From assembly GCA_947259305.1 (NCBI GenBank), contig CAMYML010000052.1, positions 1-39,323 of the forward strand: a stretch of 39,323 bases of DNA, given 5' to 3'. This document shows, piece by piece, positions 1 through 39,323 of the stretch. Every line of letters starts with the position of its first letter. Positions within the stretch are counted from its first letter, which is position 1. The notes below the pieces were generated by a model. It ran no database searches. It worked only from the letters and a program-made list of their open reading frames with translations, and was not told the origin of the DNA. A program made the translations under genes and the position numbers. Source of the stretch: an uncultured Gammaproteobacteria bacterium (GTDB lineage: Bacteria > Pseudomonadota > Gammaproteobacteria > GCA-001735895).

Positions 1-2
1 TG

Positions 3-614
3 ACCGGGCTGGTCGTCAGCGAGGCCGCACGCCAACGTTTTTATAATAGCGTCATTTTACTCGGACAGCAGCGCACGGTTTATCACAAACGCCACCTGGT
101 TATTTTCGGCGAATATTATCCGATGCGCTGGCTACTCGATTTATTGAGCGGTGTTATCAATATCCCGTATTCCGATTTGACCGCCGGGCCGCGCGAGCAG
201 GAATCGATGCGGGTAAAGGACAACGCGCTGGGCGTCTCGATTTGTTTCGAGGACGTTTTCAGCCGTGATGTTCAGCTGGCGCTGCCCGAGGCCAATCTGC
301 TGGTCAATCTGAGCAACGATGCCTGGTTCGGCAATTCCACCGCGCCGCACCAGCATATGCAGATCGCGCAAATGCGCAGCCTCGAAACCGAGCGGGTCAT
401 GATGCGCGCCACCAATACCGGCGTCAGCGCATTCATCGATCACAAGGGCGCTGTCGAACTGCAGAGCAAACAGTTCGCCACCGAGTCGATCACCCACTCG
501 GTGCAGGGGCGCGAGGGTGTGACACCGTTTTTCTACTTCGCCAAAGTCCAGGGCCTGCTTTCATTTTTGCCGTTTATCGTCATTTTGATTCTGGCGCGCT
601 CGAAAGCCGGCTAA
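3..614 (+). CDS. lnt: Apolipoprotein N-acyltransferase, C-terminal part (5' end outside window)
   Basis: Lnt moves an acyl chain from phospholipid to the amino-terminal cysteine of lipoproteins on the periplasmic face of the inner membrane. The reading frame is open from base 3, so the start lies upstream. About 203 residues are visible, covering the last part of the nitrilase-like domain. The YHKRHLV segment just before GEYYP carries the lysine of the Glu-Lys-Cys triad. The cysteine sits in SICFED. The SNDAWFG and PHQHMQIAQMRSLE blocks are typical of Lnt. A final hydrophobic helix (FLPFIVILIL) is the last membrane segment. The catalytic glutamate would be upstream and cannot be checked. The stop codon at 612-614 is also the first three bases of a palindromic repeat. 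leuS follows in the same direction, as in Pseudomonas-like genomes. Confidence 0.95.
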   Translation, partial: TGLVVSEAARQRFYNSVILLGQQRTVYHKRHLVIFGEYYPMRWLLDLLSGVINIPYSDLTAGPREQESMRVKDNALGVSICFEDVFSRDVQLALPEANLLVNLSNDAWFGNSTAPHQHMQIAQMRSLETERVMMRATNTGVSAFIDHKGAVELQSKQFATESITHSVQGREGVTPFFYFAKVQGLLSFLPFIVILILARSKAG

Positions 615-693
615 ATCCGCGGATTTCACCACCACAGGTTACAGCGAGTTTGTCGGCCGCCGCGGCAGCAGGATGCTGCGATATGCGGGTTTA
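612..693. repeat. Palindromic intergenic repeat, copy 1
   Basis: The outer arms are TAAATCCGC (612-620) and GCGGGTTTA (685-693), complementary at 8 of 9 positions. The left part continues as GGATTTCACC. The right part contains GGCAGCAGGAT and GATATGCGG. Both resemble the copy after tldD (20033-20129), which has CGCAGCAGGAC and GATATGCGG. The first three bases of the left arm are the lnt stop codon. It lies between lnt and leuS and may act as an mRNA hairpin or a REP-like element. Confidence 0.5.
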
Positions 694-752
694 AGGCTAT
701 GCCTGAGCCATGCTCTGGAGTATGCTTGCCCCTTTTTCCAAAGCCTTACCCT

Positions 753-3200
753 ATGCAATCCTACGACCCCAAAACCCTTGAGGCTGAAGCGCAGCAATAC
801 TGGGCCGACGAGCAGGTCTTCGAGGTCACCGAGGACCCGTCTCGGGACAGTTATTATTGCCTCTGCATGTTTCCCTATCCCAGCGGCAAGCTGCATATCG
901 GGCATGTGCGCAACTACACCATCGGCGACGTCATTTCGCGCTTTAAACGCATGCAGGGTTTCAACGTATTGCAGCCCATGGGCTGGGACGCATTCGGTAT
1001 GCCGGCGGAGAACGCTGCGATACAGAACAACGTTCCACCCGCTCGATGGACCTACCAGAATATCGACTATATGCGCGGGCAACTGAAGCTGCTCGGTTTC
1101 GGATACGACTGGAAACGCGAACTGGCGACCTGCAAACCCGAATATTATCGCTGGGAGCAATGGTTGTTTACGCGCTTGATGGAAAAAGGCATCGCCTACA
1201 AGAAAACCGCGCCGGTCAACTGGTGCCCGGTCGATCAGACCGTGCTCGCCAACGAGCAGGTGATCGAGGGACGCTGCTGGCGCTGTGATACCGAGGTGGA
1301 GCGGCGTGATCTGGCGCAATGGTTTCTGAAGATCACCGACTACGCGGATGAATTGCTGGCCGAACTCGATAACGTCGAGTGGCCGGAGCAGGTCAAAACC
1401 ATGCAGCGTAACTGGATTGGCCGTTCGGAAGGCATGGAAGTCGAGTTCGAAGTTCCCGGACATGACTCCCTGCTGATTTATACCACGCGTCCAGACACGC
1501 TGTATGGCGCCACTTTCATGGCGATCGCGGCCGAGCATCCGTTGGCGCTCGCTGTCGCCGCCGGAAATCCCGAGGTCGCGGATTTCGTGGAGCAGTGCCG
1601 CAAAACCAATACCTCCGAGGCTGCGCTCGAGAAAATGGAAAAACTGGGTATCGATATCGGCATCAAGGCGGTTAATCCGGTCAACGGCGAAAAAATTCCG
1701 ATCTGGATCGCCAACTTCGTACTGATGGGCTACGGTACCGGTGCGATCATGTCGGTGCCGGCGCACGATCAGCGCGACTGGGAGTTCGCGCGCAAGTACG
1801 GCATCGAGATCCGCCAGGTAGTGGAGCCTGCCGATGGCGCGCCGATCGATCTCGACGTCGAATCATTCGTCACCAAGGATGGCCGCTGCTGCAACTCGGA
1901 CATGCTCGACGGGCTCGATTTCGAAACCGCATTCGGGCGCATTGCCGAGCATATCGAGGCCCAGGACAAGGGCATCCGCCAGGTCAACTATCGCCTGCGT
2001 GACTGGGGCGTGTCGCGCCAGCGCTACTGGGGCGCGCCGATCCCGGTGATCAATTGCGCGAACTGCGGCCAGTTGCCGGTGCCGCAAGCCGACCTGCCGG
2101 TGGTGTTGCCGGAAGAGGTTGAATTCGAGGGCATCGGCTCGCCGATCAAGAAGATGGATTCTTTTATCAAGACCACTTGTCCGCAATGCGGCGGGCCCGC
2201 GGAGCGCGAAACCGACACTTTCGATACCTTCATGGAATCTTCCTGGTACCAGGAAAGATTCAGCTGCCCCGATCAGGACCAGGCGATGCTGGATCAACGC
2301 GCAAACTACTGGAACCCGGTGGATCTCTATATCGGTGGCATCGAACACGCGATTCTGCATCTGCTGTATGCGCGTTTTTATCATAAGTTGATGCGCGACG
2401 AGGGCCTGATCGAATCCAGCGAACCCTTCAAGCGCCTGCTGACCCAGGGCATGGTGCTGAAAGATGGCAGCAAGATGTCCAAATCCAAGGGTAATACCAT
2501 CGATCCGCAGGATCTGATCGATCGTTACGGCGCCGACACGGTGCGCCTGTTCATCATGTTTGCCTCGCCGCCCGAGCAGTCGCTGGACTGGTCGGACGCC
2601 GGGGTCGAGGGTGCTTATCGCTTTTTAAAGCGCCTGTGGACCGCGGTTCAGGAGCAGGTGGCCGACAGCAATGCAAGCGCGCCGATCGATGGCGCGACGC
2701 TCGATGACAGGCAAAAGGCGATGCGCCTGAAGCTGCACGAAACCATCAAGAAAGTCAGCGACGACTATGCCCGGCGCCTGACCTTCAATACCGCGATCGC
2801 CGCCAACATGGAGTTGCTCAACAGCGTTTCGCGCTACCAGGACGATTCGCCGGTGGGCAAGGCGATTCGCCAGGAAGTTTTCGATAACATGGTATTGATG
2901 CTGGCGCCCATCATTCCGCATGTCTGCCATCGACTGTGGCGCGACCTCGGTCACGAGAGCGTCATTATCGATCACCCCTGGCCGACGCTTGACGAATCGG
3001 CCCTGGTACAGGAAACCATCGAATTCGTGATTCAGGTGAATGGCAAGCTGCGCGGTAAAATGCAGCTCGGTGCCGATGTCGATCGCGCCAGTTGTGAAGC
3101 GGCCGCGCTCGAAAACGAGCAAGTGCAGCGGTTTATCGGCGACAGTGAAATCAGGAAAGTCATCGTAGTGCCGGGCAAACTGGTTAATATCGTCATTTAG
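753..3200 (+). CDS. leuS: Leucyl-tRNA synthetase
   Basis: Cytoplasmic class I aminoacyl-tRNA synthetase that charges tRNA-Leu. The protein has 815 residues. The HIGH motif is at about residues 48-51 (KLHIGHVRN) and KMSKS is at about 574-578. The CP1 editing domain lies between them, with conserved TTRPDT and the [15 protein letters not shown] block. The anticodon-binding and C-terminal domains end in [12 protein letters not shown] chose the ATG at 753 because [10 protein letters not shown] aligns with the usual LeuRS amino terminus. An in-frame ATG at 699 would add 18 unlikely residues. Only KDGS separates QGMVL from KMSKS, so the leucine-specific insert present in the E. coli enzyme is missing, as in Bacillus-type LeuRS. 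lptE follows after about 20 bases, so the two are probably co-transcribed. Confidence 0.98.
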
Positions 3201-3219
3201 ACCGATGCCTGGCTTCCGC

Positions 3220-3702
3220 ATGACTCGCCTGCTGATTACCGGATTACTCGGCCTGGCCTTGTCGGGTTGCGGGTTCAAGCTGGCCGGTACCGCCAGCCTG
3301 CCGCCGGAACTAAGCCAGATTTATCTGGTCACCAGCGATTTCAGCGAGCGCCAGCGCAAAGCCCTGTCTCAGCGGCTCAGCCAGGCCGGGGCCCGGGTCT
3401 ACAGCCAACCGGCCGCGCAGGCGGTACAGCTCAGGGCGAGTCTGAAGACCCTGCCCGATCGCAGGCTGGTGACGAGCGCAAGTAACGGAAAAATCGTAGA
3501 GCGCCTGGTGCGCAGTCTGGATTTCAGCCTGCAAGGCGCCGACGGTAACCTGTTGGCACCGGCCAAAACGCTGATCCAGCAAAAAGATATTGTGCTCGAT
3601 GACGATAACCTGCTGTCTTCGGCCGTGGAAAGAAGCAGCGTCATCGAGGATCTCGAAGAGGCGTTGTTCAACCAGCTGATTTTTCAGTTAATACGCATAT
3701 AA
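3220..3702 (+). CDS. lptE: LPS-assembly lipoprotein LptE
   Basis: LptE is the outer-membrane lipoprotein that plugs the LptD barrel and helps insert lipopolysaccharide. The product is about 160 residues. Its short signal peptide (MTRLLITGLLGLA) is followed by the lipobox LSGC and then GFKLAG, the usual start of mature LptE. The body is a compact alpha/beta domain with ELSQIYLV near the start and a helical end (EDLEEALFNQLIFQLIRI). An ATG at 3205 would add five residues. The one at 3220 gives the more normal signal peptide. The gene directly follows leuS, its conserved partner. In most gammaproteobacteria holA comes next, but here about 5 kb of other genes intervene. Confidence 0.93.
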   Translation: MTRLLITGLLGLALSGCGFKLAGTASLPPELSQIYLVTSDFSERQRKALSQRLSQAGARVYSQPAAQAVQLRASLKTLPDRRLVTSASNGKIVERLVRSLDFSLQGADGNLLAPAKTLIQQKDIVLDDDNLLSSAVERSSVIEDLEEALFNQLIFQLIRI

Positions 3703-3734
3703 ATCGACTATATTAACCCGGCGGATTAATAAAA

Positions 3735-3763
3735 TGTACCCGCCGCTGCCAAGCGTTTATAAT
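3735..3763 (+). promoter_or_regulatory. Possible sigma70 promoter for the 3832-8337 block
   Basis: A perfect TATAAT lies at 3758-3763, in the 129-base gap between lptE and the Sel1-like gene. The hexamer 17 bases upstream (TGTACC, 3735-3740) is a poor -35 match, so a promoter here would need help or be weak. A CGGCGG/CCGCCG inverted pair just upstream could separate the block from lptE transcription, but it has no T-run. Confidence 0.35.
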
Positions 3764-3831
3764 CCCCCGAACCCTTGCAGCGACGGGCAATCCGATGACT
3801 GTTTCAGGGTGCCAAACCATCGAAAAACAAT

Positions 3832-4404
3832 ATGTCAGAATTGAGTGAACCCGGAACATCGTCGCGCAAAAATCCGTTGCTCTGGATTGCACTGGCTGTT
3901 ATTGCCCTGATCATATTCGTATTTGTGAGCGGAGATCGTGGCGATTCGATGCCCGTCAGCAAGCCGGACAGCGATAGCGCTGCTGTCGGCAGTATCGATC
4001 GTAGCCTGCTGGTTCCGCCGGGGATGCGCGCGCGTCAGTACGTCGAGCAATTACGCGCCGATGGCAAGCCTTACCCGTTGCCGCAAGTGTTTGAAAAGGC
4101 GCAAAAATACCTGCAGGAAGGCAGCCTCGCCGATGCCCATCTGCTGTATTTTTTTGCTGCCCGCGAAGAACATTTACCGGCGATCATGCACATGGGTGAA
4201 ATGTCTGATCCCACCCTGTTTCGTGCAGAGGATTCGCTGCTGGACCACGCCGACGTAATCCAGTCCTACAAGTGGTATCAAAAAGCCGCATCCATGGGCC
4301 ATCAGGCAGCGGCCGAACGCATCGCCAGCCTGCAGCAGTGGGCCATCGTCGAGGCAGAGGCCGGGAATTCGCATGCCAGGCAATTACTCCTTAATTTTCG
4401 ATAG
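3832..4404 (+). CDS. Membrane-anchored Sel1-like repeat protein
   Basis: The product has 190 residues. A polar start is followed by one strong transmembrane helix at about residues 16-32 (LLWIALAVIALIIFVFV). The rest is probably periplasmic. Helical hairpins follow: a TPR-like stretch around YPLPQVFEKAQKYL and a Sel1-type unit around YKWYQKAASMGHQAAAERI. Sel1 units usually mediate protein contacts. The stop lies only nine bases before the ATG of the next gene, and the Shine-Dalgarno for that gene overlaps the stop, so the two are translationally coupled. I infer that it is the scaffold partner of the secreted von Willebrand A protein encoded next. There is no recognisable Shine-Dalgarno before its own ATG. 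I know of no named family for the whole protein. Confidence 0.8.
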   Translation: MSELSEPGTSSRKNPLLWIALAVIALIIFVFVSGDRGDSMPVSKPDSDSAAVGSIDRSLLVPPGMRARQYVEQLRADGKPYPLPQVFEKAQKYLQEGSLADAHLLYFFAAREEHLPAIMHMGEMSDPTLFRAEDSLLDHADVIQSYKWYQKAASMGHQAAAERIASLQQWAIVEAEAGNSHARQLLLNFR

Positions 4405-4413
4405 GTGATACCG

Positions 4414-6375
4414 ATGAAGCTAAATTCCAGCAAACTGCCGGTAAGACTCCTGCTGATGGGATTATTGGGCTTGCTGGCAGGATCGCTAAATGCCGCAGAC
4501 AAACCATTGCTGATGGAGGGCAAGAAGACGCTATACCAGCGGGTGTTAAGCGTGCCGGAGGCGCATCTTTACGAACAACCTGTCGATAGCGCGATCTCGT
4601 CCAGGATTATTCCCTTCAGCGTACTCTACGTGTATGAAAAGGGCAGCGACTGGCTCAAGGTGGGCCACACCAGTTTCGGCGATATCGCCGGTTGGGTAAA
4701 ACGCGATAAGGCCATTGCCTGGAACCAGGCGCTTACCGTCTCGTTCAAGGATCCGCAGGATATCCAGCGAGTGATGATGTTCAGCAGCAAGGACGACCTC
4801 GAAAAGCTGGTCAATGACTATGACAAGGAAGGTTATCAGGCGCTGTACAACGCCATCGTCAACGACAACCCGCCGGCAAATTCGCCGGTGATCGCAATCC
4901 AGCCCGATGCGCATCTGGAAATCAGGGAAAATTTTTACCTGGTTCCGATCAAGCAGCACGAGGATGTTTACCTCGGTAACGAGCAGGCGCGCCTGCTGGA
5001 AATTGCCAGTGTGCCGCTGGACGATGCGGGAGATTCCACCGCGCTCGGGAATATCGAAGCTGGCAACCGCAGTTATCGCAGCGGCATTCATTTCGTCATC
5101 GATTCGACGCAGTCGATGGGGCCCTACATCGATCGCACGCGTGAAGCCGTGAAGAAAGTTTACTCGGCGATCGAGCGACAGGGCTTGACCAACCAGGTTA
5201 GTTTTGGCCTCACCGCCTACCGCGATAACACCGGCCAGGTACCCGAGCTCGAGTACCTGACCCGGCGTTACGTCAGCCTGAAGCAGGGCACCAACGTCGA
5301 GCAGTTTTTTCAACGCGTCAACGATTTGAGTCCATCGCAGGTGTCGAGCCGCGATTTTCGCGAAGATGCCTATGCCGGCATCAAATCGGCAATCGAAGAC
5401 TCCGACTGGGACAAGTTCGATGCTCGCTACGTGGTGCTGATTACCGATGCGGGACCGCGCGAAAGCCACGATTCGCTTGGCGCTACCCGGCTCAGCGCCC
5501 AGGCTCTGCGCCAGCTGGCATATGACAAGGGGGTTTTCATCTGGGTGCTGCACTTACGCACGCCTGCGGCTGCCGCCGATCACGAGAAAGCCGAAGCGCT
5601 CTACAAACAGCTGTCCTATTATCCCGGGATCGGTGATTTTTACTATGGCGTCAGCTTAGGTCAGGTCGATGAATTTGGTAACGCGCTCGAAGTGCTTGCC
5701 AATCAGATAACCCAGCAGGTGTTGGCGACCACCAACGGGGTGCCGCCGCTGCCGTTGCCGCAACGCGAGCAGGGCGAGACCCAGACTCAGCTTGCGCAGC
5801 TGCAGGACCGGGTCGCCAAGCTCGGCAACGCGTTACGCATGCGTTATATCCAGCGGGAATCGGGGCAACCACTGCCGTCTGTATTCGATGCCTGGATGAT
5901 CGATCGTGACTTTATCAATCCCGAGCGCTCAGCGGTGGATGTGCGCGTGCTGTTGACCCGGGATCAGCTCAGCGATCTCAAAAATGTCATGCAACAGGTG
6001 CTGGAACTGGCCGAAGAGGGCGTGCTCAGCCCGCAGAGCTTTATCGATGATCTGCAAAGCCTGGCGGCCACCGTCAGTCGCGATCCATCATCGGTTGCCG
6101 GCAGTACGTCCGGCGCGGGCGCCAACCTCGCCGAAATGGGTTACATGCGGGAGTATATCGAAGACCTACCCTATACCGGAGAAGTCATGAACCTGACCCT
6201 GGAAAGCTGGGAAGAATGGTCCGCCAAGGTGCAGATCGAATTCATGCACCGGCTCGAGAGCAAGATCAACTATTACCAGGCACTGCATGATCACACCGAC
6301 CTTTGGGTAACCCCCGGTGGTGGGCCGGTTAACGGCAATTCCATGTTCCCGGTTGCCCTCGACTTACTGCCCTAG
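4414..6375 (+). CDS. Secreted SH3-like plus vWA protein, resembling the periplasmic half of PpkA
   Basis: The product has 653 residues. A clear Sec signal peptide ends near LNA-AD, so the protein is periplasmic. Residues about 35-95 form an SH3-like domain ending in AGWVKRDKAIAW. A linker region follows with MMFSSKDDLEKLV. A von Willebrand A domain then runs from about 225 to 430. Its metal site has a D-x-T-x-S motif at D230-S234 (IDSTQS), a Thr in FGLTAYRD and an Asp at about 345 (LITDAGPRE). The C-terminal 200 residues are helical with a coiled-coil-like part. This domain order, and the wording of the vWA region, recall the periplasmic portion of the T6SS kinase PpkA. No kinase or transmembrane domain is present, however. 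The ATG at 4414 has an AGGTGA six bases upstream. A GTG at 4405 is less likely. The PpkA relation is from memory of the family and needs a profile search. Confidence 0.8.
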   Translation: MKLNSSKLPVRLLLMGLLGLLAGSLNAADKPLLMEGKKTLYQRVLSVPEAHLYEQPVDSAISSRIIPFSVLYVYEKGSDWLKVGHTSFGDIAGWVKRDKAIAWNQALTVSFKDPQDIQRVMMFSSKDDLEKLVNDYDKEGYQALYNAIVNDNPPANSPVIAIQPDAHLEIRENFYLVPIKQHEDVYLGNEQARLLEIASVPLDDAGDSTALGNIEAGNRSYRSGIHFVIDSTQSMGPYIDRTREAVKKVYSAIERQGLTNQVSFGLTAYRDNTGQVPELEYLTRRYVSLKQGTNVEQFFQRVNDLSPSQVSSRDFREDAYAGIKSAIEDSDWDKFDARYVVLITDAGPRESHDSLGATRLSAQALRQLAYDKGVFIWVLHLRTPAAAADHEKAEALYKQLSYYPGIGDFYYGVSLGQVDEFGNALEVLANQITQQVLATTNGVPPLPLPQREQGETQTQLAQLQDRVAKLGNALRMRYIQRESGQPLPSVFDAWMIDRDFINPERSAVDVRVLLTRDQLSDLKNVMQQVLELAEEGVLSPQSFIDDLQSLAATVSRDPSSVAGSTSGAGANLAEMGYMREYIEDLPYTGEVMNLTLESWEEWSAKVQIEFMHRLESKINYYQALHDHTDLWVTPGGGPVNGNSMFPVALDLLP

Positions 6376-6400
6376 TGCTCATTAAACGAGTACTAGTTTC

Positions 6401-7126
6401 GTGACCGTCATCTATTCTTTAAAGAACGTCGTCAAGGAACGGCTTATTGACGGTGTGGGATTTCGCCTGCTGGTTCCTGAAATCCAGATCAGCGCGCAGG
6501 AAAATATCGCGCTGGTCGGCCACAGTGGCTGTGGTAAGAGTACCCTGCTCGATATGCTGGCGCTGATCCTGCGCCCGGATGAAAGCGAGGAATTCAACCT
6601 GCATCCGGTCAATGGCGATAGCCACGATGTCGGCAGGCTGTGGCAGCGTGATAAACAGGGCAAATTGTCGCAGATTCGCAAACAGCATATCGGCTACGTA
6701 TTACAGTCGGGCGGACTGCTGCCCTACCTGACGGTGCGCGAAAATATCGAACTGCCGCGCAAGCTGCTCAAATTGCCCGACGACGATTCGATTAATTCGA
6801 TATCCAGGGTGCTCGGCATCGATCGTCAACTCGACAAGTTGCCCGGACTGCTCTCCGCCGGTGAACGCCAACGTGCCGCATTTGCGCGCGCACTTTCGCA
6901 TCGTCCGTCGATACTGATAGCCGACGAGCCAACTTCGGCACTCGACCCGGTTACCGCGCAAAAAATCATGGCGGTGGTGATGGAAGTTATCAGGGGTCTC
7001 AAGATCACGATGATCACGGCAAGCCACGACTGGGCGCATGTTTACAGGATGGAACTGCGTACCCTCAAGCAGGAGGCCGAGGCGGTTGACGATGGCAAGA
7101 TCTACCAGTCGAGATTCACCGATTGA
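6401..7126 (+). CDS. ABC transporter ATPase, LolD/MacB/TagT type
   Basis: This cytoplasmic ATPase subunit has 241 residues. Walker A is GHSGCGKST at residues 40-48. The Q-loop region reads YVLQSGGLLPYL. The ABC signature is LSAGERQR, Walker B is ILIADEPTS and the switch histidine is in ASHDWAH. All catalytic elements are intact. The start is a GTG 25 bases after the vWA gene. The stop overlaps the permease start (TGATG). Size and signature place it with the LolD/MacB/FtsE group, which powers mechanical work on periplasmic or lipoprotein substrates rather than import. In this neighbourhood the closest functional parallel is TagT of the Pseudomonas threonine-phosphorylation pathway. It could instead be an orphan lipoprotein extractor. 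Confidence 0.9.
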   Translation: MTVIYSLKNVVKERLIDGVGFRLLVPEIQISAQENIALVGHSGCGKSTLLDMLALILRPDESEEFNLHPVNGDSHDVGRLWQRDKQGKLSQIRKQHIGYVLQSGGLLPYLTVRENIELPRKLLKLPDDDSINSISRVLGIDRQLDKLPGLLSAGERQRAAFARALSHRPSILIADEPTSALDPVTAQKIMAVVMEVIRGLKITMITASHDWAHVYRMELRTLKQEAEAVDDGKIYQSRFTD

Positions 7127-8337
7127 TGGCGCAAATCACCAATATAATCCGCCTTAGTTTTCGTGACTACAGCCACGAGTGGCGCATGTCGGGCTGTTTT
7201 ATCATGGCGCTGGCGTCGGTGCTCGCGCCGATGATGATTCTGTTCGGACTAAAATTCGGGATCGTTAGCACCATGGTTAACGAACTGGTGGAAAACCCGA
7301 TTAACCGCGAAATCAGACCGATCGGCAGCGGGCGTTATAATGACGCCTGGATCGAAGCTTACCGTAATCGGGAAGACGTCGAATTTATTATTCCGAAAAC
7401 GCGCGCCCTGGCGGCAACGATTCAACTCAAAAGCGACAGCGCCAGGCGCATCCTGTCTACCGAACTCCTGGCCACCGCCGCGGGCGATCCCTTGTTGGCC
7501 GGTTTATCCAGCCTGCCGCAGGATTATTACCAGGTCGTACTCAGTCATAGCGCGGCGAACAAACTGAAAGTTAAAACCGGCGATCAGATCGATGCCAGCC
7601 TCTCCCGGCAATTCCAGGGCAAGCGCGAACGCGTGCATTTAGTCCTGAACGTGATTGACGTCGCCGATGCGACCGTAACCACGCGCAACGTGGCTTTTGT
7701 TAATCTCGATTTACTGATCGCCAGCGAGCTATTCAAGGATGGCCGCGAAGTCAGCGATCTCGGCTGGGAAGGCAATAGCGATGATTCGATGGAACGGGTA
7801 TATCCGTCTTTCAGGCTCTATGCACGGTCTATCCATGATGTCGAAAATCTGGTCGCCGCGCTCGAAAAAGAGGGCGGTCGGATCAAGGCCAACGTCTCCG
7901 AAATCACGACGGTGAAATCCATCGATCAAAACCTGTCCGTTATTTACTGGATAATCGCCTGCGTCGGAGCGCTCGGTTTCTCCTTTTCGCTGGGTGCAAG
8001 CCTGTGGGCGAACGTCGACCGCAAACGCAAGGAACTCAGTATTTTGCGACTGGTAGGTTTTAAAAGTGGGCGCATTGTGCTGTTTCCGGTACTGCAATCC
8101 TGTTACACCGCGTTGCTTGGATGGTTGCTGGCGGTGCTGGTTTACCTGGCTTTCGAATACCTGATTAATTTTTTTCTGGCGCCGCGGCTCAACCTCGATC
8201 GTGCCCTGTGTTTCCTGCTTACCGAACATTTTCTGTGGGCATTGGCGCTGACCATGGTGATTGCAATATTTGCCGCGATTGTCGGTGGCATGCGCGCGGC
8301 TCGCATCGAGCCGTCCGATGGGCTGCGTGACGTCTAA
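7126..8337 (+). CDS. ABC transporter permease, FtsX/LolC/TagS type
   Basis: The product has 403 residues and the MacB/LolC layout. One transmembrane helix lies near residues 22-45. A large periplasmic domain of about 220 residues follows. Three helices lie at the C-terminal end (about 270-300, 320-345 and 370-395), with the FtsX-family segment containing RKELSILRLVGFKSGRIVLF between the first two. The ATG shares its A with the TGA of the ATPase gene, so the two are translationally coupled and surely form one transporter. With the PpkA-like vWA protein upstream the pair resembles TagT/TagS. In P. aeruginosa TagS and TagT act with TagQ and TagR to control PpkA. No TagQ or TagR candidate is visible here. 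The stop is at 8335-8337, immediately before the regulatory box of a predicted small RNA. Confidence 0.88.
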   Translation: MAQITNIIRLSFRDYSHEWRMSGCFIMALASVLAPMMILFGLKFGIVSTMVNELVENPINREIRPIGSGRYNDAWIEAYRNREDVEFIIPKTRALAATIQLKSDSARRILSTELLATAAGDPLLAGLSSLPQDYYQVVLSHSAANKLKVKTGDQIDASLSRQFQGKRERVHLVLNVIDVADATVTTRNVAFVNLDLLIASELFKDGREVSDLGWEGNSDDSMERVYPSFRLYARSIHDVENLVAALEKEGGRIKANVSEITTVKSIDQNLSVIYWIIACVGALGFSFSLGASLWANVDRKRKELSILRLVGFKSGRIVLFPVLQSCYTALLGWLLAVLVYLAFEYLINFFLAPRLNLDRALCFLLTEHFLWALALTMVIAIFAAIVGGMRAARIEPSDGLRDV

Positions 8338-8339
8338 CA

Positions 8340-8357
8340 TGTAGGACGGGTCTTACA
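8340..8357 (+). promoter_or_regulatory. GacA/UvrY-type upstream activating sequence
   Basis: The 18 bases read TGTAGG-N6-CTTACA. The site known upstream of rsmY and rsmZ is TGTAAG-N6-CTTACA, so 11 of 12 specified bases match with the exact spacing. It begins three bases after the permease stop. Its centre lies about 86 bases before the expected transcription start of the small RNA, a usual distance for this class. Confidence 0.72.
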
Positions 8358-8422
8358 CGAACTATCGCTCAAGATTACATGCCCTGACGCCAAGCCGGAT
8401 AGGGTTGGGAACGCGCCAGGCA

Positions 8423-8428
8423 TATAAT
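8423..8428 (+). promoter_or_regulatory. -10 element of the predicted small RNA promoter
   Basis: A perfect TATAAT is followed by an expected start near 8435. No good -35 hexamer lies 16-18 bases upstream. This fits a promoter that depends on an activator such as GacA bound at 8340-8357. Confidence 0.6.
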
Positions 8429-8434
8429 TGGTTC

Positions 8435-8580
8435 CGTACTCGTAAGGATGCGGGTAAAGGAGATGTAACCTGGATTTATTCCATTGCATCATAGGCAGGA
8501 AGCCTTGCAGGATGCTGCTGGATGAAATAAGCAGGTAATCTTTGGGCCCTCGCTCCTATGGACTGGACGAGGGCCTTTTT
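8435..8580 (+). ncRNA. Predicted CsrA/RsmA-sequestering small RNA (RsmY/RsmZ/CsrB type)
   Basis: The predicted transcript is about 145 bases and non-coding. It contains eight GGA motifs, starting at 8446, 8459, 8472, 8498, 8510, 8520, 8560 and 8565. Several match the CsrB repeats CAGGAAG and CAGGATG. At least three sit in hairpin loops. The first is AGGC-AGGAA-GCCT (8493-8505). The second is GCA-GGA-TGC (8507-8515). The third is CTGCT/AGCAG (8515-8519 with 8530-8534), which holds a GGA at the loop start; the second and third share base 8515, so they are alternatives or adjacent. Two more GGA lie in the terminator loop. RNAs of this class bind several CsrA/RsmA dimers and lift translational repression. 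The upstream GacA-type box and TATAAT, and the strong terminator, support an independent gene. The start is inferred from the -10 and may be off by a few bases. Confidence 0.72.
8545..8580 (+). terminator. Rho-independent terminator of the small RNA
   Basis: GGCCCTCG (8545-8552) pairs perfectly with CGAGGGCC (8568-8575). The loop is 15 bases and contains two GGA motifs, and TTTTT follows (8576-8580). Confidence 0.9.
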
Positions 8581-8592
8581 AATGGCTGAGTC

Positions 8593-8641
8593 ATCCCCGC
8601 GAAAGCGGGGATCTTGTGAAGATGCAGCAATTACAAGATCC
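8593..8641. repeat. GC-rich REP-like palindrome and overlapping inverted repeat before holA
   Basis: ATCCCCGC-GAAA-GCGGGGAT is a perfect 8-bp stem with a GAAA loop (8593-8612). This sequence type is scattered between genes in many proteobacteria. It overlaps a second perfect pair, GGATCTTGT (8609-8617) with ACAAGATCC (8633-8641). The rest of the gap to holA (8642-8794) shows one further 8-bp pair, GCAATTAC/GTAATTGC, and no convincing gene. Confidence 0.6.
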
Positions 8642-8794
8642 AAGCGGTCCGCCGACGTATCGGTAATTGCTGGCGCAATTTCCGGGACGACCTGCGGTCG
8701 GTATTGCCTTGCCTATGCACCGCTCATAACGCCCCTAGCCATTAGAACTTTCAGTTTCTACTAGGTGTTCCGGGTCTTCTGGAACCTGGATTGT

Positions 8795-9814
8795 GTGGTA
8801 GCATTGCGCGCCATGGAAGGGTCACAGATTACGCGGGATTTGAAGCCGGTTTACCTGCTTGCCAGCGCCGAGCCGCTGCTGCTGCGAGACTGGCTGGATG
8901 ATGCCCGTCGGGCCTTGCGTGAGGCCGGTTTCGAAGATATCCAGAACCTGCAAAGCGATAGCGGTTTTGACTGGCGTGAACTGCTCGACGAGAGTGACAT
9001 GATGTCGCTGTTTTCCGCGACAAAATGCCGCATCGTTAACCTGCCGAGCGGCAAACCGGGGCAGCAGGGCGGCAAGGTCATTCAAAGTCTCTGCGAAAAA
9101 GCCGACGCCAGCAGCGTTTACCTGTTCGTGGTGCCGGCACTCGACCGGCAATCTCGCAATGCCGGCTGGTGCAAAGCGATACAGGCCGTGGGCGAAGTGA
9201 TCGAATTAAAGCCTATATACGACAACCAGCTGGTCGACTGGCTGTTACGACGAGCCCGCGACAAGGGGCTGAATATCGATCCGCAGTCGGCCCAGTTTCT
9301 GGCCGAGCGTACCGAGGGTAACCTGCTGGCGGCAGATCAGGAGCTGGAGAAATTATCGATACGATTTGGCGCTCAGGATGGCGTCGATTTTGCCACCATC
9401 GAAGATTCGGTCGCGCAGTCGGCGCGCTACAGTCATTTTTTACTGGTCGACGCCTGCCTCGCCGGCAAAACGCGGCGCGCGCTGAAGATTCTCAGGAGCC
9501 TGGAGGCGGAAGGCTACGCCACCGCGCAATTACGCTGGGCTTTGCAGAACGCTTTGCAGCAGCTGGATCAGCTGAAGCAGGCGCAACGCGGTGGTGCGCT
9601 GGGTGAACGCAGTTGGCAACAGTTGCGAATCTGGCGCAACAAGCAGCGCCTCTACCAGTCGGCAATGTCGAGATTGGAAGCCCCGGAGATTGAGCGTTTG
9701 CTGCAAAGCTGTGCTACATTAGATCGACTTGGTAAGGGGCAGCAGGATGCCGAGTTTCCAGACCAGGACTGGTATGAAATAAGGTCTCTGGTAACGACAT
9801 TTAGCGGTATGTGA
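8795..9814 (+). CDS. holA: DNA polymerase III delta subunit
   Basis: HolA opens the beta sliding clamp in the clamp-loader complex. The product is about 339 residues, normal for the family. The start of the AAA+-like domain reads [15 protein letters not shown], as in other HolA proteins. Conserved delta features follow: [17 protein letters not shown], the [20 protein letters not shown] helix and the C-terminal collar domain. I chose the GTG at 8795 because the residues before the in-frame ATG at 8813 (ALRAMEGSQ) still align with the LRxEQL start of other HolA proteins. Starts at 8765 (GTG) or 8813 (ATG) are possible. The stop overlaps a GTG that could start proA. The gene normally follows lptE directly but is about 5.1 kb away here. 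Confidence 0.93.
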
Positions 9815-9822
9815 CGGTAGAC

Positions 9823-11112
9823 ATGAGCGTAGCATTACACAAAGAACATAGTTCCGATTTGGGCAAGTACATGTCCGAACTCGGGCAGGCCGCGCGCGCG
9901 GCCGCGGCCGAGCTGGCGCATGCCGAGCCGCAGCACAAGAATGCCGCGCTGCTGCAGATTGCGGCGGTGCTGGATCAGCGACGCGATTTTATCCTGCAGG
10001 AAAACCTCAGGGATTTAACGGCCGCCCGCGAGCGCAAGCTGAGCTCCGCGATGCTGGAGCGCCTGGAGCTCAACCCCGCGCGCATCGATGCGATGATCGA
10101 GGGCTTGCAACAGGTCGCGAACCTCGCCGATCCGGTGGGTGAAATCAGCGAGCTGCGCTATCGTCCCTCGGGAATTCAGGTCGGCAAGATGCGCGTGCCG
10201 CTGGGCGTTATCGGTATCATCTACGAATCGCGACCCAACGTAACCATCGATGCCGCCGCCCTGTGCCTCAAGTCGGGCAATGCCAGTATATTGCGTGGCG
10301 GCAAGGAAGCGCTGCACTCTAACCAGGCCATCTACCAGTGCATTCAGCAGGGCCTGCAGCAGGCGGGCCTGGTTGCGAGCGCGGTGCAGGTTGTCAATAC
10401 GACTGACCGTGAAGCGGTGACGCATATGTTGAAGCTGCATGACTGCATCGATGTCATTATTCCGCGCGGTGGCAAATCCCTGATTGAGCGTATTGTCAAC
10501 GCTTCGATTATCCCGGTGATCAAGCATCTCGATGGCGTTTGCCACGTTTATATCGATGACCAGGCCGATCCGAAAAAGGCACTCGATATTGCGCTTAACG
10601 CCAAGACACGGCGCTATGGCGTTTGTAATGCCATGGAAACGCTGCTGGTAGCGCAGGCAATCGCCGCCCGCGTCATGCCGGAACTGATTCAGCTGATGGC
10701 TGACAAAGGCGTCGAGCTGCGCGGTTGTGAACGGGCTTGCGGATTTGACGCCGTGCGCATCAATCCTGCAAGCGAGGACGACTGGTATACCGAATATCTG
10801 GCTCCGATACTGTCGATTCGTATCGTCGACGGGCTGGAGCAGGCGATCGAGCATATTAATCATTATGGTTCGCAACACACCGACGCGATCGTCAGTGAGA
10901 ACTACGGCCATACCCGTGAATTTCTGCGTCGAGTCGATTCGAGTTCGGTCATGGTAAATGCGTCAACCGGATTTGCCGACGGTTTCGAATACGGCCTGGG
11001 CGCTGAAATCGGGATCAGCACCGACAAGTTGCACGCGCGCGGCCCGGTTGGACTGGAGGGGTTGACCTCACAAAAATACGTCGTATTAGGGGACGGCAAT
11101 ATCCGCGAATGA
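9823..11112 (+). CDS. proA: Gamma-glutamyl phosphate reductase
   Basis: This cytoplasmic enzyme performs the second step of proline synthesis, reducing gamma-glutamyl phosphate to the semialdehyde with NADPH. About 429 residues. It belongs to the aldehyde-dehydrogenase fold family. Conserved blocks are [27 protein letters not shown] and IPRGGKSLI. The catalytic cysteine lies in [11 protein letters not shown]. The C-terminal block reads [19 protein letters not shown]. Starts at 9811 (GTG, overlapping the holA stop) and 9871 (ATG) are also in frame. I chose 9823 because Pseudomonas-type ProA has a short lead of this size before the YMSELG segment. holA-proA-nadD-rsfS-rlmH is the Pseudomonas-like order, and nadD begins one base after the proA stop. 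Confidence 0.97.
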
Positions 11113-11113
11113 A

Positions 11114-11737
11114 ATGATCGGAATTCTTGGAGGTACTTTCGATCCGATCCACAATGGGCATCTGCATATTGCGACCGAGGTCGCTGCGCGGCTGCGGCTC
11201 CCGCAGGTTCAGTTCATGCCCTGCGCCTTGCCGGTGCATCGCGATCAACCTCAGGCCACGGCACAACAGCGCTGCGATATGATCCAGCAGGTGCTGGCCG
11301 AACATCAGAACTTTAGCCTCAATACGCTGGAAGTCGAGCGCGAGGGGCCGTCATACATGGTCGATAGCCTGCGTGAAATCAGCCGTCGCAGCGCCGAGCC
11401 ACTGCTGTTGTTATTGGGCAGCGACGCATTTAACGGTTTCGCCAACTGGAAGCAGCCACGGGATATTCTCGAGTTGGCGCACCTGGTGGTTTGCCTGCGG
11501 CCTGGCGTTAGCATCGATCAAAGCCTGTTTCCCGAAAACCGGATTGATTCCACGCGCCAATTATCGCGCCAGTCGGCCGGCGCTATCCTGCTGCTCGAAG
11601 TCGATGCGCCCGACTGTTCCTCCAGCGCAGTGCGTGCAGCGCTGCTTACAGGCGCTATTCCACGACAGTGGCTACACCCTGGCGTAGCCGACTATATTCA
11701 AAAACATCATCTATATCGGAGATCCGGTGACTGCTAA
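11114..11737 (+). CDS. nadD: Nicotinate-nucleotide adenylyltransferase
   Basis: NadD joins nicotinate mononucleotide and ATP to form deamido-NAD in NAD synthesis. 207 residues, the usual size. The nucleotidyltransferase motif GGTFDPIHNGHLH is at the amino terminus with the HxGH pair intact. SSSAVRAAL near the end is the second ATP-binding motif. The conserved GSDAFNGFANWKQPRDIL block lies in the middle. The ATG is one base after the proA stop, and the 3' end overlaps the rsfS start by 11 bases, indicating a tightly coupled operon. Confidence 0.97.
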   Translation: MIGILGGTFDPIHNGHLHIATEVAARLRLPQVQFMPCALPVHRDQPQATAQQRCDMIQQVLAEHQNFSLNTLEVEREGPSYMVDSLREISRRSAEPLLLLLGSDAFNGFANWKQPRDILELAHLVVCLRPGVSIDQSLFPENRIDSTRQLSRQSAGAILLLEVDAPDCSSSAVRAALLTGAIPRQWLHPGVADYIQKHHLYRRSGDC

Positions 11738-12083
11738 ACCTACTGATTTACAAACCGAAGCAACCAGAAAAATGGCGCTCGAAGCGCTGCAGGCGCTCAA
11801 GGCGGAAAATATCGTAATGCTCGACGTATCCGAGATTGCCAGCTTTACCGATTACATGATATTCGCCAGCGGCACTTCAACCCGTCATGTGGTCGCCATT
11901 GCCGACTCAGTTATCGAGGCGGCCAAGTCAGCCGGTAAGCCCGCTCTGGGAGTCGAGGGCGAGGAAATCGGTGAATGGGTTCTGGTCGATCTCGGGGATG
12001 CGATCGTGCATATCATGTTGCCTGATGTGCGACAGTACTATGAACTCGAAAAGTTATGGGGCGAGGAACTCGCGCCAGGCTAG
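11727..12083 (+). CDS. rsfS: Ribosomal silencing factor RsfS
   Basis: RsfS binds ribosomal protein L14 and blocks joining of the subunits when nutrients are scarce. 118 residues. Family marks are ENIVMLDVSEIASFTDYMIFASGTSTRHV, the GVEGEEIGEWVLVDLGDAIVHIM core and the YYELEKLWGE ending. The start is GTG, with GGAG five bases upstream inside nadD. rlmH begins just after the stop. Confidence 0.95.
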   Translation: MTAKPTDLQTEATRKMALEALQALKAENIVMLDVSEIASFTDYMIFASGTSTRHVVAIADSVIEAAKSAGKPALGVEGEEIGEWVLVDLGDAIVHIMLPDVRQYYELEKLWGEELAPG

Positions 12084-12085
12084 CC

Positions 12086-12469
12086 ATGCAGATTCAGCTC
12101 ATAAATGTCGCGCAAAAACTGCCCGCATGGGTCGATATGGCCTGCGCTGACTACGGTAAACGGATGCCGCGGGAAATAACCCTGAAATTCGTGACCGTAC
12201 CGCTGGCGGCACGCAAGGCAAAGCAGTCGGCGCAAAAGCTGCAGCAGCGGGAATCTGCGTTAATAATGGACAGGCTGACGCCCGGAGCCTTGAATCTTGC
12301 CCTCGACGAACGCGGTGAACAATGGTCCAGCGCTGACTGGTCGCAGAATCTACAGCGCTGGATGTTCGAATTCCCCCGCGTCAATTTAATTATCGGCGGT
12401 CCCGACGGTCTTTCGCAGCAGTGCCTCGAGTCCTGTCATCAGCGGGTTTCGCTGGGCCGCATGACACCA
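12086..12469 (+). pseudogene. rlmH: 23S rRNA pseudouridine-1915 N3-methyltransferase, 3' end deleted
   Basis: The first 128 codons are a good RlmH. MQIQLINVAQKLPAWV matches the start. The SAM-binding loop reads NLIIGGPDGLSQQCLES and the next block is SLGRMT. At that point RlmH normally continues for about 29 residues, through the LPH...RAWS...HPYHR segment that completes the SAM-binding knot. Here that part is absent. After about 12469 the sequence becomes the middle of maf in another frame, and the rlmH frame runs on out of context to 12688. Loss of the knot should abolish methylation of the ribosome. Either the deletion is real or the assembly has lost about 200 bases here. Confidence 0.85.
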
Positions 12470-12948
12470 GGTCTGCCGGGGAAGCGCCCGCGGAATATGT
12501 ATGCCGCATGGCAACCGAAAAGGCGCGGGTCGCTGCCCGGTGGCTATCCACGCAACAGAACGACTACTGCGTGCTGGCGGCGGATACTACAATTGCCCTC
12601 GATGGTGATATTATTGGCAAGCCCGCTGATCAGGACCAGTGTCGCTGTATACTGGGTCAACTGTCCGCCAGACAACACCTGGTTTTAACCGCGGTCGCGT
12701 TAGCGACGCCGCAAGGCATCGCCTGGCGGCTGGCGCAGAGCCGGGTGAGTTTCAAGGCCCTGTCGCCACGCGAAATCGAATCCTATTGCGCCACCGAGGA
12801 GCCCATGGATAAGGCAGGGGCCTATGGGATACAGGGCAAGGCCGCCCTGTTTATAAAACATCTTGAAGGCAGCTATTCTGCGGTCATGGGATTACCGCTG
12901 TACGAAACCGCCGAGTTGCTGCAAGACGCCGATATAGTGCTATTTTAA
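12470..12948 (+). pseudogene. maf: Maf-family nucleoside triphosphate pyrophosphatase, 5' end deleted
   Basis: Maf proteins hydrolyse non-canonical or excess pyrimidine nucleotides. From about 12474 the frame reads SAGEAPAEYVCRMATEKARVAA, then VLAADTTIALDG, GKPAD, AYGIQGKAALFI and SYSAVMGLPLYET, so the C-terminal four fifths are intact. The first 34 or so residues are missing. They include the SxSPRR substrate-binding motif. No start with a good ribosome site lies at the new junction. An internal ATG at 12508 would give a shorter product still. The piece joins the broken end of rlmH in a different frame. rng follows two bases after the stop. Confidence 0.85.
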
Positions 12949-12950
12949 TT

Positions 12951-14429
12951 ATGCCGATAAGCGAAGAAATTCTGTTAAACATTACGCCCCAGGAAACCCG
13001 GGTTGCGATCGTTGAAAATGGCGCACTGCAGGAAGTGAGTATCGAGCGCCAGCACAGCCGCGGTATTGTAGGCAATATTTACCACGGTAAGGTCAACCGG
13101 GTACTGCCAGGCATGGAGGCTGCCTTTATCGATATCGGCCTGGAAAAGGCGGGATTCCTGCACGTGTCAGACATCGATATCGGCGACGAGGCTAATGGCG
13201 ATGCCGAAAACGCTAGCCGCCCGGTTATCAACGAACTGTTACGCGAGGGGCAAACGCTGCTGGTGCAGGTTGTCAAGGATCCAATGGGGACCAAGGGCGC
13301 GCGCCTGACCACCAGCATCTCGGTGCCTTCGCGTTACCTCGTCTACATGCCGAATTCCTCGGTTGTCGGCATATCGGTCAAGATCGAAGACGAGGCCGAG
13401 CGCGAGCGTTTGAAAAGCCTGCTCGAGGCCTGCCGCGCCGAAAACCGTACCGGGGGCTGTATTATTCGCACCGCCGCAGAAGGGGTGGACGAAGTAGAAT
13501 TACAGCGTGATATCGCCTTTTTGTCGAAACTCTGGGGATCATTGCTCGAATTCGCGGATACCGCGCAACCCGGCAGCATGGTTCACGAAGATCTGCCGTT
13601 ATCGATTCGCACCCTGCGCGATATGGTTGGCGTGGATACCGCGGTCGTAAAAGTCGACTCTCGCGAAACCTATCAGAAGATGATCGACTTCGCGGCGCGA
13701 TATATTCCCGATTTGCCGTCACGCATCGAACACTATCCGGGCGAACGCCCATTGTTCGATCTGTACAATATCGACGATGAGTTGCAGCGTGCGCTGGCGC
13801 GCCAGGTCAGCCTGAAATCGGGAGGTTACCTGATTATCGACCAGACCGAGGCAATGACCACGATCGATATCAACACCGGCGCGTTTGTCGGGCACCAGAA
13901 CCTCGAGGAAACCATTTTCAAAACCAACATGGAGGCCTCGCAGGCGATTGCCCGCCAGCTCAGGCTGCGTAATCTTGGCGGTATCATTATTATCGATTTT
14001 ATCGATATGGAGCACGAAAATCACAAGCGTCAGGTGTTGAAGTCGCTGGAAAAGTACCTCGACAAGGATCACGCCAAAACCCAGGTCTGCGAAGTCTCGC
14101 CGCTGGGGCTGGTCGAGATGACGCGTAAACGCACGCGCGAGAGTCTGGAGCACGTGCTGTGCGAGCCCTGCAAGACCTGCCATGGCCGGGGATCGCTCAA
14201 AACCACCGAAACCGTGTGTTATGAAATCTTTCGCGAAATACTGCGTGAAGCCCGTTTTTACGACGAAGCGCAGCAGCTGCTGGTGATGGCGAATCAGGAC
14301 GTCGTCGATCGCCTGCTCGATGAAGAGGCCGCCAGCCTGGCCGAGCTGGAAAGCTTCATCAATATTCCGGTCAAACTGCAGGTTGAGGCGCATTTATCCC
14401 AGGAATCCTATGACGTGGTGCCTGTCTAG
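12951..14429 (+). CDS. rng: Ribonuclease G
   Basis: RNase G is the single-strand endoribonuclease that matures the 5' end of 16S rRNA. 492 residues, normal for the family. The S1 domain lies near residues 35-125 (GNIYHGKVNRVLPGMEAAF and after). The metal-binding aspartates are D306 in TIDINTGAF and D349 in IIIIDFIDM, corresponding to D304 and D347 of E. coli. The zinc-link cysteines are in CEPCKTCHGRG. It lacks the long C-terminal scaffold of RNase E. The gene sits between maf and yhdP, its conserved place. Confidence 0.98.
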   Translation: MPISEEILLNITPQETRVAIVENGALQEVSIERQHSRGIVGNIYHGKVNRVLPGMEAAFIDIGLEKAGFLHVSDIDIGDEANGDAENASRPVINELLREGQTLLVQVVKDPMGTKGARLTTSISVPSRYLVYMPNSSVVGISVKIEDEAERERLKSLLEACRAENRTGGCIIRTAAEGVDEVELQRDIAFLSKLWGSLLEFADTAQPGSMVHEDLPLSIRTLRDMVGVDTAVVKVDSRETYQKMIDFAARYIPDLPSRIEHYPGERPLFDLYNIDDELQRALARQVSLKSGGYLIIDQTEAMTTIDINTGAFVGHQNLEETIFKTNMEASQAIARQLRLRNLGGIIIIDFIDMEHENHKRQVLKSLEKYLDKDHAKTQVCEVSPLGLVEMTRKRTRESLEHVLCEPCKTCHGRGSLKTTETVCYEIFREILREARFYDEAQQLLVMANQDVVDRLLDEEAASLAELESFINIPVKLQVEAHLSQESYDVVPV

Positions 14430-14447
14430 ACAGCAAATACCGGCGAG

Positions 14448-17400
14448 ATGGGACTTTTAAAGCGTTTAAGCGTTAGTTTGTTCGTAATTGCCGTGCTGCT
14501 GCTGGCAGTCATCGTGGGCGGATTGCGCCTGGCGATTATGAACATCGAGTATTTCAAATCCGAAATCGAGTACCTGTTCGAGCGTGACCTGGCCCCTGGA
14601 TTCAGTTTCACCGGTCTGAGCGGCGACGTGAATCGTTTCAACCCGATACTGCGTATTGAGAACGTTTCGATGAACCTGCCGGATCGATCGCAACCCCTGG
14701 TTATCGATCGTCTCGAAATTGAATTCGACTTCTGGGCCAGCTGGCGCGAAAACGAGCCGGTAGTGCTGGAAATATCCGGCCAGCTGGAAAAGCTCGAACT
14801 GGTCAAGGACGAGGCCGGTAACTGGTCGACCAACGACCTGTCACTGGCGATCGATCCTGACAGTGGACCAACACCCGAATTCAGGCAGATTCTCGCGCTG
14901 GTGCCGCGCTATCTGAAACTGAACCTGAACCGCCTGATCGTACGCGATCAAAAAGCCGGGGTAACCCATCAACTGGATCGCATCGATGCACAGATCAACC
15001 GGCAGCAAGACCAGTTTTTTGTAAAGTTCAGCGCCGCGCTGCCGGACCAGCTAGGCCAGGGGGTACTGGTAAAATCGATCATCGGGCCGGAAAGCAGCGT
15101 GATTTATTTGAATTCATCGAATCTGCAGCTGGCCCCTGTGGCCGAGCTGTTCGATCTCGATACCTGGGGTCTGCAACAGGGTGCGCTAGACGGTGAAGTC
15201 TGGATCAATATGTCCGGCTATGACCTGCTCGCCGTGAACGGTGCCCTGGTGCTGAAAAATGGCGTGGTGCAGATGTCGGCCGATAAGACGCCGCTCGCGA
15301 TTTCATACAGTTCGCGCTTCAGCGCCCTGAACCTGCAGTCAAGCTGGCGTATCGCCAACCGTTTTCAGCGACTGAGTGTCGACAATAAAAATGTCGCGGG
15401 ATTCGAATCTCAGCTGGAAGTGAGCGGGGAACCGAATAACAAGATTATTTCCGCCTGGATCGACAGTCTGCAGCTTTCGAGTTTGCCGGTAATTGCCGGC
15501 CAGTGGTTACCCGTAAAAATTAGTCAGCAGATCGCACAAGGCGAGTTCGAGGGAAAACTGCAGGATCTTCTGTTCAGAGTAGAGCTCGAGCGCCCCGAGG
15601 ATTTTGACTTTGCCGCGCAAGCTATCGGAATTCGCAGCCAGGCGTTCGGCGTGTATCCCGGAACCGAGAACATTAACGCCGATATCCTGGCCGGCCGCGA
15701 CCGCATGGGGTTCCGGGTTTATGGCAGCAATATCAGTCTCGATTTCGGCGAGCATTTCAGCGCGCCGCTGAAGCTCGGGCAATTGGATCTGACAGCGTCC
15801 GCATCACGTCACGCAGATGGCCTGGTGCTGGCCGTGGACGATCTGCAATTGCGTAACCAGGATATTAAAGTTGCTGCTCGACTGTGGCTGGAAGCCGATC
15901 AGAATGCGCGTCCGTTCACCTATGTGCGTGCCCGGTTTGCCGAAGCCGATGGCCGCAGCACGAGTAAGTATATTCCACGCAACTATATGCCACTGAAGGC
16001 ACAGGCCTGGCTCGACCGGGGCATCAAGGACGGTTACGTACCCGCGGGCGAGATGCAATTCCATGGCCGCTTGCGTGATATCAGAGAGCTCAACCGTGAA
16101 ATGGCCGGCGAGTTTTTCGTCGACTTCGAAATCGAGCGCGGTGACGTATTCTTTTCGCCGGGCTGGTTACACGCTAAAAACGGTAGCGGGCACGCGCTGT
16201 TTCATAATGTCAGCATGGAGATCGACCTCGATCGAGTCAGTTACGATCAACTGGATAACGCGCGTGCGAAAGTGTCGATTGCGGATTTCGAGAAACCGAT
16301 GCTTGATATCAGGGTTGAAACCGAAAGCACGAGCGCGCTTGCTGTCAGCACCTGGCTGGATACGCCCGTTGGCAAGCGGTATCGGCGGGTTATGAGCAAT
16401 CTGCAGGATTTCAAAGGTGATATCAACTCCGAGGTCAAGCTGCGCATGCCGCTGAATCAGCGCAATCCGCAGCCCGATGTGCGTGTGCTGGTCGATTTCG
16501 ACAATGCGTCCGCGCAATCGGAGTCCTGGGGGATCGATTTGTCACAGGTTAATGGTCGCCTGGAAGCCACATCGTCTTCGCTCAAGGCTCGGCAAATCGA
16601 GGCGAAATATTTCGGCGATCCGATCAAAATTGATATCGATACGCTTGAGCCAAGCGGTAATACGCTGGTCACGGCAGCTGGGAAGATCGACACCCGGCAG
16701 TTGCTCAACAAGCTGCCGCAGCAGCTGACGTCCAATATGCACGGCAAAAGCGACTGGCGGCTCGGCATGAATTTTGCCGCTATATCGACCCCGAAAACAA
16801 AACCATTTCTGCGACTAAAAGCCACCAGCAATCTGGAAAATACGGCGCTAGAGTTGCCGCATCCCTTCGCCAAAACCGCCGCTAGCTCGACCGGGGTGTC
16901 GGCCGATGTGGATTTCTATCAGGAACAGATCTGGTTCAAGGCTGATGTAGGACAAGAGATGCGCAGTCAGGGGCAACTGATCCCGGACGTGAATCGCGAT
17001 TTCAGGCTGAACATGCTCGATATCGCCTTCTCCTCGGAGCTGAAACCAAAACCCCTGCCGGGTTTGCATCTTTACGGATCGATCGCGGAAGTTTCGCTGG
17101 ATGACTGGGCCAGGTTTATCAAAATCTCTGGCAACGCCAATCCCGCGCTTGTGCAAACGGCCGAACTCAGCTTCGATCGCGCGTATGTCTTCAATCGTGA
17201 GCTGAACAACGTTTGGGTTGGATTAACCCAGGCCAATGAGCGCTTTGTGGGCAGCATAGAGTCGTCAAGCATCAGTGGTAATTTTACCGTACCCTGGCGG
17301 GCTTCTCCGCAGGACCCCGTAATCCTGGATCTGGATTACCTGCGGATTGACAAGCTCGAGCAGGAGACCACTGAAGTCGATTTATATCCAGCCGATCTGG

Positions 17401-18245
17401 TCGACTTTCGCCTCAGCAGCGAGTCTCTGCTGTTTCACGACATGCTGTTCAGTAATCTGCAGGCAGAGGCCAGGTCGGTCGGCGACAAACTCTACGTTGA
17501 TAGTCTCAGCCTGCAGAAAGATAATTTGCGCCTGACGGGTATGGCGCAATGGGACTACGATGCGGCCAGCCAATCTCACCTGTCCAGTTTAAGCATGGCT
17601 ATCAAGGGCGATAATATGGGACAGGCGATTGCGGGCATGGGATTCGGCGACAGCATGCAAAATGGAACCCTGAATTTCAGCGGTGGTTTTACCTGGCCGG
17701 CGCCGCTGGCCAGGTTTAGTGTCGAAAACCTGGTCGGTGATGCACGGTTTCGTATCGAAGACGGCGTGCTGAACAATGTTGAACCGGGCGGTGGTGGTAA
17801 ATTTGTCGGTTTGTTCAGCCTGGGCGCGCTGCCAAGGCGTCTGTCGCTGGATTTCTCGGATATCCTGATCAAGGGCATGGAGTTTGACGAAATTAAAGGT
17901 ACCTACCGTATCGAGAACGGTGTACTTTACACCGAAAACACCAGGATGGAGGGCATCTCGGCCGCCATCGAAATTTCGGGCAAGACGGATATAGCAAAAC
18001 GTCAATATGATCAGAATGTAAAGGTCACCCCCAAGATTCGGCAAACATTACCGTTGCTGGGCGCGGTATCTGCGGGTAGCGGCGTGGGTTGGGGATTGCT
18101 GCTGTTGCAAAACCTGTTTAAAAAAGCCATAGATGATGCGGTTGAAGTAGAGTATCAGATTACCGGCAGTTGGGATGATCCACAAATAGAATTGATAAAG
18201 GCAGTCGATGAAAATCAGCGCGAACTTCCGCAAATGGATAAGTAG
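14448..18245 (+). CDS. yhdP: YhdP-family AsmA-like phospholipid-transport protein
   Basis: YhdP is a bridge-like protein anchored in the inner membrane that helps move phospholipids to the outer membrane. 1265 residues. One amino-terminal transmembrane helix (VSLFVIAVLLLAVIVGGLRL) is followed by a very long beta-rich periplasmic body with repeated short strands, and a C-terminal AsmA/DUF3971-type region ending in KVTPKIRQTLPLLGAVSAGSG. The length matches the family. It follows rng by 18 bases. Its 3' end overlaps the next gene by 38 bases. Confidence 0.92.
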   Translation: MGLLKRLSVSLFVIAVLLLAVIVGGLRLAIMNIEYFKSEIEYLFERDLAPGFSFTGLSGDVNRFNPILRIENVSMNLPDRSQPLVIDRLEIEFDFWASWRENEPVVLEISGQLEKLELVKDEAGNWSTNDLSLAIDPDSGPTPEFRQILALVPRYLKLNLNRLIVRDQKAGVTHQLDRIDAQINRQQDQFFVKFSAALPDQLGQGVLVKSIIGPESSVIYLNSSNLQLAPVAELFDLDTWGLQQGALDGEVWINMSGYDLLAVNGALVLKNGVVQMSADKTPLAISYSSRFSALNLQSSWRIANRFQRLSVDNKNVAGFESQLEVSGEPNNKIISAWIDSLQLSSLPVIAGQWLPVKISQQIAQGEFEGKLQDLLFRVELERPEDFDFAAQAIGIRSQAFGVYPGTENINADILAGRDRMGFRVYGSNISLDFGEHFSAPLKLGQLDLTASASRHADGLVLAVDDLQLRNQDIKVAARLWLEADQNARPFTYVRARFAEADGRSTSKYIPRNYMPLKAQAWLDRGIKDGYVPAGEMQFHGRLRDIRELNREMAGEFFVDFEIERGDVFFSPGWLHAKNGSGHALFHNVSMEIDLDRVSYDQLDNARAKVSIADFEKPMLDIRVETESTSALAVSTWLDTPVGKRYRRVMSNLQDFKGDINSEVKLRMPLNQRNPQPDVRVLVDFDNASAQSESWGIDLSQVNGRLEATSSSLKARQIEAKYFGDPIKIDIDTLEPSGNTLVTAAGKIDTRQLLNKLPQQLTSNMHGKSDWRLGMNFAAISTPKTKPFLRLKATSNLENTALELPHPFAKTAASSTGVSADVDFYQEQIWFKADVGQEMRSQGQLIPDVNRDFRLNMLDIAFSSELKPKPLPGLHLYGSIAEVSLDDWARFIKISGNANPALVQTAELSFDRAYVFNRELNNVWVGLTQANERFVGSIESSSISGNFTVPWRASPQDPVILDLDYLRIDKLEQETTEVDLYPADLVDFRLSSESLLFHDMLFSNLQAEARSVGDKLYVDSLSLQKDNLRLTGMAQWDYDAASQSHLSSLSMAIKGDNMGQAIAGMGFGDSMQNGTLNFSGGFTWPAPLARFSVENLVGDARFRIEDGVLNNVEPGGGGKFVGLFSLGALPRRLSLDFSDILIKGMEFDEIKGTYRIENGVLYTENTRMEGISAAIEISGKTDIAKRQYDQNVKVTPKIRQTLPLLGAVSAGSGVGWGLLLLQNLFKKAIDDAVEVEYQITGSWDDPQIELIKAVDENQRELPQMDK

Positions 18246-18588
18246 CCTCGGTCTGGCCAGCCTGTTATTGGTGGCGGGCGGCGCGGCGGCAAATTCGATA
18301 CGCATGTTCACCCTCAGTGCGGACGAATGGGCACGACCACGCAGTGGAGATGTGATACCCGAACTGGCCTCGGTGCGTGCCGCGGTCAGTTACTGGGGCA
18401 GGGGCGCCGACGCGATATTGCTTATTCGTCATCCCGGCGAGGATAGCGGCGAACTCTGGGCAGCGGAATTGCGCGACTGGTTGATTTCGCTCGGCGTGCC
18501 CTCAGATTATATCCGACTAATACCCGGGACCCAGGAAGCCGACGAGATTACCCTCGTGGTGGGTAATCGTGACGAACTGGAGCAATAG
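18208..18588 (+). CDS. Small secreted protein of unknown function between yhdP and tldD
   Basis: 126 residues with a Sec signal peptide ([14 protein letters not shown]), so probably periplasmic. The mature part is about 98 residues and reads as one alpha/beta domain. Recognisable phrases are [24 protein letters not shown] and [12 protein letters not shown]. The IRH...GE pattern and the GVPSDYIRL segment give it the look of a small flavodoxin- or OmpA-like fold, but I do not recognise the family. It begins inside yhdP with AAAGG six bases before the ATG. It ends just before tldD, so it belongs to this operon. Confidence 0.82.
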
Positions 18589-18592
18589 GCAT

Positions 18593-20035
18593 ATGGCATC
18601 AACGCTTGAAACTGTCAGTAAAAATATTCTCGAACCGAGCGAACTCGAGCTCGAGCAGCTTGGCGGATTTCTCGACGGCCTGCAGGGCAGGTATATCGAT
18701 GCCGGCGATCTCTATTTTCAGACCAGCCAGCAGGAATCCTGGGTCATGGATGACGGAATTTTGCGCGAAGGTAGTTTCAGTATCGAGAAAGGCGTTGGCA
18801 TTCGCGCCATGTCGGAGGAAAAAACCGGCTTCGCCTATTGCGATGATCTGCGCAGCAACGCGATAACACAGGCCGTCAGCAATGCCCGCGCAATCGTCAA
18901 ACAGGGCCAATCAGGCAGCAGCAAAGTCGCCCTTGCCAACCAACCGGCAAGCGCGCTTTACACCTCGCATAATCCCGTCGATGGCCGCAGTGCGGAAGAA
19001 AAGGTCGAATTGCTGAAACAACTCGATCAATATACCCGCTCGCTGGATGAGCGTATCGAACAGGTTATTATTTCGTTGTCGGGCGGGATCGATCATATTC
19101 TCGTGGCCGCGACCGACAATACCCTGGCGGCCGATATCCGGCCGCTGGTGCGCCTTAACGTAAGTGTATTGATGCACCAGGGCGGGCGCCGTGAACAAGG
19201 TAGCGCCGGCGGCGGCGGCAGGCACGCCTACGACGTCTTTTTCGATACCGACCGCGCCTATGAGATGGTGCGCGATGCGGTCAGGCAGGCAGCCACCAAT
19301 CTCGACTCGGTGGCCACACCCGCCGGCACCATGCCGGTCGTGCTGGGGCCCGGCTGGCCTGGTGTCCTGTTGCACGAAGCAGTTGGCCACGGCCTGGAAG
19401 GCGATTTCAATCGCAAGGGTACCTCGGCATTCAGCAATCGAATGGGCGAACTGGTTGCATCACCTTTATGCACCGTGGTCGACGATGGTACCCTCAAGGA
19501 CCGTCGTGGTTCACTCAGCGTGGATGACGAAGGGGTGCCGGCGCAAAACACGACGCTGATCGAAAACGGTGTCCTCAAGTGCTACATGCAGGACAAGATG
19601 AATGCGCGCCTGATGGGAATGCAGCCCACCTCCAACGGCAGGCGCGAATCCTTTGCGCATTTACCGATGCCGCGCATGACCAATACCTATATGCTGCCGG
19701 GTGAAAGCGAGCCGGAGGAAATTATCGGCACGGTGGCAAAGGGCCTGTACGCGGTTAACTTCGGCGGTGGCCAGGTCGATATTACTTCGGGCCGTTTCGT
19801 ATTTTCGTTGTCCGAGGCCTACCTGATCGAAAACGGCAAGATTACCGCGCCAGTCAAGGGTGCGACGCTAATCGGTTCGGGCCCGGATGTCATGGGCAAA
19901 ATTTCCATGGTCGGCAATGACTTGCAGCTGGACCAAGGGGTCGGCGTCTGCGGCAAGGAAGGCCAGTCGGTGCCGGTCGGGGTCGGGCAACCCAGCCTCA
20001 AGATCGACGAAATTACGGTTGGCGGGACCGACTAG
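18593..20035 (+). CDS. tldD: Metalloprotease TldD
   Basis: TldD forms a heterodimeric zinc protease with TldE (PmbA) that degrades unfolded peptides and trims microcin B17. 480 residues. The metal site HEAVGH is at 261-266, followed by [15 protein letters not shown]. The C-terminal zinc ligand region reads [14 protein letters not shown]. The ATG at 18593 has AGG shortly upstream. A GTG at 18569 is in frame but overlaps the previous gene. tldE is not in this window. The stop codon TAG is the first three bases of a palindromic repeat. Confidence 0.97.
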
Positions 20036-20129
20036 TCCGCAAATCCCACCGAATTTCATAGCGAGGCAGCGATAGGCAGAGTGTGGCATAGCCTCGCCGC
20101 AGCAGGACAGCGGTGAGATATGCGGACTA
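20033..20129. repeat. Palindromic intergenic repeat, copy 2
   Basis: TAGTCCGCA (20033-20041) pairs perfectly with TGCGGACTA (20121-20129). Allowing two mismatches the arms extend to 19 bases. An inner pair GCGAGGC (20061-20067) and GCCTCGC (20091-20097) completes a double hairpin. The element fills the gap between the convergent tldD and efflux genes. It may serve as a two-way transcription barrier or REP-like element. Confidence 0.7.
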
Positions 20130-20480
20130 ATTAACCGATACGGCGGTGATTTCCATGCCGTTGTCGCCGCTTTGCAGGGTCAGCAGCCCGAGGAATTCTC
20201 CTGCGTAGCGCGAACTCCTGAGCCGCCATAAAATGGTAATCGAGTTTTCCCGGTGTATCGAATCGATGAATTCAAAGTCGGCAGTGATCGTGGTCAGCAG
20301 CGGAAAATCTTCGCAGCTTTGACGAAAATGCTCTTCCGACAGTTTCGCCAGCAGGTCGTTTGAGAAACCCCTTGAAAAGCGGGCGTAATCGCGTTTGCCT
20401 GCGGCCAGAATGATGTTTTTCCAGATAGGCTCGGCAACGGCACGCAACTGCTCTTTCTGTAAGCGTGAAAACTGCGTCAT
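20127..20480 (-). CDS. Small NTF2-like protein in the efflux operon
   Basis: 117 residues, no signal peptide and no membrane segment. Helices at the start (LQKEQLRAVAEPIWKNII and the YARFSRGFSNDLL stretch) are followed by beta strands (ADFEFIDSIHRENSITILWRLR and EFLGLLTLQSGDNGMEITAVSV). This helix-then-sheet plan is that of NTF2-like/SnoaL cone folds. I infer the fold from pattern only. The gene overlaps the end of the RND gene by four bases (ATGA type), so it is co-translated with the pump. No function is known. Confidence 0.75.
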   Translation of the reverse strand: MTQFSRLQKEQLRAVAEPIWKNIILAAGKRDYARFSRGFSNDLLAKLSEEHFRQSCEDFPLLTTITADFEFIDSIHRENSITILWRLRSSRYAGEFLGLLTLQSGDNGMEITAVSVN

Positions 20481-23400
20481 ATCGAACTCTCGCTGGACTG
20501 TGCTTCGTCACGCAGTGCGTTGTAGGCGTCTTCGTAAATGGAGAGCATTGCAGGAATGACCAGAAGGATCAACAGCGTTGCAAAGGCAAGCCCGAAAGCT
20601 ATCGATACTGCCATCGGAATCAGGAATTGTGCCTGGCGCGAGGTTTCGAACAATAGCGGCGTCAGGCCGGCAATCGTCGTCAACGAAGTCAACAAAACAG
20701 CGCGCAAACGCTGACAGGCCGCTTCTTCGAGCGCTGCGTGCACGGCCATGCCGCTTTCCCGGATGTGGCGGTAAAACATGACCAGGATGATCGAGTCGTT
20801 AACGACGATGCCCGACAGGCCAAAGAAACCGAACATCGACAATATGGTCAGGTTCATGTCCATGAACCAGTGACCGAGCACCGCTCCGGTCAGCCCCAGA
20901 GGTATTGTCAACATCACCAGCAATGGCCAACCGTAAGATGAAAAAACCCAGGCCAGCACCAGGTACATCAAGGTCAGCGCGATGATCGCGCCGATACGCA
21001 TATCGGCAAAGGTCTCACGCTGGCTGGCGGAGCGCCCCTCGACGCTATATTGAATGCCGTACTTGCTCGCCAGTTGCGGCAAGGTGAACTGCTGCAGGTC
21101 GCTGACAATTTCGGCGGTATTGTTGAGCGTCGCATCGACATCGGCGGAAACATCGACCGAGAGGTTGCCGTTGAAGTGGCGCAGGGTTTCGAAACCCTGT
21201 GCCGAGCGCCAGTTGGCAACCGTTTCCAACGCGACGAATGCGCCGTTGGGCAGCTTGATTGGCAGGTGCAGCAGGCTGTCGAGCCGGCGTTGTTCGGCGT
21301 CGGGTAGCTGCAGTCTGACTTCGACTTCGTCCGCACCCTGCTGGAAACGTTGCAGGATAATGCCATCGTAGGCCGCGCGTAACTGGCGACCGATATCGGT
21401 TATCGACAGCCCCATCGCTTCGCCCGCGGGACTGAGTTCGTAGATCAACTGCTCTCGTCCGTAGGGGAGGTCGTCATCGATAGCGCTTACTCCCGGGATG
21501 GTCTCCAGGGTTTGCGCCAGGTCCAGAGCGGCTGCCTTCAGAAGATGCGGCGTTGATCCGGTAAGCCGCAGGCTCAAATCACGGCGCGAGGGTCCGACTC
21601 GGCGCGAACTGATCTGGAAACTCTCGATGCCGGGTGGCGCCTCGATGCGTGAGCGCCAGTTCCTGATAAAACTGGCATTATCGGTAGCGCGCTGATCGGA
21701 GCTGAGCAGTTCGACGTAGATTGAGCCGATCCGTTCTCCGCTGATTGCCCGGCCCGAGCCAACGGTCGATGCATGTACTCGGAAGTAGGTCGAAACCACG
21801 GTCTCGTCGATATCGTCGATGGTATTGCGCAACTCGGCTTCGACCTGGTCGATGAAGCGGTCGACGATTTCCCTGGACGTGCCGGAGACAAAACGAACAT
21901 TCGCGTAAACCGTGGTCGACTCAGGCGACGGGAAAAACTGCCAGCCGGTTTTACCACCAAGAAACAAACCGGCGGCGAACAGAAAAAACCCGATCGCGCA
22001 GGCGATGGTGGTCCAGCGAAACTCGATGGCGGTGCGCACCAGCTGCCGAAACCAGTGTTCGCGAATGCGCTCGAAACCGCGGTTGAGATATCTCTTGAAG
22101 CGAGATTGCCGGGTCCCGCGGCCATGCACGAAGGCGTGGCGTAAATGACCGGGCAGAATCAGGAAACTCTCGATCAGCGACGCGATAATGACGCAGACGA
22201 TGACCATTGGAATGGCCATCATGATGGCGCCCATGCGCCCGCCGATCAGCATCAGCGGCAAAAATGCGGCGATAGTGGTCAGCGAAGAAGCCAATACCGG
22301 GGCCAGCATGCGCCTGGCGCCGCCTTCGGAAGCCATCAAAGGGTCTTCGCCCATATCCGAATGAGCCTGCGCGTCCTCTCCGACCACGATGGCATCGTCG
22401 ACAATAATGCCGAGCGCCATGATCAGCGCGAACAGGCTGATCATGTTGATCGAACCGCCCACCAGATACAGCACCGCCAGGGTAGCCATGAATGACACGG
22501 GGATGCCAACCGCAACCCAGAAAGCGACGCGGGCTGACAGAAACAGGTAAAGAATAAGCAAGACCAGCACCAGTCCACCGGCGCCGTTTTTCAGCAGCAA
22601 CATGATACGTTCCTTGATCAGCTGCCAGCGTTCGTTAAACACCTGGATTTCGATGTTGGGCGGTATCTGGGCACGTGTTTTTTGCAGCCAGTTTTCCAGT
22701 ATCTCGGCGGCTTCCAGCGAGTCGCCGGTTTCGTTGCGACGCAGTACCAGCACTACCGCTTTCCTGCCATCCAGGCTGATGGTGGGTGATCCCGGTAAAT
22801 GTCGTTGTCTGACTTCGGCGATATCGCCGAGATGAATGCGTTTATCGGCCTGGCTGACGATGGCGAGGCTGGCGAAATCCTGCGGCGTGCGACGCTGGTT
22901 TTTGCTGCGAATTTCGCGCGCGCCATCTTCTTCACCGATTAGCCCGGCCGGCAGGTCCTGACTCTCCTGGTCGATCCGGTTTGCCAGTTCGTCGAGCCCG
23001 ACCCCCAGGCGCTGCATCTGTTCGGCGCCAATTTCAATTTGCAGCTGTTGCTTGGGCAGTCCCTGGATTTCAACCTTGTCGATTCCGGCAGCGATCAGTT
23101 CGCTTTCGAACTGCCTTGCCAGCATGCGCAGTTCGTCGATCTGATCGGGGCCGCTGATCAATAGCCTGGCTACCGATTCGTAGCGCACTAGCTGCGCCAC
23201 CTGCGGTTGCTCGGCGTTTTGCGGTAGATTGGTGAAGTTATCCACCTGCTTTTTAACCTCGTCCAGGGCGAAGCTGATATCGGCGTCCTCGTCGAATTCC
23301 AGCGAGATCCCGGAGGTGCCGATTGCCGAGGTGGAGGTCATTTCCTTGAGGCGGTCGATGCTGCGCAAACGTTGCTCGAGCGGAATGGTAAGGCCCGCCT

Positions 23401-23584
23401 CGACGTCTTCGGAACTGGCGCCGCTCCAGACCGTGCTGACCGTAATCAGGTCGAGTTCGAAATTGGGAAAGAATTGCACGTTGAGTTTATTCAATGCGAT
23501 CACACCCGATAGCAGCATGATGACCATCAGAAGGTTGGCGGCAACCCGGTGCTGCGCGAAGCTGCCAAGGATGCTAGCCGTCAT
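20477..23584 (-). CDS. RND efflux transporter, AcrB/MdtB-like inner-membrane pump
   Basis: 1035 residues, the normal size for a hydrophobe/amphiphile efflux RND pump. The amino terminus (FAQHRVAANLLMVIMLLSGVIAL) is the first of twelve transmembrane helices. Two large periplasmic loops follow, with porter-domain phrases such as STVWSGASSEDVEAGLTIPLE. Transmembrane helix 4 carries the paired aspartates in GIIVDDAIVV that relay protons. The C-terminal half repeats the plan (FGLSGIVVNDSIILV). It overlaps the adaptor gene by 11 bases. No outer-membrane TolC-like channel is present, so it would use one from elsewhere. The substrate cannot be told. Confidence 0.95.
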   Translation of the reverse strand: MTASILGSFAQHRVAANLLMVIMLLSGVIALNKLNVQFFPNFELDLITVSTVWSGASSEDVEAGLTIPLEQRLRSIDRLKEMTSTSAIGTSGISLEFDEDADISFALDEVKKQVDNFTNLPQNAEQPQVAQLVRYESVARLLISGPDQIDELRMLARQFESELIAAGIDKVEIQGLPKQQLQIEIGAEQMQRLGVGLDELANRIDQESQDLPAGLIGEEDGAREIRSKNQRRTPQDFASLAIVSQADKRIHLGDIAEVRQRHLPGSPTISLDGRKAVVLVLRRNETGDSLEAAEILENWLQKTRAQIPPNIEIQVFNERWQLIKERIMLLLKNGAGGLVLVLLILYLFLSARVAFWVAVGIPVSFMATLAVLYLVGGSINMISLFALIMALGIIVDDAIVVGEDAQAHSDMGEDPLMASEGGARRMLAPVLASSLTTIAAFLPLMLIGGRMGAIMMAIPMVIVCVIIASLIESFLILPGHLRHAFVHGRGTRQSRFKRYLNRGFERIREHWFRQLVRTAIEFRWTTIACAIGFFLFAAGLFLGGKTGWQFFPSPESTTVYANVRFVSGTSREIVDRFIDQVEAELRNTIDDIDETVVSTYFRVHASTVGSGRAISGERIGSIYVELLSSDQRATDNASFIRNWRSRIEAPPGIESFQISSRRVGPSRRDLSLRLTGSTPHLLKAAALDLAQTLETIPGVSAIDDDLPYGREQLIYELSPAGEAMGLSITDIGRQLRAAYDGIILQRFQQGADEVEVRLQLPDAEQRRLDSLLHLPIKLPNGAFVALETVANWRSAQGFETLRHFNGNLSVDVSADVDATLNNTAEIVSDLQQFTLPQLASKYGIQYSVEGRSASQRETFADMRIGAIIALTLMYLVLAWVFSSYGWPLLVMLTIPLGLTGAVLGHWFMDMNLTILSMFGFFGLSGIVVNDSIILVMFYRHIRESGMAVHAALEEAACQRLRAVLLTSLTTIAGLTPLLFETSRQAQFLIPMAVSIAFGLAFATLLILLVIPAMLSIYEDAYNALRDEAQSSESSI

Positions 23585-24815
23585 CGGTTTTCACCTTGAG
23601 ACCCGACACCGCATTGGGTAAATGCGTAACCGAAATCCGGTCCCCGGGACTGATCGCGTCGCTGCGTATCAACACCTGCACCTGCCCACTGGCGTCGCGG
23701 GTTTGTCCGATCGAGCTGACCTCTATCGCCTGCAGTCGGTCTTCGACGACAACATATATCCTGGAGTTGCCGTAAATAGCCTGGTAGGGGACTGCGTAAA
23801 CACCACTCTCGGTGGGGAGTTTGAGGCTCAATGGTAATAATTCGCCAGGTCGCAGCTGGCCATCGATCGAATCGACCGCAAAGTAAACGTCGATCCCGGT
23901 GGCCTCGGCTTCACCCGCGAGTCGCAGCATCGGAAAGCGGCCCAGGCCGCTGCGATTCGATACGCTAGCCTCGAGTTGTGAGCCATTCGCAATCGCCTGT
24001 TGAACCGAATCGATATAGTTAAGCGGAAGGTGGGCGCGGATTTCGAGCGCCTGTACCGGAAACAGCGAAATCAACAGCTGCCCCAGCGAAACCCGGTCTC
24101 CGGCGGAAACGGCAACTTCGCTGATGATGGCATCGAAAGGGGCGCGTACATCGGCACGACTCATCGCTAGCCTGGACTGGGCGAGTTGCGCCTTGCCGCG
24201 ATCATGGCGCGCCTTCAGTATCTGTAGCCTGGCCGGGTAGCTATCGACGTCGAGCGCGCGCGCGGTTACCGCCAGTTGCTGCCGTCCCTGCTCGCTGCGG
24301 GCGCTGTTCAAAGCGGTGTCCGCGCTGAGGTTTTGCTGTTTCAGCTTGACCAGCCGTTCAACCTCGGCATCGGCCAGCGTGAGCAAATTGCGCTCGGTCT
24401 GCAGTGACGCCAGGTTTGACTGGTGCCTGACCTCGAGTTCGGCAATCTGGTTGTCGATATCGCGCACATCGGCCTCGGCCTGCAGCAACGCTGCCTCGAA
24501 ATCGCGTCTATCCAGGGTTACCAGTTGCTGATCCTGGCTGACCCTGGCGCCATTGCGCACGAAAACGTCTTCGACGATGCCGCCACCCGGGGCTGCCGCT
24601 TTCAATTGTTCGGGAGATTCAATTCGTCCATAGAGCGTAATCGCAGGTGAAAGATCCTGTTGTCGTGCCGTGATAACGGCAATTTGCCAGATCTTCTCAC
24701 TCAGCGCCGGTTTGGGTCGTTCGGTTTTACTATTGACCAGCGCAAAGTAAACCGCCGCCGAGAGCAGGAGCACCAGAAACGGCAGTATAAATCTAACCTT
24801 AGCCCTGGCCTGCAT
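23574..24815 (-). CDS. RND efflux periplasmic adaptor (HlyD/MFP family)
   Basis: 413 residues. One amino-terminal transmembrane anchor (FILPFLVLLLSAAVYFALV) is followed by a split lipoyl domain, a coiled coil of about 100 residues (LQAEADVRDIDNQIAELEV region), a beta-barrel domain and a membrane-proximal domain. It links the RND pump to an outer-membrane channel. It is the first gene of a three-gene minus-strand operon. Its ATG lies inside an arm of the repeat at 24812-24988, with AGGA directly before the ATG instead of at normal spacing. The real start or leader may therefore be unusual. Confidence 0.93.
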   Translation of the reverse strand: MQARAKVRFILPFLVLLLSAAVYFALVNSKTERPKPALSEKIWQIAVITARQQDLSPAITLYGRIESPEQLKAAAPGGGIVEDVFVRNGARVSQDQQLVTLDRRDFEAALLQAEADVRDIDNQIAELEVRHQSNLASLQTERNLLTLADAEVERLVKLKQQNLSADTALNSARSEQGRQQLAVTARALDVDSYPARLQILKARHDRGKAQLAQSRLAMSRADVRAPFDAIISEVAVSAGDRVSLGQLLISLFPVQALEIRAHLPLNYIDSVQQAIANGSQLEASVSNRSGLGRFPMLRLAGEAEATGIDVYFAVDSIDGQLRPGELLPLSLKLPTESGVYAVPYQAIYGNSRIYVVVEDRLQAIEVSSIGQTRDASGQVQVLIRSDAISPGDRISVTHLPNAVSGLKVKTDDG

Positions 24816-24988
24816 TCCTCACCAGCCTTCTACTGCGAACGTCGATATGCTCGCTGTGACGAGGTGTACTCCCTGCGCTCGGTTTGACGTAGTAATAACT
24901 GCGCCTGCACCGACCTCCGGTCCGTGCACCTCGTCATAGCGACATCTCGATGTTCTCGCGACGAACGCTGGCGAGAAATGCGGGCTAG
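24812..24988. repeat. Palindromic intergenic repeat, copy 3 (larger form)
   Basis: GCATTCCTCACCAG (24812-24825) pairs with CTGGCGAGAAATGC (24968-24981) at 12 of 14 positions. The right arm continues into GGGCTAG, matching the TGCGGACTA arm of copy 2 with changes. An inner pair TCGCTGTGACGAGGTG (24851-24866) and CACCTCGTCATAGCGA (24927-24942) matches at 15 of 16. The left arm contains the start codon of the adaptor gene. The rest of the gap to 25058 shows no gene. Confidence 0.6.
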
Positions 24989-25058
24989 TTTTCATCGTGG
25001 AATCGGTCACTGCGAAGGTAAAGCATGCGTTGTATAGCCTTGCTGTGGGCGCGTCAAG

Positions 25059-25544
25059 CTAGGAGCTGGGCTCGAAGCGGCTCTGCGCCCTGTTCTTGGC
25101 GACTTGTCGGGGATCGAATACCTGTCCGTTCATGGCCAGGTGAACGCCCCGTGGAAGCAGTTGTACCGCCGCGCAGGCAAAACCGAGGTTGTACATCGCG
25201 TCGCTGTAACGCATGCGCGCGGGTTGCATCGCACCAAACAGGACAACGGTTTTATCGCTTATATCGAGCAGGGTATGCGCGGTTTCCACCATGGAGTCGG
25301 TGCCATGGGTTATCAGGATCATATCGCTGTTTACGTTTGTGACCGCGTTTCGGATCGATTCACGGTCGTCCGCGCCCATCTCGAGGCTATCCTTTTTCAA
25401 CAGGGATTCGATGTCATAGTCAAAATTGACATTGGCCTCGTCGAGTAGCGCCGCTGCCATCGGATCGCCAATGTGGAATTCGCTTCTGGCATCGAAGTAG
25501 ATCTTGTCGAAGGTGCCGCCGGTGGTAAAAATCTTGATCGCCAT
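25059..25544 (-). CDS. Single-domain asparaginase-like protein
   Basis: 161 residues, only the amino-terminal domain of the asparaginase fold. The catalytic threonine motif TTGGTFDK is at residues 7-14 with Thr11. The second motif THGTDSMVET has Thr82 and Asp83. Classical asparaginases are about 330 residues with a C-terminal domain that completes the active site between subunits. The lysine that follows in the E. coli enzyme, near the ..RGV segment, is not evident. Such single-domain proteins occur in other gammaproteobacteria, so this is probably not a truncation. It lies divergent to an MFS gene with about 91 bases between the two starts. Amidohydrolase activity is plausible but unproven. 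Confidence 0.85.
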   Translation of the reverse strand: MAIKIFTTGGTFDKIYFDARSEFHIGDPMAAALLDEANVNFDYDIESLLKKDSLEMGADDRESIRNAVTNVNSDMILITHGTDSMVETAHTLLDISDKTVVLFGAMQPARMRYSDAMYNLGFACAAVQLLPRGVHLAMNGQVFDPRQVAKNRAQSRFEPSS

Positions 25545-25635
25545 AATGCTCTCGTTGAGGCCGCTAAAAGTGCGGCAGATCCCAGGCCGGTATTGTAAAC
25601 TGCCCGGGCCAGCTTCACTAATCCGTTTGCATCAA

Positions 25636-26862
25636 ATGACTACCGAATCCCTCGTTCAGCAAAAAGTTCCGATTTTCGCCATTTCCTGTGCCTGTATTAT
25701 TGCATTGCTGGCGTTTGGGCCGCGCTCGGCAATGGGCTTCTTCCAGCTGCCCATTTTACAGGATAACGGCTGGGACCGGGCAACCTTCGGCATGGCGATG
25801 GCGTTGCAGAATCTGTTCTGGGGTATGGGGCAGCCGTTGTTTGGCGTTATCGCCGACAAGTTTGGCGCCTGGCGAGTGCTCGCCGTCGGCGCCGTGCTCT
25901 ACACCCTGGGCCTGGTGGCGATGGCGCTGGCGCCGAGTCCCTTATGGCTGCATATCGGAGGTGGAATTCTAATCGGGCTTGGCGTTGCGGCCTGTTCCTT
26001 TGGTGTCGTGCTGGCGTCGATAGCGCGTCTGGTCAGCCCGGAAAAACGTTCGATTGCATTTGGTCTCGGCACCGCTTCCGGTTCGGCTGGCATGTTCGTG
26101 TTTGCACCGATTTCGCAGGGCCTGATCGATAACCTGGGCTGGTCCGACAGCCTGATCGCAATCGGCATCGTTATGCTGATTATTCCACTGCTCGAAATTC
26201 CCTTGCGCGGTAATTCCTCGACCTCCCGGATTGCAGCCGTGGAGTTCGAACAGACGGTTAAACAGGCCCTGCGCGAAGCCCTTGCCAGTAAAGGCTATCT
26301 GCTGCTGACCTCCGGTTTTTTCGTCTGCGGTTTCCAGGTCGCATTCATCACCGCGCATTTCCCTGCCTACATCAGCGATCTGGGCATAGCCGCGAAGTGG
26401 GCGGTGGTTGCCATCAGTCTGATCGGTTTTTTCAACATCATCGGCTCACTGGCCTCCGGGGTGATCGGGCAGCGCTATTCCAAGCCGATTTTCCTGTCGC
26501 TGATTTATATCGCTCGCTCTATCGCCTTCACCGCGTTTTTGCTGATTCCGCAAACCCCGACCACCGTGGTCGTGTTTTCGATCGTTATCGGTATCCTGTG
26601 GCTGTCGACCGTGGCGCCCACGAACGCGCTGGTCGCCGTCATGTTTGGCACCCGCTACCTGGGAATGCTCGGCGGCATCGTGTTTTTTTCCCACCAGATA
26701 GGATCCTTTCTCGGGGTCTATTTGGGTGGCGTTCTGTATGAAACAACCGGCAGCTACGATGTGGTCTGGTGGCTCGGCGTGGCGCTCGGCATCTTCGCCG
26801 CCATCGTGCACTGGCCGATCCGCGAAGAGCCGGTGCAGCGCCCCGTCCCCGAAACCGCCTGA
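25636..26862 (+). CDS. MFS transporter, oxalate/formate-antiporter-like group
   Basis: 408 residues with twelve hydrophobic segments. The first is FAISCACIIALLAFGPRSAM. The loop between helices 2 and 3 has GVIADKFGAWRVL, a variant of the MFS signature. A second half repeats the pattern after a central loop near RGNSSTSRIA. The opening phrase FGPRSAMGFFQLPILQDNGW resembles the OFA-type organic-anion carriers. The ATG at 25636 gives a normal amino terminus; an upstream in-frame TTG at 25504 would add 44 unlikely residues. Likely substrate is a carboxylate, not identifiable here. The gene is divergent from the asparaginase-like gene and converges on the aspartoacylase-like gene. Confidence 0.88.
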   Translation: MTTESLVQQKVPIFAISCACIIALLAFGPRSAMGFFQLPILQDNGWDRATFGMAMALQNLFWGMGQPLFGVIADKFGAWRVLAVGAVLYTLGLVAMALAPSPLWLHIGGGILIGLGVAACSFGVVLASIARLVSPEKRSIAFGLGTASGSAGMFVFAPISQGLIDNLGWSDSLIAIGIVMLIIPLLEIPLRGNSSTSRIAAVEFEQTVKQALREALASKGYLLLTSGFFVCGFQVAFITAHFPAYISDLGIAAKWAVVAISLIGFFNIIGSLASGVIGQRYSKPIFLSLIYIARSIAFTAFLLIPQTPTTVVVFSIVIGILWLSTVAPTNALVAVMFGTRYLGMLGGIVFFSHQIGSFLGVYLGGVLYETTGSYDVVWWLGVALGIFAAIVHWPIREEPVQRPVPETA

Positions 26863-26992
26863 TCACTTCCGTTCCTCTAGTTGTTGTCCAAATCTGTTTA
26901 GGCAACCGATGGCGCCCCGCGCGACTGAGCGATTGGCCTTCGGTTGCTGATTGATGGGACAGTATCGAGATTGTTTTCTTAGCTGATCTAAA

Positions 26993-28051
26993 CTAAACCA
27001 GGGCCGGTTCGTCGTCGTCGAGGACGTCATCGTTGGGGGCGAGTTCTTCCTGGTAGGCTTCGATGTGATCGGAAACTCGGCCGGCTTCTGCGTAGGTGGC
27101 GATGTTGAAAACGGCTTCGCCGGCGAATACCAGCGGCAGGTTGGTTTTGCCAATGATGATACCGCTTAGCGGACTCAGCACTGGACAGAGGTTTTCGCCC
27201 AGCGGGTCATTGATATAGGCCAGCCGATCGCCGGCTTCGACCCTGGCCCCGGTCGCGCATAGCGCGCGCAGTATGCCGCTTTGCGGCGCGCGCACCCAGC
27301 GACTGGTGTTGGCAATCAGGGTGCCGGGCGGGCGGTAATTCTGGCTTTTGCTGCGCATGCCCAACGTCGTCATGACATTGAGCACGCCTCTGACGCCGGC
27401 ACGGATCGAAACTTCGTCGAAACGCAGGGCCTCGCCGGCTTCGTACAGCAATGCGGGTATGCCGAGGGCGTGCGCGGCCTCGCGAAATGATCCACCGACC
27501 AGGCTCGCATCCAGAATCACGGGAACGCCAAACGCACGCGCCAGCGCTTCGATTTCCGGTTCGCCGCTGAGCTTGGCGCGAATCTGCGGCAGATTTTCGC
27601 GGTTGACCGCGCCACTTTGTAAATCGACGATATGCGTGCAGTGCGGCATGATTTCTCGCATCACCACGTTGGCCAGTCGCGCCGCCATCGAGCCGGTTTC
27701 GGATCCGGGAAAGGATCGGTTGAGATCACGCCGGTCGGGCAGGTAGCGCGACTTGGAGACAAAGCCGTAGACGTTGATTACAGGAATGGCGATCAGGGTG
27801 CCGCGACAGCGATCGATGAATTTGTGGGACAGCAGCCGCCGGATGATTTCGACACCGTTGATTTCGTCGCCGTGGATGGCTGCGCAGACCAGCAGCACCG
27901 GGCCCGGTTTGCGGCCGTGGACCACGTGTACCGGCATGTTGACGCTGCTATGCGTGTAAAAACTGGGTAGCGGAATATCGATCGACTGGCGGCTGCCGGG
28001 TTTTAACTGGACACCGGCAATTTCGATAGGGGGTTGTAACCTAGCGCGCAA
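26993..28051 (-). CDS. Aspartoacylase/succinylglutamate desuccinylase-family protein linked to rimK
   Basis: 352 residues of the zinc carboxypeptidase-like AspA/AstE family. The first zinc motif HGDE is intact (His60, Glu63). NPDRRDLNRSFPG-type substrate residues appear as DRRDLNRSFPGS. The catalytic glutamate is in LLYEAGEALRFDE. The C-terminal region has a biotinyl-lipoyl-like fold (APQSGILRALCATGARVEAGD). The third zinc ligand, a histidine in the usual DLHT/DLHS motif, is glutamine here (DLQSG, Gln145, codon CAA). The start is TTG at 28051. It follows rimK on the same strand, as is common in proteobacteria, so it probably acts on a RimK product or a related N-acyl amino acid. Confidence 0.88.
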   Translation of the reverse strand: MRARLQPPIEIAGVQLKPGSRQSIDIPLPSFYTHSSVNMPVHVVHGRKPGPVLLVCAAIHGDEINGVEIIRRLLSHKFIDRCRGTLIAIPVINVYGFVSKSRYLPDRRDLNRSFPGSETGSMAARLANVVMREIMPHCTHIVDLQSGAVNRENLPQIRAKLSGEPEIEALARAFGVPVILDASLVGGSFREAAHALGIPALLYEAGEALRFDEVSIRAGVRGVLNVMTTLGMRSKSQNYRPPGTLIANTSRWVRAPQSGILRALCATGARVEAGDRLAYINDPLGENLCPVLSPLSGIIIGKTNLPLVFAGEAVFNIATYAEAGRVSDHIEAYQEELAPNDDVLDDDEPALV

Positions 28052-28146
28052 CTTTGATCACCGATGTGCTCCAGTCAGCGCTGCCTTCATTGCGGCAGAT
28101 TGCGTTGCAAAGCACGAGCGCGACGAATTCGGGTGCAGGCCAGGGG

Positions 28147-29049
28147 TTAGCCCTTGCCACGCGTCCTGGTCCTGCCGGGTTGGAGTTTTTCCAGGTTCGC
28201 GATTATCAGGCCAGCGACATCCTTGCCCGTGGAGCCCTCGATGCCCTCGAGTCCGGGACTGGAGTTTACCTCCATTACCACCGGGCCGTGATTGGAACGC
28301 AGCAGGTCGACGCCCGCGACGTTCAGCCCCATGATACGGGCGGCGCGCACCGCGGTGGAGCGTTCCTCGGGCGTAATCTTGATCAGGCTCGAAGTACCAC
28401 CACGATGCAGGTTGGAACGGAACTCGCCTTTGGGCGCCTGGCGTTTCATCGCGGCCACCACCTTGCCGTCGATAACGAAGCAGCGCAGGTCGGAGCCGCC
28501 GGCTTCCTTGATATATTCCTGTACCAGAATGTCGGCCTTGACGCCCATGAAACCTTCGATGACCGATTCCGCGGCCTTCTGCGTTTCCGCCAGCACCACG
28601 CCGATGCCCTGGGTGCCCTGCAGCAGTTTTACCACCAGCGGCGCACCGCCGACCATCTTGATTACGTCCTTGATGTCGTCGGGTTTGTTGGCGTAGCCGG
28701 TTAACGGCATGCCGATGCCGCGGCGCGACAGCAGCTGCAGCGAACGCAGCTTGTCGCGCGAGCGACCGATCGCCACCGACTCGTTGAGCGAAACCACGCC
28801 CATCATTTCAAATTGTCTCAGTACGGCCAGGCCGTAATGAGTTACCGATGCACCGATACGCGGAATGACGGCATCGAAACCCTCGAGTACTTCACCGCGA
28901 TAATGTATCGAGGGCTTGTGCGCCGCGACATTCATGTAGGCGCGCAGCACGTCGATGACGACAACCTCGTGGCCGCGCTCCTGGGCGGCTTCGATGATGC
29001 GACGCGACGAGTAAAGCCTTCGATTTCTCGAAAGAAGTGCGATTTTCAT
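28147..29049 (-). CDS. rimK: Ribosomal S6 modification protein RimK (ATP-grasp ligase)
   Basis: RimK adds glutamate residues to the C-terminus of ribosomal protein S6, using ATP. 300 residues, the family size. The amino terminus [18 protein letters not shown] is typical. ATP-grasp features follow: [19 protein letters not shown], the [28 protein letters not shown] segment and the metal-binding [10 protein letters not shown]. All are intact. It lies between a broken rimB-like protease gene and the aspartoacylase-like gene. In Pseudomonas, RimB trims and controls RimK, so loss of rimB should alter S6 tailing. Confidence 0.97.
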
Positions 29050-29061
29050 ATATTTTCCCGC

Positions 29062-29368
29062 TTATAACCCATATAGCTTGCGCGGCCGCAGTTTGCCGCT
29101 GACGTACGAAGCTGCCGGATCGACCACGAAACGATCTATCATGGCGCGCCGGCCCAGCAGCATTCGGAAGCGCATAGTATCACGGTTTGTCAGGGTCAAA
29201 TCTGACCATGTCGCGCCCATCCCGGGAATAGGGCTCGATCAGAAAAGCATGTAGCGCCGATGTGAGTGCGCCGGTATCGACCTTGGCCTTGATCGCGGGC
29301 AAGCCGAGATCGGGTAGCGCAACCCATTCGCGCCAGCCGATGACGCGGTGAACGGAAATATCAGACAT
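29062..29368 (-). pseudogene. rimB: RimB-like ATP-dependent zinc protease, middle deleted
   Basis: The start is good: [19 protein letters not shown], then [18 protein letters not shown] with the aspartate of this retropepsin-like family (VDTGA). The frame stops after MVRFDPDKP (stop at 29180-29182). In another frame, from about 29199, the sequence reads [20 protein letters not shown] and [13 protein letters not shown], the normal C-terminal part. Roughly 50 residues between them are missing and the two halves are out of frame. The join lies near 29196-29203. The product would be a 62-residue stub. The gene sits between argE and rimK on the same strand. Confidence 0.85.
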
Positions 29369-29391
29369 GATAGTTATATTTTTAAGTTGGT

Positions 29392-30555
29392 TTAGCCGAA
29401 TTCTGCCGTTTCACGGCAACCATGTACAAGATTTTCTATCATGCTATCGCAATAACGCATTTGCTCGCGGCTGACGAATTCGTCGGGCTTATGTGCCTGA
29501 TCGATGCTGCCGGGACCGCACACCAGGCAGTTGATGCCGATGCCGTCGAACAGGCCGGCCTCGGTGCCGAAGCTGACGTTGTCACCGATTTGATCGATCG
29601 GATTGATCCTGCGCGTGTAAGCGATGACGCTCGAAGCCGGGTCGGTGTGCAGCCCGGGGTAGCAGGAAATTTCGTCGAAGCGAATGCCGCTGTCCGGGTA
29701 ACGCGCCTGCATCTCGGGCAACAGCGTATCGGCTGCATAGTGTTTGATTTCATGCACCAGTGCATCGAGATTCTGTTGCGGTAGGTTACGAATTTCGAAT
29801 TCGAACTCGCACTGCCGGGGCACGATGTTAAGCGCGGTGCCGCCGTTGATATTGCCGACATGAAAGCTGGTGTAGGGCACGGAGTAACTGTCATCGGTGA
29901 GCTGCTGCTGTACACGCTGGTTCATGCCGCGGATGAAGGCGATCAGGTCGGCCGCGTATTCGACCGCGTTGACCCCGCTGGTGATATAGGCGGAATGGCA
30001 GGACAAGCCGCTGACGGTGACGCGATAAGCCACCTTGCCCTTGTGTCCCAGCACCATGTTCATGCTGGTTGGTTCGCCGATCAGACCGAATCGTGGCTTG
30101 ACTTCGAAACCAGCCATCGACTCCACCAACCGCCTGGCGCCGACGCAGCCGATTTCCTCGTCGTAGGAAAATGCCAGGTGAATCGGCGTTTGCAGTTTTG
30201 TCGCCGTCATCTGCGGCAGTGCCGCCAGCACGCAGGCGATAAAACCCTTCATATCGCAGGCGCCGCGACCGAACAGCAGGCTGTCATCGGTTGTTAACTG
30301 GTAGGGATCGCTGTGCCAATCCTGCCCGGCCGTGGGCACGACGTCGGTATGACCGGAGAGCATGATGCCGCCATGATCGTCGGGTCCGATGGTCGCGTAG
30401 AGATTGGCGCAGGTCTGCTCGTCGTTGTGCACCAGTTGCGACGTGATTGCATGTTCGTCCAGCAGGTTACGCACGAAGTCGATCAATGCCAGATTCGAGC
30501 GCGTGCTGGTGGTGTCGAAAGCCACCAGGCGGGCGAGCAGTTGTTCGCTGTTCAC
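29392..30555 (-). CDS. argE: Acetylornithine deacetylase
   Basis: ArgE hydrolyses N-acetylornithine to ornithine in arginine synthesis. 387 residues of the M20 metallopeptidase family. The metal-binding and catalytic motifs are [15 protein letters not shown] and SYDEEIGC, with a further ligand in AHKPDEF near the end. The dimerisation domain holds [17 protein letters not shown]. ArgE is hard to separate by eye from related M20 deacylases, but phrases such as LIGEPTSM and the overall length fit. It starts immediately after the stop of the DUF1028 gene. It could act with the aspartoacylase-like protein on N-acyl amino acids. Confidence 0.9.
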
Positions 30556-31227
30556 TTACGGATCTCCGGGAACGCCATAGGACGGCGCGTCGTCCGGATT
30601 GTACGCCCGCGTGACATAATCGTCGATTTGCGGTTCGTACACTTCCCATCCGGTTACCATTTTGGCAATCGGGTCTTCGTCCCAGTCGATGCGCAACTCA
30701 GCCAGCGGCCAGCTGGGTGCACCACCGATCAACAGGCCGGCGGAATGCAACGGCCCGGCTTCACCACCGGCTTCGATCCCGGCTTGCAGCGCGCCCAGCA
30801 GGCGCGAACCGAGACTGCCGCCGGCTTGTTCGAAGGCGTTTACCATCGCGCCGGGCACCGATTCATTGGCCAGCAGATTGCCGGCGGCAACGCAATGTCT
30901 GCCCGCGGCGGAAGCGAAGCAGCCCAGCACCGCATCGCCGGTGAACATGCCGGTATTGCCGCGGGCATCCACCAGCCCGAGTTGTCGAAATTTGATGTGG
31001 GCTGAGCTGTGCACCACGGCATCGATGGCCGCGGCTACTTCGACACCGTCGTTCAACAGGGCCAGCATCCGCGGACCCAGCCGCGGGTCGGTTATGTTCT
31101 GGCTGAGCGCGATGCCAACGCCGGGCTGCCAGTGCAGGCAGCGCGAACTGACGCTGATGCTGGACGAAGCGATGGCGGCGCCGAGCTGGCCGCTGGTCTC
31201 GTCCCAGGCGGCAATCGATAATGTCAT
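30556..31227 (-). CDS. DUF1028 family protein
   Basis: 223 residues, complete. The amino-terminal SIAAWDETSGQLGAAIASSS and the GVGIALSQNITDPRLGP block define DUF1028, whose fold resembles Ntn hydrolases. The later GRHCVAAGNLLA and AGGEAGPLHSAGLLI blocks are also typical. The activity of the family is unknown. It often sits beside amidohydrolase or amine-catabolism genes. Here its stop directly abuts the argE start and it is the first gene of the minus-strand run. The 261-base gap to the divergent hpaB remnant holds AT-rich stretches but no clear gene. Confidence 0.9.
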   Translation of the reverse strand: MTLSIAAWDETSGQLGAAIASSSISVSSRCLHWQPGVGIALSQNITDPRLGPRMLALLNDGVEVAAAIDAVVHSSAHIKFRQLGLVDARGNTGMFTGDAVLGCFASAAGRHCVAAGNLLANESVPGAMVNAFEQAGGSLGSRLLGALQAGIEAGGEAGPLHSAGLLIGGAPSWPLAELRIDWDEDPIAKMVTGWEVYEPQIDDYVTRAYNPDDAPSYGVPGDP

Positions 31228-31488
31228 GTTATTTCCTCACTATTGGGCCCAGGCCGAGAAAAACTGCTGTCAGTGCTGTGCAAATGCAGAAACCCAGGGA
31301 TTCTCGCCCTGCGCATCGGGTTGGCGAAGAATAACACGGCCGGCGCTGATGTCATCGTCGATCGGGCGCACCACTATCCAGGCCGGGATTTAATATTTTT
31401 GAATCAAACTAGCGGAATAAAGCAATTTACATGAGCCAGAATTCCGCCCAAAATGCAGCGCAACCATTTTCCGACACAGGCTAAGGTA

Positions 31489-31578
31489 ATGATCAGAACC
31501 GGTGAAGATTATCGTGAATCCATCCGCGATGGACGAGCAGTCGATATTAATCGCGAGCGCGTAAATGCGGGCACCTGA
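31489..31578 (+). pseudogene. Remnant of a 4-hydroxyphenylacetate 3-monooxygenase-type gene (HpaB family)
   Basis: The 29-codon frame starts MIRTGEDYRESIRDGRAV and continues to ERVNAGT before a stop. MIRTGE-YRESIRDGR is the characteristic amino terminus of the HpaB-type flavin monooxygenases, which are normally about 480 residues. Everything after about residue 24 is missing. The last few codons may be the original C-terminal tail joined by the deletion. AAGG precedes the ATG. ridA starts two bases after the stop, which fits an original hpaB-ridA operon. Confidence 0.7.
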
Positions 31579-31579
31579 G

Positions 31580-31993
31580 ATGCCGACGCACAAGCGTATC
31601 CGCATGTTCAATACGCGCGATACCTACCCCAACCAGACGCTCGATAACGACCTGTGCCAGGCGGTGGTAGCCGGTAATACCGTTTATCTGCGCGGTCAGA
31701 TCGGCACCGACTTCGACGGCAACCTGGTCGGTCTGGGCGATCCGCGGGCCCAGGCCGAGCAGGCGATGAAAAACGTCAAACAGCTGCTCGAGGAAGCGGG
31801 TAGCGACCTGAGCCACATCGTCAAGACCACGACCTATATCACCGACCCGCGCTACCGCGAAGCGGTTTACCAGGAAGTCGGCAAATGGCTCAAGGGCGTG
31901 TTCCCGGTCTCGACCGGCATCGTGGTCGCCGGGCTGGGGCAGCCCGAGTGGTTGATGGAGATCGACGTTATCGCCGTCATTCCCGAAGACTAA
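31580..31993 (+). CDS. RidA/YjgF family protein
   Basis: 137 residues, complete. RidA proteins hydrolyse reactive enamine or imine intermediates made by PLP enzymes and some oxidases. The amino terminus PTHKRIRMFNTRDTYPNQ and the GNTVYLRGQIGTDF and YITDPRYREAVYQEV blocks match a subfamily common in amine catabolism. The usual arginine near the active site is not placed with certainty. The ATG at 31580 follows the stop of the hpaB remnant; an ATG at 31565 is also in frame. A truncated lysR follows by 11 bases. Confidence 0.93.
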   Translation: MPTHKRIRMFNTRDTYPNQTLDNDLCQAVVAGNTVYLRGQIGTDFDGNLVGLGDPRAQAEQAMKNVKQLLEEAGSDLSHIVKTTTYITDPRYREAVYQEVGKWLKGVFPVSTGIVVAGLGQPEWLMEIDVIAVIPED

Positions 31994-32004
31994 AGCGCCT
32001 GCCG

Positions 32005-32382
32005 GTGCCGTTCAGCCTCAAACAGCTTGCCTATTTCGTTGCCGCGGGTGAAGCCGGCAGCATCCTGCGGGCGGTCGAGAACATTCACCTTTCGCAGCCA
32101 TCGATTTCAAACGCGATCTCGCATCTCGAGGATGTATTTCAGGCCCGGTTATTCATCCGTCATCACGCCCGGGGCACGAGCCTGACCACGACTGGCAGTG
32201 AATTGAAATATGTACCGTTGTCGGGCTTTAACCCGGGCCTGATGCCCGGTATCGCAACCCTGGCGACGATTAAAAAAACCATCGTCGTCGACAGTTTCAG
32301 CCAGTTCTGTCGCGAACAGATCAGCACTGAAAAAATTCCGGGAATGGCGAAACTTTTTGGCCTCCGGGGAGGGATGTCATGA
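32005..32382 (+). CDS. LysR-type regulator lacking most of its effector domain
   Basis: 125 residues; LysR regulators are normally about 300. Residues 1-65 form an intact winged helix-turn-helix (MPFSLKQLAYFVAAGEAGSI, then LSQPSISNAISHLE). The final 50 or so residues (TIVVDSFSQFCREQISTEKIPGM) look like the normal C-terminal end of a LysR protein, which usually closes with a VEAFVEHCR-like helix. The roughly 170 residues between, the effector-binding domain, are missing. Both ends are in the same frame, so a short protein could be made. It may bind DNA without an inducer, or be dead. The start is GTG. Its stop overlaps the next start (ATGA). The join is near 32205-32215. Confidence 0.75.
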   Translation: MPFSLKQLAYFVAAGEAGSILRAVENIHLSQPSISNAISHLEDVFQARLFIRHHARGTSLTTTGSELKYVPLSGFNPGLMPGIATLATIKKTIVVDSFSQFCREQISTEKIPGMAKLFGLRGGMS

Positions 32383-34451
32383 GCAGAGACCCACGTTACG
32401 ATATATTATTCGAACCGGTGCAGATTGGACCGGTAACCGCCAAGAACCGCTTTTACCAGGTGCCGCATTGCAACGGCGGCGGTTATCGCGATCCGTCGGC
32501 CGCCGCGGCGATGCGCGGCATCAAGGGCGAGGGCGGTTGGGCTGTCATTTTCACCGAGCAAAACGAAATGCACCATAGCTCGGAAATATCGCCCTACATC
32601 GAGCTGCGCCTGTGGGATGATGACGACATACCACTGCTCGCCAAAATGGCGGATGCGATCCACCAACACGATGCCCTCGCCGGCACCCAGCTGACTTATG
32701 CCGGAGTCAACGGCCCCAACCTGTATTCCAGGGAGGTTCCGCTGGCGCCTTCGGCGATGCCGATTCGTACCTACACCAGCGATCCGGTCAGCGCGCGCGC
32801 GATGACCAGAAAAGACATTCGCGATCTGCGCCGCTGGCACCGCAACGCCTGCCTGCGCGCAAAAACAGCGGGCTTCGATCTGATTTGCCTGTACGCCGCG
32901 CACGGCCACGGCGTGTTCCAGCATTTTCTTTCTACCGCCACTAACCAGCGTAGCGACGAGTACGGCGGCAGTCTGGAAAACCGCAGTCGACTGATGCGCG
33001 AAGTGGTCGAGGAATGCAAGGACGCTATCGGCGATAGTTGCGGCATTACGCTGCGCCTTTCGCTGGTGGAAACTATTGGCGATCTCGGATTCAGCAACGC
33101 TGAAGTGCGCGACCTGATCGAAATGCACGCCGAGTTACCGGATCTGTGGGATCTCGCGCACGGCACCTGGGCGGATTGCTCGGGACCGTCGCGCTTCAAG
33201 GAGGAAGCCGCACAGCAGGAACTGATCGAAGGCATCAAGGCGCTGACGCCAAAGCCGGTGGTCGGGGTGGGGCGTTTCACGTCGCCGGATGTGATGGCGA
33301 AACAGGTCAAAACCGGTGTGCTCGACTTTATCGGCTGTGCGCGCCCGTCGATTGCGGATCCGTTTATCCCGCGCAAGATAGACGAGGGGAGGGTCGAGGA
33401 TATCCGCGAATGCATCGGCTGTAATATCTGTATCAGCGGCGACATGACCATGTCGATTTCGCGCTGCACGCAGAACCCGACTTTCATGGAAGAGTGGCGC
33501 AAAGGCTGGCATCCGGAAAACATCGAGCCGAAGGGTGATAGCGAATCGGTGCTAATCGTCGGCGCCGGGCCCGCCGGCCTCGAAGCGGCGCGCGCGCTGG
33601 GTGAACGCGGCTACCAGGTAGTACTGGCAGAGGCCGGTACCGAGCTTGGCGGCCGGGTTGCGCGCGAACGCAAGTTGCCGGGGCTGTCTGCCTGGGGACG
33701 GGTTGCAGACTACCGCGAGTATCAGCTCAGTCAGATGCCGAACGTCGACATTTATCTCGACAATGAACTCTCCGCCGACGATATTCTCGAATTCGGTTTC
33801 GAGCACGTGGTGCTCGCCACCGGTTCGAGCTGGCGCGCCGACGGCGTGTCGCGCCATCATGTCGTGCCGATGGCAACCGACGCTTCAGTGCCGGTGCACA
33901 CGCCGGACGATTTGATGGCGGGCCGGCTACCGGCCGGCAAGGTGGTGGTGTTTGACGACGATCACTACTACATGGGCGGCGTGATCGCCGAGTTGCTGGT
34001 CGAGCAGGGTTGTGACGTAACCCTGGTCACCCCCTCCGCCCAGGTCTCGGCCTGGACCAGCAACACGCTGGAACAGGCTACGATTCATGCGCGCCTGGTC
34101 GAGTTAGGGGTAAACATCGTGCTCAATCGCGCCGTCAGCCGGATCGAAGGTGGCCAGGTCGTCAGCGCATGCGTGTTCTCGGGTCGCGCCGAGTCGGCCG
34201 CTGCCGACGCCGTCGTCATGGTGGCGTCGCGCGTCGGTAATGACTCTTTGTGGCAGGAACTGAATCTGCGCACAGACGAATGGGAAACACAGGGCATCAA
34301 GTCGATCAAACTGATCGGTGATGCCGAATCGCCGGCGCCGATCGCCTGGGCCACCTATGCCGGTCATCGCTATGCGCGCGAGCTGGATACCCCTGACATC
34401 GGCGATGCGTTACCATTTCGACGAGAAGTGACACAGTTAAAAAACGATTGA
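32379..34451 (+). CDS. Trimethylamine/dimethylamine dehydrogenase-family FMN, 4Fe-4S, FAD/NAD oxidoreductase
   Basis: 690 residues. An amino-terminal Old-yellow-enzyme TIM barrel is followed by a 4Fe-4S loop (CIGCNICISG, then a cysteine in ISRCTQNP) and a dinucleotide-binding domain (LIVGAGPAGLEAARAL). Cys31 in VPHCNG matches Cys30 of trimethylamine dehydrogenase, which binds FMN covalently. The barrel keeps the Tyr and His of YAAHGHG, matching Tyr169 and His172. At the position of Tyr60 there is Gln61, as reported for dimethylamine dehydrogenase. The enzyme should oxidatively demethylate a small methylated amine or betaine; which one is unknown. It overlaps the short lysR and precedes a cupin. 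A 101-base part recurs inverted at 35547-35647. Confidence 0.92.
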   Translation: MSRDPRYDILFEPVQIGPVTAKNRFYQVPHCNGGGYRDPSAAAAMRGIKGEGGWAVIFTEQNEMHHSSEISPYIELRLWDDDDIPLLAKMADAIHQHDALAGTQLTYAGVNGPNLYSREVPLAPSAMPIRTYTSDPVSARAMTRKDIRDLRRWHRNACLRAKTAGFDLICLYAAHGHGVFQHFLSTATNQRSDEYGGSLENRSRLMREVVEECKDAIGDSCGITLRLSLVETIGDLGFSNAEVRDLIEMHAELPDLWDLAHGTWADCSGPSRFKEEAAQQELIEGIKALTPKPVVGVGRFTSPDVMAKQVKTGVLDFIGCARPSIADPFIPRKIDEGRVEDIRECIGCNICISGDMTMSISRCTQNPTFMEEWRKGWHPENIEPKGDSESVLIVGAGPAGLEAARALGERGYQVVLAEAGTELGGRVARERKLPGLSAWGRVADYREYQLSQMPNVDIYLDNELSADDILEFGFEHVVLATGSSWRADGVSRHHVVPMATDASVPVHTPDDLMAGRLPAGKVVVFDDDHYYMGGVIAELLVEQGCDVTLVTPSAQVSAWTSNTLEQATIHARLVELGVNIVLNRAVSRIEGGQVVSACVFSGRAESAAADAVVMVASRVGNDSLWQELNLRTDEWETQGIKSIKLIGDAESPAPIAWATYAGHRYARELDTPDIGDALPFRREVTQLKND
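32884..32984 (+). repeat. 101-base segment repeated in inverted orientation at 35547-35647
   Basis: It lies inside the dehydrogenase gene and encodes the AAHGHGVFQHF and YGGSLENR region. Compared with the reverse complement of 35547-35647 it differs at four positions only (two adjacent changes near its start and two synonymous changes later). A central run of 57 bases is identical. Confidence 0.9.
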
Positions 34452-34464
34452 AACAGGAACAGCT

Positions 34465-34821
34465 ATGAAGCCAGTAGCCAAAGGCGATCGCCGGGTAATA
34501 AATATATACGAAGCCGAATTCGAACCCTTTATCAGCGATCGCGGCGAAACCGATGGTTATTTTCTGCAACTCGATCGTAGCAAGGGTGCGGGAAACGGAT
34601 TTTACGTTTATAAAATGGAACCCGGCTACACCACGATACCTCATCGGCACAGGGGTATCGAGGAATTCCTGATCCTTAGCGGCGACCTGACCGATCATGA
34701 TGGTGCGGTTTATCGAGAGGGTGACCTGGTGTCGCTGAAAGCCGGCACCGAGCATTGCTCGCATACCGAAAATGGCTGTGTTATCGCGGTTTACTCGGAA
34801 AGTCTGGAAACCACCGTCTAA
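34465..34821 (+). CDS. Single-domain cupin protein
   Basis: 118 residues forming one cupin barrel. The metal-binding motifs appear as HRHRGIEEF and a later HCSHT. The sequence has DGYFLQLDRSKG near the start. Small cupins of this sort bind a metal and act as isomerases, dioxygenases or sensors; nothing tells which. It follows the amine dehydrogenase by 13 bases and is likely in the same transcript. Its stop overlaps the stop of the convergent YdcH-like gene by three bases. Confidence 0.88.
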   Translation: MKPVAKGDRRVINIYEAEFEPFISDRGETDGYFLQLDRSKGAGNGFYVYKMEPGYTTIPHRHRGIEEFLILSGDLTDHDGAVYREGDLVSLKAGTEHCSHTENGCVIAVYSESLETTV

Positions 34822-35057
34822 CCCTGCTTGATCATTCGATAGAGCTCGTCTTTGAGGTATAGACGGCGCTTCTTGCGCTCATCGAGATACTCGTCCGACG
34901 TGTTTTCGACCCCGGTTTCGATGCGATGTACCTCGTGATCCACTTCGTGATACTCGTCGAACAGCCTGGCGAAATGAAGATTGTTCATTTTCAAATTGCG
35001 AATCCTGTCCCGGTGCTCGGGCAGTTCGTGTACCAGGTCATGCTTGTCGGTCAACAT
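34818..35057 (-). CDS. YdcH-like (DUF465) small coiled-coil protein
   Basis: 79 residues, strongly helical and charged. The start LTDKHDLVHELPEHRDRIRNLK and the block FARLFDEYHEVDHEVHRIE, then ERKKRRLYLKDELYRMI, define the DUF465 family. Function is unknown. The gene lies on the minus strand directly after a DksA-like gene, 12 bases apart, so the two share a transcript. Confidence 0.93.
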   Translation of the reverse strand: MLTDKHDLVHELPEHRDRIRNLKMNNLHFARLFDEYHEVDHEVHRIETGVENTSDEYLDERKKRRLYLKDELYRMIKQG

Positions 35058-35069
35058 AGGTTATTCCGT

Positions 35070-35399
35070 TCAGGCTTCAATTTCTTCGGCGCAGTTGACG
35101 CAGTGAGCGGTAAAGGGTAGCAGTTCCAGGCGTGCGTTCGGTATCTCGATGCCGCATTCGTCGCAATGAAAATAGCTGCCGTCTTCGATTCTTTTCAGTG
35201 CGTAGTTGATCATTAACAGTGCCTGTTCCGACGTGTTACCCAGCGATTCGAGTACCTCATCGTTTTCCCGTTCGCTCGCCTGTTCGCTCCAGTCGGCCGT
35301 CATGCCTTCGTGCCGTATGTCCTTGTCTATCGCATTGATGCGATTGGTCAAGGCCTGCTTCATATCGAGCAGGCGCTGCTTGTAGTCGCTAGTGTCCAA
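35070..35399 (-). CDS. DksA/TraR-family zinc-finger protein
   Basis: 109 residues. A coiled-coil amino-terminal half is followed by a four-cysteine zinc finger of the form HCDECG...CVNC. Members insert into the RNA polymerase secondary channel. The length and sequence (GMTADWSEQASERENDEVLESLG) fit the short TraR/DksA-like group rather than housekeeping DksA, which is about 150 residues. The DxxDxA tip of true DksA is not obvious. The start is TTG at 35399 with GGGGAG nine bases upstream. Confidence 0.9.
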   Translation of the reverse strand: MDTSDYKQRLLDMKQALTNRINAIDKDIRHEGMTADWSEQASERENDEVLESLGNTSEQALLMINYALKRIEDGSYFHCDECGIEIPNARLELLPFTAHCVNCAEEIEA

Positions 35400-35504
35400 C
35401 GGTCGAAACTCCCCGAGTTTTTAAAAGTACCTCGAAATCACAATGTGGGATTGATTGAATCAAGTATCGATATCTAATCGAAAAATACCTTGATATGGGA
35501 CAAG

Positions 35505-35690
35505 TTAATAGTCGATCTGCGCATGCTGCAGGGATTTGCGCTGGGCGCGGTTTTCCAGGCTGCCGCCGTACTCGTCGCTGCGCTGGTTAGTGGCGGTAGA
35601 AAGAAAATGCTGGAACACGCCGTGGCCGTGCGCGGCGACCAGGCAAAGTACAGCCTGGGTGTTCGGAGTTAGCGCGCTGATCGCTTTCAT
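35505..35690 (-). pseudogene. Patchwork fragment: DprA-like start joined to a piece of amine dehydrogenase
   Basis: The 61-codon frame reads MKAISALTPNTQAVLCL, then VAAHGHGVFQHF to YGGSLENR, then AQRKSLQHAQIDY and stop. The middle is a near-identical copy of the dehydrogenase at 32379-34451. The first part recalls the amino terminus of Smf/DprA-family proteins (SPNTQAILLL), but this match is short and tentative. The last part is unidentified. No product of this kind would fold as either parent. It is probably debris or an assembly chimera. Confidence 0.55.
35547..35647 (-). repeat. Inverted copy of 32884-32984
   Basis: It is 97 of 101 bases identical to the reverse complement of 32884-32984, about 2.6 kb away. 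The pair flanks most of the dehydrogenase, the cupin, the YdcH-like and the DksA-like genes. Confidence 0.9.
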
Positions 35691-35734
35691 TCGAGTTCGT
35701 TCCCGAGCAGGATATTTTCAACCATGCCGGCATT

Positions 35735-36766
35735 TCACCGACCTTCGTAACCTGCGAGCACATTAACCGTGTTGAGACCAATTTCTTTGACCGCGTAACC
35801 GCCTTCCATGATGAACAGTGTCGGCAGGTTGAGGCTGGCAATGGTTGCGCCGTAACGTTTGAAATCGTCGCTCGCGAGTTTGAAAAATGAAATCGGATCA
35901 TGCTCGAAGGTATCGACGCCAAGCGAGATCACCAGGGCATCGGGCGCGTAGTTAGCGATTTTTCGACAGGCGTCTTCGAGTGCGGCGCCCCAGGTTTTGA
36001 AGCTGGTGCCCGGCCCCATCGGGTAATTATGGTTGTAACCCTCGCCGACGCCGGCACCGGTTTCATCGGCGTAACCGAGGAAATGCGGGAAGGCATCGTT
36101 GGGATCGCCGTGCAATGAGAGGAACATGACATCGTCGCGGTCGTAAAAAATCGCCTGACTGCCGTTGCCGTGGTGAAAATCGACATCCAGCAGGGCCACG
36201 CGGGCCGCGCCCTGGTCGAGGAAAGCCTGCGCGGCTACCGCCGCGTTATTGATAAAACAGTAGCCGCCGAACATATCCCGGGCGGCATGGTGGCCCGGTG
36301 GACGGCACAGCGCAAAGGCTTGCCTGGCGCCGTCGCGCATTGCCGCCTGCGCGCTCAGGGCAACATTGACGCTGGCGCGCGCCGCTTCCCAGGTGCCGTT
36401 GGAAATCGAGGTCTCGGCGGCCAGTGCATAGTGCCCGAGTTTGCCTTCGATGTGATGGGGTATGCGCTCCTGCTGCATGCCGCGCGCCGGCCAGCAGGTA
36501 GCAATGGCTTCGCCTTCGAATCCCAGGGCGCTCCATTCGTCCCAGCAGGTTTCGAGAAAGCGGATGAAATCGGCGTCATGGATACGCGTTACCGCCTCGA
36601 TATCGAAATGTTGCGGCGCGACGATTTCTCCCAGCTTCACTTGCTTGACGCGCGCTAGCACGTGTTCGGCGCGCAGCGGGCACTCGAAGGGAGGCACCAG
36701 TACGCCGCCGTAGAGTTCGGTCCTGGCGTCACGCAGTGCGTGTTTTTCACTGAATACGGTAAGCAT
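35735..36766 (-). CDS. Acetylpolyamine amidohydrolase-like (histone deacetylase family)
   Basis: 343 residues, complete. The zinc and catalytic motifs are RPPGHHA, the LLDVDFHHGNG block and a later aspartate in SLGVDTFEHDP, followed by IMEGGYAV. The insert with GYNHNYPMGPGT and the acidic loop are as in bacterial acetylpolyamine amidohydrolases such as Pseudomonas AphA/AphB, which release acetate from acetylputrescine and acetylcadaverine. The neighbours (N-carbamoylputrescine amidase and a gamma-glutamylputrescine oxidase-like gene) support that role over deacetylation of protein. It starts 51 bases after the aguB stop on the same strand. Confidence 0.9.
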   Translation of the reverse strand: MLTVFSEKHALRDARTELYGGVLVPPFECPLRAEHVLARVKQVKLGEIVAPQHFDIEAVTRIHDADFIRFLETCWDEWSALGFEGEAIATCWPARGMQQERIPHHIEGKLGHYALAAETSISNGTWEAARASVNVALSAQAAMRDGARQAFALCRPPGHHAARDMFGGYCFINNAAVAAQAFLDQGAARVALLDVDFHHGNGSQAIFYDRDDVMFLSLHGDPNDAFPHFLGYADETGAGVGEGYNHNYPMGPGTSFKTWGAALEDACRKIANYAPDALVISLGVDTFEHDPISFFKLASDDFKRYGATIASLNLPTLFIMEGGYAVKEIGLNTVNVLAGYEGR

Positions 36767-36817
36767 GGTTAGTCTCCGGCAAGGATGCTGCGGTCAGGTC
36801 ACCGAGATCGGCTTGGT

Positions 36818-37708
36818 TCATGTCGATTGCTGTCCACCATCGAGGGTTGCCACTGTCTGATAGAGATCCGGGCGCCGATCGCGATAAATTCCCCAGGCGT
36901 CGCGATAACTGCGAATCGCGGCCATATCGAACTCGTGCACGAGCACGGTTTCGCTGGCCGTATCGGCCTGGGCCACGATGGCGCCCGTATGGTCGGCGAT
37001 AAACGAATGCCCGTAAAAGGTTAACTCGAGCGTCGGGTCCTGGGTTGCATGTTCGCTGCCGATGCGGTTGGAAGCGATGACCGGGACGATGTTGGCCGCG
37101 GCATGACCCTGCATGGTGCGCTGCCAGTGGCCACTGGAATCGAGCGTTAGCGCGGGCGGGGGTTCGGAACCGATCGCGGTCGGATAGAGCAGTAGTTCGG
37201 CACCGAGCAATGCCATGCTGCGCGCCGCTTCCGGGAACCATTGATCCCAGCAGACGCCGACGCCGATTTTGCCGTAGCGGGTGTTCCATACCCGGAAACC
37301 GGTGTCCCCGGGATTGAAATAGGTTTTCTCCTGATAGCCGGGACCATTCGGGATATGCGATTTGCGGTAAATCCCGAGCATCGACCCATCGGCGTCGATC
37401 ATCGCCAGCGAGTTGTAAAAAGCGCGGTTGGCGCGTTCGAACCAGCTACAGGGCAGCACCACGTCGAGTTCCTGTGCCAGGCGTTGAAATTTTTGTATCG
37501 CGGGATTTTCGGCGACGGTCGTTGCCAGCTCGAAATGCCTGGCGTCCTGTTCGATACAGAAGTAGGGCGTCTCGAACAGTTCCTGAATCAGGATTACCCG
37601 GGCGCCGGCGCTGGCGGCCTCTCGAATCAATTTCTCGGCGCCTTCGAGGTTTGCGGGAAGGTCCCAGCTGCAGGCCATTTGCGTGGCCGCGACGCTTAGC
37701 TTAGACAT
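36818..37708 (-). CDS. aguB: N-carbamoylputrescine amidase
   Basis: AguB converts N-carbamoylputrescine to putrescine, carbon dioxide and ammonia, in the agmatine route. 296 residues of the nitrilase family. The catalytic triad is visible: Glu in LIQELFE, Lys in YRKSHIP and Cys in GVGVCWDQWFPE. The start MSKLSVAATQMACSWD and phrases NPGDTGF and IASNRIG match AguB. The ATG is at 37706-37708; the open frame goes further upstream but is unlikely to be coding there. It is divergent from the oxidase gene with about 120 bases between the starts. aguA is not in the window. Confidence 0.94.
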   Translation of the reverse strand: MSKLSVAATQMACSWDLPANLEGAEKLIREAASAGARVILIQELFETPYFCIEQDARHFELATTVAENPAIQKFQRLAQELDVVLPCSWFERANRAFYNSLAMIDADGSMLGIYRKSHIPNGPGYQEKTYFNPGDTGFRVWNTRYGKIGVGVCWDQWFPEAARSMALLGAELLLYPTAIGSEPPPALTLDSSGHWQRTMQGHAAANIVPVIASNRIGSEHATQDPTLELTFYGHSFIADHTGAIVAQADTASETVLVHEFDMAAIRSYRDAWGIYRDRRPDLYQTVATLDGGQQST

Positions 37709-37828
37709 CGAAAAAACTCCGCGATTCCGATTATGAATGCTTGAATTCTTATCGATTTCTAACGCCTTGGCTAGCATTAAAAACACGTATCGCGCACAAT
37801 TCTGTCGTTGTCGACTCGAATCTACCTT

Positions 37829-39121
37829 ATGCCAGATTACTTGCCGCAGGATACAGCCGAAAACTCGCTCTGGGGTGCGAGCGCGATCGCGAACCCGGTC
37901 AGAGAGCAGCTGCGGGAATCCCTGCAGGTCGACGTGCTTGTCGTCGGTGGTGGATATACCGGCTTGTCGAGTGCACTGCATCTGGCCGAGCGGGGCGTTT
38001 CGGTGGTTTTGCTGGAGGCGAAAAGCATTGGTTTCGGTGGCTCCGGGCGTAATGCCGGTCTGGTCAATGCCGGTGTCTGGCAAAATCCCGCTTACGTGCG
38101 TAAACAGCTCGGTGAGGAGCCCGGCAACCGCTTCAATCTGGCGCTGCGCGATTCTCCGGCGCTGGTGTCCGACCTGGTCGAGTGCTATGACATGTCCTGC
38201 GACCTGCAGCAGACGGGGACGGTGCATATCGCGCATCGTGGCGGCGCGATGAAATATCTCGAAGATCGATGCCAACAGTTACAGGATCTGGGTTCCGCGG
38301 TCGAGCTGATCGATGGCGAATCTGCCCGGGAAATTTCGGCGTCGCCGGTATACCGTCATGGCGGCATCCACGATCCGGGCGCCGCTACCATCCATCCGCT
38401 GAACTATGCACGATCGCTGGCACGGGCGTCGCAGGATCTGGGCGCGCGACTGTTTCAGGCGTCGGCTATCGAAACTCTGACGCGGCAGAATGACCGCTGG
38501 TTTGCGACTAGCGGGTCGGGCGAAGTTTCGGCCGAACAGGTGATTATCGCGACCAACGCCTATGCCGATAACAATAGTCAGCAAGTGCACGGCTCGACCG
38601 TGCCGGTGTTTATTTTTCACTGTGCCACGGAGCCGTTGTCAGCCGAAGTCGCCGCCAGCATTATCCCCAGGCGTCATGGCCTGTGGGATACGCAAGCCCT
38701 GCTGACCTCGTCGCGCATCGACTCGGCCGGCCGACTGGTGATGAGTAGTGCCGGCAGGCTACGAGGTTCACAACGCGCCATCCGGGAAAACTGGATGGCG
38801 CGCACCCGCGACTGGCTGTATCCGCAAACCCGGGGCCTCGACTGGGCCTATCGCTGGAGCGGGCAGATCGGGGTAACCAGTAGCAAACTACCGCGCGTGC
38901 AGCTGCTGGCGCCCGGGGTGTTTGCCCCGGCCGGATACAATGGTCGAGGCATCGGCACGGGAAGCGTCATCGGCAAGCATCTGGCGGATACCATCGTCAG
39001 CGGTAACCGCGACGACTTCCCGTTCCCGATCGAGGCGCTTTATCGGGAAAAATGGCGCCGCCCGCGGGCCGCGTACTACAGTTACGGCAGCCTGGCGCTG
39101 CAGATTGGACAACGGCGCTAG
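37829..39121 (+). CDS. FAD-dependent amine oxidase, gamma-glutamylputrescine oxidase-like
   Basis: 430 residues. The amino-terminal FAD fold has VLVVGGGYTGLSSALHLAERG and the flavin-contacting GFGGSGRNAGLVNAG, as in PuuB and related DadA-type enzymes. The C-terminal ending has YNGRGIGTGSVIGKHLAD. PuuB oxidises gamma-glutamylputrescine to the aldehyde. The sequence alone cannot exclude another amine or a glycine/sarcosine-type substrate. The polyamine genes next door favour the polyamine reading. The ATG at 37829 is preferred over an in-frame TTG at 37808. puuA and puuC are not seen here. Confidence 0.85.
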   Translation: MPDYLPQDTAENSLWGASAIANPVREQLRESLQVDVLVVGGGYTGLSSALHLAERGVSVVLLEAKSIGFGGSGRNAGLVNAGVWQNPAYVRKQLGEEPGNRFNLALRDSPALVSDLVECYDMSCDLQQTGTVHIAHRGGAMKYLEDRCQQLQDLGSAVELIDGESAREISASPVYRHGGIHDPGAATIHPLNYARSLARASQDLGARLFQASAIETLTRQNDRWFATSGSGEVSAEQVIIATNAYADNNSQQVHGSTVPVFIFHCATEPLSAEVAASIIPRRHGLWDTQALLTSSRIDSAGRLVMSSAGRLRGSQRAIRENWMARTRDWLYPQTRGLDWAYRWSGQIGVTSSKLPRVQLLAPGVFAPAGYNGRGIGTGSVIGKHLADTIVSGNRDDFPFPIEALYREKWRRPRAAYYSYGSLALQIGQRR

Positions 39122-39195
39122 CGAGGCCCGATAAACGAATTTAAAAATTCTAATAATCGAATAAATTGGCTGGCATAATCGGCTGACGTCGATAA

Positions 39196-39209
39196 AATGT
39201 GATCACATT
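39196..39209. promoter_or_regulatory. Perfect 14-bp palindrome upstream of gcdH, possible operator
   Basis: AATGTGATCACATT lies 17 bases before the gcdH start. Its centre contains TGTGATCACA. It is too compact for the normal CRP site (TGTGA-N6-TCACA) and is more likely a dimeric repressor site. A CATAAT at 39174-39179 just upstream could be a -10. Confidence 0.4.
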
Positions 39210-39225
39210 CAACAGGCACAAAGCT

Positions 39226-39323
39226 ATGACGCAAGCAAAACGAGCACCCTTTGACTGGCAGGACCCGATGTTTCTCGAGCAGCAGTTGAGCGAGGAGGAA
39301 CGCATGATTCGCGACGCGGCGCG
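39226..39323 (+). CDS. gcdH: Glutaryl-CoA dehydrogenase, amino-terminal part (continues outside window)
   Basis: Only about 32 codons are present. The start MTQAKRAPFDWQDP, then MFLEQQLSEEERMIRDAAR, matches the conserved opening of glutaryl-CoA dehydrogenase (FDWQDP, then QLTEEERM-RD). That enzyme converts glutaryl-CoA to crotonyl-CoA in lysine and cadaverine breakdown and belongs to the acyl-CoA dehydrogenases. A general acyl-CoA dehydrogenase is possible, but FDWQDP favours this one. The catalytic glutamate is beyond the window. Confidence 0.85.
   Translation, partial: MTQAKRAPFDWQDPMFLEQQLSEEERMIRDAA

Follow-up and report, generated by a model that had tools for sequence, protein, structure and literature searches.

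A predicted Gac/Rsm-type small RNA between an ABC permease gene and holA in an uncultured gammaproteobacterial lineage

The Pseudomonas RNAs RsmX, RsmY and RsmZ measure about 110-150 nt, and the enterobacterial CsrB and CsrC roughly 250-370 nt. The former (Rfam clan CL00106, with RsmY as RF00195) stand behind a GacA-type palindrome, end in a terminator, carry GGA/ANGGA motifs in loops and linkers, and occur several to a genome. In E. coli the csrB site TGTGAGAGATCTCTTACA has the frame TGTxxGA-N4-TCxxACA and is centred at about -182, and half-sites comparable to YTACA adjoin the palindromes of both csrB and csrC (PMC4682653). Sequestration of RsmA needs multiple GGA motifs (PMC2375449). The Pf1 sRNA of Pseudoalteromonas fuliginea is described as a Csr RNA that is restricted to its genus, has a GacA-type box and comes from outside the usual model organisms (PMC9927453).

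We analysed a window of 39,323 nucleotides (the whole stretch of DNA under study) from an uncultured gammaproteobacterium whose closest named relatives are the Olavius algarvensis Gamma 3 endosymbiont and marine gammaproteobacterial MAGs. In the window, genes of the leuS, ABC-ATPase and FtsX-permease types precede holA, which is followed by genes for an Aldedh-family protein (probably proA, by position and family), a nucleotidyltransferase and an RNase E/G-family protein. The start of holA itself is probably ATG 8813 and not the mechanically called GTG 8765; homologues align from residues ~5-17, mostly 10-17. The candidate RNA lies in the intergenic stretch running from the permease gene (7123-8337) to holA, in which the following features were placed:

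8340-8357, + strand: GacA/UvrY-type palindrome TGTAGG-ACGGGT-CTTACA, 18 bp (from the sequence, its rarity in the genome and its retention in relatives)
8375-8379, + strand: half-site YTACA, offset by 35-36 from the palindrome start in 24 of 26 relatives
8423-8428, + strand: -10 box TATAAT (from the sequence; mean identity 93%)
~8435-8580, + strand: predicted Rsm/Csr-type small RNA of ~146 nt, its 5' end estimated from the -10 box
8437-8456, + strand: hairpin H1, AGGA loop with GGA 8446-8448 (compensatory changes)
8459-8461, + strand: conserved GGA in the linker 5' of H2 (20/21)
8462-8490, + strand: hairpin H2 (GATGT/GCATC), inner GGA 8472-8474 partly conserved (consensus fold)
8493-8505, + strand: hairpin H3, AGGC-AGGAA-GCCT, with GGA 8498-8500 in the loop (consensus fold)
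8510-8512, + strand: conserved GGA in the linker between H3 and H5 (20/21)
8514-8536, + strand: hairpin H5, loop TGGATGAAATAA with GGA 8520-8522 (consensus fold)
8545-8580, + strand: intrinsic terminator (from the sequence; the stem turns over with compensatory changes among relatives)

The palindrome, the TATAAT and the perfect 8-bp terminator stem with TTTTT that a sequence-only reading had described are all present at these positions. Directly 3' of the terminator, at 8595-8610, there is also a perfect inverted repeat, CCCCGC-GAAA-GCGGGG (CCCCGCGAAAGCGGGG), which occurs once in the window and is possibly a repeat-family element.

We estimate at roughly 0.9 the probability that 8435-8580 is a Gac/Rsm (BarA-UvrY/Csr) regulatory RNA, that is, a CsrA sponge under GacA control. 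It is like the Pseudomonas RNAs in size, GacA-type palindrome, terminator and placement of GGA/ANGGA motifs, and probably also in having company in its genome, and differs from them in its permease/holA locus, its TGTAGGA-N4-TCCTACA palindrome, and the order and sequence of its hairpins. With CsrB and CsrC it shares an 18-bp palindrome of the UvrY type next to a half-site (PMC4682653), GGA-presenting hairpins and a CsrA partner almost identical to that of E. coli; in contrast, it is much shorter (146 nt), carries 5-8 GGAs, and has its palindrome centred at about -86 and not, as at csrB, at about -182 (PMC4682653). It resembles Pf1 sRNA in the described traits given above, but that RNA has about 21 GGA motifs (PMC9927453). 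None of the Rfam models for RsmY, RsmX, RsmZ, CsrB and CsrC matched the predicted RNA at the gathering threshold, and relaxed thresholds gave nothing meaningful; RsmY (RF00195) scored 13 bits against a cut-off of 57. The RNA is thus new to Rfam and not a known rsmY or csrB, and the literature searched held no described Csr/Rsm RNA from this lineage, which does not prove that there is none. It appears to resemble RsmY/RsmZ/CsrB in every feature testable here, while its sequence places it in no Rfam family. The original proposal of a new CsrA-sequestering RNA away from the rsmY and csrB loci is supported by a box and GGAs kept in synteny, by the presence of csrA and gacA, and by the lack of an Rfam match, with CsrA binding itself being predicted.

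The palindrome lies 5' of an intergenic promoter and is rare, its relaxed form TGTARGN6CYTACA occurring three times in the 4.29-Mb genome and the reversed-pattern control not once. The family consensus is TGTAGGA-N4-TCCTACA, and a version with at most one mismatch was found in 34 of the 41 family genomes, which are the entire order as sampled. The window's own copy has one asymmetric position (TGTAGG/CTTACA), which counts against the GacA reading. Moreover, TGTAGGA-N4-TCCTACA differs from TGTAAG-N6-CTTACA at a symmetric position, as it might if the palindrome served another NarL-type regulator and the RNA were a CsrA sponge outside GacA control. To this alternative we give a small chance: the palindrome keeps the csrB frame TGTxxGA-N4-TCxxACA of TGTGAGAGATCTCTTACA (PMC4682653), and half-sites next to such boxes are known from csrB and csrC. 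The half-site at 8375-8379 is a possible second GacA contact.

Among the 26 relatives with an anchored palindrome, 25 have 93-96 nt between the start of the palindrome and the start of the RNA; for two of them (L022 and L025), in which the palindrome overlaps the permease stop codon, the value of 93 is counted from the third base of the box. The promoter scan found no sigma-70 two-hexamer site, and the -35 region is poor, which would fit an activator-dependent promoter. Mean column identity is 0.83 in the box, 0.81 in the half-site, 0.93 in the -10 box and 0.87 in the GGA-bearing 3' part of the RNA (8485-8542), against 0.41-0.61 in the spacers. This alternation argues for a regulated RNA gene rather than a generally conserved stretch.

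All eight GGA motifs that had been claimed within 8435-8580 are there, starting at 8446, 8459, 8472, 8498, 8510, 8520, 8560 and 8565, compared with 4.2 (sd 1.4) in dinucleotide shuffles, of which 0.8% reach eight; among same-length stretches of the window, on both strands, 0.08% have eight or more. The conserved core, however, is five motifs (8446, 8459, 8498, 8510 and 8520): besides the two linker motifs, those in the loops of H1 (8446) and H3 (8498) are each kept in 19 of 21 genus members and that in the loop of H5 (8520) in 16. GGA 8472 is kept only to within one nucleotide (16/21), and the terminator-loop motifs 8560 and 8565 show no conservation of position. The expected conservation in relatives therefore held for the box and five GGAs, which are kept in synteny, and failed for three GGAs, which have no fixed place. 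Tight hairpin loops hold two of the five conserved motifs and a wider loop a third, the other two being linker motifs; the mean unpaired probability is 0.71 for the H1 motif, 0.81 for the H3 motif and ~0.5 for the remaining three. The RNA thus carries several conserved GGAs, above chance, in loops or single-stranded linkers.

The predicted RNA has a folding energy of -59.9 kcal/mol (z = -5.2). An alignment of 21 genus sequences (A1) gave as consensus structure a chain of local hairpins plus the terminator; adding the 5' hairpin explicitly gave 90.3% paired cells and 16 pairs that have changed on both sides. The pairing, double-change and covariation values were reached by none of 500 shuffles, and in slid controls pairing fell to 27-43%. 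Since the 21 sequences are related, the double changes do not count as independent events. Covariation support comes chiefly from H1 and the terminator; H2, H3 and H5, with 93-97% of cells paired, hardly vary and give little of it because they are so conserved. The minimum-energy fold of the window's own sequence is a long-range hairpin that pairs some of the GGAs; it beats the best local fold by 4.4 kcal/mol. As a consensus, this hairpin was rejected: covariation lends it no support, and its pairing is 74.1% against 73.9% in shuffled controls, whereas the local hairpins exceed theirs.

The 87% mean column identity over 8485-8542 is more than hairpin loops alone would need, and a small RNA controlled by the palindrome but acting mainly through base-pairing with mRNAs would account for it. 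We consider such an RNA quite unlikely: the conserved columns centre on the GGA motifs and the stems that present them, csrA is present in the same genome, and there another GGA-rich RNA gene stands behind a copy of the box.

In the terminator, GGCCCTCG (8545-8552) pairs with CGAGGGCC (8568-8575), followed by TTTTT (8576-8580). A simple terminator scan reported none; with a loop limit of 8 nt it would overlook the 15-nt gap between the arms. The fold closes three further pairs inside this gap. Besides having this intrinsic terminator, the RNA contains no ORF that we found conserved among relatives. That the stretch is no RNA gene but a short coding sequence or an intergenic repeat, as the ribosome-binding-site-like AAAGGAG and the inverted repeat CCCCGCGAAAGCGGGG at 8595 might suggest, is scarcely credible, given that the ATG after AAAGGAG runs straight into TAA, that no ORF is conserved, and that the RNA is single-copy in its own genome and has stems with compensatory changes.

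Searched at the DNA level, 57 genomes yielded the region in 21, counting the window's own; all 21 belong to one genus, and in these relatives the region is syntenic between the permease gene and holA. A comparison anchored on the permease gene reached all three genera of the family, in most members of which the palindrome follows the permease stop. The covariance model R1, built from the genus sequences only, detected the RNA in 29 of 41 family genomes as a single copy, one genome having two matches on separate contigs; the window's own genome has one copy. These matches include two further genera outside the training set, with the RNA always at the permease/holA site (E 6.6e-16 to 6e-8). Outside the family, R1 gave no credible match among 369 genomes of the class. 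A hit in another family (G341, E 0.003) was dismissed as spurious, since the stretch is rich in repeats, lies behind a YajQ-like gene and, as far as it was read, contains no palindrome.

Wherever a relative has the RNA, it sits between the permease gene and holA, as would a cis-acting leader or attenuator acting on holA or a 3' UTR belonging to the permease transcript. Either is highly unlikely: the RNA comes with a box, -10 and terminator of its own, the spacer that separates it from holA is unconserved and highly variable, and two genus members, G004 and G010 (loci L035 and L045), have lost the RNA although permease and holA remain neighbours. In G004 a decayed palindrome (TGTAGGAGCAGTCCTGCA) survives with no RNA behind it, and G010 has none; their lack of the RNA suggests that it is dispensable there.

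A CsrA sponge under GacA control requires partners, and neither csrA nor gacA is missing from the genome. Over residues 1-58 the csrA product is almost identical to CsrA of E. coli. The gacA candidate scores ~266-267 bits, slightly below the NCBIfam equivalog cut-off of 280 for UvrY/GacA, and has a UDG-like gene and then uvrC behind it (gene names there were read from the sequence); uvrC being the usual neighbour of gacA, this synteny supports its identity. A BarA/GacS-like hybrid kinase with HAMP, HisKA, HATPase, REC and Hpt domains matches BarA at 558 bits, clearly below the cut-off of 890, and its orthology is likely, not certain. Csr and Gac components are thus encoded in the same genome as the RNA. 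CsrA matches above the cut-off and strong GacA homologues were each found in 36 of the 41 family genomes; the gaps may reflect incomplete assemblies. Diverged CsrA-like ORFs were also seen: one with two tandem CsrA domains, diverged from canonical CsrA, in the window's own genome (L002:1204-1644, on G000:C50), a similar tandem ORF on G021:C56, and short single ones in several relatives.

Of the remaining two palindromes of the genome, the second (G000:C269 4235-4252; locus L064:1501-1735) is flanked by an alpha/beta-hydrolase gene and by a ttcA-like gene, which was identified by eye in a fragment without a Pfam match; the palindrome is followed by a TATACT box, six GGAs and a terminator. The locus has relatives within the genus (L076, L080-L084, L090), and a conserved stretch 5' of its terminator, TCTCTCCTCGAGATA, could pair with the GGA-rich segments. 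It is probably a second Rsm RNA, and the RNA at 8435-8580 would, as the best reading, be one of at least two Rsm/Csr sponge RNAs in this genome. The third palindrome (G000:C319 2848-2865; L065:1166-1518) stands directly 5' of a conserved ORF of 70-90 aa that has a GGA at its ribosome-binding site and no Pfam or NCBIfam family match; the arrangement recurs at L078, L086 and L092, and the ORF is a possible protein-coding direct GacA target. As two of the three palindromes precede GGA-rich RNA genes, the box is tied to Csr function independently of the locus at 8340-8580. In a sister genus, three loci (L093, L096 and L098) have a palindrome-preceded, GGA-rich, terminator-bearing RNA with shared sequence.

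Tentatively, the three palindromes could make up the whole direct GacA regulon of this uncultured, partly symbiotic family, comprising two unrelated-looking CsrA-sponge RNAs (8435-8580 and the one beside ttcA) and a small conserved protein gene activated by GacA and repressed by CsrA at its ribosome-binding site; we regard this as possible but doubtful. We know of no described Gac/Rsm system with such a third arm.

In the Gac/Rsm reading of 8435-8580, phosphorylated GacA would occupy the palindrome (8340-8357), perhaps together with the half-site (8375-8379), and switch on a promoter whose -10 is good but whose -35 is poor. The resulting RNA of ~146 nt would terminate at its own terminator, 5' of holA, and its conserved GGA motifs would bind several CsrA dimers, drawing CsrA off mRNA leaders and so changing the translation of CsrA targets.

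The finding would place a Gac/Rsm switch with an RNA family of its own in an uncultured lineage of marine gammaproteobacteria for which Rfam catalogues no such RNA; the Olavius algarvensis Gamma 3 endosymbiont belongs to this lineage. An alignment and a covariance model are now available with which the RNA can be found in relatives, and the palindrome variant can be used to list candidate GacA targets in these genomes. Together they offer a testable hypothesis of how such bacteria may switch life styles.
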